Shown here: positions 1-64,000 of the stretch, in pieces
Layout of the letters: every line of letters begins with the position of its first letter
How positions within the stretch are numbered: position 1 is the stretch's first letter
DNA from: Actinomycetota bacterium
GTDB taxonomy: Bacteria > Actinomycetota > Actinomycetes > Nanopelagicales > Nanopelagicaceae
DNA length: 64,000 bases
Reading direction: 5' to 3'
NCBI GenBank assembly: GCA_003569265.1
Contig: BGON01000001.1
Span: forward strand, 62,001-126,000
Translations under genes and position numbers: made by a program
The notes under the pieces: generated by a model
Seen by the model: only the letters and a program-made list of their open reading frames with translations
What the model was told of the DNA's origin: nothing
The model's database searches: none

Positions 1-12
1 AGCAGGAAAGCG

Positions 13-1626
13 TTAGTTCTTAATCTGATTCGCACAACCATCTGCTGAAGGTTTTTTCGTTGGCTTCTTGGTTGGCTCTGGTGTAGGTGTTGGCCCTTGA
101 ACTACGGTGAAAGTTACTGCTTGAGAGCTCTGCGCATGTGTTTGGGAAATATCGGTATAAACAACTGTTCCACTATAAGTTCCAGCAGGAACTCCCTTAA
201 TAGCCAAAGTCCACTCACCACTTGTGGCGCGCACAACGGTTTGAACTGGTTTAGCTTTTGGCTCAGTTGCAGCGTCAAAGACAAGTTTTACCGCACCAGT
301 CACAACAGGTGTTGAGTCAGGCCGCGTGACAGTTGTTTTAAAGGTCACCAATTTGTTTGTTGTGCTCGCCGATTGTGCATTGATAACCAGCTGAGTCGGC
401 TCATTATTTGGCATCAAATCTACTAATGCCGGTGCCCAACTACCCTTAGAGAGATTGAGGAAATCTGATGCACTTCCTCTGAATATATTGAGATCCAGTC
501 GAGTTCCTGGCACACCATATTTAGGTGCAATTCCACAGGATGTGTATTGCCAGATAGTCCATTGCGAATCACAGTTAGCGCCAGTCCATGAGTGAACAAA
601 ACAACCGCCAGCTTTAATGCCTGGTTGATTGATGGGATTAAAGGGATCAATTGCATACTGTGCAAGCCAGAGAGGATATTGGGATAATTTGGCGCTCTTA
701 TTCATTGAACTCTCTAGAAAGTTTGAATAGGAATAAATAATTGGAGTTCTTCCAGTCTTTTCTTTGAGAATTCCTAAGAATGTTTCTGCCCATAAAGTCA
801 CTGCAGCGCGAGTGGCATATTTCTGGCACGCACCAGAAGAAGATACGCGCACACAATTATTCTCAAGATCGAGGGCATAGGAAAGATCTCTTTCGGTGTA
901 ACCACCGATAGCAGCTAATCTCCACAACACTTTTTGGGCTTGGGCAGTTGCATCGCGGATAATTGCATCTGGATCAGTGACATCAGGCAAAATCGCATAG
1001 TGATAAAAGCCTGTGTAGAGACCAGCAGCTTGTGCTGCTGAATGATCCATAACAAGGTATTTAAGTGAGAGCGCATCTGCTTCATCTCTAGTATCAGAGG
1101 CTTTAATCATCACGAAGCGAAGTCCAGAGGCATAAGCAACTGAGAAATCAATAGCTTTGTCATTTGGATGTTGCCATCTGCTTACATCGGCCCCGTGAAT
1201 ACGACCACCAGGACCTAAGGATTCAACAACCAAGGAAGGATCAATAGTTGAAATCTGTGGCAGTTTCTTCATTGTGATAGTACGAATGGGGGAGTTTGTA
1301 ATCTTGCCTGAGATATTTACTTGAGCACGATACTTAATAGGAATATCAAATGAAGTTGCAACAGCCACAATTTTCCACGTTCCAGCTTTTGTCGTCTTAG
1401 TCATAAAGCGCGTGGTCTTCCATGCACCTGAGGTATTACCCTGGATTTTAACGCTTAAGCCTGAACGAGCCGGCTTTATGGTTCCGTAGAAGGTAACTAC
1501 TGATTCAGTAGCCGATGGAGTTTGTCGCAAGGAAAGAGTGAGTAAGCTAGTTGCCGCCTGAACCTGTGGCACATGTATTAGTAATAGGGTCAGTGCAATA
1601 GCGGTGATTGCAGCACGAATCTTCAT
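13..1626 (-). CDS. Secreted glycoside hydrolase family 25 (lysozyme-like) protein
   Basis: A 537-residue exported protein. Residues 1-24 form a signal peptide ending in AQA. Residues about 25-125 look like a beta-sandwich. A GH25 muramidase domain spans about 143-385, with the family start GADVSRWQ (Asp147), the DLE acidic pair at 253-255, PLWLAQY and WTIWQY. A second beta-sandwich (about 410-510) and a Pro/Lys-rich tail (PTPTPEPTKKPTKKP) follow. GH25 enzymes cut the MurNAc-GlcNAc bond of peptidoglycan, so cell-wall remodelling outside the membrane is the likely role; target specificity is unknown. Its ATG overlaps the stop of the upstream small gene by four bases (ATGA), implying co-transcription. 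Family assignment is firm, physiological role inferred. Confidence 0.85.
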   Translation of the reverse strand: MKIRAAITAIALTLLLIHVPQVQAATSLLTLSLRQTPSATESVVTFYGTIKPARSGLSVKIQGNTSGAWKTTRFMTKTTKAGTWKIVAVATSFDIPIKYRAQVNISGKITNSPIRTITMKKLPQISTIDPSLVVESLGPGGRIHGADVSRWQHPNDKAIDFSVAYASGLRFVMIKASDTRDEADALSLKYLVMDHSAAQAAGLYTGFYHYAILPDVTDPDAIIRDATAQAQKVLWRLAAIGGYTERDLSYALDLENNCVRVSSSGACQKYATRAAVTLWAETFLGILKEKTGRTPIIYSYSNFLESSMNKSAKLSQYPLWLAQYAIDPFNPINQPGIKAGGCFVHSWTGANCDSQWTIWQYTSCGIAPKYGVPGTRLDLNIFRGSASDFLNLSKGSWAPALVDLMPNNEPTQLVINAQSASTTNKLVTFKTTVTRPDSTPVVTGAVKLVFDAATEPKAKPVQTVVRATSGEWTLAIKGVPAGTYSGTVVYTDISQTHAQSSQAVTFTVVQGPTPTPEPTKKPTKKPSADGCANQIKN

Positions 1627-1880
1627 CGCTCACTAATTTCAACATCAATAGCCAGCACGGATTTAATCGTTTGAATGAGAATCTGCTGTTGTTTTAGTCT
1701 TGTCTGTGAAAATTCATGAGAGTTTGAAAGTTTACGGGCATCTGAAAAATCTAAAGTAAGGGTCCTACCATCAAATTCAGCCAAGCGAGCATCAAAGAAA
1801 GCTAGCCATGAAATTCGATCTACTTCTAGAACTGCATCGAGGACTTCGTTCCATCGATGACGTATTTCTTGCAGTTCCAT
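1623..1880 (-). CDS. Small protein resembling the C-terminal domain of DNA polymerase III gamma/tau
   Basis: An 85-residue cytosolic protein with no signal peptide or membrane segment. The pattern IRHRWNEVLDAV, then a Trp in a helix, then an aromatic/acidic strand (DGRTLTLDF) resembles the DnaX gamma/tau C-terminal-like domain, which normally sits at the end of DnaX rather than alone. The resemblance is by eye and moderate. It starts at ATG 1880 and its TGA overlaps the start of the GH25 gene, so the two are probably translated together. No function can be assigned; it may be a free-standing relic of a DnaX tail or an unrelated helix-strand fold. Confidence 0.6.
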   Translation of the reverse strand: MELQEIRHRWNEVLDAVLEVDRISWLAFFDARLAEFDGRTLTLDFSDARKLSNSHEFSQTRLKQQQILIQTIKSVLAIDVEISER

Positions 1881-1912
1881 AGGCGCAAACTTTACCGATT
1901 AACTCTGCGCTG

Positions 1913-2581
1913 TTAGTGGTGTGGCGCGCCTAACCATCGAAAATATTCACCAACAAGTTGAACTCTCATATTCATATTGCCATCTGGTTGCACATTCAAC
2001 TCCTGTGCCACTCGTGAAATTACTTGTTCCACAGATTTCTCACTCACATAACGGGTGCGTCCTATTTGGGCATTAGTCATTCCGTCAGCAACTAATCGCA
2101 GAACTTCGGCTTGAGTGTTAGTCAGATGGGCCATCAACGCCAGAACGCCTTGCTCTTGAAATGAAGCATTGCCGTCAATCCATACCACCTTGTGCTTTTC
2201 AACGGCCGATATCTTTGATTCAGTGATGGCGGTGCATAAAACAGTGAAATCTACGATTGATTTCTTTATTAATATCTTTGCTCCGACTGGAACATCATCA
2301 TTGGATTCACCCATCAGGCGAAGATCTGAACAACTGTTGAGGATAACGATTCCAATATTTTGATTTACTTTGCGCATGTTAACGGCGATCTTTACGGCAG
2401 ATATGCCCACAATATTCATATCAAGTAAAATTACATCTGGTTGCAATCGTCGAAGTAAATTGATTGCAACGTTCTCACTCTTAGCTTCTCCGATCACATC
2501 AATCTCATGTAAGCGTAAAGCAGCAACCAGTGTGGACATTTCAAAAGCATCATCGACTACAACTAATACGCGATTGTTCAT
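1913..2581 (-). CDS. Orphan LuxR/NarL-type response regulator
   Basis: A 222-residue protein with an N-terminal receiver domain and a C-terminal helix-turn-helix. The receiver carries the acidic pair VVVDDAF near residues 8-13, the phosphoacceptor region VILLDMN (Asp54) and a Lys-containing ILIKKS near residue 108. The output domain (about 150-205) shows the LuxR pattern LTNTQAEVLRLVADGMTNA followed by the recognition-helix region YVSEKSVEQ. No histidine kinase gene is adjacent, so its partner is unknown. About 185 bases upstream, before the tRNA gene, hold no other gene and presumably contain its promoter. Family firm; regulon unknown. Confidence 0.82.
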   Translation of the reverse strand: MNNRVLVVVDDAFEMSTLVAALRLHEIDVIGEAKSENVAINLLRRLQPDVILLDMNIVGISAVKIAVNMRKVNQNIGIVILNSCSDLRLMGESNDDVPVGAKILIKKSIVDFTVLCTAITESKISAVEKHKVVWIDGNASFQEQGVLALMAHLTNTQAEVLRLVADGMTNAQIGRTRYVSEKSVEQVISRVAQELNVQPDGNMNMRVQLVGEYFRWLGAPHH

Positions 2582-2765
2582 GTCTTCAAGGTTAAACCTA
2601 AAGTAAATAATTACTCCGTAATAATACGATTACTTAATCAATTGAGAGGTGGCACTAGAAATCTGTGCTGTCATGATTTATCAGAAATGGGGCTATCCCT
2701 AGATGCACTCTTTGCAGCATCTTTGGTGGCTAGATATTGCCGAGTTAAGTCTTAGAGCTATCAAG

Positions 2766-2839
2766 TGGGGCGGGTCGGGCTCGAACCGACGACGACAGAA
2801 TTATGAGTTCTGGGCTCTAACCAACTGAGCTACCGCCCC
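2766..2839 (-). tRNA. tRNA-Met (CAT anticodon)
   Basis: The reverse complement folds as a cloverleaf: acceptor GGGGCGG pairs with CCGCCCC, the D arm contains GCTCAGTTGG, the anticodon stem CAGAA/TTCTG encloses loop CTCATAA with anticodon CAT at 2803-2805, and the T arm is GTCGG/CCGAC around TTCGAGC. The discriminator is A and CCA is not encoded. A CAT anticodon could also be the lysidine-modified tRNA-Ile2; the elongator Met assignment is preferred but not proven. It is not an initiator, because the first acceptor pair is a normal G-C. Confidence 0.9.
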
Positions 2840-2873
2840 TAAAACAATTAGGTAGAAGGATATCTATTTTTAC

Positions 2874-3179
2874 TCAATCTTTTTGCACCCCTTTTGTGCC
2901 CCAGTACTCCCACATCCCCATGACATTGAGGATGAGGGCAAAGCCAAAGATCAAATCTTCGACGGGTGCACTCATGATGCGCAAGCCACTAATTACATCT
3001 GGGTCATACATGACGATATTTCGGGAGGTGAGCCACCAGTTGGTTAGCAATTGGAAGGGGAGGATAATTGCATAAGAGGACCAGAAGATTGGTCTTGTAA
3101 GTAGTGAGTTCTTAAACCCAAACAAATCTAACAACACTGAGAATATGAGAATTGCGATAACAATATCGGAGTAAATCAT
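2874..3179 (-). CDS. crtYd: Lycopene cyclase subunit, CrtYd type
   Basis: A 101-residue integral membrane protein with about three hydrophobic helices, matching one half of the heterodimeric lycopene cyclase of Actinobacteria. It carries the family PxE(E/D) element as APVEDLIFGF. Start ATG 3179 is chosen because it overlaps the crtYc stop as ATGA; a longer form from 3203 would overlap crtYc more deeply. With CrtYc it should close the ends of lycopene to give beta-carotene, the substrate for the neighbouring Blh enzyme. Function is from family knowledge, the pairing with CrtYc from adjacency. Confidence 0.85.
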   Translation of the reverse strand: MIYSDIVIAILIFSVLLDLFGFKNSLLTRPIFWSSYAIILPFQLLTNWWLTSRNIVMYDPDVISGLRIMSAPVEDLIFGFALILNVMGMWEYWGTKGVQKD

Positions 3180-3511
3180 TTTCGCAGCTCCGGGTGTTTC
3201 CATTCAGGCTTAATACGGGCCACACCTTCTAGCGTCATGAGAACTGCTATTGGAATAATGAGGAAGAAGAGAATCTCTTCGATTGGGATATTGAAGGGCC
3301 CATTAATTCCGGTGACCTGCTTCTGATCAAAGTACCAATGACCTTGAGCAATGGCATAGGCATCCCAGATCAAAAATCCGAGGCTAATGGGAAGAAGGCT
3401 TAGGAGAACGCGCTTCATTCGCCGTAGCACATGCACCTTGAAGGCGATTTCAAGCCAGAAGGATGCAGCTGCGGTAAAAATTAGCATCGCTAAATAACTT
3501 AACTTCAACAT
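3176..3511 (-). CDS. crtYc: Lycopene cyclase subunit, CrtYc type
   Basis: A 111-residue, three-helix membrane protein, the partner half of the actinobacterial lycopene cyclase. It contains the NIPIEEILFF motif (PxEE) typical of this family and a conserved DxYAIAQGHWYFD stretch. It is first in a two-gene minus-strand unit with crtYd (4-base overlap) and diverges from blh, with 74 bases between the start codons. No Shine-Dalgarno is visible before the ATG at 3511; a GATAAT hexamer ends 5 bases upstream, suggesting a leaderless transcript. An inverted repeat covers that promoter. Confidence 0.86.
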   Translation of the reverse strand: MLKLSYLAMLIFTAAASFWLEIAFKVHVLRRMKRVLLSLLPISLGFLIWDAYAIAQGHWYFDQKQVTGINGPFNIPIEEILFFLIIPIAVLMTLEGVARIKPEWKHPELRK

Positions 3512-3514
3512 GGT

Positions 3515-3531
3515 GGATTATCTCATAATCC
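3515..3531. promoter_or_regulatory. Inverted repeat over the crtYc promoter
   Basis: GGATTAT-CTC-ATAATCC, a 7+3+7 perfect inverted repeat, ends 4 bases upstream of the crtYc start. On the minus strand it contains GATAAT (3522-3517), a good -10 match with the ATG about where transcription would begin. A bound regulator here would block crtYc-crtYd and could affect blh. The binding protein is unknown. Confidence 0.45.
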
Positions 3532-3585
3532 ATAGAGATAGTTGATACTGTCATGCAGGTTTCTAAGTAGAAAGAGTAGTGAGAA

Positions 3586-4533
3586 TTGAAAACTCCTCTA
3601 GAACTATTTGAAAGAGTGCGCTTGTACTCATCAGTGGCTGTTGCCATGGCAATTGTGGCCTCACTTATTGCATCACAGTTGATAGGTTCAAAAGATCTCA
3701 CCTGGCAAGTAGCTATTGCCCTCTTTGCCCTAGCTGTTGGAATTCCTCATGGCGCCTTAGATCATTTTGTCACTGTGCCACGAACTAATAAAAAGATCAT
3801 GACTGCATTCATTTTTATCTATGTATTAGTTGCATGTGCTGCAGTTCTAGCAATCTTGAAGTGGAATGTTCTTGGATTTCAGATTGTGGTCCTGATGAGC
3901 CTGGTTCACTTTGGGGTGGGAGACAGTGCTTTTCTTAATGAATTAGATCGCCTGAAGGAAAAAACAAGTTCTCGCTTGCCTACACCTTTTGTTGTCTTAG
4001 CCTTTGGCTCAATTCCAGTTGTCTTGCCTCTCATTAACTCATCGAGTACAAGCGCTCTTGCTCGAGTGAATACAAATTTAGTTAACTGGCACCAAGGCTT
4101 TGATCAGGGCTTAAGATTCATTGTTCTAGCACTTTTTATTCTGGCTTTGATAGCGCTGGTTATCACAAAGAGATTTCGAGATATTGTTGATCTCTTCTTA
4201 CTGAGTGCTTTGGCAGTTCTGACCCCACCGTTGATTGCATTCGCGGTTTATTTTGGATGTTGGCATGCGATGCGCCATACGGCCCGCTTAACTCTTGTTT
4301 TGCCCAAATCACAGAGTGACTACGAACAATCACGTGCCTTAAAGGCCTTCTGGACTGCAGTCTTACCTGGCACACCAGCCCTCATCGGCAGTTTTGTGTT
4401 TGCTACCGGACTGTGGATTTATGGCGAGGTTGATAAATCTTTTTTCTGGTTTGTTTTAACTATTGTCTGGGCATTAACTGTTCCTCACATGATTGTCACA
4501 GCAAAACTCGACCGCAAAGCGCTGAGAATCTAG
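3586..4533 (+). CDS. blh: Brp/Blh-family beta-carotene 15,15'-dioxygenase
   Basis: A 315-residue multi-spanning membrane protein of the Brp/Blh family, which cleaves beta-carotene into two molecules of retinal. The His-rich, iron-ligand regions of the family are visible: GIPHGALDHF near residues 53-62, LVHFGVGD, GCWHAMRHTARL and PHMIV near the C terminus. The start is TTG 3586, which fits the N-terminal length of the family; a possible promoter (TTGATA at 3542, TAAGTA at 3564) lies upstream. It diverges from crtYc-crtYd, whose product is its substrate. Retinal production implies a rhodopsin such as actinorhodopsin elsewhere in the genome, but none is in this window. Confidence 0.88.
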   Translation: MKTPLELFERVRLYSSVAVAMAIVASLIASQLIGSKDLTWQVAIALFALAVGIPHGALDHFVTVPRTNKKIMTAFIFIYVLVACAAVLAILKWNVLGFQIVVLMSLVHFGVGDSAFLNELDRLKEKTSSRLPTPFVVLAFGSIPVVLPLINSSSTSALARVNTNLVNWHQGFDQGLRFIVLALFILALIALVITKRFRDIVDLFLLSALAVLTPPLIAFAVYFGCWHAMRHTARLTLVLPKSQSDYEQSRALKAFWTAVLPGTPALIGSFVFATGLWIYGEVDKSFFWFVLTIVWALTVPHMIVTAKLDRKALRI

Positions 4534-4556
4534 TCGTCGCCCTATAACCTTACGGA

Positions 4557-5138
4557 GTGATTAAACGATTATTTCCACTCATCTTTTTATTATCTAGTAT
4601 GGCTCCTGCGCAGGCTGCACCTATCTATGTATTCCCAGTGACAGGTTGTGAAGTCAACTATGCCAAAGCTCACCATGATTATGCAGCTACCGATATTTTG
4701 GCCAAAGCTGGTTGCAAGTTTGTGGCACCCATTAATGGCGTGGTCGATGAAGTAAATCGGATTGATGCTTGGAGTGGAAAAACTAATTTAGGTATTGATC
4801 GCGGTGGACTCTACGTTTCAATCATTGGTGAAGATGGTGTCCGCTATTACGGATCTCATCTGCGTTCTATTCCGACAAGTATTCAGCCTGGAGTGGTAGT
4901 TAAGGCTGGACGATTACTCGGAACTATTGGAGCAACTGGAAGTGCTCGTGGAACTGCGCCACATTTACATTTTGGGATCTCGTGGCCAACCCCACCTCAA
5001 ACGTGGTGGGTTCGACGCGGAGAAGTATTGCCGTGGAAATATTTAGATGCATGGAAAGCTGGAAAAGATTTATCTCCTGTGAAGGAAGTTAATGCACGTA
5101 AGTTAAAAGTTGGTGAGATTCCACCTGTACCAAAATAA
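4557..5138 (+). CDS. Exported M23-family (LytM-like) metallopeptidase
   Basis: A 193-residue protein with a signal peptide (residues 1-20, ending AQA) and an M23 peptidase fold. The zinc-site pattern is seen as HHDYAATDI (HxxxD-like) and PHLHFGI (HxH), with the intervening V-x-A-G-L-x-G core GRLLGTIGATGS. M23 enzymes cut peptidoglycan cross-links or act as adaptors outside the membrane. Translation starts at GTG 4557; TAACCT at 4545-4550 lies six bases before it, so the mRNA may be leaderless. The coding region runs directly into a terminator hairpin shared with the convergent cold-shock gene. Confidence 0.83.
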   Translation: MIKRLFPLIFLLSSMAPAQAAPIYVFPVTGCEVNYAKAHHDYAATDILAKAGCKFVAPINGVVDEVNRIDAWSGKTNLGIDRGGLYVSIIGEDGVRYYGSHLRSIPTSIQPGVVVKAGRLLGTIGATGSARGTAPHLHFGISWPTPPQTWWVRRGEVLPWKYLDAWKAGKDLSPVKEVNARKLKVGEIPPVPK

Positions 5139-5176
5139 ATAACCCCCACTGTTGCCAGTGAGGGTTATTTTTAAAG
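5138..5176. terminator. Bidirectional rho-independent terminator
   Basis: AATAACCC-C-CACTG / CAGTG-A-GGGTTATT forms a 13-bp stem with one mismatch and a TTGC loop, followed by T residues on the plus strand and preceded by A residues that serve as the U-tract on the minus strand. It separates the convergent M23 and cold-shock genes. Confidence 0.85.
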
Positions 5177-5185
5177 CGGTTTTAA

Positions 5186-5389
5186 TTAGGCAGGATTAAC
5201 TGCATCAGCCTGAGGACCCTTTGGACCCTGTACGACCTCAAATGAAACTGCCTGACCCTCTTCAAGGGACTTGTAACCATTTCCTTGGATTGCTGAGTAG
5301 TGAACGAATACATCTTGTCCGCCACCATCAACTGCAATGAAACCGAAACCCTTTTCAGAGTTGAACCACTTAACTGTGCCTGTTGCCAT
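5186..5389 (-). CDS. csp: Cold-shock domain protein
   Basis: A 67-residue single cold-shock domain, the standard length. RNP1 (KGFGFI) and RNP2 (VFVHYS) are both present, so it should bind single-stranded RNA/DNA as an RNA chaperone. The ATG at 5389 is preceded by AAGGA about 10 bases upstream; the open frame continues upstream, but that extension has no family similarity. About 260 bases separate it from the divergent DUF3145 gene. This gap includes a 5-bp hairpin at 5421-5435 (CCGAG/CTCGG) that would lie in the csp 5' untranslated region; no other gene is seen there. Confidence 0.93.
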
Positions 5390-5651
5390 GTTTTTACTTT
5401 TCCTTCGATATGTGGGTGTTCCGAGAAATCCTCGGATCACGGTCTTCCTCTTGCGCCAGCGATACCGAATATGTATTACATGAAACGGGTACTGATTAAG
5501 CGTCCGACTGAGGTGAACTCTACCGCCTACTGAGCCGTATGCATAAAGTGGGGCTGGACAGTTTGAGCGTGCGAGGTGTTCAATTGAGGTACTAGTAAGA
5601 GCAAATGCAGCTGGGGAAGGTCGCATTTGGCGCCCTTGCTAGGAGATCATC

Positions 5652-6161
5652 ATGCAACGTCTTGTTACGCCTTCTGCCCAATTATCGGTGCGGGGCTTAC
5701 TCACTATTCACTCAGCACCATCTGCGCTGCGCCGTCATATTGATTGGGCGATACAAAATATCGTTGGTGCAGATGCTGCGTTGAATTGGTTACCGCAGCC
5801 CATGCTGGTTGGAACTTTCAAAGCTAAATGCCAATTCAATGGGCGCCAAGGATTTGGCGCAGAAATCGCCAGCACATTGCGCAGTTGGCATTACTTAAAC
5901 TTTGAAGTGCAAGAGGCACATGAGAATGGTGGAGAGTTATTTCGCTTCACGCCAGAGCTTGGACTTCACAGAGCAGTCACTGATCTGAGCGGTGGCGTGC
6001 TCTTGAGTGAGTTTGTGATTAATAAAGTGATGCAGAAAGCTTTTGATGAAGATTCAATGCGAGAAGGATTTGCTCTGGCGATGGGGACTGCCTGGGATTC
6101 GCAGTTAGAGAAATTTAGGGGTGCTGGCATGGCCGAAACCGCTCGCTTGCACGCAATCTAG
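5652..6161 (+). CDS. DUF3145 family protein
   Basis: A 169-residue cytosolic protein matching DUF3145, a family essentially confined to Actinobacteria and of unknown function. Characteristic stretches are RGLLTIHSAP near the N terminus, HIDWAIQNIVG, a central WHYLNFEVQE and a C-terminal AWDSQLEKFR. There is a clear Shine-Dalgarno (AGGAG) seven bases before ATG 5652. It stands alone between the csp promoter region and the SIMPL gene. Its main value here is as a taxonomic marker; no role is proposed. Confidence 0.85.
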   Translation: MQRLVTPSAQLSVRGLLTIHSAPSALRRHIDWAIQNIVGADAALNWLPQPMLVGTFKAKCQFNGRQGFGAEIASTLRSWHYLNFEVQEAHENGGELFRFTPELGLHRAVTDLSGGVLLSEFVINKVMQKAFDEDSMREGFALAMGTAWDSQLEKFRGAGMAETARLHAI

Positions 6162-6178
6162 TTAGGTAGAATAAAGGC

Positions 6179-6940
6179 ATGAGCCAACTTAATGAATCCC
6201 CGATTATCACAGTAGAGCGCCGCAAGGCAGTAACAATTATTATTTCAGCTGTAATCATGGCGCTCGCACTCGGTGTTGGATTAACTAAAGTTGGAACGGG
6301 TTTTGCAACACGTGCCGGTAATGGAATTACTGTCACAGGATCTGCCAAGACAAGTGCAGTTGCAGATAATGCAGTGTGGACACTCTCGGTCAACCTTTCC
6401 TCACCAACAGTTGGCGCAGCAGTGAAGAAAGTTGATGCAGATGTTGCTGCACTTACTTCTTATTTAACTCAAGGCGGTATTGCAGCCGATGCACTTACCC
6501 TTGGCGCAGTTTCTACCTATGCTAATGAGGAATTCATCAACGGTAATTCAACTGGACGAATTCTCTCTTATCGCGCATCTCGCGATGTGACAGTGCGTAC
6601 CAAGGATGTGCAGTTGGTATCAAAGCTGAGCCAAGGCATTGGTTCATTGCTGGGAACTGGAATTAACGTTAACAACTATGGACCTCAGTACTACATCTCC
6701 AACTTGCCAGAGCTTCGCCCAGAGTTAATGAGTGATGCGATGAAGGATGCAAAGCTTCGCGCTGAGTCACTGACTAAGGCTGTGGGTGGATCACTTGGAT
6801 CATTGGTCAATGTAAAGGCTGGTCCAATTCAAATCACAACCCCTGATTCAACGATGACTGCAGATTATGGTGCTTATGACACAAGCACGATCAACAAGAC
6901 TGTTAGCGCAACGGTTTCAGTTACTTTTAATACAAATTAA
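6179..6940 (+). CDS. SIMPL (DUF541) domain protein
   Basis: A 253-residue protein with an N-terminal membrane anchor (about residues 20-37) and a SIMPL/DUF541 domain beginning ITVTGSAKTSAVADNA and ending in the TVSATVSVTF strand typical of the family. SIMPL proteins face the periplasm or exterior and have no well-settled function. TAGAAT at 6167-6172 ends six bases before the ATG and no clear Shine-Dalgarno is present, so the transcript may be leaderless. The last codons overlap the convergent accD stop by four bases, and no terminator is visible between them. Confidence 0.85.
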   Translation: MSQLNESPIITVERRKAVTIIISAVIMALALGVGLTKVGTGFATRAGNGITVTGSAKTSAVADNAVWTLSVNLSSPTVGAAVKKVDADVAALTSYLTQGGIAADALTLGAVSTYANEEFINGNSTGRILSYRASRDVTVRTKDVQLVSKLSQGIGSLLGTGINVNNYGPQYYISNLPELRPELMSDAMKDAKLRAESLTKAVGGSLGSLVNVKAGPIQITTPDSTMTADYGAYDTSTINKTVSATVSVTFNTN

Positions 6941-8328
6941 AGAGGGATATTGCCGTGAGCGCCGCGGCGATGTGGCGTGCCAGCAATAATTTTGGCTAAA
7001 GCACTACGTGTAAGTGAAGGCTGGATAATCTCATCAACTGCACCTATTTCAACTGCCCGTGCAACGCCACCAGAAATCTTCTCGTGTTCTGCTGCTAGCT
7101 CTAACTCCATTGATTCACGTTGTTCTGCAGGTAAGTCGGCCAAAATTCGGCGATGCAACACTCGCACAGCTGCAACGGCGCCCATCACTGATACTTCAGC
7201 GTTTGGCCATGCGAACACACGAGTGGCACCTAGAGCTTTTGAATTCATTGCAACATAGGCACCGCCATAAGCACGGCGCGTAATTAATGTAACGCGAGGG
7301 ACAACGGCTTCACCAAAAGCATGCAGCAGCTTTGCGCCACGTCGTACTGCGCCTTCCCATTCCTGTCCTGCACCGGGCAAGAAGCCCTGAACATCTGCAA
7401 TAACAATGAGTGGGATTCCAAAAGCATCACAGGTGCGAACAAAGCGCGCAGCTTTCTCGCCGGCAGCTGCATCTAATACACCTGCAATATGGGCTGGGTT
7501 ATTGGCCAGAACTCCAACAGTTGCACCGCCTAAGCGACCAATAATCGTTGTCATGTTAGGTGCCCACATAGAAAGTAGCTCAATGTGTTCTGTTTCTTTA
7601 TCTAATATCGCATCAACTACTGGGTGTACTTCATAGGTGCGCACCTGTGACTGAGGAACAAATACTGAAAGATCAATATCGGCCACATCAGGATTCATAA
7701 CCCCATGATTAGCAAAGAGTGCGGTTAAGTCGCGGACATCATCGATTGCTTCTTGTTCAGTTGGAGCAATGATGTGTGCAAGGCCGCTGTTTTTGCGGTG
7801 TGCTTCTGGTCCACCCAGCAGCGCCATATCAATATCTTCACCTGTAACACTTTTAACAACTTCAGGGCCAGTGACAAAGATTCGCCCCTCAGGAGATAAA
7901 ACAACAATGTCAGTTAGCGCGGGTCCATAAGCACCGCCACCTGCAGTTGGTCCGAGAACTAAAGATAACTGAGGGATTCGACCACTTGCTGAGATCATTG
8001 ATTGGAACACTTCACCGAATGCATCCAATGATGCAACGCCATCACTCAATCGCGCACCACCTGAGTGCCAAATACCAATGATGGGAACTTGTGCGCCCAT
8101 TGCAGCTTTATAGGCCAAGACTATGACTTTTGAGCCTTCAACTCCCAACGCTCCACTTTTAATTGTGGGATCGGAGGCAAAGACAATAACTTTGTTTCCT
8201 TTTATATCACCAGTAACTGCAACCATGCCACAGTCAGTGCGAGGAATGAGGAATTCAAACTTTCCATCATCGAGCAAGCGAGCGGCACGAGTTTCTGGAT
8301 CGCGTGGGTCTAACTGCGTGGTTGGCAT
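6937..8328 (-). CDS. accD: Acyl-CoA carboxylase beta subunit (carboxyltransferase)
   Basis: A 463-residue carboxyltransferase with both N- and C-terminal crotonase-like halves. GGGAYGPALTDIV, IWHSGGARLSDG and the second-half RRAYGGAYVAMNS are family hallmarks of acetyl/propionyl-CoA carboxylase beta chains. It transfers CO2 from carboxybiotin to acetyl-CoA to give malonyl-CoA for the fatty acid enzymes encoded upstream. Placement at the end of the fabD-fabH-acpP-fabF cluster resembles accD6 of mycobacteria. It begins directly after the fabF stop with no gap. The biotinylated alpha subunit is not in the window; acetyl- versus propionyl-CoA preference cannot be read from sequence alone. Confidence 0.88.
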   Translation of the reverse strand: MPTTQLDPRDPETRAARLLDDGKFEFLIPRTDCGMVAVTGDIKGNKVIVFASDPTIKSGALGVEGSKVIVLAYKAAMGAQVPIIGIWHSGGARLSDGVASLDAFGEVFQSMISASGRIPQLSLVLGPTAGGGAYGPALTDIVVLSPEGRIFVTGPEVVKSVTGEDIDMALLGGPEAHRKNSGLAHIIAPTEQEAIDDVRDLTALFANHGVMNPDVADIDLSVFVPQSQVRTYEVHPVVDAILDKETEHIELLSMWAPNMTTIIGRLGGATVGVLANNPAHIAGVLDAAAGEKAARFVRTCDAFGIPLIVIADVQGFLPGAGQEWEGAVRRGAKLLHAFGEAVVPRVTLITRRAYGGAYVAMNSKALGATRVFAWPNAEVSVMGAVAAVRVLHRRILADLPAEQRESMELELAAEHEKISGGVARAVEIGAVDEIIQPSLTRSALAKIIAGTPHRRGAHGNIPL

Positions 8329-9564
8329 TTATATGCTCGTAAATACCAATACGACGTTGTGGCCGCCGAAACCAAAAGAGTCATTAAGCGCTGCGATATC
8401 ACCAGCAGGAAGAGCACGAGGCTTATCGCGAACAACGTCAACAGTGACGGCTGGATCCAAATCATCGATATTAATTGTTGGGGGAGCAAGACGATCTTGC
8501 AAAGTTTTAACGATGAATACAGATTCAATTGCACCTGCGCCACCCAATAAATGCCCCGTCATGGATTTAGTTGCAGAGACAGCAACATGATCAGCATCTG
8601 TTCCAAGGGCTGCGCGCAAAGCATTTGCTTCGGCAATATCGCCAGCTGGTGTGGAAGTGGCGTGGGCATTTAAGTGAACAATATCTTTAGTAGTTAAACC
8701 TGAATCACGCAGAGCAAACTTAACTGCTCGTTGCACGCCGGCTCCATCTGGATCTGGCGCTGCAATGTGATAACCATCAGAAGTTAAGCCTTGGCCTGCA
8801 ATTTCACAGTAAATCTTCGCCCCTCTTGCAACTGCATGCTCATACTCTTCTAGAACTAATATTCCGCCGCCTTCGCCTAAGACAAAGCCATCGCGATTTA
8901 AATCATATGGGCGAGAAGCTCGCTGCGGCTCATCATTTCTAGTTGAAAGCGCCTTCATCGCAGCAAAACCTGACATCGGCATCACGTGAATCGCTGCTTC
9001 AACACCACCACTGACCACAATATCTGCGCGATCATTTCTAATCATCTCTAGTGCGTAACCAATTGCTTCAGCACCTGATGCACACGCGCTCACTGGAGTG
9101 TGAACTCCAGCGCGGGCTTGAAGTTCAAGACCAACATTTGCTGCAGGACCATTTGGCATCAACATGGGAACAGTGTGTGGACTAACTAGACGTGCACCTT
9201 TTTCACGCAAGATGTCATATTGATCAAGCAAGGTAGTTACTCCACCAATACCGGATGCGATAACAACACCAAGGCGCTCTTTATCAATTTCCGGTGAACC
9301 AGCATCTTTCCACGCTTCGCGCGATGCTATGAGTGCAAATTGTTCAGATCTATCTAAGCGCCGCAGTTCAACGCGCTCCATCTGTTCAGATGGTTCAATA
9401 GCAACTCGAGCAGCAAAGTGCACTGGAAGTGTTTGTGCCCACTCCTCGGTCAGGTTTCTGACACCGCTTGTGCCGGCAAGGAGGGCTGACCAAGAAGTTG
9501 TTACATCCCCACCAATAGGAGTTGTGGCACCAAGTCCAGTGACGACAACGCGACGGCGAGACAT
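8329..9564 (-). CDS. fabF: 3-oxoacyl-[ACP] synthase II
   Basis: A 411-residue condensing enzyme of fatty acid elongation, normal length for KAS II. The Cys-His-His active site is visible: Cys in SACASGAEA (about residue 166), His in HATSTPAGD and His in SMTGHLLGGAG. It condenses malonyl-ACP with acyl-ACP in the cytosol. It lies 20 bases downstream of acpP and abuts accD, so these three form a transcription unit. KAS I versus II type is not strictly decidable, but the family and context support fabF (kasA-like). Confidence 0.93.
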   Translation of the reverse strand: MSRRRVVVTGLGATTPIGGDVTTSWSALLAGTSGVRNLTEEWAQTLPVHFAARVAIEPSEQMERVELRRLDRSEQFALIASREAWKDAGSPEIDKERLGVVIASGIGGVTTLLDQYDILREKGARLVSPHTVPMLMPNGPAANVGLELQARAGVHTPVSACASGAEAIGYALEMIRNDRADIVVSGGVEAAIHVMPMSGFAAMKALSTRNDEPQRASRPYDLNRDGFVLGEGGGILVLEEYEHAVARGAKIYCEIAGQGLTSDGYHIAAPDPDGAGVQRAVKFALRDSGLTTKDIVHLNAHATSTPAGDIAEANALRAALGTDADHVAVSATKSMTGHLLGGAGAIESVFIVKTLQDRLAPPTINIDDLDPAVTVDVVRDKPRALPAGDIAALNDSFGFGGHNVVLVFTSI

Positions 9565-9584
9565 GAAAGTAGAGCTCTTACTAC

Positions 9585-9833
9585 TTACTTAGCTGCGTTA
9601 ACGATGAAGTTAACTGCGTCGCCAACTGTGGCTAGATCAGTTACAGCCTCATCAGGAATCTTCACGCCAAAGCGCTCTTCTGCAGCAACTACAACTTCAA
9701 CCATGCTGAGTGAATCCACTTCTAGATCCTCAGTGAAGTTCTTATCAAGCTCAATTGATGCAGCTGGAATGCCGGCTACTTCTTCAACGATCTCTTTAAG
9801 TCCTGCTAGTACATCTGCTGGTGCAAGTGCCAT
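9585..9833 (-). CDS. acpP: Acyl carrier protein
   Basis: An 82-residue four-helix acidic protein. The phosphopantetheine attachment serine is Ser41 in EVDSLSMVE. It carries growing acyl chains between FabD, FabH and FabF, which are encoded on either side. AAGGA lies about nine bases before the ATG. A 109-base gap separates it from fabH upstream and holds a possible internal promoter. Confidence 0.95.
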   Translation of the reverse strand: MALAPADVLAGLKEIVEEVAGIPAASIELDKNFTEDLEVDSLSMVEVVVAAEERFGVKIPDEAVTDLATVGDAVNFIVNAAK

Positions 9834-9913
9834 GTGATGTGTTCCTTTTCTTCGGCGAATAGTTCAACGGATCAACAGGTGGTAATTCTCTATGAAAAGA
9901 GTGCTTACTTACG

Positions 9914-9919
9914 AGTATA
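9914..9919 (-). promoter_or_regulatory. Possible -10 element of an acpP-fabF-accD promoter
   Basis: On the minus strand TATACT lies about 80 bases upstream of acpP in the only sizeable gap of the cluster. No good -35 hexamer is seen at 17 bases, so the call rests on the -10 match and the position of the gap. Confidence 0.35.
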
Positions 9920-9942
9920 GACAGGCGTAAGTGTCATAAATC

Positions 9943-10962
9943 TCAGGGCGCAGGCGGAAGTTGCACCACTTGCCCCGCATAAACCAGGCCAGCCCCATAG
10001 CCAATGAGCAACGCTAATTTGCCATGCATCTCAGGATGTTTTTCTAGCAAGATATCCATCGCAAGGGGGATTGATGCAGCAGATGTATTTCCATTCACAC
10101 GAATGTCATCGGCAACCAAAACTGAATCCGGTAACTTCATTTCTTTCACCATTGTTTCAATGATACGGATGTTTGCCTGATGGGGAATAAACACATCAAG
10201 ATCATCCACACCTAAACCGGCAGACTCTAAAGCCTTAAGACCAACCTTGCTCATGGAATAAACAGCCCAACGAAATACAGTTTGACCTTGCTGTGAAATA
10301 TTTGGCCACCCTAATTGAGCAACACCTTTATCAGGTGAGTTTCTAAACTCTGTGTAAGGTGGATTTAACATAATCGCATCACGAGAGTCAGCATCTGATC
10401 CCCAGATAGTTGGACCGATTTTTGCTTCAGCACTTTGTCCTACGACAACAGCGCCGGCACCATCGGCAAAGATAAATGCAGTTGCGCGATCATCTGGGTC
10501 AGTAAAGTCAGAGAGCTTTTCAACACCAACTACCAAAACATTTTTCGATGTTCCACCACGCACTAAATCACTTGCCATGCCAACGCCATAACAAAAGCCA
10601 GCACAGGCTGCACTGATATCAAAAGCTGCAGCTTTGGGATTACCCAGTTCATTAATGAGTTCAGTTGCAGCACTTGGTGCTTGGTAGGGATAAGAAATAG
10701 TAGAAAGGATCACAGTATCGATATCGGCCATAGTTAACTTGGCTCGCTTGAGTGCACTTTCACATGCAGCTTTTGCCATAGTTATCACAGTTTCATCAGG
10801 GCCAGCAAAACGGCGGGATTCAATGCCTGTGCGTTGTTGAATCCATTCATCACTTGATTCAATTCGATCAACAATTTCAGAGTTAGGAACTAAACGCTTA
10901 GGGCGATAAGAACCAACAGAGAGAATGGCACTGTTAGTCGTTGGTGATGATTTGATAATCAT
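9943..10962 (-). CDS. fabH: 3-oxoacyl-[ACP] synthase III
   Basis: A 339-residue KAS III that starts fatty acid synthesis from an acyl-CoA primer and malonyl-ACP. The catalytic triad is seen as Cys in SAACAGFCYG, His in IPHQANIRI and Asn in VNGNTSAAS. It follows fabD with a 4-base overlap (ATGA), implying coupled translation. Family and role are secure. The primer (acetyl-CoA or branched) cannot be judged from sequence, although the window also encodes branched-chain precursor synthesis. Confidence 0.95.
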   Translation of the reverse strand: MIIKSSPTTNSAILSVGSYRPKRLVPNSEIVDRIESSDEWIQQRTGIESRRFAGPDETVITMAKAACESALKRAKLTMADIDTVILSTISYPYQAPSAATELINELGNPKAAAFDISAACAGFCYGVGMASDLVRGGTSKNVLVVGVEKLSDFTDPDDRATAFIFADGAGAVVVGQSAEAKIGPTIWGSDADSRDAIMLNPPYTEFRNSPDKGVAQLGWPNISQQGQTVFRWAVYSMSKVGLKALESAGLGVDDLDVFIPHQANIRIIETMVKEMKLPDSVLVADDIRVNGNTSAASIPLAMDILLEKHPEMHGKLALLIGYGAGLVYAGQVVQLPPAP

Positions 10963-11867
10963 GCGTGCCTTCCTGCAAATTCTTTAGCAGCAGATAGGTC
11001 ATCTGCACTCTTCAGGGCGAATGTTTCGATTTCCGGAGCACCGCGCTTGAGTAAGCCAACCAGAGTTCCAGCTGGTGGTAATTCAATGACACCCGTAACT
11101 CCTAAGTTTTTAAGAGTTTGCATGCATAAATCCCAGCGCACAGGGTTAGCTATCTGATTAACGATGCGGTTTAGCACCTGTGCACCATCTGTGACAACTT
11201 CACCATCTTTATTAGAAATGACTGAGATTGTTGTTGGGGAAGTTGAGATGGTTGCAGCAAGTGAGCGCAGAGGTTCAACGGCAGGTGCCATGAAAGATGT
11301 GTGAAAAGCTCCGGCAACAGCTAGCCCTCGAACTCGCGCCCCTTCAGGTGGATTTTCAGAAAGCGCGGCAAGTGCTGCTAAATCACCAGCAGCCACAATT
11401 TGTCCACCACCATTATCGTTTGCGGCTACTAAGTGAAGTTGTTCGAGTTTTTTCAAAACGATTTCGCGATCTCCGCCCAAAACCGCAGACATTCCAGCAG
11501 GGGAGAGCGCTGCAGCTTTTGCCATTTCTATGCCACGAGCTCTCACTAAACGCAACGCATCTTCATCCGAGATTGCACCACTGATTGCCGCCGCTGCTAG
11601 TTCTCCAACAGAGTGACCTGATGTGAATGAATAATTCTTAAGTCCAAGTGCGTGAGCACCTAATAGAGATGCAGCCACGATAAGTGGTTGGGCATTTGCG
11701 GTGTCCTTGATTTCATCGGCATCAGCACTTGTGCCAAGTCTTATTAAATCTAAATCAATACGCATAGACCATTTGGATAGAAGCTCATGAAACACGGGGT
11801 TAGTTACCCATGAATTAAACATTCCTGGAGTTTGGGAACCCTGCCCCGGAGCGCTAACTGCTAACAC
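10959..11867 (-). CDS. fabD: Malonyl-CoA:ACP transacylase
   Basis: A 302-residue acyltransferase that loads malonyl groups onto AcpP. GQGSQ at the N terminus, the nucleophile motif GHSVGE and the His of AGAFHTSFM are all present. Translation starts at GTG 11867; there is no Shine-Dalgarno, and TAAAGT (11880-11875, minus strand) lies seven bases before it, suggesting a leaderless mRNA. It is the first gene of the fatty acid cluster. In many Actinobacteria a FasR-type activator gene precedes fabD; here the divergent neighbour is etfB. Confidence 0.93.
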   Translation of the reverse strand: MLAVSAPGQGSQTPGMFNSWVTNPVFHELLSKWSMRIDLDLIRLGTSADADEIKDTANAQPLIVAASLLGAHALGLKNYSFTSGHSVGELAAAAISGAISDEDALRLVRARGIEMAKAAALSPAGMSAVLGGDREIVLKKLEQLHLVAANDNGGGQIVAAGDLAALAALSENPPEGARVRGLAVAGAFHTSFMAPAVEPLRSLAATISTSPTTISVISNKDGEVVTDGAQVLNRIVNQIANPVRWDLCMQTLKNLGVTGVIELPPAGTLVGLLKRGAPEIETFALKSADDLSAAKEFAGRHA

Positions 11868-11898
11868 TTTTGCTACTTTACTCGAATGGGGAGATTCA

Positions 11899-11936
11899 GT
11901 TGGCCATTCGGGTTACTGGCCAGTAACATTGGCCAC
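11899..11936 (+). promoter_or_regulatory. etfB promoter with 16-bp palindromic operator
   Basis: TAACAT at 11924-11929 lies seven bases before the etfB ATG, with TTGGCC 18 bases upstream of it at about 11900. A perfect palindrome GTTACTGGCCAGTAAC (11912-11927) fills the spacer and overlaps the -10. The arrangement is that of a repressor site on a leaderless promoter; the regulator is unknown. It also lies about 45 bases upstream of fabD on the other strand. Confidence 0.5.
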
Positions 11937-12722
11937 ATGAAGATCGCTGTCTGCATTAAACAGGTCCCAGATTCATGGGCTGAGAAAAAGATGGTTGGCG
12001 GATTACTTGATCGCGCCAGCGTTGATGCTGTTCTCAATGACTTAGATGAATATGCCGTTGAAGAAGCACTTCGAATTGCAGAAGCACATGGTGGCAATGA
12101 AGAAGGTGGTGCTAACTCAGTCACAGTTATTTCAATGGGACCAGAGCGCGCAACTGAAGCTGTGCGAAAGGCCCTATCTATGGGTGCAAATGATGCGATT
12201 TTAATTAGCGATGCTGTTCTAGTTGGAGCAGATGCCGTTGTGACGGCTGAAGTTTTAGCCAATGTCATCTTGAAAGGTGAGTTCGACATCGTTATCTGCG
12301 GAACTGAATCAACAGATGCCCGTATGAGCGTTGTGCCGGCGATGATAAGTGAGAAGCTGGGATGTGCTCAATTAACTTTTGCTTCCAAAGTTACGGTAGA
12401 TCCAGCAGCTAAGAAGGTCTCGATTACACGGGTTACTGAAGCTGGTGTTGATGAAGTCCATGGAGAGTTTCCTTGTGTCATAAGTGTTGTTGAAAAGATT
12501 AATGAGCCTCGCTACCCATCCTTTAAAGGCATTATGGCGGCTAAGAAAAAGGTAATCGATATCCGTGACTTTGCAAGTACTGGCGCGCAGTTCACAAAAT
12601 CTTGGTCAGCAGTAATTGATGCAGCTCCTCGTCCACCACGTGCTACGGGTGTTGTTGTCACAGATGATGGAACGGCTGGTCAAAAACTTGTTGATTTCTT
12701 GAGTGAGAAGAAGTTGATATGA
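11937..12722 (+). CDS. etfB: Electron transfer flavoprotein beta subunit
   Basis: A 261-residue ETF beta chain that, with EtfA, binds AMP and FAD and passes electrons from acyl-CoA and related dehydrogenases toward the quinone pool. KIAVCIKQVPDS at the start and GTESTDARMSVVPAM near residue 120 are typical. ATG 11937 is chosen over an upstream in-frame ATG (11886) because homologues begin MKI-V-IKQVPD and the upstream stretch is the promoter/operator. It overlaps etfA by four bases. No acyl-CoA dehydrogenase is encoded nearby. Confidence 0.93.
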   Translation: MKIAVCIKQVPDSWAEKKMVGGLLDRASVDAVLNDLDEYAVEEALRIAEAHGGNEEGGANSVTVISMGPERATEAVRKALSMGANDAILISDAVLVGADAVVTAEVLANVILKGEFDIVICGTESTDARMSVVPAMISEKLGCAQLTFASKVTVDPAAKKVSITRVTEAGVDEVHGEFPCVISVVEKINEPRYPSFKGIMAAKKKVIDIRDFASTGAQFTKSWSAVIDAAPRPPRATGVVVTDDGTAGQKLVDFLSEKKLI

Positions 12723-13672
12723 GCACTGTAGTAATTCTGGCTGATTTCGTAAGCGAAAAAGCGACTAAGTCAACGGTAGAAATAGCAACTGCTGGCGCTG
12801 TCATGGGAGAAGTAACAGCACTTGTTTTAGCACCTGTCGGAAAAGGTGCAGCTTATGCAGCCTCCATTAACCAGGGACCTGTTACAAAAGTATGTGTCAT
12901 TGAATCAGATGACTTTGCAAAGCATGGTGTTGCAGCTTGCGCCGATGCGCTTGCACATGTCATCGGACAAAGCGCGCCATCGGCAGTTCTCGTAGTTTCA
13001 AACGCCTTTGGTAAAGAAGTTGCTGGACGCGTGGCAATGAAGCTAAAGATTGGCATTATTACCGATGCAGTCGATGTTGCGGCAGATTGCACTGCAACAC
13101 AGCTAGTTTTTGGTGGATCCACAACTGTTCACTCAAAGGTTGCTGCTGGTACTGCAATTATTACTGTGCGACCAAATACCATTACTGCAAACTTTGCACC
13201 AGCTACACCTTTAATTGAAAACATAACTGCGCCGATCTCTGATGGCTCTAAAAAGGCAACAATTACCTCCTCGCAACCTCCGGTTAAGGGTGGTCGTCCA
13301 GAGTTAACTGAAGCCGACATTGTTGTTTCGGGTGGTCGTGGAACAAATGGAGATTTTGCATCGGTTGAAGCTTTTGCAGATTCATTAGGCGCTGCCGTTG
13401 GCGCATCACGTGCTGCAACTGATGCCGGTTGGTATCCACACTCTCATCAAGTAGGCCAAACAGGAAAAACTGTTAGCCCACAGCTCTATGTTGCATGTGG
13501 AATCTCAGGGGCAATTCAGCACCGCGCTGGTATGCAAACAAGCAAGAACATCGTGGTGGTAAATAAAGATCCAGAAGCTCCACTCTTTGAATTAGCTGAT
13601 TTTGGTGTTGTGGGCGATCTCTTTGCCGTGCTGCCTCCTGCCACTGAAGGCGTTAAAGCCCTCAAAGCCTAA
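12719..13672 (+). CDS. etfA: Electron transfer flavoprotein alpha subunit
   Basis: A 317-residue ETF alpha chain. The C-terminal FAD-binding domain is clear, with VSGGRGTNG, the [19 protein letters not shown] region and [10 protein letters not shown]. It forms a heterodimer with EtfB, encoded immediately upstream with an ATGA overlap. A cysteine desulfurase gene follows after 10 bases, although that gene appears to have its own -10 element. Family assignment is secure; electron donors are not evident from the window. Confidence 0.93.
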
Positions 13673-13682
13673 GATTGGACCT

Positions 13683-14824
13683 ATGTCCTCTATCTACCTA
13701 GACCATGCGGCCACAACGCCCATGGTTGAAGAAGCTTTAATTGCGATGACTGGGCAGTTAGCACGCTTAGGAAATCCATCAAGTTTGCATACACACGGTC
13801 GTGCAACACGAAAAACTTTAGAGGATTCCCGAGAAGTAATTGCAAAAGAAGTGGGTTGCCTGCCTAGCGAAGTTATTTTCACCGCATCAGGCACGGAGGC
13901 AAATAACACTGCGCTTAAAGGTTTGTATTGGCAAGGACGCGATAAGGGCAAACACGTTGTGGTTATTAGCTCCATTGAACACCATGCAATTTTGGATCCA
14001 GCACATTGGCTAGAGGTGCATGAGGCCGCTGAAATTATTCAGATTCCAGTTAATGCTGATGGCGTCATAGATCTTGAGTTTCTCACTAATTTAGTTGCTG
14101 CCAGAGGTAATGAGATTGCTGTCATTAGTGTCATGCATGCAAATAATGAAACTGGAGTGATTCAACCGATTGCAAAGGTTGTTGAAATTGCTGGAGAGAT
14201 TCCAGTTCACACTGATGCGGCACAAAGCTTTAAGAAAGTCCCGCTTTCATTTGCCGGTCTTGGCGTTTATGCAATGTCATTGAGTGCCCATAAAGTTGGA
14301 GGACCTCTAGGTATTGGCGCACTTATTTTGCGCCGAGCAGTTGAAATTCCAGCGCTGCTCCATGGCGGGGGACAAGAGCGGGAAATTAGAAGTGGAACAT
14401 TAAATGCACCGGCAATTGTTGCTTTTGCTGCAGCTGCAAAAAGTAAGTATTACGATGGGAACAACGTAAGTGCACTGCGTGACTCCTTTATTGCAGGAAT
14501 AACAGCCGCTCTTCCTGAGGTAATTATCAATGGTGTGAAATCAAATCGCTTACCTGGAATCGTTAATGTCACTTTTCCTGGAACACAAAGTGACACGTTG
14601 TTACTGCTTATGGATGCCCAACATATTTCCTGTTCAACAGGATCGGCCTGCAGCGCAGGTGTGCATGAAGCCAGCCACGTGCTCCTTGCTATGGGACATA
14701 ATGAAGTCAGCGCGCAGTCTTCATTGCGATTTTCATTCGGTGCTACGAGCACAAGTGCAGACGTAGATTTCGCGGTGTCAGTACTGCCTGATGTAATTGC
14801 CCGTGGAAGGGCGGCAAATCTTTC

Positions 14825-14828
<4 letters not shown>
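13683..14828 (+). CDS. Cysteine desulfurase (IscS/NifS family)
   Basis: A 381-residue PLP enzyme that removes sulfur from cysteine. [10 protein letters not shown] at the N terminus, the PLP lysine in [10 protein letters not shown] and the active-site cysteine loop [11 protein letters not shown] are visible. The start ATG 13683 matches homologues; the frame is open further upstream only inside etfA. TAAGAT ends seven bases before the ATG, suggesting an independent leaderless transcript. Its 4-base overlap with mnmA points to supply of sulfur for tRNA 2-thiouridine formation, and perhaps for iron-sulfur clusters as well. Confidence 0.92.
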
Positions 14829-17922
<3,094 letters not shown>

Positions 17923-17935
17923 TAGGATTTCAACC

Positions 17936-18058
17936 ATGATGAACTTAGCAACTGAGGCTGTGCGCGAACTTCCGATGCCTCCCTATGCATTTGGCATTAT
18001 TGGTTTTGGAGTTCTTTCACTCCTTCTCTATTTAACTCTTCGCCTAGACCGGGACTAA
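17936..18058 (+). CDS. Small single-span membrane protein upstream of nadD
   Basis: A 40-residue open frame with one hydrophobic helix (FGIIGFGVLSLLLYLTL) preceded by LPMPPYAF and ending RLDRD. A short protein with the same LPMPPY plus one-helix layout sits next to nadD in many Actinobacteria, recalled from family knowledge. It fits exactly between ligA (13 bases) and nadD (1 base), which supports that it is translated. The start could be either of two adjacent ATGs. No function is known. Confidence 0.7.
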   Translation: MMNLATEAVRELPMPPYAFGIIGFGVLSLLLYLTLRLDRD

Positions 18059-18059
18059 T

Positions 18060-18611
18060 TTGTCCCGCGTTGGAATTTATGGCGGAACATTTGACCCCAT
18101 TCATCGTGGTCATCTGCACGTAATTACCCAACTATTTAAAAGAGATCTCATTGATCAACTACTTCTTATTCCTGCTGGTCAACCTTTGCTTCGAAGTTGC
18201 GAGCCAACTGCTAGTGGAGAACAGCGACGAAAGATGTGTGAGTTAGCAGTTTCAACGCTGCCAGAAGAAATTAAGAATAAAGTGCGTGTAAACCCCATTG
18301 AAATCCTACGTGCGGGCCCTAGCTATGCAATTGATACCGTTGAAGCGCTGAGTCGGACATTTCCAGATGATCAGATCTATTTAATCGTAGGTGCAGATGC
18401 TTTTTCAAAGATGGATCAGTGGCACAGAGCAGAAGAATTGCAAAAGATGGTTTCAGTCATCTGTGTTAATCGACCTGGTTATCCAGCAACTGGAATTGAT
18501 ATTGGGGCCCTTGATGCTGCTGCAACAACAATTCGCCAGGGATTGAGCGCTGACGTGCCGGAAATTGTGGCGGGATTTATAAGAGAGAATGGGCTCTATG
18601 ACAATCAGTAG
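18060..18611 (+). CDS. nadD: Nicotinate-nucleotide adenylyltransferase
   Basis: A 183-residue nucleotidyltransferase that converts nicotinate mononucleotide to deamido-NAD. GGTFDPIHRGH near residues 8-18 is the family signature, and VGADAFSKMDQWH is the mid-protein motif. It starts at TTG 18060, one base after the stop of the small membrane protein gene. The end overlaps the start of rsfS. It belongs to a nadD-rsfS-phosphatase unit conserved in Actinobacteria. Confidence 0.94.
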   Translation: MSRVGIYGGTFDPIHRGHLHVITQLFKRDLIDQLLLIPAGQPLLRSCEPTASGEQRRKMCELAVSTLPEEIKNKVRVNPIEILRAGPSYAIDTVEALSRTFPDDQIYLIVGADAFSKMDQWHRAEELQKMVSVICVNRPGYPATGIDIGALDAAATTIRQGLSADVPEIVAGFIRENGLYDNQ

Positions 18612-18975
18612 CAAAACCCGTGAGATAACCCAAGTAGCTGCCCACGCCATTATTGAAAAGATTGGCACGGATTTAATCGCTATTGATTTATCAGATCAAT
18701 TAGTTTTAAGTGAAGTCTTTTTGATTGCAACAGGTCAAAACTCAGCACAAGTTGATTCAATTGCTGATGAAGTTGAACGCAAGCTCCAAGCAATTGGAGA
18801 AAAGCCAGCACGCCGTGAAAAAGGTGCTGAATGGATTTTGCTGGATTACTCAGATTTAGTTGTGCATATTCAAAGCGTTGAACTTCGCAAGTATTACATG
18901 CTCGATCGTCTTTGGAATGACTGCCCAACGATTGAACTAGATGCCGTGAAGGAAGCTGCATTAAATGGTAGGTAA
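18598..18975 (+). CDS. rsfS: Ribosomal silencing factor
   Basis: A protein of about 125 residues of the RsfS/Iojap family, which binds L14 of the large subunit and blocks subunit joining when nutrients are scarce. VFLIATGQNSAQVDSIADE and WILLDYSDLVVHI are family signatures. Two starts are possible, ATG 18589 and ATG 18598; the second is preferred because homologues begin near it, but an AGAGA sequence serves either. It overlaps nadD upstream and the phosphatase gene downstream. Confidence 0.92.
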   Translation: MTISSKTREITQVAAHAIIEKIGTDLIAIDLSDQLVLSEVFLIATGQNSAQVDSIADEVERKLQAIGEKPARREKGAEWILLDYSDLVVHIQSVELRKYYMLDRLWNDCPTIELDAVKEAALNGR

Positions 18976-19615
18976 TCGCATCGTTATTTGGCGCCATGGA
19001 CAAACCGACTGGAACAAGATCAACCGATTTCAAGGTCACTCCGATATTCCGCTCAATGAAGTTGGAAAAGTACAAGTAACTCGAGCAGCACAAGTTCTAG
19101 CAGGTATGAATCCAACTCAGATTATTTCAAGTGATTTGGGCCGAGCTATTGAAACTGCGCAAACTCTTGCAGATTTAACTGGATTAAGTTTTAGTTCGCA
19201 TGAAACGCTACGCGAAACTAATGGTGGTTTGTGGGAAGGAAAAACTGGTTCACAAAATCGTGCAGAAGATTTTCATAACTTTATTCGCTGGATTGATGGC
19301 GATGATAGTCCAGCTGGCACAACAGGAGAGCGACGCAGTGAAGTGGCATCTCGCGCAGTTGGTGAAATCTTGAGAGCCTTAGAAGGAAAAACTGAACAAC
19401 TTCTGGTTGTTGCAACACATGGTGGAACAGCTAGATGCGTTCTTGGAGAATTGCTGCAACTTCCACTTTCACATTGGGGAGTTTTAGGCGGACTTTCAAA
19501 TGCATCGTGGTCTGTCCTACAAAGAAATCCCCGCCAGTGGAATTTAGTTGAACACAACGCTGGATCTATTCCAGAACCTGTTTATGGCGAAGAAAGTGGA
19601 GCAACTTTCGTTTAA
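18965..19615 (+). CDS. Histidine phosphatase superfamily protein (phosphoglycerate-mutase-like)
   Basis: A 216-residue cytosolic phosphatase of the branch-1 histidine phosphatase clan. The phospho-accepting His is in WRHGQTDWN (residues 9-17), the acid residue in LRETNGGLWEG and the second His in VATHGGTAR. Proteins at this position, after rsfS, are often annotated as glucosyl-3-phosphoglycerate phosphatase or phosphoglycerate mutase-like; the exact substrate cannot be decided here. It overlaps rsfS by 11 bases. Confidence 0.87.
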   Translation: MVGNRIVIWRHGQTDWNKINRFQGHSDIPLNEVGKVQVTRAAQVLAGMNPTQIISSDLGRAIETAQTLADLTGLSFSSHETLRETNGGLWEGKTGSQNRAEDFHNFIRWIDGDDSPAGTTGERRSEVASRAVGEILRALEGKTEQLLVVATHGGTARCVLGELLQLPLSHWGVLGGLSNASWSVLQRNPRQWNLVEHNAGSIPEPVYGEESGATFV

Positions 19616-19659
19616 AACCACCGTGGGTGTATGCGGTAAGGTCTGCACTTGAAGTAAAT

Positions 19660-19732
19660 GGGGCTATAGCGCAGCTGGTAGCGCACCTGCATGGCATGCA
19701 GGGGGTCAGGGGTTCAAATCCCCTTAGCTCCA
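19660..19732 (+). tRNA. tRNA-Ala (GGC anticodon)
   Basis: Acceptor GGGGCTA pairs with TAGCTCC including one G-U pair. The anticodon stem CCTGC/GCAGG holds loop ATGGCAT with anticodon GGC, and the T arm is AGGGG/CCCCT around TTCAAAT. CCA is not encoded. TAAGGT at 19637-19642 is a plausible -10, which would give a short 5' leader. The leuS start codon begins only three bases after the discriminator. Confidence 0.96.
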
Positions 19733-19735
19733 CGT

Positions 19736-22219
19736 ATGAATAAGAACGTGAATGACGAGCGCGAGCACGCGGCGTACGACTTTGCCTACGTGCAGGAAAA
19801 ATGGCTGCCCATTTGGGATGAAGTCCAGCCATTTAAATCAGGGCGCGCAGATGACACACGTGAAAAGAAATATGTCTTGGATATGTTTCCTTATCCATCT
19901 GGTGATCTTCATATGGGCCATGCCGAGGCATATGCATTAGGTGATGTGATTGCCCGTTACTGGGTTCAAAAGGGTTTTAACGTTATGCACCCCATTGCGT
20001 GGGATGCTTTTGGATTACCTGCTGAAAATGCGGCAATCAAACGCAACTCTGATCCACGCATTTGGACATATGAAAATATTGCCGTGCAAAAAGCCTCAAT
20101 GCGACGGTTTGCGTGTTCTTTTGACTGGGATCGTGTTTTTAACACATGCGATCCTGAATACTATAAATGGAATCAATGGTTATTTTTAAAGCTGCATGAG
20201 CGTGGCCTTGCTTATCGCAAAGATTCAGCAGTGAACTGGTGTCCTGGATGTCAGACTGTTTTAGCTAACGAGCAAGTTGTTGCTGGCCTATGTGAGCGAT
20301 GTGATTCAGCCGTTACGAAAAAGAAGTTAAATCAGTGGTATTTCAAAATCACTGACTATGCCGATCGTTTACTCGATGACATGGCTCAACTTGAAGGCAA
20401 GTGGCCGGAAAAAGTCTTAATGATGCAGCGCAATTGGATTGGACGCTCAACTGGTGCCAATGTTTCATTTATTATTGAGGGGCGCACCGAGCCTGTAACT
20501 ATCTATACAACCCGCCCAGATACTTTGTATGGGGCAACTTTTATGGTTGTTGCTGCCGATAGTGAATTAGCTGCAGAGTTAGTTGTTGGTACAGGAGTTG
20601 AAACTGAGTTCAATTCTTACCTTGAAAAGATTAAGGCTGATAGCGATATCGATCGCCTAGCTACAGATCGCCCTAAGAGTGGTGTATTCCTTAATCGCTA
20701 TGCAATTAACCCAGTAAATGGTGCAAAGCTACCTATCTGGGCCAGTGATTATGTTCTAGCAGATTACGGCACAGGTGCCATCATGGCTGTTCCAGCCCAT
20801 GATCAGCGAGATTTAGATTTTGCCAAAGCATTTGCGTTGCCTGTCGTTGTAGTTGTTGAAACTGGCGAAGAGAATCCCAATACAAGTGGAGTTGCAACAA
20901 CTGGAGATGGAAAGATAGTTAATTCAGGCGCGCTCAATGGTCTTAATAAGGCCGATGCAATCGCTGCCATTAACAGCCAACTAGAAAAAGATGGCCTTGG
21001 AAAATCTGCCCGTAACTACCGCTTGCGCGATTGGTTAGTTTCTCGCCAGCGTTACTGGGGAACACCGATTCCAATCATTCACTGCCCTTCTTGTGGTGAA
21101 GTGCCAGTTCCAGTAGATCAACTTCCACTTACTTTGCCAGATGCTAAAGGCTTAGATCTAAAGCCCAAGGGAACATCACCTCTGGGTGCTGCAACTGATT
21201 GGGTTAATGTTGCATGTCCTCAGTGTGGGGCTGCAGCAAAGCGAGATACCGACACGATGGATACTTTTGTGGATTCATCGTGGTATTACTTACGTTATCC
21301 ATCATCTACTGTGCATGATCAACCATTTTTGAAGAAGGATATTGAAACCTGGTTGCCTGTTGATCAATACGTTGGCGGTGTCACACATGCGATCTTGCAC
21401 CTTCTCTATAGCCGCTTCTTTACAAAGGTTTTGAATGACATGGGTATGGTCAATTTCAATGAACCATTTACCCGTTTGCTTAACCAAGGAATGGTTGTCA
21501 TGGATGGCTCTGCGATGTCTAAGAGTCGTGGCAACCTTGTGGCACTCTCTGATGAACTTGAAAAGCATGGCGTTGATGCAATTCGTTTATCAATGGTTTT
21601 TGCTGGTCCGCCAGAAGATGATGTTGATTGGTCTGATGTTTCACCATCTGGGTCAGTTAAATTCTTAACGCGTGCTTGGCGATTATCTGGAGATGTGACA
21701 AGTGCTCCAGGAGCAGATTTTTCTAAGGGAGATGTCTCACTTCGTAAAGCAACACACAAGGCATTAAATGATGCAGGATTTGCAGTTGAGTCATTTCGAT
21801 TCAACGTTGCAGTCGCCCGTGTCATGGAGCTAGTAAATGCAACGCGTAAAGCGATTGATTCTGGTTGCGGAGGTTCTGATCCTGCAGTTCGCGAAGCCGT
21901 TGAAGCAATTGCAATCATGGTCTCTCTCGTTGCACCATTTACAGCCGAAGAGATGTGGGAGCGCTTAGGACACAAGCCTGCTGTGGCACTTGCCGGCTGG
22001 CCAGCGGTGGATCCAAAACTGCTTGTGGCAGATTCAGTGGAAGCTGTTATTCAAATTAATGGCAAGATTAAAGAGCGTATTGATGTCTCACCAACGATTA
22101 CTGATACAGAACTTGAAGCGTTAGCCCTTGCACACCCAACGATTGTTGCCGAACTAGGCACAAACGCACCGAAAAAGGTCATTGCGCGAGCGCCAAAACT
22201 AGTTAATATCGTTGCTTAA
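19736..22219 (+). CDS. leuS: Leucyl-tRNA synthetase
   Basis: An 827-residue class I synthetase. The HIGH motif appears as [10 protein letters not shown], the KMSKS motif as [10 protein letters not shown], and the editing domain contains [13 protein letters not shown] 19736 gives the start seen in homologues ([14 protein letters not shown] follows). It lies three bases after the tRNA-Ala 3' end, so no Shine-Dalgarno is possible outside the tRNA. After tRNA processing the message would be nearly leaderless. GTG 19748 is an alternative start. Confidence 0.96.
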
Positions 22220-22259
22220 TACTCGCGCAAGTAGTTCCACAATATGAAAGGCCCTGTCA

Positions 22260-23144
22260 ATGAAGACAATTCTAGATGCCATCGGTAATACGCCTTTAGT
22301 AAATATTGAAGGAATTTGGGTCAAGATGGAATTTATGAACCCATCTGGTTCTATCAAAGCGCGAATTGCAAAATACATGATTGAACGTGCAGAAGCTGAA
22401 GGTTTATTAAAGCCTGGCGACACAATTGTTGAGGCAAGTAGTGGAAATACTGGAAATGCAATGAGTATGGTTGCAGCAGTTAAGGGTTACAAAATGTTGG
22501 TGATCATGCCTGATGGAATGAGTCCAGAGCGCACAGCAATCTCTAAAGCATTTGGTGCAGAAGTTCACACCATGGGAGATTTCCATGTTAACGACGCGTT
22601 AGAAGAAGCACGTCGGCGCGGTGCAATGCCAGGATTTTTCTCACCACAACAGTTCGATAATGAATGGAACATCGAAGAGAACCGCCAATGGCTGGGTCAA
22701 GAGATTTTGCAACAAATGCCAGTACTGCCAGATCTACTGATTAGTGGAGTTGGAACAGGCGGAACAGTTATTGGTGTGGGGCAGGCATTTAAAGCTGTGA
22801 ACCCCAACTGCAAAGTTATTGCTCTAGAGCCATCTGAATCCTGCACAATTTTGTGTGGAGAAGTCTCAAAGCATTTAATTGAAGGAATTGCCGATGGCTT
22901 TATCCCAGGCATTATTACTCGCCACCATCATGAATTGGATGGAGTTATTCATGTGGGCTCTGAGGAGTCGATTGACGAGATGCGCCGCATAGCCAGAGTG
23001 CATGGCATTTTCGTAGGCCCATCTTCAGGAGCACACTTGATTGCGGCAAAGAGATTGAAGGAGCAGTACGGTGTTGAAAACGTCGTTACTTTCTTCTGTG
23101 ATGAGGGCGAGAAGTACATCAACGACTACTGGCTTAAGAGGTAA
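22260..23144 (+). CDS. Cysteine synthase-like PLP enzyme (beta family)
   Basis: A 294-residue fold-type II PLP protein related to O-acetylserine sulfhydrylase. Lys33 in NPSGSIKARIA is the PLP lysine, SSGNTGN is the substrate loop, GVGTGGT binds the phosphate and VGPSSGAH is near the C terminus. In CysK and CysM the lysine is normally followed by Asp-Arg (KDR); here it is KAR, and the loop begins SSG rather than TSG. It may therefore be a cysteine synthase of a less common subgroup or an enzyme with another nucleophile. It lies alone between leuS and comEC. Confidence 0.8.
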   Translation: MKTILDAIGNTPLVNIEGIWVKMEFMNPSGSIKARIAKYMIERAEAEGLLKPGDTIVEASSGNTGNAMSMVAAVKGYKMLVIMPDGMSPERTAISKAFGAEVHTMGDFHVNDALEEARRRGAMPGFFSPQQFDNEWNIEENRQWLGQEILQQMPVLPDLLISGVGTGGTVIGVGQAFKAVNPNCKVIALEPSESCTILCGEVSKHLIEGIADGFIPGIITRHHHELDGVIHVGSEESIDEMRRIARVHGIFVGPSSGAHLIAAKRLKEQYGVENVVTFFCDEGEKYINDYWLKR

Positions 23145-23204
23145 ATATCCACACCCTTTAACCTGCTCTAAGACCGGCTTTTCAATGCCCTGAACTATTG
23201 AGGC

Positions 23205-26052
23205 ATGGAATATTTCTCACAGATCTTCGAAAAGCTAACTACCTGGTGGTTTGATCTTAATTTCACACCTATTCAAAAACGTGCACTACTTGCAATGTCG
23301 GCAATCGTCGTTGTTATCTCTGTATTTATCGTCATTAGAGGAAATACTGATGAAATAACACCACCTCCTGTGGTTGTTGAGCAAGTGCAAGCCCCACAGA
23401 TATTTGTAGATGTTACTGGCGCAGTTAATACACCAGGTGTTTACACACTTACTGCTAGCTCTCGCGTAATCGATGCAATCAAAGCAGCTGGAGGTTCAGC
23501 ACCTGGTGCAGATTTGAGCACTATAAATTTGGCCAGAGTTTTAGCCGATGGTGAACAGATCTATGTCGATGCAGCAATCACAAATAGCAAAGGTGTTCGA
23601 GTCGGTGCGCCAAAGCGAAGCGGTCCAATTAATATTAATCGTGCAACAGTGGGGGATTTTGACTCACTTGATGGAATTGGACCAGTCATTGCTTCCCGAA
23701 TAGTTGACTATAGAAAAACACATGGTCCTTTTATAACAGTTGAAGATCTCCAAAAGGTTAGTGGAATCGGTGCAGCAAAATTCGCGCAAATCAAAAGCAA
23801 AATTCCGCGTTTAACTGATTACAGGGCTATTGCCCTGGGCGGTGCAATCTGGGCTGGTGCGTTGTTTCAAAGTGCAACCGCGCCATGGCGAATCTCAATT
23901 GTTGCATTAGTTGTGGGAGCAGTTTCCCTTATCAGTCGAAAAGGACGCTTTAGCGTTATCATCTGTGCACTTCTTCTAGGTTCCACAGTGATGTCTGTTC
24001 GCCAAGCATCTCTGGCTCATAGTCACATCGCTAGATTTTTTATGCAAAACGCAACGATTACAGCAGAAGTTGTTACTGATCCCAGTAAAACCAGTACAGG
24101 CAGCTATTCATTTATTGCGCGTGCAGTTTTGGTAAATAACAGTTCTATTCACTACAAGCTACGTGTACCAATACGCGTGATGACATCAGATCAAAGCGTG
24201 ACTAAACTCTTGCCGGGACAAAGATTTAGCGCCCAGGGCCGAATAGTTGCCAGTAAAGAAGCGCGGGTAGCCGCGCTCGTTGTAATCAAAAATGACATCG
24301 AAATTCAAACACCGCCCTCGTACTGGGCTAATGCTTTAGCTTCAATTCGTTTAGGCCTTCGATCACTCTCTGGCGATGGAGATGCTGGAGCCCTCATACC
24401 TGGAATGGTCCTAGGGGATACTTCTAAACAAAGCTCTGATTTTAAGAACTCCATGAAGCGCTCTGGATTAACCCACTTAGTTGCAGTCAGCGGTGCCAAC
24501 TTCGCACTTGTCTCTGCATTTGTCTTATGGATGATGCAGTTTCTATTCGCAAGAATGAAATTTCGCCTTACAGCAACGGCTATTTCTCTGATTGCATTTA
24601 TTGCACTTGTGCGACCATCCCCATCAGTGCTGCGAGCTGCAGCGATGGCTGCAGTTTTACTTATTGCACAGGGCACCAAGCGGGGCCGAGATTCACTGCC
24701 TGCACTTGGTTTTGCGATGGCTGCAGTTGTCATTCTCGATCCATGGCAGGCGCGCGATGCAGGTTTTGCGCTCTCGGTATTAGCAACTGCAGGTCTTCTT
24801 CTCTTTGCACCTGTACTCATTGAAAAGATGAGAACACATATGCCAGAGAAACTAGCGCAAGCCTTAGCGCCACCGATAGCTGCAATAGTTTTCTGCTCAC
24901 CCATCATCGTTGCACTCTCTGGATATCTGGCTCCCATGAGCGTCATTGCAAATTTGCTGGCAGCACCCTTTGTTGCACCCATCACGATTGTGGGCTTTAT
25001 TGCAGCGCTATTTTCACCTATTGCGCCTCTGCTTTCCACTGCGTTGATTTGGTTTATCAGGTTTCCAGCAGGGGCAATTGCACTGATTGCACATTGGGCA
25101 TCTAGCTTTCCAGTTTTAACTTTGCGAACTGGAAAAATTGGATTCCTTATAGTTGCCAGTTTCACCCTTATCTCTTGGTTACTAAAAAAATGGTTCAAAC
25201 ACATCGTTATCTTTACCTTGGTAGTTCTCATATCCATCACTTGGCTTCAACGTTGGCCAGGAGGGGATTGGCAGGTGGCAAACTGCGATATCGGCCAAGG
25301 CGATTCGATGGTAATTAATTTAGGTAATCACCGGGGTTTAGTCATAGATGTTGGACCTGATCCAGTTACTGAAGATCGTTGCTTGAAAGCACTTGGAATA
25401 AATGAGATTCCACTGCTAATTCTTTCGCACTTTCATGCAGACCACGTTGCAGGATTACCGGGAGCATTAAAGAATCGCACGGTAGGACAAGTCTGGGTCA
25501 GTGTTAACTCAGCCCCACTTGTTGAAAGTGCTATGGCTCAATCGGCTTTAAAAGGAGTTGAGATGATTAAGGCGGTGAGGGGAATGAGTTCTAAGTTAGG
25601 GCCACTGACAATTAAAGTTCTTTGGCCCACTTTGAGCGCAACTAGTTTTGCAGAAATGCCAGGTGATGGTTCTCAAATAAATAACTCCAGCATTGCCACC
25701 TTGATTACAGGTGATGCATTTTCAATCTTTGCAGGTGGGGATATAGAGCCACCAGTCCAGGAACTTCTAGTTAAGGATGTTGGCCCCGTTGATATATAAA
25801 GTCTCTCATCACGGTTCTAGATACCAGGATCTAGCTTTCATGGCCGCTTTGCACCCACGTATTTCAATAATTTCGGTGGGGGCAGGCAATACTTATGGTC
25901 ACCCAGCGGTGCAAACTCTCGACGCGCTGGCTAGACTCGGCTCAGAGGTTGTACGTACAGATATAGATGGTGCGATCGCAGTTCAAGTGCGAAATCATCA
26001 CTTCACTATACGTAAAGCCAAAGGCCGGTTTAATCTCATTAGATGGGGGTAG
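23205..26052 (+). pseudogene. comEC: ComEA-ComEC fusion DNA-uptake protein, frameshifted near the C terminus
   Basis: The first 864 codons (to 25799) encode an N-terminal membrane helix (about residues 25-45), an SLBB domain (VDVTGAVNTPGVYTL), a helix-hairpin-helix pair (INRATVGDFDSLDGIGP) as in ComEA, then the ComEC multi-spanning competence domain and a metallo-beta-lactamase-like domain with HFHADH. ComEA binds incoming DNA and ComEC forms the membrane channel; they are usually separate genes. The frame stops at 25799, but the expected ending (YKVSHHGSRYQD and YGHPAVQTL) continues in another frame to 26052. Restoring one AT unit in GATATATAAAG would give Asp-Ile-Tyr-Lys and rejoin both parts. 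A sequencing error, true mutation or slippage are all possible. Confidence 0.8.
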
Positions 26053-26059
26053 ATACATA

Positions 26060-27001
26060 ATGAATTCCTTCTACCTCATTCTCGGCTCAGAGGCCGCCCT
26101 TGCAGATAGAGCCTTAAGCAAGCTCACTGCCCAACTAAATGAAGAGAAATGTGAAATTACCAATCTCTTTGCAGCAGATGTCATTGTTGGCGATATTGCA
26201 GACTCACTTGCCCCATCATTGTTTTCAGAGCGCCGTGGGTTAATCATCCGCGATTTACAAGATTTGCCAGAAGAATCTAAAGATGAAATCACTCGATACT
26301 TAGATTCCCCAGATCCTTCAACGACGGTGATCTTTGTTCATAAGGGTGGTGTTAAAGGCAAAGCGCTGTTAGATGCGATTAAAAAGCTTAAGCCAGAGAT
26401 AATTGCCTGTGAGCCCATCAAGAAAGAAGGCGAAAAAGAAGAGTTTGTTCGCAATCTCTTTCTTGATGTGCAACGCAAGGCAACCCCAGGAGCAATCTCA
26501 GCTTTAGTAGGTGCGCTTGGAAATGATTTGCGGGAACTTCAATCAGCAGTTGGGCAGATTGGCGCTGATGCCCCTGCCGGAACAATCGATGAAGTAATGA
26601 TTGATAAGTTTCATCAAGGCAGAGTTGAAACAACTGGGTTTGATGTTGCTGATGCAACTTTGGATGGCAATTTGCCGGCAGCACTCATCGCTCTTCGCAG
26701 CGCACTAGAAACTGGCACTGATCCAGTAATGATTACAAGTGCTATTGCTTCATCTCTTCGCTCACTTGCCAAAGTTTCAGGTGCAAATCGTGGCGTGAAA
26801 TCTTTTGAACTAGCTGGGCAGTTAGGTATGGCGCCATGGCAAATTGATAAGGCCCGCAGACAGTTAAATCGATGGACACCAGCTCAAATTGCCGATGCCG
26901 TCGGGGCTATCGCCCTGGCCGATGCCCAAGTCAAAGGCGCGGCTAGTGATCCGGTCTATGCACTAGAAAAGGCATTGGCCCGTATCGCCCACAAGGCTTA
27001 G
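26060..27001 (+). CDS. holA: DNA polymerase III delta subunit
   Basis: A 313-residue clamp-loader delta subunit, the expected size. FYLILGSEAALADRAL at the start and the C-terminal MAPWQIDKARRQLNRWT are typical of actinobacterial HolA. It opens the sliding clamp for loading onto DNA. ATG 26060 is chosen over an in-frame upstream start inside comEC because a GGGGG-rich sequence lies about 10 bases before it and homologues start there. The comEC-holA order is conserved; the rpsT gene that often follows in relatives is absent here. Confidence 0.92.
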   Translation: MNSFYLILGSEAALADRALSKLTAQLNEEKCEITNLFAADVIVGDIADSLAPSLFSERRGLIIRDLQDLPEESKDEITRYLDSPDPSTTVIFVHKGGVKGKALLDAIKKLKPEIIACEPIKKEGEKEEFVRNLFLDVQRKATPGAISALVGALGNDLRELQSAVGQIGADAPAGTIDEVMIDKFHQGRVETTGFDVADATLDGNLPAALIALRSALETGTDPVMITSAIASSLRSLAKVSGANRGVKSFELAGQLGMAPWQIDKARRQLNRWTPAQIADAVGAIALADAQVKGAASDPVYALEKALARIAHKA

Positions 27002-27011
27002 AAATCGCAAT

Positions 27012-27040
27012 TTGACCCTGGCCTAGAGGCTGCGTACCCT
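27012..27040 (+). promoter_or_regulatory. rplU-rpmA promoter
   Basis: TTGACC (27012-27017), a 17-base spacer and TACCCT (27035-27040) match a sigma-70-type promoter. Transcription would start near 27047, giving a leader of about 56 bases with a CCGAAGG/CCTTTGG dyad and a Shine-Dalgarno CTGGAG before rplU. Confidence 0.6.
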
Positions 27041-27102
27041 TAGCGTCTGCCCGAAGGATCCTTTGGTTCTTGCCATGGGCTAAAAATGAACTGGAGTTAC
27101 AC

Positions 27103-27417
27103 GTGTACGCAATCGTTAAGGCTGGCGGCCATCAGGAAAAAGTGGCAGTTGGAGACACAGTTACTGTCGATCGTATCGATGCTGCTGTTGGCGCAACTGT
27201 TTCATTTCCTGCAGTGCTCTTAGTAGATGGTGCATCTGTTACTTCAGATCCAAAGCTTCTCTCTGGCGTTAAGGTCACAGGCGAAGTACTTGAAGAGACT
27301 AAGGGTCCAAAGATTGATATTTTGCGTTACAAGAACAAGACAGGTCACCGTCGTCGTCAGGGATTTCGCGCTAAGCAGACTCTCGTAAAAATTACCGCTA
27401 TCAACGGCGCGAAGTAA
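27103..27417 (+). CDS. rplU: 50S ribosomal protein L21
   Basis: A 104-residue L21 of standard length, with [13 protein letters not shown] at the start and the C-terminal [13 protein letters not shown] that contacts 23S rRNA. It starts at GTG 27103, preceded by CTGGAG; an in-frame upstream ATG (27070) would add a non-homologous stretch. It is followed 11 bases later by rpmA, the universal partner. Confidence 0.97.
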
Positions 27418-27428
27418 GGGATAAATAA

Positions 27429-27689
27429 ATGGCAAGTAAGAAGGGTGTCTCCTCGACACGAAACGGTCGCGATTCAAATGCACAGTACCTCGGTATCAAG
27501 CGCTTTGGCGGACAAGAAGTTAATGCAGGCGAAATCCTAGTTCGCCAGCGTGGAACACATTTTCACCCAGGTAAGAACGTTGGACGCGGTAAGGACGACA
27601 CACTGTTTGCATTAGCAGCTGGCGCAGTCGAATACGGTCGCGCTCGCGGACGTCGCGTAGTGAATGTTGTGGTTCCGGTAGCTCTATAA
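27429..27689 (+). CDS. rpmA: 50S ribosomal protein L27
   Basis: An 86-residue L27. The N terminus begins [15 protein letters not shown] without the cleavable extension found in Firmicutes, so the flexible tail reaching the peptidyl-transferase centre is present at once. The core [19 protein letters not shown] is standard. GGGATAAATA precedes the ATG. The gene is followed by a terminator, ending the rplU-rpmA unit. Confidence 0.97.
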
Positions 27690-27707
27690 AAGGTTTCTCT
27701 AAAAAGG

Positions 27708-27737
27708 GCGAGCCGTAATCACACGGCTCGCTTTTTT
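27708..27737 (+). terminator. Rho-independent terminator after rpmA
   Basis: GCGAGCCGT and ACGGCTCGC form a perfect 9-bp stem with an AATCAC loop, followed by TTTTTT. It ends the ribosomal unit before obgE. Confidence 0.92.
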
Positions 27738-27765
27738 ATTTTCTACAGTGAAGGGAGTTGATGAC

Positions 27766-29274
27766 ATGACAACATTTGTTGATCGTGTGACTCTCTATGC
27801 CTCTGCCGGAAAAGGTGGAGATGGATGTGTTTCAGTTAAGCGCGAAAAATTTAAGCCACTGGGCGGACCAGATGGAGGCAATGGTGGACGCGGTGGCGAT
27901 GTAATTCTGATTGTTGATCCAAGTGTTACAACCCTGCTCGACTTTCATCATTCACCACACCGCAAAGCAACGTCAGGTCATCAAGGTTATGGTGATCGCA
28001 AAGATGGACACCAAGGAGAGGATCTAATTCTTGGCGTTCCAAATGGCACAGTGATCTTTGATGCCGCCGGTGAACAGATTGCCGATCTTGTTGGAACTGG
28101 AACTACTTTTATTGCAGCTCAAGGTGGTTTTGGTGGCCTTGGAAATATGGCTCTGTCTTCATCAAAGCGACGTGCACCAGGTTTTGCATTACTAGGTGAA
28201 CCAGGTGAAGAGCGCATACTTTTCCTTGAACTAAAATCAGTTGCAGACATTGCACTTGTTGGTTATCCAAGTGCCGGAAAGTCATCACTTATTGCAGCTA
28301 TCTCTGCAGCACGTCCAAAGATTGCTGATTACCCATTTACGACCCTTGCGCCAAATCTAGGCGTTGTTCAAGCAGGTGAAACACGTTTTACTGTTGCCGA
28401 TGTTCCAGGTTTAATTCCAGGGGCAAGCCAAGGAAAAGGTTTAGGCCTTGAATTTCTGCGCCATGTTGAGCGCTGCGTTGCACTTGTGCATGTTTTGGAC
28501 TGTGGAACTCTGGAGACAGATCGCAATCCAGTTCAAGATCTTGAAGTCATTGAAAATGAATTAGCGATTTATGGTGGGCTTGAAGATCGAGTGCGAATTA
28601 TTGCCCTTAATAAAACAGATATCCCTGATGGTAAAGCTATGGCAGACATGGTTGAAGGCGATCTGCGCGAGCGTGGTTATGAGGTCTATCAAGTTTCTGC
28701 TGCATCTCGCGCAGGATTACAAGAGTTAACCTATGCAATGGCTCGCTTGATTCAAAAGGATCGTGCTGCTGCAGCAGCTCTTGAAGTTCGTACACGCATT
28801 ATTTTGCGTCCAGTTGCAGTTGATGATTCTGGCTTTGAAGTTAAAGCAAATGCTGATGGCTCATTTAATGTTCGCGGTAAAAAGGTTGAGCGCTGGGTGC
28901 GTCAAACTAACTTTAAGAACGCCGAAGCAATTGGCTACTTAGCTGATCGCTTAGCGCAATTAGGTGTTGAAAAAGATCTCTTTAAAAAAGGCGCAGTTGC
29001 TGGAAGTGAAGTTCGCATTGGTGATGGCCTCACACAAGTCGTATTTGATTGGGAGCCAACCATTGAAGCTGGGGCAGAGCAGCTAGCTGGTCACTTGCAT
29101 CGCCGTGGTGAGGATTCACGTCTTGAATCAACATGGCAGCAAACCGAGCGTGTTGATGATGTTCTAAGCGATGACGAGATAGCAAAGCAGTGGGAATACA
29201 ACATTGAAGACCCACATTCACCTAAGATTTCAGCAGTTGATGTTAATGAATCAGAGGATGGAGATGACAAGTGA
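27766..29274 (+). CDS. obgE: Obg-family GTPase
   Basis: A 502-residue GTPase involved in late 50S assembly and stress control. The glycine-rich Obg fold fills residues 1-158 ([13 protein letters not shown]-like repeats). The G domain carries [18 protein letters not shown] and NKTD, and an OCT domain follows near 340-420 before an acidic tail. ATG 27766 is chosen because GAAGGGAG lies at the right distance and homologues start TTFVDRV; GTG 27748 is an alternative. It overlaps proB by GTGA. Confidence 0.94.
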
Positions 29275-30386
29275 GCCGAGCGCAGATTACTTCTGCAAAG
29301 CGAATCGTCATCAAGATTGGCTCATCCTCTCTCACCGGTAAAGCTGGTTCTGCCCTAGATGCTGATGCAGTCAATAAACTCGTTGATGTTGTCGCTGCAT
29401 GTAAAGCGCGCGGATCTGAAGTAGTAGTTGTTTCCTCTGGAGCTATTGCTGCTGGTCTTGCGCCATTGGGTTTAACTATCCGTCCAAAGGATCTAGCAAC
29501 TCAGCAAGCTGCAGCCTCTGTCGGTCAAGGTCTTTTGATTGCCCAATACACCCAAAGCTTTAATCGCCATTCAATTACCGCATCACAAGTATTGCTGACA
29601 ACTGAAGATGTTGTGCGCCGCTCTCATTATCAAAACGCACAGCGCACCCTTTATCGCTTACTCCAACTTGGAGTCGTTCCAATTATTAATGAGAATGACA
29701 CCGTTGGCACTGGTGAAATCCGCTTTGGTGATAATGATCGCCTCGCTGCCCTCGTTGCATTATTGATTAGTGCAGATCTTTTAGTTCTAGTTTCTGACAT
29801 TGACGCACTTTATGACGCCCCACCAACACAGGCTGGAGCCAAGCGCATTCACGAAGTTACATCTGTTGCAGATATCGAAAACCAGACTTTGGGTGGAGCA
29901 GGATCTGCCGGAGTTGGCAGTGGGGGAATGGTTACTAAGGTTGAAGCTGCGCGCATCGCAACATCTGCCGGTATTCCAATGCTGCTGACATCCCTTGAAG
30001 ATGCTGATAAAACTTTAGCTGGCCAGGACTTTGGTACGCACTTTCATGCACATGCAAACAAGACAACCTCACGCCTTTTGTGGCTGGCGCATGCAACTAA
30101 GCCACATGGAAAATTAGTTTTAGATGCTGGTGCGGTGAAAGCAATTTTGGAACGTGGAGTGTCTTTACTTCCAGCAGGTGTAACCGCTGTTGAAGGTGAA
30201 TTTATAGCAGGAGATGCCATTGAATTAGTTGGACCAGATGGTGCTGTGATTGCACGTGGCTTAGTTGCTTTCGATTCAGAGGATTTGCCTAAAATGCTTG
30301 GCCGATCAACTAAAGAACTGGCAGCTGAAATGGGTGCTGAATATGAACGCGAGCTAGTTCACCGCGATGATTTAGTGCTGCTCTAA
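29271..30386 (+). CDS. proB: Glutamate 5-kinase
   Basis: A 371-residue enzyme for the first step of proline synthesis, phosphorylating glutamate. The amino-acid kinase domain shows [20 protein letters not shown] and NENDTVGT, and a C-terminal PUA domain starts near residue 280 ([14 protein letters not shown]). It starts at GTG 29271 overlapping the obgE stop. In relatives proA usually follows directly; here an indoleamine dioxygenase-like gene intervenes. Confidence 0.95.
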
Positions 30387-30419
30387 ATAAATTTATTGCT
30401 TCTGTAACAGATTTTCCTC

Positions 30420-30449
30420 TTGCTTTCTGCGTGAGATAGCCAATAACCT
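30420..30449 (+). promoter_or_regulatory. Possible promoter of the indoleamine dioxygenase-like gene
   Basis: TTGCTT (30420-30425), an 18-base spacer and TAACCT (30444-30449) lie in the proB-downstream gap. Transcription would begin near 30456, about 28 bases before the ATG, leaving room for the AGAAAGAGAAG ribosome site. Confidence 0.4.
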
Positions 30450-30483
30450 TACGCGCATAAATCATCCTTGAGAAAGAGAAGAA

Positions 30484-31644
30484 ATGAATCCTGTAAAAAT
30501 CGCTGATTATGGTCTTTCTGAAGAGTTTGGTTATTTACCTCACTATGACCCAGCGCAAAGACTCTCTCCTGGAAATGAAGAGTGGGATCAGTTTGCCCTA
30601 GAAATTCCTAAGCTTTTAATGGGAAATGATTTTCGTAAGCGGGTGCAAGCTCTTCCAGACTTTAATGTTTCTGCGCTAAAAACACAGGCGGATAAATCAC
30701 GGGCAATGATGATTTTAAGTTACATTGGCCAGTCTTATCAGTGGAGTGATAACTCTCCGGCAACAACTTTTCCTAAAAAGCTAGCCTTACCTTGGTATGA
30801 AGTCGGGCTTTCAGTTGGCCGACCTCCAATACTTTCTTATCAAAGTTATGCCTCTGATAACTGGCGACGCCTTGATCCCAACGGTCCTATCGAGTGTGGA
30901 AATATCGCGCTACTCCAGTGCTTCCTTGGTGGTCAAGACGAAGAATGGTTCATTTTGATTCATATAGATATTGAGAAAAAGGCTGGAAAGGCACTTAAGG
31001 CAATTGAACTTGCACAGGCAAGTGTTGTGGAAAATGATTCTGATTCACTTGAAAAAGCTTTGATTCAATTAAGGAATGCTCTTCAATCCATGTATGACGT
31101 TTTGTGTCGAATGCCAGAGCGCTGTGATCCATATGTTTATTTCCACCGAGTTCGCCCATATATTTTTGGTTGGAGAAATAATCCCTCACTTCCTAATGGT
31201 GTGATTTATGAAGGAGTGGATGCCTACGGATCTAAGGGTCAAGCATTTCGTGGTGAGACTGGTGCACAAAGTGCAATCATTCCAGCTATGGATGCAGTTC
31301 TTGGAATCACCCATGAGAAGGATGAGCTCCGTGATTACTTAATGGAGATGCGCGGTTACATGCCGCCGATGCATGTGAAATTTATTGAGGCCGTAGAAGC
31401 GGGCCCTTCTGTCCGAAATATGGTCACCTCACTTGGAAATATAAACTTAAAAACAATTTTCAATGAATGCGTCAGTATTGTCGGTGACTTTAGAGCTAAG
31501 CATTTGGAATACGCGGGCACATATATCCATGCACAAGCACAGGCCACTCCTGGAAATCCATCTGCAGTGGGAACTGGCGGAACACCATTTATGGTCTATC
31601 TACGCAAGCACAGGGACGAGTCAAAGCAACAACTCATTAGTTAA
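30484..31644 (+). CDS. Indoleamine 2,3-dioxygenase-like heme protein
   Basis: A 386-residue protein of the IDO family, which opens the indole ring of tryptophan to N-formylkynurenine using heme and O2. Recognisable blocks are VGRPPILSYQSYASDNWR, RPYIFGWRN, FRGETGAQSAIIPAMDA, MRGYMPPMHVKFI, FRAKHLEYAGTYI with the probable heme-ligand His, and GTGGTPFMVYL. Length matches the family. It has its own Shine-Dalgarno and possible promoter and sits between proB and proA, an unexpected place. No kynurenine pathway gene is nearby, although nadD (NAD synthesis) is 12 kb away. Family likely, substrate inferred. Confidence 0.82.
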   Translation: MNPVKIADYGLSEEFGYLPHYDPAQRLSPGNEEWDQFALEIPKLLMGNDFRKRVQALPDFNVSALKTQADKSRAMMILSYIGQSYQWSDNSPATTFPKKLALPWYEVGLSVGRPPILSYQSYASDNWRRLDPNGPIECGNIALLQCFLGGQDEEWFILIHIDIEKKAGKALKAIELAQASVVENDSDSLEKALIQLRNALQSMYDVLCRMPERCDPYVYFHRVRPYIFGWRNNPSLPNGVIYEGVDAYGSKGQAFRGETGAQSAIIPAMDAVLGITHEKDELRDYLMEMRGYMPPMHVKFIEAVEAGPSVRNMVTSLGNINLKTIFNECVSIVGDFRAKHLEYAGTYIHAQAQATPGNPSAVGTGGTPFMVYLRKHRDESKQQLIS

Positions 31645-31692
31645 TTGAGTGGATGTCAGAATTATTCAATGCGAATAATGCCTGGCTCCCTA

Positions 31693-31698
31693 TAGGCT
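31693..31698 (+). promoter_or_regulatory. -10 element of a leaderless proA promoter
   Basis: TAGGCT ends seven bases before the proA ATG and no Shine-Dalgarno is present, so transcription probably starts at the initiation codon. This would free proA from read-through across the inserted IDO-like gene. Confidence 0.45.
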
Positions 31699-31705
31699 TT
31701 ACTTC

Positions 31706-32968
31706 ATGAGCGCAACGCAACTAGTCAATGGCCTGGCAGATACTGCCCGTGCTGCTGCGCGAACTTTAAGTGCTTCCACAGGAGCAGAACGTGCTGGCGC
31801 CCTCAATGCAATTGCAGATGCAGTCATAGCTCGGACCGCTGAAATCCTTGCAGCCAATGAGGAAGATATGGTGCGCGCCAGAGCGGCAAATATTAATGAC
31901 TCTTTACTTGATCGATTACTGCTGACTCCGGCGCGAGTAGAGGGAATTGCTAATGGAGCTCGTCAAGTAAGTAAGTTGCCCGATCCACTTGGAATCACAT
32001 TGCGTCAATCAACATTGCCTAATGGAATCGATTTAAAGCAAATCACTGTGCCATTTGGCGTAATTGGAATGGTTTATGAGGCGCGTCCAAATGTGACAGT
32101 TGATGCTGCGGTCATTTTGTTGATGTCAGGAAATGCCGCTCTTTTGCGTGGATCTTCGAGTGCTTCTGCAAGTAATCAAATTCTTATAACGGTTATGCGT
32201 GATGCACTCACAACGACGAAGATTTCTCCAGATGTAATCCAACTTGTGCCATCAGATGATCGCGACACAGTTAAAGCATTGTTAAATGCACGTGGCAAGG
32301 TGGATCTAGTAATTCCTCGGGGGAGTGCATCTCTTATCCGCATGGTTGTGGATGAATCCACAGTCCCAACTATTGAAACTGGTGCAGGTGTTTGCCATGT
32401 TTATATCGACGAGTTCGCAGATCTAGCCAAAGCTGTTCCAATTATTGTTAACTCTAAAGTCCAGCGCCCTAGCGTGTGCAATGCTGCTGAAACTGTTCTG
32501 ATTCACAAAACAATTGCAAAGGATTTTGTTCCCGTTGCGCTTAAAGCTCTGCATGATGCAGGTGTAGTTCTTCATGGAGATGCGCGCACACTTGCATTGG
32601 CTGAATCATTTCCAATTACATTGGCTAATGAAGAAAATTTCTGCACAGAGTATGGAACTCTAGAGATGAATGTTGCAATCGTTGATTCTGTTGATGATGC
32701 CAACGCTCACATAGCCAAGTACGGCACCAAACACACTGAAGCCATCATTACTGAAGATAAGGCCAACGCTGCTCGATTTATTGCGCTGAGTGATTGCGCG
32801 GCAGTGATGGTCAATACTTCAACACGATTCACCGATGGTGAGCAAATGGGATTTGGTGCAGAAATTGGAATCTCAAATCAAAAACTCCATGCTCGTGGCC
32901 CTATGGGTCTTGAAGCTATGACAACGACTACCTGGATCGTTACTGGAGACGGGCAAATTCGCAGTTAA
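31706..32968 (+). CDS. proA: Gamma-glutamyl phosphate reductase
   Basis: A 420-residue NADPH-dependent reductase for the second step of proline synthesis. The catalytic cysteine is in RPSVCNAAETVL, and the NADP region contains YEARPNVTVDAA. The C terminus ends with the family's MGFGAEIGISNQ and RGPMGLEAMTT. It is separated from proB by the IDO-like gene and has its own candidate leaderless promoter. Confidence 0.95.
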   Translation: MSATQLVNGLADTARAAARTLSASTGAERAGALNAIADAVIARTAEILAANEEDMVRARAANINDSLLDRLLLTPARVEGIANGARQVSKLPDPLGITLRQSTLPNGIDLKQITVPFGVIGMVYEARPNVTVDAAVILLMSGNAALLRGSSSASASNQILITVMRDALTTTKISPDVIQLVPSDDRDTVKALLNARGKVDLVIPRGSASLIRMVVDESTVPTIETGAGVCHVYIDEFADLAKAVPIIVNSKVQRPSVCNAAETVLIHKTIAKDFVPVALKALHDAGVVLHGDARTLALAESFPITLANEENFCTEYGTLEMNVAIVDSVDDANAHIAKYGTKHTEAIITEDKANAARFIALSDCAAVMVNTSTRFTDGEQMGFGAEIGISNQKLHARGPMGLEAMTTTTWIVTGDGQIRS

Positions 32969-32981
32969 GCGCGAAGTTAAT

Positions 32982-32987
32982 TAGACT
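32982..32987 (+). promoter_or_regulatory. -10 element of a leaderless gatC promoter
   Basis: TAGACT ends seven bases before the gatC ATG and no ribosome site is visible in the 26-base gap after proA. The gatCAB unit probably starts here. Confidence 0.45.
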
Positions 32988-32994
32988 CACACCC

Positions 32995-33291
32995 ATGACC
33001 AGCCTTTCCCGCGATGATGTAGCAAAGCTAGCTGGCCTTGCTCGTATTGAAATGAGCGATGAAGAGTTAGTCGCACTCTCTAATGAGTTCACAGTCATCT
33101 TGGATGCAGTGGCTCGCGTGCAGGAAGTTGCCGGTTCTGATGTGGCGGCGACTTCTCATCCTTTGCCACTTCGTAATGTTTTTCGCCCCGATGTAGTTAT
33201 TCCATCACTCTCACCAGCTGATGCTCTTTCTGGTGCACCTGCTCAAGAAGAACAACGGTTCCGGGTTCCTCAGATTTTGGGTGAAGAATGA
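32995..33291 (+). CDS. gatC: Glu-tRNA(Gln)/Asp-tRNA(Asn) amidotransferase subunit C
   Basis: A 98-residue GatC with the typical start [16 protein letters not shown] and C-terminal [10 protein letters not shown]. It wraps around GatA and stabilises the GatCAB complex that converts mischarged Glu-tRNA(Gln) to Gln-tRNA(Gln). It overlaps gatA by four bases. Confidence 0.95.
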
Positions 33292-34784
33292 TTCGCAACT
33301 CTGCATCAGAGATGGCTAGCAAATTAGCTAGTGGTGAGATTACTTCGGTTGCGCTGACACAAGCACACCTAGATCAGATTTCTGCTGTAGATGAAGATGT
33401 TCATGCCTTCTTATACGTCGATACAGAAGGCGCACTTGATCAGGCGGCAGCAGTTGATGCAAAGCGCAAAAGTGGAGAGAAGCTCTCTCCTTTAGCTGGT
33501 GTCCCGCTTGCACTCAAAGATGTAATGACACAAAAGGGTATTCCAACAACGTGTGGCTCCAAGATTCTTGAAGGCTGGCGTCCACCGTATGACTCAACAG
33601 TTGTTACAAATCTAAAGAAGAATGACATTGTTATTTTAGGTAAGACAAATATGGATGAGTTCGCAATGGGTTCATCCACTGAAAACTCTGCATACGGTCC
33701 AACGCACAATCCTTGGGATTTAACTCGCATTCCTGGCGGATCAGGTGGCGGTTCTGCAGCATCACTGGCTGCCTTTGAAGCACCGCTTGCAATTGGAACA
33801 GATACTGGCGGATCTATTCGCCAACCCGCTGCCGTTACTGGAACCGTGGGAGTCAAACCTACGTATGGTGGTGTATCTAGATATGGCCTTGTTGCTTTCT
33901 CTTCATCCCTTGATCAAGCAGGACCGTGCGCACGCACTGTTTTAGATGCTGCGCTGTTGCATGAAGCAATCGCTGGTCATGATCCAAAAGATTCAACTTC
34001 TATCAATGCTCCAGTTCCGGCAGTTGTTGCTGCAGCTAAAGCTGGCAACGTTAAGGGAATGAAGATTGGCGTTGTGAAAGAACTTAACGGTGATGGCTAT
34101 CAAAAGGGTGTGCGCACTCGATTTGAAGAATCACTTGAACTACTTGCAGCCGCAGGGGCTGAAATCGTTGAAGTATCTGCGCCAAACTTTGAATATGCCC
34201 TTGCTGCCTACTATTTAATTGCACCATCTGAATGCTCATCCAACTTAGCTCGCTTTGATGCCATGCGTTATGGCCTTCGCGTTGGCGATAGAGATGGAGG
34301 ATCCGCCGAATCAGTTATGAATTTAACCCGTGAAGTTGGTTTTGGTCGTGAAGTAAAGCGCCGCATCATCCTTGGAACGTATGCTCTTTCATCTGGCTAC
34401 TACGATGCTTATTACGGTAGTGCGCAAAAAGTTCGCACACTTATCACTCAGGATTTCAATAAAGCTTTTGAGAAGGCTGATGTTCTGGTTTCACCAACAT
34501 GTCCAACCACAGCTTTTAAGATCGGTGAAAAGGCTAATGATCCTCTAGCTATGTATCTTAATGACATTGCAACGATTCCCGTAAACATGGCAGGAATTGG
34601 TGGAATGTCATTGCCTTCAGGTATTGCAGAAGAAGATGGTTTACCAGTTGGTTTCCAAATCATGTCTCCTGTCATGAAAGATGATCGGATGTATTCAGTA
34701 GGCGCAGCCCTTGAAGCAGCTCTACTTTCAAAGTGGGGCGCACCATTGCTTTCAACTATTCCAGCTTTAGCAGGTAGCAAATGA
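33288..34784 (+). CDS. gatA: Glu-tRNA(Gln) amidotransferase subunit A
   Basis: A 498-residue amidase-signature enzyme that releases ammonia from glutamine for the amidation step. The Ser-cisSer-Lys set is visible: Lys in [12 protein letters not shown], and the serines in [10 protein letters not shown] and [12 protein letters not shown]. Length is normal. It is coupled by 4-base overlaps with gatC upstream and gatB downstream. Confidence 0.96.
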
Positions 34785-36289
34785 GCCTGACATACGATGA
34801 TGTTGTAGCAAAGTATGAACCAGTTCTGGGTCTTGAAGTACACGTTGAACTTAATACAAAATCAAAGATGTTTTGTGGCTGTTCTACTATTTTCGGCGCA
34901 GAACCAAATACTCAAACCTGCCCAGTTTGTTTAGCTCTGCCAGGTGCGCTACCAACTGTTAATGAGAAGGCGATTGAATCAACAATCAAAATTGGCCTTG
35001 CATTGAACTGCTCTATCGCACCTTTTAGCCGATTTGCACGTAAGAACTATTTCTATCCAGATATGCCAAAGAACTTCCAAATTTCACAGTATGACGAGCC
35101 AATCTGCGTGAATGGTTATGTTGATGTTGAAATTGAAACAGATGAGGGCCCAAAGGTTTTCCGTATTGAAGTTGAGCGCGTTCACATGGAAGAAGACACT
35201 GGAAAGTCTTTACACGTGGGTGGTGCAACTGGTCGTATTCATGGCGCGGAGTATTCACTTCTTGATTACAACCGTGCAGGAATCCCATTAGTTGAAATTG
35301 TTACCAAGATTGTTCCTGGCACAGGCAAATATGCCCCTGAGGTCGCAAAGGCTTACGTCGCAGAACTGCGCGACATACTGCGCTCACTTGGTGTCAGTGA
35401 TGTGAAGATGGAGCAGGGATCTCTTCGCTGTGATGCCAACGTTTCATTGCGCCTCATTGGTTCTGATGTTCTGGGAACTCGCTCTGAGACTAAAAACGTT
35501 AACTCTCTTCGCTCTGTCGAGCGGGCAATTCGCGGTGAAATGATTCGCCATGCGCAACGTTTAAATAATGGTGAGCGAGTAGTACAAGAAACTCGTCACT
35601 TCCAAGAAGACACAGGATTAACTCGCTCTGGACGTTCAAAGGAGCAGGCAGAGGATTACCGTTATTTCCCGGAACCAGATTTAGTTCCAGTAGCACCAGA
35701 TGCAGCTTGGATTGAGCAACTACGCGCAACTTTGCCAGAGAGACCATCCATTCACCGCAAGCGTTTGCAAGAACAGTGGGCAGTTCCAGATAAGGAAATG
35801 TCAGCGATGATTAACGCCGACGTATTAGATGTTGTTGAAGCAACTGTTGCACTTGGAGCAGATCCTGCTAAAGCACGCAGTTGGTGGTTAGGTGAGATTT
35901 CTCGAATTGCTAATGAAAAAGATGTGGCAATTAAAGATCTACCAATTGCAGCAACAGATGTGGCCGAGATTGTGGCCCTTGTCAATGCTGGAGACTTAAC
36001 GGATAAGTTAGCGCGCCAAGTTGTTGAGGGCGTTATTGCTGGAGAAGGAAATCCTGCAGCTGTTATTGCTGCACGCGGAATTAAGGTTGTTAATGATGAT
36101 TCAGCTTTAATGGCTGCTATCGAGCGCGCATGTGCTGGACAACCAGAGACTGCACAAAAGGTTCGAGATGGTCACTTGCCAGCAGCTGGTGCTTTGATTG
36201 GAATGGTTATGAAAGATACAAAGGGCCAAGCCGATGCAGCTAAAGTTCGTGCGCTTTTATTAGCACATCTTGGACAATCAGAAGGCTAG
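34781..36289 (+). CDS. gatB: Glu-tRNA(Gln) amidotransferase subunit B
   Basis: A 502-residue subunit that binds tRNA and performs the kinase/transamidase half-reaction. [17 protein letters not shown] at the N terminus, a metal-site cysteine set (CGCS and CPVC) and the RIHMEED-like [11 protein letters not shown] are present; a GatB/YqeY tail domain ends the protein. It closes the gatCAB unit. The last codons contain the TAGACT hexamer that may drive ilvD. Confidence 0.96.
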
Positions 36290-36298
36290 ACTACGCAG

Positions 36299-37972
36299 AT
36301 GCCAAACATGAAGCCGCGCTCCGGAGTCGTAACTGATGGATTAGAGCGCGCCCCTGCACGTGGAATGTTACGTGCTGTTGGTATGGGTGATGATGATTGG
36401 GTTAAACCACAAATTGGTATTGCCTCTTCATGGAATGAAATTACTCCCTGCAATTTATCCTTAGACCGCCTAGCTAAAGCATCAAAGCAAGGTGTTCTTG
36501 ATGCAGGCGGATTCCCCATGCAATTTGGAACCATCTCTGTTTCTGATGGAATTTCAATGGGCCATGAAGGAATGCACTTTTCACTAGTTTCACGTGAAGT
36601 AATTGCAGACTCAGTTGAAGCAGTTATGCAAGCAGAACGTTTAGATGGCATGGTTACTTTTGCTGGTTGCGATAAATCTCTTCCAGGAATGATGATGGCA
36701 GCAGCTCGCATCGATGTTGCAAGCGTTTTTGTTTATGCAGGCTCTACATTGCCAGGCCAAGTTGATGGAAAAGATGTGACAATCATCGATGCCTTTGAGG
36801 CCGTTGGAGCTTGTGCTCGTGGATTAATTACCCAAGAGCGGGTGGATCAAATTGAACGTGCAATCTGTCCTGGCGAAGGTGCTTGTGGCGGTATGTACAC
36901 AGCAAACACCATGGCAAGTATTGGTGAAGCTATTGGTCTCTCACTTCCTGGCTCAGCAGCGCCTCCTGCCGTTGATCGCCGCCGCGATACTTATGCAATT
37001 GCATCAGGTGCTGCCGTGGTTGAACTCATCCGCCAAGGAATTACTACTCGTGATATTTTGACGAAGCAGGCATTTGAAAACGCGATCACAATTTTGATGG
37101 CATTGGGTGGTTCCACTAACGCTGTTCTGCACCTACTAGCTATTGCTTATGAAGCCGAAGTAGATCTTGAACTCAATGATTTCCATCGCATTGGCTCAAA
37201 GGTTCCACTACTGGGAGATCTCAAGCCATTTGGTCGCTTTGTCATGAGTGATGTGGATAAAGTAGGTGGAATTCCAGTTGTATTAAAGGGATTACTTGAT
37301 GCAGGTCTGCTCCATGGAGATGTTTTAACTGTCACAGGTAAGACGATGGCTGAAAACTTGAAAGATATTGCGCCACCAGATCCAGATGGGCAGATCTTGC
37401 GCGCAGTTTCTTCACCAATCTCAACAGATATTGGAATTACTATTTTGGGTGGCTCACTTGCCACCGATGGTGCTGTTTGTAAAACAGCAGGTATTGGAAT
37501 TGAAAAATTTGAAGGTCCTGCGCGAGTGTTTGAACGCGAACAAGCTGCAATGGATGCACTTGAAAACGGAACAATTCAAGCCGGTGATGTAGTTGTAATT
37601 CGCTATGAAGGTCCTAAGGGTGGTCCGGGTATGCGTGAGATGTTAATGATTACTGGTGCAATTAAAGGTGCAGGTCTTGGTAAATCAACTCTGCTTTTAA
37701 CTGATGGACGTTTCTCTGGTGGATCAACTGGATTGTGCGTTGGTCACGTAGCACCAGAAGCCGTTGATGGAGGAGCGATTGCATTTATTAAAGATGGGGA
37801 TTTAGTTCGAATCGACATCACTCATCGCACATTGGATTTACTTGTGGACCCTAAAGAGCTTGAGGCCAGAAAAGTTGGCTGGAAGCCATTGGGTCACAAG
37901 TACTCCCGCGGGGTATTGGCTAAGTATTCAAAACTGGTGGGATCTGCATCCAAAGGAGCGGTCTGCGAGTAG
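36299..37972 (+). CDS. ilvD: Dihydroxy-acid dehydratase
   Basis: A 557-residue iron-sulfur dehydratase, common to valine, leucine and isoleucine synthesis. Cluster cysteines lie in [10 protein letters not shown] and [16 protein letters not shown], and the catalytic C-terminal region has [20 protein letters not shown]. It starts at ATG 36299; TAGACT (36287-36292) ends six bases upstream inside the gatB end, and no Shine-Dalgarno is visible. It precedes the separately controlled ilvB cluster. Confidence 0.95.
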
Positions 37973-37987
37973 TGCTGGCTCAAATTG

Positions 37988-38003
37988 TGAGATGTGCATC
38001 TCA
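37988..38003. promoter_or_regulatory. Near-perfect dyad upstream of the ilvB leader
   Basis: TGAGATG-TG-CATCTCA is a 7+2+7 inverted repeat four bases before the TTGACT -35 element. There is no T-tract and only a two-base centre, so a protein-binding site is more likely than a terminator. The regulator is unknown. Confidence 0.4.
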
Positions 38004-38007
38004 TGCC

Positions 38008-38037
38008 TTGACTCTTATGCGTAATTCATTGGAGAAT
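38008..38037 (+). promoter_or_regulatory. ilvB leader promoter
   Basis: TTGACT (38008-38013), an 18-base spacer and GAGAAT (38032-38037). The first base of the leader-peptide ATG is seven bases after the -10, so the leader would be translated from a leaderless transcript. Confidence 0.5.
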
Positions 38038-38043
38038 ATCCCT

Positions 38044-38073
38044 ATGAGCACAACATTTGTGGTGGTGATTTAG
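38044..38073 (+). CDS. ilvBNC leader peptide MSTTFVVVI
   Basis: A nine-codon frame ending TAG with three consecutive Val codons and one Ile codon, the end products of the downstream pathway. It is followed at once by a strong hairpin and a terminator, the layout of a transcription attenuator: scarcity of charged tRNA-Val or tRNA-Ile would stall the ribosome and prevent termination. C. glutamicum ilvBNC is known to be controlled by attenuation with a leader translated without a ribosome site, which matches the absence of a Shine-Dalgarno here. Confidence 0.75.
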   Translation: MSTTFVVVI

Positions 38074-38075
38074 CA

Positions 38076-38128
38076 GCGCGTGATCGAACAATGATCATGC
38101 GCCGCCCTCAGTTTTCTGAGGGTTTTTT
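38076..38128 (+). terminator. ilvB attenuator: hairpin plus terminator
   Basis: GCGCGTGATC (38076-38085) pairs with GATCATGCGC (38093-38102), 10 bp with one G-U. Then CCCTCAG/CTGAGGG (38105-38122, TTTT loop) is followed by TTTTTT. The leader's GGTGATT (38064-38070, the Val-Ile codons) is also complementary to AATCACC at 38134-38140, a possible alternative pairing that ribosome position would control. Confidence 0.8.
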
Positions 38129-38170
38129 CGTTTAATCACCAAATTGAAAGGGTAAGAAGGGAGAAGAGCA

Positions 38171-39907
38171 ATGAGTCAGATGAATGGGGCGAGTGCACTT
38201 GTGGCATCCCTAGAAGCTGCTGGCGTTGATGTCATGTTTGGAATCCCGGGTGGCGCAATTCTTCCAGCCTATGATCCAATTTTCTCTAGCTCTATCCGCC
38301 ACATTCTTGTTCGCCATGAGCAAGGTGCAGGACATGCTGCAACAGGTTATGCCCAAGTAACTGGTCGCGTTGGTGTGTGTATTGCTACATCAGGTCCAGG
38401 TGCAACAAATCTTGTGACACCTTTGGCTGATGCTGCGATGGATTCAGTGCCAGTTGTCGCAATTACTGGCCAGGTTCCTTCTGTTGCAATTGGAACCGAT
38501 GCTTTTCAAGAAGCAGACATTCGTGGCATTACGATGCCATTTGCAAAGCATAATTATTTAATAACCAACCCTGCCGATATTGCGCGCGCGATTGCTGAAG
38601 CATTCCACATCGCCAGCACAGGCCGTCCTGGCCCAGTACTTGTTGATATCGCAAAAGATGCCCTACAAGCCATGACAGATTTTAAGTATCCAACCTCTGT
38701 TAACTTGGCTGGATATAAACCAAAGTCAATTCCGAATAACCAATCCATCCTGGATGCAGCTGCATTAATTACGCAATCTAGTAAGCCAGTCTTTTATGTG
38801 GGTGGCGGAGTAATTAAAGCAAACGCATCTCGTGAGTTACTAGAGCTTGCTCAACTACTCGGAGCACCGGTTGTGACAACTCTTATGGCACGTGGTGCAT
38901 TCCCCGATAGCCATCCGTTGCATCTTGGAATGCCTGGTATGCATGGAACAGTTGCAGCAGTTACAGCGCTACAAAAAGCAGATCTTCTCATTACTTTAGG
39001 TGCGCGCTTTGATGATCGTGTTACAGGCAAACTTTCAACTTTTGCAGTTAATGCCAAAGTTATTCACGCAGACATTGATCCTGCTGAAATTGGTAAGAAC
39101 CGTTTTGCTGATGTTGCCGTGTTGGGTGATCTCAAAAACACTATCTCTGCCCTGATTCCAGCCCTTAAAACCGCTCTTGCAAAGAATCAACCAGATTTAA
39201 CCCCATGGTTGCACCAGATGAATTCCCTCCAAGCTGCTTATCCACTCGGTTATGACAAACCAAATGATGGGACATTATCTCCACAGTATGTAATTGAAAG
39301 ACTTGGAAAAATCTCAGGTCCAGAAGCAATATTTGCTGCAGGAGTTGGACAACATCAGATGTGGGCTTCGCAATTTGTTTCTTATGAGAACCCACGCACA
39401 TGGCTTAACTCAGGTGGGCTTGGAACTATGGGTTATGCGGTTCCTGCTGCAATGGGTGCAAAAGTTGGAGCACCAGATACAACTGTTTGGGCAATCGATG
39501 GTGATGGTTGTTTCCAGATGACTAATCAAGAGCTTGTGACATGTGCGCTCAACAATATTCCAATCAAGGTCGCAATCATTAATAATGAATCTCTTGGCAT
39601 GGTTCGCCAGTGGCAGACTCTGTTTTATGAAGGTCGATATTCAAATACAAACCTTGAATCAAAACGTGTTCCTAACTTCCCAATGCTTGCAGAAGCTATG
39701 GGTTGTGTTGGCTTGAGTTGCGAGCGTGAAGAAGATGTTGATGCAACGATTGAAAAGGCAATGGAAATTAATGATCAACCCGTTGTTATTGATTTTCGTG
39801 TTCATCGCGATGCAATGGTGTGGCCAATGGTTGCTGCCGGAACTTCAAATGATGACATTATGGTCGCGCGCGAAACTGCGCCTGACTGGGATTCACAGGA
39901 GTTATAA
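38171..39907 (+). CDS. ilvB: Acetolactate synthase large subunit
   Basis: A 578-residue thiamin-diphosphate enzyme joining two pyruvates, or pyruvate and 2-oxobutyrate. The cofactor-activating Glu is in [11 protein letters not shown] and the ThDP/Mg motif starts [11 protein letters not shown]. It has a clear Shine-Dalgarno (GGGAGAAG) and follows the attenuator. Two bases separate it from ilvN. It begins the ilvBNC-serA-leuB-ilvE-cimA unit. Confidence 0.96.
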
Positions 39908-39909
39908 AA

Positions 39910-40197
39910 ATGGCCCAACACACACTCGAAGTTTTAGTAGAGAACTCACCTGGCGTATTGGCCCGCGTTGCCGGCCTCTTTTCTCGCCGTGCATACAACA
40001 TTGAACGCTTATCTGTTGGACCAACAGTTGACCCATCCATCTCACAGATGGATATTGTGGTTAATTTAGAAGGCCATGCCCTCGAACAGGTAATTGCTCA
40101 GCTCGATAAGTTGATCAATGTCATTTCTATAAGAGAAATACTTCCAAATAAGACAGCACCAGTAGTACACGACACTCAACCCGATTACCAGAACTAA
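39910..40197 (+). CDS. ilvN: Acetolactate synthase small (regulatory) subunit, short form
   Basis: A 95-residue protein holding one ACT domain (HTLEVLVENSPGVLARVAGL). Most actinobacterial homologues are about 160-175 residues with a second C-terminal domain; here the stop is followed after 12 bases by ilvC with its own AAGGAG, so nothing remains of that domain. It is close in size to E. coli IlvN (AHAS I). The short form still could bind valine and activate IlvB, but its feedback properties may differ. Confidence 0.9.
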   Translation: MAQHTLEVLVENSPGVLARVAGLFSRRAYNIERLSVGPTVDPSISQMDIVVNLEGHALEQVIAQLDKLINVISIREILPNKTAPVVHDTQPDYQN

Positions 40198-42831
<2,634 letters not shown>

Positions 42832-42835
<4 letters not shown>

Positions 42836-43866
42836 AAACTATTAACTTAGCTGTAATTGCCGGTGATGGAATTGGCCCTGAGGTCGTTAACGAGGGCTTA
42901 AAAGTTCTTGATGTTGTTGCAAAGAAGTATGACGTGAGCTTTAAGCGCACCGCATATGACTTGGGCGCAGGCTATTGGCACCGCACCGGTGAAGTTCTGC
43001 CACAAGCTATTTTAGATGAGATTGCAACCAAGGATGTTATTTTGCTAGGCGCAGTTGGAGATCCAACTGTTCCTAGCGGAGTACTTGAGCGTGGACTTTT
43101 ATTGAAGCTTCGATTTGCTTTTGATCACTATATTAATCTGCGTCCTGCACGTTTAATGCCTGGTGTTACCGGACCATTAGCAACAAAGGGCCCTATTGAT
43201 TTTGTGGTTGTGCGCGAAGGAACTGAAGGTCCATATGTTGGTGCCGGGGGAGTCCTTGCAGAAGGCACTGATGCAGAGATTGCCACTGAGGAAAGTCTGA
43301 ATACTCGCCGCGGTGCAGAGCGAGTGATCCGCGATGCTTTCGAGCGCGCCTCAAAGAGAGAGCGCAAGAAGCTAACTTTGGTACATAAAAACAATGTATT
43401 GACCCGTGCTGGTGGTCTGTGGACTCGTACATTCAACGAGGTTGCTAAGGAATACCCAACGGTTACAACAGATTATTTACATGTTGATGCAGCTTCAATG
43501 TTCTTTGTAACTAACCCAGAGCGCTTTGATGTTGTTGTCACAGATAATCTCTTTGGAGATATCTTGACAGACATAGCAGCTGCTATTTGTGGTGGAATTG
43601 GTTTGGCCGCATCAGGAAACATCAACCCGACTGGAAAGTTCCCTTCAATGTTTGAGCCAGTACATGGTTCAGCTCCAGATATTGCAGGCAAAAACATTGC
43701 AGATCCAACCGCAACCGTTATGTCGGTGGCCATGATGCTTGATCATTTAGGCTATAGCGATGCTGCACGTGATGTTGAGCGCACAGTTGCTGCTGATTTG
43801 CTTACTCGTGGAGACAAAAAACGAAGCACTAGTGAAGTGGGAGATGCGCTAGTTGCAGCGCTATAA
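42832..43866 (+). CDS. leuB: 3-isopropylmalate dehydrogenase
   Basis: A 344-residue beta-decarboxylating dehydrogenase for leucine synthesis. AGDGIGPEV at the N terminus, [14 protein letters not shown] and [11 protein letters not shown] are family motifs. Because cimA is in the same unit, it may also oxidise methylmalate in the citramalate route to isoleucine. It overlaps serA by four bases and is followed three bases later by ilvE. Confidence 0.95.
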
Positions 43867-43869
43867 ACC

Positions 43870-44949
43870 ATGAAAATTACACTTAACCCCCATGCAAAAG
43901 ATGCTGCTACACGTGATGCACTTGTTGCTGAAGGTGGTTTCGGTAAGTACTACACCGACCACATGGTTGTCTGTGAATGGACTGAAAAAGATGGATGGGG
44001 AGAACCAGAGTTACAACCCTATGGTCCACTTTCTTTAGATCCTGCGACTGCGGTTTTTCACTACGGCCAGGAAATCTTTGAAGGCATGAAGGCATATCGC
44101 CAACCTGATGGTTCGATCTCACTGTTTCGCCCTGATGCAAACGCTAAACGTTTTGCAAACTCAGCTAAGCGTTTAGCGCTACCTGAAATGCCAGAAGCGC
44201 TTTTTCTAGAAACAGTTGAAGCTTTGGTTAAACAAGATTCGGGTTGGGTTCCAAATAAAGTGGGTGAATCTTTATATATCCGACCATTTATGATTGCCAC
44301 TGAAGTTGGACTTGGTGTTCGCCCAACGAATAAAGCCACGTACATTCTCATTGCAACACCAGCAGGTGCTTACTTTGATCCATCAAAGGCGGTATCTGTG
44401 TGGATTTCAACTGAATACGTCCGTGCCGTGCAAGGTGGAACAGGTGAAGCCAAATGCGGTGGAAACTACGCAGCATCGCTCGTTGCACAAAAAGCTGCTG
44501 CTAAAGAGGGCTGTGATCAAGTTGTGTGGATCGATGCTAAAGAGCGCAAGTGGGTTGAAGAGATGGGCGGCATGAACCTTTACTTCGTAAAGGGTATAGG
44601 CGCTGAAGCAAGAGTGATTACTCCCAAGTTAACTGGCACATTACTTCCAGGAATCACTCGAGATTCAATCCTCTCTGTTGCTAAAGATCTTGGATATAAA
44701 ACTGAAGAAGTAATGCTGAGCATCGATGATTGGCGCGATGGCGTTGCATCTGGTGAAATCACTGAAATCTTTGCATGCGGTACCGCAGCTGTTGTTTCAC
44801 CAGTTGGTACTGCTAAATCAAACATGGGTACGTGGGTAACCGGTGATGGGCAACCTGGTGTGATAACCATGCAGGTCCGCAATCACTTGCTTGCAATTCA
44901 ACATGGAACAACCCCTGATATACACGGTTGGGTACGGAAGGTCTGCTAA
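43870..44949 (+). CDS. ilvE: Branched-chain amino acid aminotransferase
   Basis: A 359-residue fold-type IV PLP transaminase for the last step of Val, Leu and Ile synthesis. The IFEGMKAYR motif and GGTGEAKCGGNYAASL with the PLP-region lysine are visible, as is EEMGGMNLYFV. The stop TAA shares a base with the cimA ATG (TAATG). Length and type match actinobacterial IlvE. Confidence 0.95.
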   Translation: MKITLNPHAKDAATRDALVAEGGFGKYYTDHMVVCEWTEKDGWGEPELQPYGPLSLDPATAVFHYGQEIFEGMKAYRQPDGSISLFRPDANAKRFANSAKRLALPEMPEALFLETVEALVKQDSGWVPNKVGESLYIRPFMIATEVGLGVRPTNKATYILIATPAGAYFDPSKAVSVWISTEYVRAVQGGTGEAKCGGNYAASLVAQKAAAKEGCDQVVWIDAKERKWVEEMGGMNLYFVKGIGAEARVITPKLTGTLLPGITRDSILSVAKDLGYKTEEVMLSIDDWRDGVASGEITEIFACGTAAVVSPVGTAKSNMGTWVTGDGQPGVITMQVRNHLLAIQHGTTPDIHGWVRKVC

Positions 44950-46538
44950 TGCCAGTCTCTGATGCATTTCATATCTATGACACCACACTGCGCGATGGTG
45001 CCCAGCAAGAGGGATTAAATCTCTCTGTCCACGACAAATTGACAATCGCGCGACACCTAGATGATCTTGGTGTTGGATTTATTGAAGGCGGATGGCCAGG
45101 AGCAAACCCTAAGGACACTGAGTTTTTTGCACGTGCTAAAAAAGAATTAGTCCTAAAGAACGCAACTTTTGTCGCCTTTGGTGCCACGCGTCGTCCAAAC
45201 GTAAAAGCTGCTGATGATGTTTTACTTAGTGCTCTACGTGATTCAGGTGCACCAGCTGTTACTCTGGTAGCAAAGGCTTTTGATCGCCATGTTGATTTAG
45301 CACTCAAGACATCTCTGGATGAAAACCTAGAGATGATCCGTGACTCTGTGAGCCATTTAATTGCCGAAGGACAACGCGTATTTCTTGATGCTGAGCACTT
45401 CTTTGACGGCTATCGCAGCAATCGCGCTTATGCGCTAGAGGTTGTGCGTGTGGCTGCTGAAGCAGGGGCAGATGTCATTGCGTTGTGCGACACCAATGGT
45501 GGAATGCTTCCGGATGAGCTTTCACAAGTTGTTCACGATGTTTTAACTGCTAGCTCTGCCCGTCTTGGTATTCACTGCCACAATGACACAGGATGCGCAG
45601 TTGCTAACTCAATGGCAGCAGTTGCAGCCGGTGCTACACATGTTCAAGGAACTCTTAATGGATATGGTGAGCGCACAGGTAATGCCGACCTAGTGACAAT
45701 CATTGCAAACCTTGAGTTGAAGAAGCATCAATTGGTTTTGCCAAAGAATGCACTAAGTGAAGCGTTCAGAATTTCACATGCTGTAGCAGAAGTAACAAAC
45801 GTCTCTTCAAGTGCGCGCCAGCCATATGTTGGCGTTTCAGCTTTTGCCCATAAAGCAGGACTGCACGCCAGTGCAATCAAGGTTGATCCATCTCTCTATC
45901 AACATGAAGATCCTGAATCTGTTGGAAACGATATGCGCATGCTGGTCTCTGATATGGCAGGCCGCGCCTCCATCGAATTGAAGTCACAAGAACTAGGCGT
46001 TGACCTTGGTGGGGATAAAGAACTTATCGGACGCATCGTTGATCGTGTTAAAGAGATGGAATCACGCGGATTTACCTTTGAAGCAGCAGATGCCTCTTTT
46101 GAACTTCTTGTTCATGAAGAAATGAATGGCAAGCGCCCTTCCTTCTTCACTATTGATCATTGGTTAACAACAGTTGAGCGCTCTGAAGATCAAAGCATTC
46201 TTACTAAGGCTGAAGTCAAGGTAACTGCAAAGGGTAAGCAGATTTCTTGTTCAGGTACTGGAAATGGTCCTGTTAACGCATTTGATAATGCTTTGCGTAC
46301 TGGGCTCAGGGAGCTTTATCCAGAGTTGGAAATTCTAGAGCTGACTGATTACAAGGTGCGCATCCTTGAAGGACGTCTGGGCACAGGCGCTGTTACTCGC
46401 GTATTAGTTGAAACAAGTGATGGCAAAGGTGAATGGAACACCGTCGGTGTTCATGAAAACGTTATTGCAGCCTCTGCAATGGCACTTGAGGACGCAGTTA
46501 CCTTCGGACTCCTGCGTCAGGGACGCAAACCCGAGTAA
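44949..46538 (+). CDS. cimA: (R)-citramalate synthase
   Basis: A 529-residue DRE-TIM metallolyase. YDTTLRDGAQQEGLNLS at the start and HCHNDTGCAVANS in the barrel match the CimA subgroup, with a C-terminal LeuA-type dimer/allosteric domain. CimA joins pyruvate and acetyl-CoA to citramalate, giving 2-oxobutyrate for isoleucine without threonine deaminase. ATG 44949 overlaps the ilvE stop; the upstream in-frame ATG (44928) lies in ilvE. The family is also annotated as 2-isopropylmalate synthase-like, but the sequence favours CimA. Confidence 0.9.
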   Translation: MPVSDAFHIYDTTLRDGAQQEGLNLSVHDKLTIARHLDDLGVGFIEGGWPGANPKDTEFFARAKKELVLKNATFVAFGATRRPNVKAADDVLLSALRDSGAPAVTLVAKAFDRHVDLALKTSLDENLEMIRDSVSHLIAEGQRVFLDAEHFFDGYRSNRAYALEVVRVAAEAGADVIALCDTNGGMLPDELSQVVHDVLTASSARLGIHCHNDTGCAVANSMAAVAAGATHVQGTLNGYGERTGNADLVTIIANLELKKHQLVLPKNALSEAFRISHAVAEVTNVSSSARQPYVGVSAFAHKAGLHASAIKVDPSLYQHEDPESVGNDMRMLVSDMAGRASIELKSQELGVDLGGDKELIGRIVDRVKEMESRGFTFEAADASFELLVHEEMNGKRPSFFTIDHWLTTVERSEDQSILTKAEVKVTAKGKQISCSGTGNGPVNAFDNALRTGLRELYPELEILELTDYKVRILEGRLGTGAVTRVLVETSDGKGEWNTVGVHENVIAASAMALEDAVTFGLLRQGRKPE

Positions 46539-46547
46539 AGTTGGCGC

Positions 46548-47462
46548 GTGAGCAAAGATTTTGAAAAGTTACTGACTACTTTTCAACGCCATTTAGAAGT
46601 TGAACGCAATCTCTCTGTCCACACCATTCGTGCATATATGGGGGACTTGACCTCATTACTCGAACATTTAGAAAATATAGGCCAAGCAGATATTTCACGG
46701 CTGCAGTTAGTTCATCTGCGTTCATGGCTGGCTAATCAACAAGTTAAAGGTGCTTCGCGCGCAACTATTTCACGCAGAGCAGTCTCAGTGCGCTTGTTTA
46801 CTAAGTGGGCCTTGAAAAACAAATACATTACAAGTGATGTGGGTGCCTCACTTGCAACGCCGAAGGGCCATCGCACGTTGCCTGAAGTTTTAGGCATTGA
46901 GGATGCCACAACCGCTATGAATTCCATGGCAACTAGGGCTGCAGAGGATGAAACCCCAATGACATTGCGCGATGTTGCAATGGTGGAACTGTTATATGCA
47001 ACAGGTGCTCGCGTGGCAGAACTGTGTGGTTTAGATCTAGGAGATATTGATTACAACCGTCAGACTATTCAAGTGCTGGGCAAAGGAAATAAGGAGCGAG
47101 TTATTCCACTGGGCAATCCAGCGATGCGTGCACTTAAGAAGTGGCTAGATGATGGACGCCAAGAATTGCTCAATGAGAAATCTGAAAAAGCAGTATTTCT
47201 TGGAGCCCGCGGAAAGAGAATTGATCAACGTGCTGTGCGCACAGTTGTCTATGAAGCGCTCTCTGCAATTGAAGGAATTGAGCGCATGGGACCACACGCC
47301 TTGCGCCACTCTGCAGCAACGCATTTGTTAGAAGGTGGCGCTGATTTGCGCACCGTCCAAGAGATATTGGGTCACGCATCTTTGGCCACTACTCAGATTT
47401 ATACACATGTATCAACTGAGCGTTTACAAAAAGCTTTCAAACAGGCCCATCCACGCGCATGA
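46548..47462 (+). CDS. xerC: Tyrosine recombinase XerC
   Basis: A 304-residue tyrosine recombinase with an N-terminal core-binding domain (VERNLSVHTIRAYMGDL) and a catalytic domain. The Arg is in TGARVAELCGL, the Lys in GKGNKERVIPL, then HALRHSAATH, GHASLATTQIYTHVS with the nucleophile Tyr. It resolves chromosome dimers at dif. Location before rpsB is conserved for xerC in Actinobacteria, which favours XerC over XerD. GTG start; 4-base overlap with the next gene. Confidence 0.9.
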   Translation: MSKDFEKLLTTFQRHLEVERNLSVHTIRAYMGDLTSLLEHLENIGQADISRLQLVHLRSWLANQQVKGASRATISRRAVSVRLFTKWALKNKYITSDVGASLATPKGHRTLPEVLGIEDATTAMNSMATRAAEDETPMTLRDVAMVELLYATGARVAELCGLDLGDIDYNRQTIQVLGKGNKERVIPLGNPAMRALKKWLDDGRQELLNEKSEKAVFLGARGKRIDQRAVRTVVYEALSAIEGIERMGPHALRHSAATHLLEGGADLRTVQEILGHASLATTQIYTHVSTERLQKAFKQAHPRA

Positions 47463-48151
47463 GTAAGTCAATTGTAGTTATTCCAACATATAACGAAGTT
47501 GAAAGCATTGGCTCACTACTTGATGAGTTAGCAACACTTGATGTAGATGTTCTAGTCATAGATGACGGCTCACCTGATGGCACGGCTCAAATCTGCAAAG
47601 CCCATGGGGTTGAAGTAATTGAGCGGAGCTCAAAGCAAGGCTTGGGAAGTGCTTATCGAGTTGGTTTCCAGATTGCACTCGATCGTGGTTATGAAAACAT
47701 TATTGAGATGGATGCTGATGGTTCCCACCAAGTAAGTGATTTAGTGGCGATGATGCAGTGGATTGGTTCAGCTGATTTATTGATCGGATCACGCTGGGTT
47801 GCTGATGGTCAGATTCGTAACTGGAGCAAGTTTCGAGAGCTACTTTCAAAAGCTGCAAATAAATATGCAAATACTGTGTTATCTCTTGGGGTGGCTGATA
47901 CAACTGCTGGTTTTCGAATCTATTCAGCCTCATTACTAAAGAGGATGGAAATCCAAACTATTGCTAGTGAGGGATATTGCTTTCAGATAGAGATGACTCG
48001 CAGGGCCCTTGCCAGAGGCGGATCTATCGCTGAAGTTCCCATTACTTTTATCGAGCGCGCACATGGGGTCAGCAAGATGAGCTTTGCAATTGCCCTAGAA
48101 GCCGTGCTGCGTATCACCGCTTGGGGGCTTTTACGCATAGTCGGGCGGTAA
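47459..48151 (+). CDS. Polyprenol-phosphate mannosyltransferase-like glycosyltransferase (GT2)
   Basis: A 230-residue GT2 enzyme similar to the catalytic domain of Dpm1/Ppm1. IVVIPTYNEVESI, VIDDGSPDGT and the MDADGSHQ metal motif are clear, with DTTAGFRIYS and IPITFIER-like VPITFIERAHG further on. It should transfer mannose from GDP-mannose to polyprenol phosphate at the cytoplasmic membrane face, feeding protein or glycolipid mannosylation. The acyltransferase domain fused in some mycobacterial homologues is absent. It overlaps xerC by ATGA. Confidence 0.87.
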   Translation: MSKSIVVIPTYNEVESIGSLLDELATLDVDVLVIDDGSPDGTAQICKAHGVEVIERSSKQGLGSAYRVGFQIALDRGYENIIEMDADGSHQVSDLVAMMQWIGSADLLIGSRWVADGQIRNWSKFRELLSKAANKYANTVLSLGVADTTAGFRIYSASLLKRMEIQTIASEGYCFQIEMTRRALARGGSIAEVPITFIERAHGVSKMSFAIALEAVLRITAWGLLRIVGR

Positions 48152-48209
48152 TGAGCACGCTCACGGCTCAGGTAAGATTTGCCTCGCACCAGTTGAAGTA
48201 ATTCAGCCG

Positions 48210-48330
48210 GTGACATCTCAGCACTGCCTCACTTTTAGTGGGTGAATCATCTCGGTCCGTTAAATCGGTAGATGACTTTCAGTGCGACGGGCCTAACAAA
48301 TTGTTTGGCCAAAACCGAGCGGGTTTTTTT
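48210..48330 (+). promoter_or_regulatory. rpsB leader with competing hairpins and terminator-like element
   Basis: GTGACA (48210-48215), an 18-base spacer and TTTAGT (48234-48239) may be the promoter. GGTCCGT (48254-48260) pairs with ACGGGCC (48287-48293). The same GGCC can instead pair with 48307-48310 in a hairpin across AACAA/TTGTT. AAAACC/GGTTTT then precedes a run of T to 48330, about 45 bases before rpsB. It could be the terminator of the upstream unit or an attenuator of rpsB; no other gene is seen in the 223-base gap. Confidence 0.45.
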
Positions 48331-48374
48331 ATTGTGCTGCGCACGTAAATCAACCTAAGAAGGAGTATGCCGTC

Positions 48375-49193
48375 ATGGCAGTAGTAACAATGCGAGAACT
48401 TCTCGACAGCGGAGTCCACTTTGGACACCAGACTCGTCGATGGAACCCAAAGATGAAGCGTTTTATTTTCACAGAGCGCAATGGCATCTACATCATCGAT
48501 ATCCAGCAATCACTAGCGCTAATCGACAATGCCTATGAGTTCGTTAAGGACACAGTTGCAAAGGGCGGTCATGTTTTGTTCGTTGGAACAAAGAAGCAAG
48601 CACAGGAACCAATCCTTGAGCAAGCAGCACGCGTTGGCATGCCAACTGTGACTGAGCGCTGGCTTGGTGGAATGCTTACAAACTTTCCAACTGTCTACAA
48701 GCGTATTCAGCGTCTGAAGGAGCTAGAAGCTCTAGAAGAGAAAAACGATCTACTTCTAACAAAGAAGGAACTTCTTGTTCTTCGCCGCGAACGCGAAAAA
48801 CTATTTAAGAATCTTAACGGTATCCGTAACATGACTAAGTTGCCTTCAGCAATTTGGGTTGTTGATACTAAGAAGGAACACCTTGCAGTGCAGGAAGCCA
48901 AGAAGCTTGGTATTCCAGTTATCGCAATCTTGGACACTAACTGTGATCCAGATGAGGTTGATTACAAGATTCCTGGTAACGACGATGCAATCCGTTCAAT
49001 CGGTTTACTAACTCGAGTTATCACAGATGCAATCGCTGCTGGTCTTGCTGCTCGTTCAGCACAGGCTAAGAGCGAAGTTAAGGATGAAGCCCCTGCAGTT
49101 GCAGCTGGTGAGCCTTTAGCTGATTGGGAAAAAGAAATAGCTGGAACAACTGAAGTGTCACCAGAAGCAATCACTGTCACAGAAGGAGCTTAA
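48375..49193 (+). CDS. rpsB: 30S ribosomal protein S2
   Basis: A 272-residue S2, slightly extended by an acidic/alanine-rich C-terminal tail as in other Actinobacteria. [20 protein letters not shown] and the [10 protein letters not shown] and DTNCDPD motifs are standard. A strong AAGGAG lies nine bases before the ATG. It starts the rpsB-tsf-pyrH-frr-cdsA-rlmN order. Confidence 0.97.
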
Positions 49194-49197
49194 TTAA

Positions 49198-50028
49198 ATG
49201 GCTGCATATACAGCGCAAGACGTTAAGAATCTTCGTGAAGCAACTGCTGCTGGAATGCTTGATTGCAAGAAAGCTTTGGATGAGGCAGAAGGCGATTACA
49301 ACAAGGCGATCGACATTATTCGCGTTAAGGGACTCAAGGGAGTCACTAAGCGTGAGGGTCGTTTAACTTCAAATGGCGCAGTAGTTGCAAAAGTTGAGGG
49401 AAATCTTGGTGTTATGCTTGAACTTAACTGCGAAACAGATTTCGTGGCTAAGGGTGAGCGTTTTGTGGCACTTGCAGATGAGCTTCTTGCTCACCTACAA
49501 AATGCGCAATCAGATTCTCTAGAGGCATTTCTTTCAACATCAATGTCTAGCGGCAAATCCGTTCAAGCAACTGTTGATGAGGCAAATGCAACTCTAGGCG
49601 AAAAGATTGAGGTTCGCCGAATTGCAGTGCTCAAAGATTCTCCAGTTGGGATTTACTTGCACCGCACGAGTCCAGATTTGCCACCACAGGTTGGCGTCCT
49701 AGTTCAATTAACTAAGGATGCAGCTGAAGTTGGCAAAGAGATTGCACAGCACATCGCAGCTTTTGCACCACAGTTTGTCAATCGCGAAGATGTTCCTGCA
49801 GAACTCATTGAAAACGAACGTCGTATTGCTGAAGAGACTGCACGCGAAGAAGGAAAGCCAGAAGCTTCCCTCATCAAAATCATTGAAGGTCGCGTAACAG
49901 GCTTCGTCAAGGAGGTTTCTTTGATTGAGCAATCTTTTGCTAAAGATGCGAAAAAGACTGTGAAGCAGATCCTCGATGAGGCGGGAACAGCCGTTAAGGC
50001 GTTCAATCGCTTCCGCGTGGGTCAATAA
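49198..50028 (+). CDS. tsf: Elongation factor Ts
   Basis: A 276-residue nucleotide-exchange factor for EF-Tu, typical actinobacterial length. The N-terminal UBA-like domain reads VKNLREATAAGMLDCKKAL, followed by the core NCETDFVAKGERF. It lies four bases after rpsB with a Shine-Dalgarno (AGGAG) overlapping the rpsB end. Confidence 0.97.
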   Translation: MAAYTAQDVKNLREATAAGMLDCKKALDEAEGDYNKAIDIIRVKGLKGVTKREGRLTSNGAVVAKVEGNLGVMLELNCETDFVAKGERFVALADELLAHLQNAQSDSLEAFLSTSMSSGKSVQATVDEANATLGEKIEVRRIAVLKDSPVGIYLHRTSPDLPPQVGVLVQLTKDAAEVGKEIAQHIAAFAPQFVNREDVPAELIENERRIAEETAREEGKPEASLIKIIEGRVTGFVKEVSLIEQSFAKDAKKTVKQILDEAGTAVKAFNRFRVGQ

Positions 50029-50087
50029 GTTCAAAGGCGACATCGCTTAGAATTTAGATATTCCAACTAGAAGTAAAAGGAGCACTC

Positions 50088-50810
50088 ATGCCCGGTACAC
50101 GAGGAACGTATCGTCGGGTGCTCCTTAAACTTTCTGGAGAAGTTTTTGGTGGAGCTAAAGGCATCGGTGTTGATCCCGATGTTGTTCAAGATATTGCTAA
50201 ACAAATCGCAGATGTTGCCCGAAGTGGCGTTCAAGTAGCCATTGTTGTTGGTGGCGGTAACTATTTCCGTGGCGCAGAGCTTTCTCAGCGCGGTATGGAT
50301 CGCTCACGTGCAGACTACATGGGAATGCTCGGAACAGTGATGAACTGTTTAGCACTACAAGATTTTTTGGAAAAAGAAGGTGTACAGACCCGTGTTCAAA
50401 CCGCAATCACAATGGGACAAGTTGCAGAGCCATACATTCCACTTCGTGCAATTCGCCACCTTGAAAAGGGCCGTGTAGTAATTTTTGGTGCAGGCGCAGG
50501 AATGCCATTCTTCACAACCGACACAGTTTCAGCCCAGCGCGCACTTGAAATCGGAGCCGAGGCTCTACTTCTTGCAAAGAGTGGCGTTGATGGTGTTTAT
50601 AGCGCAGATCCAAAGAAGGATAAAGGCGCAACTAAATACGATTCAATTTCATATAGTGAGGTATTAAGTAAGTCTCTGGCCGTGGCTGATGCCGCCGCTT
50701 TTGCCCTTTGTCGTGAAAATCAACTTCCAATAGTCATCTTTGACTTGATGAAGAACGGCAACATCGCTCGTGCAGTGCGTGGTGAAACTATAGGAACACT
50801 AGTTTCTTAG
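50088..50810 (+). CDS. pyrH: Uridylate kinase
   Basis: A 240-residue hexameric UMP kinase of the amino-acid kinase fold. [24 protein letters not shown] and [13 protein letters not shown] bind nucleotide. It makes UDP for nucleic acid and cell-wall synthesis. AAGGAG lies six bases before the ATG. Confidence 0.96.
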
Positions 50811-50884
50811 TTCAAGATTTCATAGAACCAGGTCGGGTATTGCCGATAGAATCAAAGAATAAGGAAAACCCCAAGGGAGAAGTC

Positions 50885-51448
50885 ATGGCAGATGTAGCAA
50901 GCGCCCTCAAGGACGCTGACACGAAGATGAGCAAAGCTGTTGAAGTTGCAAAGGATGATTTTGCTTCTATTCGAACTGGTCGCGCACACCCATCCATGTT
51001 TAATAAAATCATGGTCGATTACTACGGCACCTACACAGCGCTCTCACAACTAGCTTCCATTCAAGTTCCTGAAGCCCGCATGGCAACAATTGCACCCTTT
51101 GATAAGGGCTCCATGGCTAGCATCGAAAAAGCTATTCGCGAATCAGATTTAGGTGTGAACCCAGGTAATGATGGCGTAGTTATTCGCATCAACTTCCCGC
51201 AATTAACTGAAGAGCGACGCAAGGAATTTATAAAGGTCGCAAAGGGAAAGGCTGAAGATTCAAAGATATCTATGCGAAATATTCGTCGTGCTGCAAAAGA
51301 GGCGATGGAGAAGATGGAAAAAGATGGAGATATCGGAAAAGATGATTTAGCACGCGGTGAGAAAGAGTTAGAGAAAGTAACATCTGATCACGTTGCAAAA
51401 ATTGATGAACTCTTAAAGCACAAGGAGGCCGAGCTCCTAGAAGTCTAA
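50885..51448 (+). CDS. frr: Ribosome recycling factor
   Basis: A 187-residue RRF that splits post-termination ribosomes with EF-G. ASIRTGRAHPSMFNKIMVDYYG and RRAAKEAMEKME are signatures. ATG 50885, preceded by AAGGGAG, gives the normal length; a longer frame from 50840 has no homology. TAGAAT at 50847-50852 might be a -10 for frr but has no clear -35. It is followed 14 bases on by cdsA. Confidence 0.96.
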   Translation: MADVASALKDADTKMSKAVEVAKDDFASIRTGRAHPSMFNKIMVDYYGTYTALSQLASIQVPEARMATIAPFDKGSMASIEKAIRESDLGVNPGNDGVVIRINFPQLTEERRKEFIKVAKGKAEDSKISMRNIRRAAKEAMEKMEKDGDIGKDDLARGEKELEKVTSDHVAKIDELLKHKEAELLEV

Positions 51449-51462
51449 GGAGTTTGTCACTG

Positions 51463-52308
51463 ATGTCTGACTTTCAATCAATAAACGAGGCAATTAATAA
51501 AAGGGCCGGGCGTAAGCTGGGCTCTTCAATTATTGTCTCACTATCACTTGTAGCTCTTATTTGGTTTGCCCTTGTTTATCGTCGGGAAGTTTTTGCAGTT
51601 GTAGTCACAGTTGCAGTGCTTTTAGGTATTCGTGAAATTGTTCGAGCTTTTAGCGTGCGCGGAATTTATATCTCAGTTGTTTCACTTGCGCTGGGGGCCA
51701 TCGTTCTTACCTATGCAACCTGGAATGGTGGCGCAGCAGGCCTAGCTATTGCTACAGCTATTGCTATTCCGCTTTTGCTTATTCAACTTTTAACTAAGGG
51801 GCCAGAGGGCTTTGTACAAAGCGCAACGGCAACTACTTTTTCACTTCTCTATCTGCCATTTCTAGGTGGCTTCCTCATTCTTCTAGCCAAACCCAGCACT
51901 GGTTTAGAGCGTGTGATGACTTTTGTTGTCTTAGTTGGCTGCAATGACACTTTTGGCTACATCGTGGGAGTTCTATTCGGAAAGCATCCACTCGTTCCAG
52001 TTATTAGTCCAAAAAAGAGCTGGGAAGGCTTAATTGGCTCTCTCGTCTTCACAGTAATTGGGGGCTCCCTTGCTTTTAAATACATTATGGAAATGCACTG
52101 GTGGATTGGCGCCATTGTTGGATTAATGATTGTTTTCACGGCTACCTGCGGTGATTTGATTGAGAGTGCAATGAAGCGCGACCTTCACTTAAAAGATATG
52201 GGAACTCTGCTTCCAGGCCATGGCGGGATCTTGGATCGTCTAGATTCAGTATTGATTTCAGCCCCAGCTCTATGGCTTGCACTAGAGCTTGTGAAGCGCT
52301 GGTTATGA
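51463..52308 (+). CDS. cdsA: Phosphatidate cytidylyltransferase
   Basis: A 281-residue integral membrane enzyme with about eight hydrophobic helices that makes CDP-diacylglycerol for phospholipids. The signature [12 protein letters not shown] and, near the C terminus, [19 protein letters not shown] are complete. ATG 51463 is about 10 bases after AAGGAG; TTG 51454 is too close to it. The end overlaps the rlmN ATG by four bases. Confidence 0.94.
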
Positions 52309-53432
52309 CAATTCCTGAAATTAAATTAGTTTTCGATGAGCCAGTTCAGCGCAAGAAAGCCCCTAAGCATTTAGCTGACTATTCACCCGAAGAGCGAGGC
52401 GAACTCGCAAAGTCTTTAGGCCTGCCAGCTTTTCGTGCCAACCAAGTAGCAACCCACTACTTTACACACCTGTCTAATGATCCAGAGAGTTGGACAGATA
52501 TCCCTGCAGAGATGCGAAAGACCATCGCAGAACAATTCACTCCTAAACTCATTGAACTTGTGCGCTCAGTTGAGTGCGATGGAGGAATGACACGTAAAGA
52601 TCTCTGGAAGCTCCATGATGGTGTTTTGGTGGAGTCGGTTTTAATGCGTTACACCGATCGTGTAACAGTGTGTATTTCATCCCAAGCTGGATGTGGAATG
52701 AATTGTCCATTCTGTGCAACTGGGCAAGCAGGACTTACTCGAAATTTGAGTGCTGGTGAAATCACAGAACAAATCGTTGCAGCAGCTCGGGCATGTGCAA
52801 AGGGTGAATTACCTGGGGGAGAAGCCCGTCTTTCAAATATCGTCTTTATGGGTATGGGAGAGCCGTTAGCTAACTACAACGCTGTAATACGCACATTGAG
52901 AAATATCACTGATTCAAACCCCGATGGACTTGGAATTAGTGCACGATCTGTAGTGGTTTCAACAGTTGGTCTTGTCAATGGAATTGAAAAACTTACTGAA
53001 GAAGGTCTTTCAGTCACTTTAGCAGTCTCTCTTCACACACCAGATGATGAACTTCGTGACACATTAGTTCCTATCAATTCACGGTGGAAAATTAAGGAAG
53101 TACTCGCGGCAGCCGATGCTTATGAGAAGAAGACGGGCCGCCGTTATTCAATTGAATATGCCATGATTCGAGATATCAATGATCAATCCTGGAGATCTGA
53201 TTTGCTTGGCCGGTTGCTGAAAAACCGTAATGCCCACGTTAATTTAATTCCCCTCAATCCCACTCCAGGTTCCAAGTGGACTGCTTCTCGTCGCGAAGAT
53301 GAAGCTGAGTTTGTCCGAATATTGGAAAGTTACGGGGTTCCAGTCACGGTGCGAGATACCAGAGGCCGCGAAATTGATGGGGCCTGCGGTCAGTTAGTGG
53401 CTGGTGAAAAAGGTAATAGCCCTACTGGTTAG
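52305..53432 (+). CDS. rlmN: 23S rRNA (adenine-2503-C2)-methyltransferase
   Basis: A 375-residue radical-SAM methyltransferase acting on A2503 of 23S rRNA and A37 of some tRNAs. The [4Fe-4S] cysteines are in [23 protein letters not shown] follows, and the catalytic C-terminal cysteine is in IDGACGQL. Start ATG 52305 overlaps the cdsA stop. In many Actinobacteria dxr follows soon after; here an 8-kb polyamine island intervenes. Confidence 0.95.
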
Positions 53433-53461
53433 CCAAGGGTGGAATTGGTAGGCTCAATTCC

Positions 53462-54883
53462 ATGGAAAAGTTAGCTAACTTCATTAATGGCAAGGCCGTC
53501 GACTCAACATCCGGAGAAACTTCGCCACTTATCAACCCAGCAACTGGCAAAGAGTATGCCCGTGCACCTAAATCTAATGCTGCAGATATTGATTTGGCAT
53601 TCAAAGCTGCAAGTAATGCATTTCCAGGTTGGCGCGATTCTACTCCATCACAGCGTCAAAAAGCTTTACTGAAAATCGCAGATGCTATCGAATCTCGCGC
53701 AGATGAAATCATTGCAATTGAACAACAAACACCGGTAAGCCAATCTCTTTAACTACTTCTGAAGAAGTTCCACCTATGGTGGATCAAATTAGATTCTTTG
53801 CAGGTGCTGCACGAAATCTAGAAGGTAGTCTGCCGGCGAATACATGCCTGGTATGACTTCAATGATTCGACGCGAACCAGTCGGAGTTATTGGACAAGTA
53901 ACCCCTTGGAACTATCCGATGATGATGGCTGTGTGGAAGTGGGCTCCAGCCAATTGCTGCAGGAAATACTGTTGTTTAAAGCCAAGTGATACAACTCCAG
54001 CATCAACTGTGTGGATGGCAAATGTGATGTCAGAGTTTTTGCCAGCAGGTGTTTTCAATGTTGTTTGTGGTGAACGTGAAACAGGAAGAATGCTTGTTGA
54101 ACACAAGCGCCCTGACATGGTTTCAATTACAGGTTCAGTAGGTGCTGGAGTACAAGTTGCTCAATCTGCTGCCACACAACTCAAGCGAGTGCACCTTGAA
54201 CTCGGCGGCAAAGCTCCTGTGGTTGTTTTTGCAGATGCAGATTTAGCTGCTGCAGCTGAAGGCATTGCCATCGCTGGTTATTTCAACGCCGGCCAGGACT
54301 GCACAGCTGCCACACGAGTGATCGTTGAAGCCAGTGTTTATGATGATTTTGTCGCTCTCTTGAGCGAGCAGGCTAAGGGCATTGCTATTGGCTCTCCTGC
54401 AGAAGATGTTTCTTGGGGCCAGTTAATAATGCTAATCAGTTAGCCCGTGTCAGCGCCTTTTTTGATCGCCTGCCTTCCCACGCCAAAGTGATGACCGGTG
54501 GAAAGGCTCTGGATAAGCCAGGTTTCTTCTTCCCAGCAACTGTTGTCGCCGACCTGAAGCAAGATGACGAAATGATCCAGAGTGAAATCTTTGGTCCAGT
54601 CATTACTGTTCAAAAATTTAGCGATGAAGCAGATGCGATTTCAAAGGCCAATGGGGTTGAGTATGGCCTGGCCTCGAGCATTTGGACTAAGGACCATGGC
54701 CGTGCGATGAGATTGGCCAAGGCCTTTGACTTTGGTTGCGTCTGGATCAACACCCATATACCTGTGGTTGCCGAGATGCCACACGGCGGATTCAAGCGCT
54801 CGGGTTATGGCAAGGATCTTTCTTCATATGGATTTGAAGATTACACACGAATCAAACACGTCATGACCAACCTTGGGGCGTAG
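53462..54883 (+). pseudogene. Aldehyde dehydrogenase (aminobutyraldehyde/betaine-aldehyde type), multiply frameshifted
   Basis: Three open pieces join to one ALDH of about 475 residues. Family blocks are VTPWNYPMMMAVWKWAPA, LELGGKAPVVVFADADLA, the catalytic cysteine in FNAGQDCTAATRV, and HGGFKRSGYGKDLSSYG. Breaks are: an A lost in a run near 53727-53729, a base lost near 53827-53829, a C gained near 53949-53951 and a T lost near 53975-53977 (which cancel, leaving a garbled stretch), and a base lost near 54415-54420. The likely role is oxidation of aminobutyraldehyde from putrescine to GABA, given its neighbours. TAGGCT ends seven bases before the ATG. The breaks may be sequencing errors or real decay. 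Confidence 0.82.
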
Positions 54884-54922
54884 TATTTCGCCCAAGAACC
54901 CGAACTAATAAGGAGCACATCA

Positions 54923-56097
54923 ATGGCAAAAGAGCGTTCACTTTCACCTGAAGCACGTTCAATACTTGGAACGCAAGTTTCACGTCGTGCTGTTTTAGCA
55001 GGAGCAGGCGGAATTGGTGCAGCAGGGTTATTAGCTGCGTGCGGTGGTGGTGGAGATAGTGCCTCTGCAGAAAACACTGTGCGCTGGGGTAATGGCCTTT
55101 GTATCTAGATTTTGATGAAGAATCAAAGACTTATCCAACTCTTGTTAAGTTCTCAAAGCAAAGCGGAATTGATGCAAAGTATTTTGAAGATTACAACGAC
55201 AACGATGAGTTCTTCGGAAAAGTTCAAGCGCAACTAAAGCTTGGCGAAGATATTGGTTATGACGTTGTCACACCAACTGACTGGATGGCAGCTCGCTGGA
55301 TCCGTTTGGGATATGCACAAAAGTATGACACTGCAAACATTCCAAATAAAGTAAACATTCTTGATTCACTTGCTTCACCTTCATATGATCCAAAGCGTGA
55401 GTCCACTCTTACATGGCAGGGCATTATGGGTGGATTTGGTTGGAATGTTCAAAAGAATCCAAAGGGAATTCGCACACTCGATGACTTATTTGCGCCTCAG
55501 AACAAGGGAAAGATCGTTGTTCTGACAGAAATGCGCGACACAATTGGTGTGATTTTGTTAGGTCAAGGAATTGATATTACTAAGGTCACTGAAGATCAGT
55601 TTATGAACGCCGTTGATTTCATGGCCAAAAAAATCTCTGATGGATGGATTCGCGGTGTTAAGGGCAATGAATATGCAGAAGACCTTACTTCAGGGGATGC
55701 AACTGCAGTTATCGGCTGGTCTGGCGATATGTTCATTCTTGCATCTGAAAATGAAGGAAAGTTTGATTTCGCAATTCCAGAATCAGGCGGAACTATCTCA
55801 GGTGATAACTTGATGATTCCATCGACCGCATCTGCTGCCGGCAAGACAAATGGCGAGAAAATGATCAATTACTACTACGACCCAGCAGTTGCTGCAGAAG
55901 TTGCTGCTTATGTTAACTATGTGTGTCCAGTAAAGGGTGCACAAGCTGAGATGGAAAAGATTGCTCCTGAGCTTGCAACAAGTGAATACATCTTCCCAAC
56001 TGAAAAGACATCATCTCGTCTTAATGTCTTCCGTTCTCTCACACCAGATGAAGAGACAAAGTGGGCTGAAGCCTTCCAGCAAGCTCAAGGAAACTAG
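54923..56097 (+). pseudogene. potD: Spermidine/putrescine-type ABC transporter substrate-binding lipoprotein, one frameshift
   Basis: A 390-residue solute-binding protein split by one base. The first piece has a twin-arginine-like SRRAVLAGAG segment and a lipobox LLAAC, then ends at WGNGLCI. Adding one T near 55093 restores NWPLYLDFDEESKTYPT, as in PotD proteins, and continues to 56097. The mature protein would sit on the outside of the membrane and bind polyamines for PotABC. AAGGAG precedes ATG 54923. Polyamine specificity is inferred from the operon and PotD-like sequence. Confidence 0.82.
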
Positions 56098-57245
56098 TGT
56101 CGAAGGATCCAATAACTGCAAGGGGAGATCTTCGTCTAACTCGCATTACGAAGTCATATGGTGACTTCACTGCGGTAGATGATTTAACTCTTACGATTCC
56201 AAAAGGATCTTTCTTTGCATTGCTTGGCCCTTCAGGGTGTGGTAAAACTACAACGCTTCGTATGGTTGCAGGTTTAGAAGAGCCAACAGTTGGAAGTATT
56301 CACTTGGGTGATACGGACATTACAACAACACGTCCCTACCAGCGCCCAATTAATACCGTTTTTCAAAACTATGCGCTATTTCCACATTTAACTATCTTTG
56401 AAAACATCGCTTTTGGACTTCGCCGTCGGGGAATCAAAGATGTGAAGGAGCAAGTCGATAAGGTTTTAAACCTTGTTGAGCTTCCACATTTAGCTGAGCG
56501 CAAGCCAACGCAACTATCGGGTGGTCAACAACAGCGCATCGCACTTGCTCGCGCAATTGTTAACCGTCCTGCGCTGCTGCTACTTGATGAACCGCTAGGT
56601 GCACTTGATCTCAAGTTGCGTCGTCAGATGCAGATCGAACTCAAGTGGATTCAGCGTGAAGTTGGCTTAACTTTCGTTCACGTAACACACGATCAAGAAG
56701 AAGCTATGACTATGGCTGACACCATCGCAGTTATGAATGAGGGCAAGATTGAACAAATGGGATCACCAGCAGATCTCTATGACAATCCTGAAACAGCTTT
56801 TGTTGCCAACTTCCTGGGTCAATCTAATTTAATTAAGGGCAAAATCGATGGCAATGATGGAGATAATTTAGTTGTTGATCTCTATGGCCAAAAGATTTCT
56901 ATGCCAAAAAAGCGCAGCCATGCAGTTGATAATTCACTCTATGCAGGAATTCGTCCAGAGAAGTTTAGAATTTCGCGCCTTGGTACAGCAGTTAGAGGCA
57001 ATACTCTTACTGGCGGACATATCGAGGATGTTTCATATATTGGCGTGAGTACGCAATATGTGGTTGCCATGCCTTGGGGCCAGGAAGTAATGGTCTTTGA
57101 GCAAAATGATGATGGTGTTGCACCATTTGATAAAGGCGATGAAGTAAATATTTCATGGGAACCAAACTTCACATTTGGTCTGCGTGGCGATGAGGATGTT
57201 GACGCCGGTACAGAAGTTAATCCTGAGGAATTAGAGGAGGAATAA
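56097..57245 (+). CDS. potA: Spermidine/putrescine ABC transporter ATP-binding protein
   Basis: A 382-residue ABC ATPase: Walker A GPSGCGKTTT, Q-loop NTVFQNYALFPH, signature LSGGQQQR, Walker B LLLLDEPLGALD, switch VTHDQEEAM, and a C-terminal TOBE domain (about 290-365). It powers the PotBC channel at the cytoplasmic face. GTG 56097 shares a base with the potD stop TAG. The acidic C-terminal tail runs into the Shine-Dalgarno of potB. Confidence 0.93.
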   Translation: MSKDPITARGDLRLTRITKSYGDFTAVDDLTLTIPKGSFFALLGPSGCGKTTTLRMVAGLEEPTVGSIHLGDTDITTTRPYQRPINTVFQNYALFPHLTIFENIAFGLRRRGIKDVKEQVDKVLNLVELPHLAERKPTQLSGGQQQRIALARAIVNRPALLLLDEPLGALDLKLRRQMQIELKWIQREVGLTFVHVTHDQEEAMTMADTIAVMNEGKIEQMGSPADLYDNPETAFVANFLGQSNLIKGKIDGNDGDNLVVDLYGQKISMPKKRSHAVDNSLYAGIRPEKFRISRLGTAVRGNTLTGGHIEDVSYIGVSTQYVVAMPWGQEVMVFEQNDDGVAPFDKGDEVNISWEPNFTFGLRGDEDVDAGTEVNPEELEEE

Positions 57246-57246
57246 C

Positions 57247-58101
57247 GTGTCCTTTCCAAAGGTACGTGTTCCTTACCTGCTTCTCCTTCCAGGTTTTGCT
57301 TTTCTCTTTACTTTTTTCATCCTTCCCATTATTAATCTTGCTCAAACTTCTACACAGACGCCCGTAGCAGGTGGCGATACAGGTGAATACGAACAAACTC
57401 TTGCCTTTGGTAACTACATTCAAGCATTTGTCGAAAACAAGGAACAGTTTGGTCGATCATTTCTCTATGCAAGTTTGGCTACGATATTTGCTTTAGCTAT
57501 TGCATACCCATTGGCCTATGCAATCGCCTTTAAATCAGGAAAATTCAAAAACATTCTCCTTGTATTAGTTGTTGCTCCTTTCTTTACTTCCTTCCTGCTA
57601 CGTACTATTGCTTGGAAGCAGATTCTTGGTGAAGAAGGTTTCGTTGTTCCAGGCCTTCGTGCCCTCAACATTATTGGCCAGCAGACCACGCTTACTTCAA
57701 CTTCGGTAGCAGTTGTGGCTGGTATGACCTATAACTTCTTACCTTTTATGACTCTTCCGCTATATGCATCACTAGAGCGAATCGACCCTCGCACAATTGA
57801 GGCAGCTGGCGATCTCTATGCCAATGGGATAACAGCATTTCGCCGGGTGACCGTTCCACTTTCTTTGCCAGGTGTAGTTGCTGGAACCCTTCTTACATTT
57901 ATTCCAGCTGCTGGTGACTATGTGAACGCGGCGATTTTGGGAAGTCCTAACACAAAAATGATTGGTAACGTGATTGAGTCACGCTATTTCAAGATTGTTG
58001 ATTATCCAACGGCAGCTGCGCTCTCCTTCACGCTGATGGCAGCGATCTTAATTCTCGTTACTTTATATATTCGCAAAGCAGGAACGGAGGAGTTGGTATG
58101 A
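57247..58101 (+). CDS. potB: Spermidine/putrescine ABC transporter permease
   Basis: A 284-residue permease with about six membrane helices. The EAA loop that docks on PotA reads IEAAGDLYANGITAFRRVTVPLS. GTG 57247 is preceded by GGAGGAA, an unusually strong ribosome site whose bases belong to the potA tail. It overlaps potC by ATGA. Confidence 0.92.
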   Translation: MSFPKVRVPYLLLLPGFAFLFTFFILPIINLAQTSTQTPVAGGDTGEYEQTLAFGNYIQAFVENKEQFGRSFLYASLATIFALAIAYPLAYAIAFKSGKFKNILLVLVVAPFFTSFLLRTIAWKQILGEEGFVVPGLRALNIIGQQTTLTSTSVAVVAGMTYNFLPFMTLPLYASLERIDPRTIEAAGDLYANGITAFRRVTVPLSLPGVVAGTLLTFIPAAGDYVNAAILGSPNTKMIGNVIESRYFKIVDYPTAAALSFTLMAAILILVTLYIRKAGTEELV

Positions 58102-58934
58102 GCCAAAAGATTAAGGACGCCTCCATCCCAACTATTCCAGCTAAGGCTCGATTCTCCCGTTGGTTTGGGCGCAACTTGCTGCGTATTTATATGATCTTTG
58201 GTTTCACATACCTTTTTATTCCAGTTGCTTACACATTTGTCTTCTCATTTAATGACTCAGGAAAAAGCAATTTGATCTGGAAGGGCTTCACATTAAGTAA
58301 TTGGCAAAACCCTTGCGGAGCGCCGGAGGTTTGTAACGCCCTTGGTAATTCAATAAAGATTGGCTTACTTGCAACTATTTTCTCAACAATTCTTGGCACA
58401 ATGATTGCCTTTGCTCTTGGGCGATATAAGTTCAAGGGCCGCTCTAGTTCAAATCTGCTTATCTTTTTACCGATGGCAACTCCTGAGATTGTTCTCGGTG
58501 CTTCACTACTTTCATTGTTCTTAGTGTTCAAGATTAATCCGGGCTTCTGGCCAACAGTTGTTGCACACGTAGTATTTTGTATCTCCTTTGTTGTGGTTAC
58601 AGTAAAGGCCCGTATTGCATCCCTTGATCCACGTCTTGAACAGGCAGCTATGGATCTCTATGCCAATGAACTTGAAACATTCCGCAAAGTTACTTTGCCA
58701 TTAGTAGCACCTGGAATTGCAGGGGCTGCTCTGCTGGCCTTTAGCCTGTCTTTTGATGATTTTATTATTACTAATTTCAACTCAGGAACCCTGATTACAT
58801 TCCCTAAATTTGTATATGTTTCTGCCGCACGGGGAATTCCTGCACAAGCTAATGTGATTGGTTCTGCGATGTTTTTCTTGGCATTAGCCATAGTTATTGC
58901 GAGTCAACTAGTAAAACGCAAGAAAACCCGCTAA
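58098..58934 (+). CDS. potC: Spermidine/putrescine ABC transporter permease
   Basis: A 278-residue second permease with six predicted helices; the EAA loop is LEQAAMDLYANELETFRKVT. SFDDFIITNFNSG is a PotC-like stretch. It pairs with PotB to form the channel. A 130-base gap with hairpin-forming sequence separates it from the amine oxidase gene. Confidence 0.92.
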   Translation: MSQKIKDASIPTIPAKARFSRWFGRNLLRIYMIFGFTYLFIPVAYTFVFSFNDSGKSNLIWKGFTLSNWQNPCGAPEVCNALGNSIKIGLLATIFSTILGTMIAFALGRYKFKGRSSSNLLIFLPMATPEIVLGASLLSLFLVFKINPGFWPTVVAHVVFCISFVVVTVKARIASLDPRLEQAAMDLYANELETFRKVTLPLVAPGIAGAALLAFSLSFDDFIITNFNSGTLITFPKFVYVSAARGIPAQANVIGSAMFFLALAIVIASQLVKRKKTR

Positions 58935-58985
58935 TATTTCGCTAGTCCACGACGAACTACAGGTTGTTTAAGAAAATCTGCGCTG

Positions 58986-59062
58986 TGGGGTTAGGTTCCG
59001 GAGGACCCGGGCCAACTACGAGTAGTGATTGAAGGGGTGATTCCGGTCAAGGCCGGATAGCG
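58986..59062 (+). promoter_or_regulatory. Hairpin-rich leader before the amine oxidase gene
   Basis: Three stems lie in a row: GGTTC/GGACC (58994-59007, loop CGGA), ACTA/TAGT (59015-59026, loop CGAG) and TCCGG/CCGGA (59042-59057, loop TCAAGG). The first can swap with GGGT/ACCC (58988-59008). The last stem's 3' arm holds the only GGA close to the start codon, so it could hide the ribosome site. It is noticeably GC-richer than its surroundings. No known riboswitch consensus was recognised with confidence. Confidence 0.4.
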
Positions 59063-59064
59063 CG

Positions 59065-60477
59065 ATGGCAACCATCGACCCTTTCGTTCTCAAGCATCTC
59101 TCACAGATGCAGCCGGCTTTGTATTGGCTGGATGAAGATCCCCTTGAACCACAACCAAATCCAACTTTAATTGGTGATGTCACCACAGATTTGTGTGTGG
59201 TGGGTGCTGGCTATACCGGTTTATGGACTGCATTAATTGCAAAAGAACAGAATCCAGAACGCGAAGTAATTATTGTTGAGCAACGTGAAACTGGCGCGGG
59301 TGCCTCAGGGCGAAATGGCGGATTTTGTAGCTATTCATTGACCCACGGTTTTATGAATGGATACAGCAGATTTAAAGATGAGATGGCTGTTATTGAACGT
59401 CTGGGTCGAGAGAATTTAGATCTCATTGAAGAAACTATCAAACGATATGGGATTGACTGTCAATTTGAATGGACCGGCGAGCTACGAATTGCCAATGAAG
59501 AGTGGCAGATTCAAGGCCTAGTAGATGAGGCAAATCTTCGAAACTCTTTTGGAGACAACGTTGAAGTTCTCAATCAAGATGAAATACAGGCACGGGTGCA
59601 CTCACCGTTATCCAAGGCAGCACTATGGGATCCAGATGGAACTGCTTTAGTAGATCCAGCCAGATTGGTCTGGGGATTAGAAAGAGCATGTTTGAAATTG
59701 GGCGTGAAGATATTTGAAAATACCCATGTTGAGTGGTTAGAGCACACAAGTGGCGCAATGATTGTGCACACACCTTATGGTTCTGTTTATGCACAAAAAG
59801 TTGCACTTGCAACCAATGTCTTTAAATCCCTAGTTAAACGCGCTCACAAATATGTTGTGCCGGTTTATGACTTTCAATTAGTCACAGAACCTTTAACTAA
59901 AGAACAGATGAAATCCATTGGTTGGGATGGCCGTGAGGGTCTATCAGAGGCTGGAAACCAATTCCATTATTACCGTTTAACTCAAGATAATGAGATTTTA
60001 TGGGGCGGATATGATGCTATTTATAATTTCCGCGGCAAAGTGCGACAAGAATATGAAACAGATGCTGAGACGTATGCACATTTGGCAGAAGCGTTCTTAG
60101 AAACTTTCCCGCAGTTAAAAGGAGTGAAGTTCACACATGGTTGGGGCGGAGCAATTGATACATGTTCACGATTCTCGCCATTTTGGGGGAAAGCCTATGG
60201 TGGACGGGTGGCATATGTGTTGGGCTTTACTGGCTTAGGTGTTGGCTCGACTAGATTTGGTGCACAAGTGATGTTGGATCTTCTGGATAAGGTTGATAAC
60301 GAACGCACTCGTTTGAAGATGGTTAGAAGCAAGCCGCTGCCATTTCCCCCTGAGCCGTTGAAGTTTATTTTTATCCGCTTTACGCAGTGGTCAATCAACA
60401 GGGCCGATCAAAATCAAGGCAAGCGCAATTTATGGCTGAGATTGCTTGATGTTTTGGGCTTGGGCTTTGATTCTTAA
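59065..60477 (+). CDS. FAD-dependent amine oxidoreductase (DAO family, gamma-glutamylputrescine oxidase-like)
   Basis: A 470-residue flavoprotein. The dinucleotide motif VVGAGYTGLWTA lies near residue 47, followed by EQRETGAGASGRNGGF, the family's FAD-contact segment, and FTGLGVGSTRFG near the C terminus. Such enzymes oxidise secondary amines; next to polyamine transport, ALDH and ureohydrolase genes, putrescine or its gamma-glutamyl derivative is the likely substrate. No gamma-glutamylputrescine synthetase is present in the window, so a direct amine substrate is equally possible. Confidence 0.84.
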   Translation: MATIDPFVLKHLSQMQPALYWLDEDPLEPQPNPTLIGDVTTDLCVVGAGYTGLWTALIAKEQNPEREVIIVEQRETGAGASGRNGGFCSYSLTHGFMNGYSRFKDEMAVIERLGRENLDLIEETIKRYGIDCQFEWTGELRIANEEWQIQGLVDEANLRNSFGDNVEVLNQDEIQARVHSPLSKAALWDPDGTALVDPARLVWGLERACLKLGVKIFENTHVEWLEHTSGAMIVHTPYGSVYAQKVALATNVFKSLVKRAHKYVVPVYDFQLVTEPLTKEQMKSIGWDGREGLSEAGNQFHYYRLTQDNEILWGGYDAIYNFRGKVRQEYETDAETYAHLAEAFLETFPQLKGVKFTHGWGGAIDTCSRFSPFWGKAYGGRVAYVLGFTGLGVGSTRFGAQVMLDLLDKVDNERTRLKMVRSKPLPFPPEPLKFIFIRFTQWSINRADQNQGKRNLWLRLLDVLGLGFDS

Positions 60478-60499
60478 GCTTTACCTCTATTCTTAAGCC

Positions 60500-61498
60500 A
60501 TGGTTAATCACGGCAATATGTATGGGCCCGATTTCACATTTCTTGGAATCGAGCGCTGTGATTTAGAAATTCCTTCGACCTATGCCGATGCTGATGTGGT
60601 CATTGTTGGTGCACCCATTGATAGCGGAACATCACATCGATCAGGTGCAAAGTTTGGTCCTCAAGCAATACGTGGAGGAGATTATCTTCCTCATGATGCT
60701 GAGCGTCCACATTTAGCTTTGCGCATTGATGCATTAAAGGAGATGAAAGTTGTTGATGCGGGAGATCTATTAATGCCCGGTAGTGATTTAGTTGCCTCGC
60801 TAGAAGTATTAGCTCAAGCTACAGAAAAGATCTCACGAGCAGGTGCAATTCCCGTAATTCTTGGTGGAGATCATTCAATCGCATCTGCAGATGTTGCAGG
60901 AATCGCACGTCATCGCGGTATGGGCAAGATTTCAATGATTCACTTTGATGCACATGCCGATACTGGCGAAGATCAATGGGGAGCATTAGTTGGTCATGGC
61001 ACACCAATGCGTCGCTTGATTGACACAGGAACAGTGCGCGGAGATCGTTTCTTACAGTTAGGTTTGCGCGGTTATTGGCCAGATGCAAAAACCCTAGATT
61101 GGATGCGCGATCAAGGAATGCGCTCATATGAAATGACTGAGATTCACCACCGCGGACTCAATACTGTCCTAGATGAATCATTTTCGATTCTAACCAATGA
61201 GTGCGATGGCGTTTTCTTATCTGTAGATATCGATGTCGTTGATCCAGGAATGGCTCCAGGAACAGGAACTCCCGAACCAGGGGGAATGACTAGTCGTGAG
61301 CTTTTAGAGTCTGTGCGCAGAATCTGTCTTGAACTACCTATTGTGGGTATTGATGTTGTTGAAGTTGCACCTGCTTTTGATAGTGCGGATATAACAGCAA
61401 TTTTGGCGAACCGAGTTGTTTTAGAGGCGCTGAGTGCGATTGCAAAACGCCGTTCAGGAACTAAGTACTCCCCAACACAAAATCTTCTGGATCGATAA
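60500..61498 (+). CDS. speB: Ureohydrolase of the agmatinase family
   Basis: A 332-residue manganese hydrolase. The metal motifs are GGDHSIASAD, HFDAHADTGED and SVDIDVVDPGMAPG. Agmatinase releases urea from agmatine to give putrescine, which would feed the oxidase upstream; guanidinobutyrase, guanidinopropionase and guanidine hydrolase share the fold, so specificity is not fixed. TATTCT ends six bases before ATG 60500, suggesting a separate leaderless start. The stop codon is directly followed by the dxr ATG. Confidence 0.87.
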   Translation: MVNHGNMYGPDFTFLGIERCDLEIPSTYADADVVIVGAPIDSGTSHRSGAKFGPQAIRGGDYLPHDAERPHLALRIDALKEMKVVDAGDLLMPGSDLVASLEVLAQATEKISRAGAIPVILGGDHSIASADVAGIARHRGMGKISMIHFDAHADTGEDQWGALVGHGTPMRRLIDTGTVRGDRFLQLGLRGYWPDAKTLDWMRDQGMRSYEMTEIHHRGLNTVLDESFSILTNECDGVFLSVDIDVVDPGMAPGTGTPEPGGMTSRELLESVRRICLELPIVGIDVVEVAPAFDSADITAILANRVVLEALSAIAKRRSGTKYSPTQNLLDR

Positions 61499-62643
61499 AT
61501 GCGTGATGTAGTTATTTTGGGCTCAACAGGCTCAATTGGAGTTCAGGTCCTTGAAGTCATTGCAAGTAATCCGCAGCTATTTAGAGTCGTCGCAATTTCA
61601 TCGGCAGGAAGTAACCCAGAACTAGTTATTGCCCAGGCTAAGCAATTTAAGGTTTCACATGTTGGCGTCGTAAATAATGCAGAAGTGGTGAGCAAAGCAT
61701 TGCCTGGAATCACAGTCATTGACGGAGCGAAGGCTTCTACGGAAATCGCGGCAATAAACTGTGATGTTGTAGTCAATGCAATACAGGTTCAATTGGTCTT
61801 GGCCCAACCCTTGCAGCCCTAGATGCCGGTAACACGCTTGCTCTTGCCAATAAAGAATCACTAGTTGCTGCTGGAGAATTAGTTATGTCCAGAGCTAGAG
61901 AGCATCAGATTATTCCTGTTGACTCTGAACATAGTGCGATTTTTCAATCTGCATTAGCTGGTAAGAGATCTGAAATAAAGAAGATTGTTTTAACAGCTAG
62001 TGGGGGAGCATTTAGAGATCGCTCCAATCTTGATGGAATTACAGTCGAAGATGCACTTAAGCATCCGACATGGTCAATGGGGGCTGTTGTTACGGTTAAC
62101 TCAGCAACCCTTGTTAACAAGGGTCTTGAAATCATTGAGGCACATTACTTATTTGATTTGCCATACTCAAGCATTGAAGCTGTGATTCATCCACAATCTG
62201 TTGTTCATTCACTTGTTGAATTCAATGATGGCTCAACTATTGCCCAGGCTAGTCCACCAAATATGAGAGGTGCCATTGCATATGCAATGAACTGGCCAGA
62301 TCGATTGAGTAATTCAACTCCGCCGATTGATTGGTCAACCCCACATTCATGGAGCTTTGCACCTATTGATGCCAGACAATTTCCAAGCATTGATTTAGCG
62401 CGCCACTGCGGTGAGATTGGTGGAGGATTGCCTGCGATATTTAATGCTGCTAATGAGGCGGCAGTTGCTGCATTTATATCAAAGAAGCTGGAATTTAAAT
62501 CTATTATTGAAGTTATTGCCACCGTTGTGCAAGATCTTGAGAAAGATTCACCGAAAACTCTCAGAGATTTAGCTGATGTCAGTGCCCTAGAACATGATGC
62601 TCGCACACGTGCACAAGCACATCTACTACGATTGGCCCCATAA
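61499..62643 (+). pseudogene. dxr: 1-deoxy-D-xylulose 5-phosphate reductoisomerase, one frameshift
   Basis: A protein of about 380 residues of the MEP isoprenoid pathway, split by one lost base. The NADPH motif ILGSTGSIGVQ is at the start. After VVVNAI the frame breaks near 61783; adding one A gives NAITGSIGLGPTLAALDAG, then ANKESLVAAGE, SEHSAIFQ and TASGGAFRD in the second piece. Both pieces are fully conserved, which is unexpected for an inactive gene whose product is normally essential. A sequencing error in an AA run is the simplest explanation. It is coupled to the protease gene (TAATG). Confidence 0.9.
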
Positions 62644-63788
62644 TGCAGATCATCGGAATTCTTGGCTTTATTGCCGCCTTACTTCTCTCTGTCATGATTC
62701 ATGAGTTTGGCCATTACCTCACCGCTAAACGCTATGGAATGAAGGTCAGCGAATTCTTCTTAGGATTTGGTTCACGGATTTGGTCGACCAAGCGGGGTGA
62801 GACTGAGTTTGGTCTCAAAGCGATTCCTGCAGGTGGCTATTGCAAGATTGAAGGCATGACGCCAAATGATGTGATGCCTGAAGGTGAAGAGTCACGTGCT
62901 TTCTATACAGCCAAATCTTCACAGAAGTTAATTGTGCTTGGCGCTGGCTCTTTTCTTCATTTTGTTCTTGGCTACATTCTTCTCTTCGTTCTATTTGCTG
63001 GAGTGGGTACTAATCAACTCCTTCCAACAATTAATCAGGTAGTAAAAGGATCAGCGGCTCAATCTGTCGGCATCCTTGCTGGAGATGAAGTTCTAGCTAT
63101 TAATGGCAAGCAAATTGATAATTGGTATAAGGATGTGCAGATAATTCGTAACTCCAAAGGAGCACCTTTAACTTTGTTGATTAAGCGCGGCACAGAAGAG
63201 ATTACTATTTCTGCCTCAGCCAAACTTGAAACTATTGATGGTACGGAGCGCTATGTGCTTGGAATTATTAATGATGTTGGTATTAAGCGCTCTGACCTTG
63301 CTACTGCAGCCAAAAATTCAGCAATCATTACCAAGGATTTCTTAGTTCAAAGCGTTAAGTCACTTATAAAGCTTCCTTCAAAGATCCCTGCATTGTGGGG
63401 ACAGGCCGTATCTGGGGAAACCCGCGATCCAAATGGTTTAGTTGGTGTTGTTGGTGTTGCACGAGTATCTGGACAGGCAGTTGGTAGTGATGCGCTTTCG
63501 ATAACTGAGCGTCTATCAACATTTATTTTGATTATTGCTAGTTTAAATATCTTTGTTGGTCTATTTAATCTATTGCCTATATTGCCACTTGATGGTGGCC
63601 ATATGGCAGTTGCTATTGCCGATGAGATTCGTGCATTTATTGCGCGCCTTCGTGGCCGAGCACGCCCGGCAGCAATTGATGTGACTTTGCTGACCCCAAT
63701 CACCATGGTTGTCTTCGTTATCCTGGCAGCCCTTACGGTTCTGCTCCTGATTGCAGACATCGTTAACCCAGTCATACTTAATCTTTAG
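62643..63788 (+). CDS. Site-2 membrane metalloprotease (RseP/Rip1 family, M50)
   Basis: A 381-residue intramembrane protease. HEFGH at residues 20-24 in the first helix and the [12 protein letters not shown] motif near the end supply the zinc site. A PDZ domain lies near residues 125-200. It cuts anti-sigma factors and other membrane proteins; the homologue Rip1 of M. tuberculosis lies between dxr and ispG as here. Substrates in this organism are unknown. Confidence 0.92.
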
Positions 63789-63820
63789 CACAACGTGCAT
63801 TCTTACGGCACAATAGCGCC

Positions 63821-64000
63821 ATGGTTGATTTAGGAATTCCAAGCGCACCACCTCCAACGTTGAGCCCTCGCCGAAAGACGCGTCAGATGATGGTGGGCAA
63901 AGTTGGCGTTGGAAGTGATTTTCCGGTCAGCGTGCAATCAATGTGCACAACTCTTACAGCAGATGTGAATGCAACTTTGCAGCAGATTGCAGAGTTAACC
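63821..64000 (+). CDS. ispG: 4-hydroxy-3-methylbut-2-enyl diphosphate synthase (partial, runs off window)
   Basis: The first 60 residues of IspG (GcpE), with [15 protein letters not shown] and [18 protein letters not shown], the family N terminus. It catalyses a late MEP-pathway step using an iron-sulfur cluster. The CACAAT hexamer ends six bases before the ATG. The remainder lies beyond the window end. Identification rests on the N terminus and the dxr-protease-ispG order. Confidence 0.9.

What the first reader, a model, noticed from the sequence alone, without database searches (positions are those of the whole stretch)
58986..59062. Possible structured regulatory RNA before the polyamine oxidase gene
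A short, GC-rich stretch with three consecutive stems, an alternative pairing for the first, and a last stem whose 3' arm holds the likely ribosome site occurs in the only sizeable gap of the polyamine island. It does not fit the guanidine, glycine, glutamine or other riboswitch consensus sequences I could recall. If conserved it could be an amine- or guanidino-sensing element.
Basis: inference. Interest (0 to 1): 0.55.

Follow-up and report, generated by a model that had tools for sequence, protein, structure and literature searches.

The report
Candidate riboswitch before amine oxidase gene
A folded RNA leader of about 120 bases, absent from the public RNA-family library, is kept with little change in front of one amine-oxidase-like gene across a family of freshwater bacteria, and looks like an undescribed RNA switch that controls how much of the enzyme is made.

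Summary
The element is real but larger than reported: about 58944 to the oxidase start codon at 59065. A -10 box lies 5-11 nt before its first stem in 53 of 53 Nanopelagicaceae leaders and 9 of 9 of a second family. Stems P1 and P2 (58947-58988), upstream of the finding, covary strongly. P3 carries a 15-nt core: of 70 oxidase-homologue loci 55 have it exactly, none with 1-4 mismatches, 15 with 5-7. A near-consensus Shine-Dalgarno, a hairpin and AUG follow. No Rfam 15 family matches it. Of 116 genome-wide pattern hits, 113 are this leader and 3 are chance. P1-P2-P3 also precede homologous oxidases in a second actinobacterial family. Other orthologues there carry an unrelated conserved leader. 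Best reading: an undescribed cis-regulatory RNA, probably a translational riboswitch for an amine of the polyamine route. Shown: conservation, pairing, covariation, gene association. Inferred: ligand, direction, mechanism. The anti-Shine-Dalgarno switch has modest support in one family and none in the other.

The parts
58932..58937 (+). -10 promoter box TAATAT, overlapping the potC stop codon; transcription start expected near 58943-58946 (inferred)
   Evidence: TAnnnT ends 5-11 nt before P1 in 53 of 53 family leaders (control windows 3-18 of 53) and in 9 of 9 second-family leaders (controls 0 of 9)
58944..59064 (+). whole leader RNA (5' untranslated region of the oxidase mRNA)
   Evidence: alignments A1, A3, A4; models R1 and R2
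58947..58988 (+). stems P1 (58947-58954 with 58981-58988) and P2 (58960-58965 with 58975-58980), separated by a 5-nt bulge at 58955-58959 on the 5' side
   Evidence: P1 95.3% and P2 93.8% of cells paired, 12 of 14 pairs with two-sided changes; six of these pairs significant in the tree-based test when only the 29 proposed pairs are counted
58990..59016 (+). stem P3: outer helix P3b (58990-58995 with 59012-59016, A58993 bulged) and inner helix P3a (58998-59001 with 59007-59010) with loop AGGAC (59002-59006)
   Evidence: P3b 81.3% paired, 3 of 5 pairs with two-sided changes; P3a never varies, so it is not tested by covariation; 58991-59015 significant among the proposed pairs
58997..59011 (+). 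15-nt core UCCGGAGGACCCGGG
   Evidence: exact in 55 of 70 oxidase-homologue loci, 0 of 70 with 1-4 mismatches, 15 of 70 with 5-7
59032..59040 (+). extended Shine-Dalgarno AAGGGGUGA, 24 nt before AUG (Nanopelagicaceae only)
   Evidence: near-invariant columns 93-101 of A1; the match to the 16S 3' end is recalled, not computed
59042..59057 (+). hairpin P5 between the Shine-Dalgarno and AUG (Nanopelagicaceae only)
   Evidence: 86.3% of cells paired although some rows are out of register; only 1 of 6 pairs has two-sided changes
58998..59046 (+). possible competing OFF pairing: 58998-59003 with 59041-59046 and 59005-59008 with 59035-59038
   Evidence: RNAfold MFE of the window sequence; not supported in the second family
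59065..60477 (+). regulated gene: DAO-family FAD-dependent oxidoreductase, 470 aa
   Evidence: PF01266 E 2.1e-57; substrate not assigned

Best explanation
The leader is the 5' untranslated region of the oxidase mRNA and a cis-acting regulatory RNA, most likely a translational riboswitch of an undescribed class. Transcription starts at or just before P1. P1/P2 with its 5-nt bulge and P3 with the invariant AGGAC loop form a compact sensor domain. Binding of a small amine of the polyamine route (putrescine, agmatine, or a product of the oxidase) would change whether the ribosome can use the Shine-Dalgarno just downstream. In Nanopelagicaceae the Shine-Dalgarno is followed by hairpin P5, which shortens the path to AUG; a competing pairing between the P3 core and the Shine-Dalgarno/P5 strand offers a possible OFF state. 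Shown: conservation, base pairing with covariation, promoter position, association with the oxidase gene alone. Inferred: ligand binding, ligand identity, ON/OFF direction, the alternative pairing.
For: Covariation: 91.3% of cells paired against 80.6% in shuffles and 30-50% with slid partners; 147 two-sided cells against 45.5; tree-based test, 2 pairs with E<0.05 among all 2,926 pairs and 7 when only the 29 proposed pairs count. The same P1-P2-P3 with its own compensations in a second family. Core whole or lost: 55 exact, 0 with 1-4 mismatches, 15 with 5-7, of 70. Pattern search over genome contigs: 109 of 116 hits with the oxidase downstream, 4 leaders cut by contig ends, 3 chance. Promoter box at fixed distance in both families. 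Leader kept where the gene stands outside the polyamine island, 4 of 10 surroundings. Loci that lost P1-P3 but keep the ribosome site (L008, L012; L023 and L026 similar).
Against: No ligand, expression or probing data. Folding energy of the single sequence is ordinary. 11 f1 orthologues among the 70 loci lack the core, so the gene can do without it. Only one gene type carries it, so no regulon points to the ligand. The oxidase's substrate is not assigned. The core/Shine-Dalgarno switch: in 86 of 98 family sequences the fold with the site free is the more stable, and second-family complementarity is at chance, 0 of 9 with p<=0.05. P3a, P5 and the core hardly vary, so they are not tested by covariation. 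In the all-pairs tree test only two P1 pairs pass, and some unproposed linker columns score nearly as well (59029-59031, E 0.14).
Confidence: 0.66

Rival explanations
1. Protein-binding leader: a regulatory protein (possibly the oxidase itself) binds the invariant P3 loop and core and controls translation. No small molecule is sensed.
For: A short invariant hairpin loop and an association with a single gene would also fit an autogenous or protein-controlled site. The loop AGGAC holds GGA, as CsrA sites do (recalled).
Against: The conserved part is larger than one hairpin: P1 and P2 with their bulge are under structural selection as well. CsrA (PF02599) is absent from the 16 Nanopelagicaceae genomes tested, all of the window's genus. 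The second family was not tested for CsrA, and other proteins were not examined.
Confidence: 0.22
2. Structured leader without a sensor: a fold that stabilises the mRNA or sets a constant translation level, or an RNA thermometer.
For: P1 sits at the predicted 5' end, where a stem can protect an mRNA. In 86 of 98 sequences the fold with the ribosome site free is the more stable.
Against: A 15-nt core that is whole or lost in 70 loci, and kept between two families whose oxidases are 50% identical, is more than such roles need.
Confidence: 0.09
3. Not an RNA element: a DNA site (operator) or a chance palindrome in the intergenic gap.
For: The core contains palindromic CCGG and CCCGGG; single-sequence folding is ordinary.
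Against: Compensatory changes in P1, P2 and P3; the element lies downstream of the -10 box; it is kept in two families.
Confidence: 0.03

Closest known systems
Spermidine riboswitch, a SAM-I variant (PMC10853860; abstract and introduction read)
   Same: A bacterial leader RNA tied to polyamine genes.
   Different: A variant of the SAM-I architecture that acts by transcription termination before polyamine biosynthesis genes. The present element matches no SAM or other Rfam model, sits before an oxidase gene and carries its ribosome site next to the fold.
potC RNA motif, RF01751 (PMC2864571; passages read)
   Same: A probable cis-regulatory RNA named after a polyamine transporter gene.
   Different: Listed there as marine only; the model is in Rfam and does not match here even at E<=10. 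Here the RNA belongs to the oxidase gene, not to potC.
Guanidine riboswitches I-IV (recalled; the models are expected in Rfam but were not checked one by one)
   Same: Small leaders that sense a cationic nitrogen compound.
   Different: No Rfam match.
   Same: Sits before orthologues of the same oxidase gene: 29 of 30 loci read.
   Different: Different sequence and fold; found in other families and in other genomes of the second family, and in none of the 9 second-family genomes that have the present core.

Membership tests
Riboswitch (general) | Lies in the 5' untranslated region of the gene it accompanies | tested here: met
   -10 box 5-11 nt before P1 in 53 of 53 and 9 of 9 leaders; oxidase start 62-81 nt after the core start in 108 loci. 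The start of transcription itself was not mapped.
Riboswitch (general) | Conserved structure with compensatory changes and a conserved core | tested here: met
Riboswitch (general) | Associated with metabolic or transport genes | tested here: met
   oxidase gene downstream in 109 of 116 pattern hits
Riboswitch (general) | Binds a small ligand selectively without protein | not testable with these tools
   needs probing or binding assays
Riboswitch (general) | Ligand changes expression through mutually exclusive folds | tested here: inconclusive
   a competing fold is possible in the 98 family sequences, but second-family complementarity is at chance; expression not testable
Any of the 4,227 Rfam 15 families | Covariance-model match | tested here: not met
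   window at gathering scores: two tRNAs elsewhere only; 58880-59120 at E<=10: none; 11 loci at gathering scores: none; 6 loci at E<=2: none
Spermidine riboswitch (SAM-I variant) | SAM-I architecture | tested here: not met
   no SAM-I model match; a rare variant could fall below the model's reach
potC RNA motif RF01751 | Model match | tested here: not met
CsrA-regulated leader | Genome encodes CsrA | tested here: not met
   PF02599 in 0 of 16 genomes of the window's genus, 1 of 26 genomes in all; the window's own genome is only 42% complete; second family not tested

The most novel reading that the evidence does not exclude
A new natural riboswitch class for putrescine, agmatine or the amino aldehyde made from them, controlling translation of a polyamine-catabolic oxidase, with a second, unrelated RNA class (M2) in its place before orthologous genes: two independent RNA solutions for sensing the same amine.
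Probability: 0.3. Interest if true: 0.85.

Novelty: new variant of a known kind. Interest (0 to 1): 0.68.

Why it matters
Convincing natural polyamine riboswitches have been rare: PMC10853860 (abstract and introduction read) calls earlier evidence unconvincing. A conserved, gene-specific leader in abundant freshwater bacteria, which carry spermidine/putrescine transporters in all four acI strains of PMC5301498 (passages read), is a directly testable candidate. A second, unrelated leader before orthologous genes would be a natural experiment on how one RNA sensor replaces another.

Tried and rejected
Folding the 77-nt stretch alone gave no signal on either strand. Rfam scans gave no relevant hit. 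For M2, a scan of one locus at E<=10 gave two weak hits (E 0.62 and 3.4), both far below their gathering scores and taken as chance. An upstream peptide was set aside by eye: in the window the frame from GUG 58985 runs to UGA 59030, but in several other leaders the AUG at that place is followed at once by UAG (rows). CsrA control is unlikely for lack of CsrA in the genus. A core/Shine-Dalgarno switch shared by both families was tested and not supported in the second. Weak model hits in G359, G322, G398, G571 (contig 58), G820, G726 and G808, and the pattern hits L173, L207, L208 and L275, are taken as chance: no oxidase at the place, or the match lies in or against coding sequence. A joint alignment of both families (A2) put P1/P2 out of register and was not used. 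Two model searches of many genomes used stricter filters that can lose weak matches, as the tool states, so more distant members may have been missed.

Literature: core string, 0 papers; 'riboswitch' with 'Nanopelagicales', 0 papers. In four broader searches I saw only the ranked listings (20, 15, 20 and 12 rows of 52, 29, 2,427 and 118 papers); none of those rows names such an element. The library is open-access PMC only, so absence from print is not shown.

Full report
What the window is. The region holds an aminobutyraldehyde-dehydrogenase-like gene (in two pieces), PotD/A/B/C-like polyamine transporter genes, a DAO-family FAD oxidoreductase (59065-60477) and an agmatinase-like gene (60500-61498).

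Conservation. The oxidase was sought in 151 genomes of the family; 110 have a match. I read upstream sequence at 70 loci: 30 and 40, two of them (L071, L072) paralogues at 43-46% identity. For the alignment I kept 53, left out 13 without the core (11 f1 orthologues and the two paralogues) and 4 that are masked or cut short (L045, L048, L060, L068). That choice conditions on the core, so I then scored all 70 for the best match to the 15-nt core in up to 450 nt upstream: 55 exact, none with 1-4 mismatches, 15 with 5-7; shuffled sequences gave 4-7 in 69 of 70. Of the 15, L068 is cut by a contig end inside the core and L045 is masked there. The core is kept whole or lost.

Structure. On the 53-row sequence-only alignment (48 distinct rows), 29 pairs in five helices give 91.3% standard pairs (shuffles 80.6%, slid partners 30-50%), 16 pairs with two-sided changes (shuffles 12.9, reached by 25 of 500) and 147 such cells (shuffles 45.5, reached by none). 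I also tested all pairs on 98 distinct sequences, with a null that replays each column's changes on the tree: 77 variable columns, 2,926 pairs. Two P1 pairs (58950-58985, 58951-58984) have E below 0.05. If only the 29 proposed pairs are counted as tests (my rescaling of the same values), seven do: those two, 58961-58979, 58962-58978, 58963-58977 and 58964-58976 in P2, and 58991-59015 in P3b. Some unproposed neighbouring columns in the linker also score (59029-59031, E 0.14), a measure of the noise. P3a never varies and most of P5 hardly varies, so they are not tested by covariation.

Second family. A model of the leader (R1) hit 104 of 251 genomes of the order at E<=0.1, once in 96 of the 104; three of the 104 are weak hits at E 0.01-0.02. 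It hit 25 of 394 genomes of the class: 22 of f1, two of a second, unnamed family f38, and one (G359) inside a coding sequence. In both f38 genomes the same core lies directly before a homologous oxidase, 50% identical to the window's. Of 30 oxidase loci fetched from the order of f38, 9 have the exact core and one (L245) a variant. Of the 17 f38 genomes, 9 have the core; a further copy in one of them (L275) is chance. The 9 f38 leaders form P1, P2 and P3 with their own compensatory changes: 93.7% paired (shuffles 89.9%, slid partners 38-52%), 8 pairs with two-sided changes against 2.6 in shuffles. They lack the AAGGGGUGA site and P5. A model from f38 alone (R2) hit 8 of 394 genomes of the class at E<=0.1: five of f38, one f1 genome (G005, E 0.004, with core and oxidase) and two without core or oxidase. 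In the phylum it hit 3 of 246, none with core or oxidase.

Gene association. A pattern of core, Shine-Dalgarno and P5 searched over genome contigs (84,980 species) gave 116 stretches. 109 have the oxidase downstream by BLAST, 108 of them with the start 62-81 nt after the core start. Four (L138, L145, L183, L204) are leaders cut off by a contig end. Three (L173, L207, L208) are chance. I read ten wider surroundings. Polyamine transport genes lie near in six (L292, L294, L297, L298, L299, L300; in L299 only a potB-like gene some 3 kb away) and not in four: L291 beside pst genes, L293 between a cysteine-synthase-like and a corA gene, L295 beside an aldo-keto reductase, L296 beside genes without a family match. 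The leader belongs to the oxidase gene, not to the operon gap.

Transcription start. TAnnnT ends 5-11 nt before P1 in 53 of 53 family leaders, whether or not potC precedes, against 3-18 of 53 in five shifted windows; in f38 9 of 9 against 0 of 9. Downstream of potC the stop codon itself supplies part of the match. In the window the box is TAATAT at 58932-58937.

Mechanism. Two folds compete in Nanopelagicaceae: P3+P5 with the Shine-Dalgarno free, or the core paired with the Shine-Dalgarno and the 5' strand of P5. Of eight pairs tested for the second fold, all can form in 95 of 98 sequences and seven in the other 3. It is less stable by 3.65 kcal/mol on average and is favoured in 12 of 98; for the window sequence it has the lower minimum energy (-39.6 against -35.4), though that fold also breaks P1 and P2. 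Complementarity between core and downstream sequence reaches p<=0.05 in 66 of 98 family sequences, partly because CCGG recurs, and in 0 of 9 f38 sequences. I hold the switch as a hypothesis for one family only. Natural deletions help: L008 and L012 have lost P1-P3 but keep the Shine-Dalgarno and P5, and L023 and L026 keep a similar remnant, so P1-P3 looks like a removable control domain. The remaining f1 orthologues without the core (L007, L011, L015, L027, L037, L052, L064) show no such remnant by eye.

A second leader. Of the 20 other oxidase loci among those 30, 14 carry another conserved stretch, AAGGGAYUGGUGGGA. It occurs in 36 of 118 genomes of that order (the pattern read backwards: 2 of 118). 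Of the 30 loci read out of 36, 29 have the oxidase start 39-133 nt downstream. A hairpin of at least 5 bp follows in 24 of 30, against 462 of 1,500 shuffles. On an oxidase tree of 49 rows the present leader (24 rows, the variant L245 counted in) needs 6 changes and M2 (14 rows) needs 5; the three f38 rows with M2 sit next to f38 rows with the present leader, which suggests replacement, though repeated loss and gain are not excluded.

Known elements. No Rfam 15 family matches the leader: whole window at gathering scores (two tRNAs elsewhere), the element at E<=10, 11 loci of relatives at gathering scores, 6 more at E<=2. The potC motif RF01751 and the spermidine class are nearest in theme. The acI genome paper PMC5301498 (passages read) searched thiamine, FMN and cobalamin models; the passages seen name no leader for this gene. 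The oxidase is DAO-family; its best NCBIfam model, a putative aminophosphonate oxidoreductase, scores far below its cut-off (239.7 against 632.8 bits), and the nearest solved structures are sarcosine oxidase beta subunits (profile E 2.7e-09; none at 1e-5 with the single sequence). 'Polyamine oxidase' therefore rests on the island alone.

Verdict. A real, conserved cis-regulatory RNA (about 0.95, my estimate), probably a new riboswitch class (0.66), with an amine of the polyamine route as the most likely ligand (about 0.4, inference).

Noticed in passing
L301-L330 (motif near locus position 1501); e.g. L259, upstream of its oxidase: A second, unrelated conserved leader (AAGGGAYUGGUGGGA followed by a short hairpin of varying sequence) precedes orthologues of the same oxidase in a related order: 36 of 118 genomes, 29 of 30 loci read; no Rfam match at gathering scores in seven of these loci.
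   Followed up: partly
L008, L012, L023, L026 (upstream of the oxidase): Leaders that have lost P1-P3 but keep the Shine-Dalgarno and the hairpin before AUG, or a remnant of it: natural deletions useful as controls.
   Followed up: partly
window 53844-54883: The aminobutyraldehyde-dehydrogenase-like gene is split into two overlapping frames, covering profile positions 128-315 and 319-473, while relatives carry one frame of about 475 aa (L292, L297, L298). A frameshift, real or from assembly.
   Followed up: no
window 61499-62643: A gene that reads like DXP reductoisomerase (recalled, not searched against families) is also split into two frames, 61499-61822 and 61885-62643, which points to sequence errors in this incomplete genome.
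   Followed up: no
L300 13045-14397; L298 1-673; L297 1-440: A second DAO-type oxidase (29-32% identical to the first) lies on the opposite strand beside the aldehyde-dehydrogenase gene in some islands.
   Followed up: no
window 59032-59064: An extended Shine-Dalgarno stands 24 nt before AUG with a hairpin in between, conserved across Nanopelagicaceae leaders: a bridged ribosome site worth noting by itself.
   Followed up: partly
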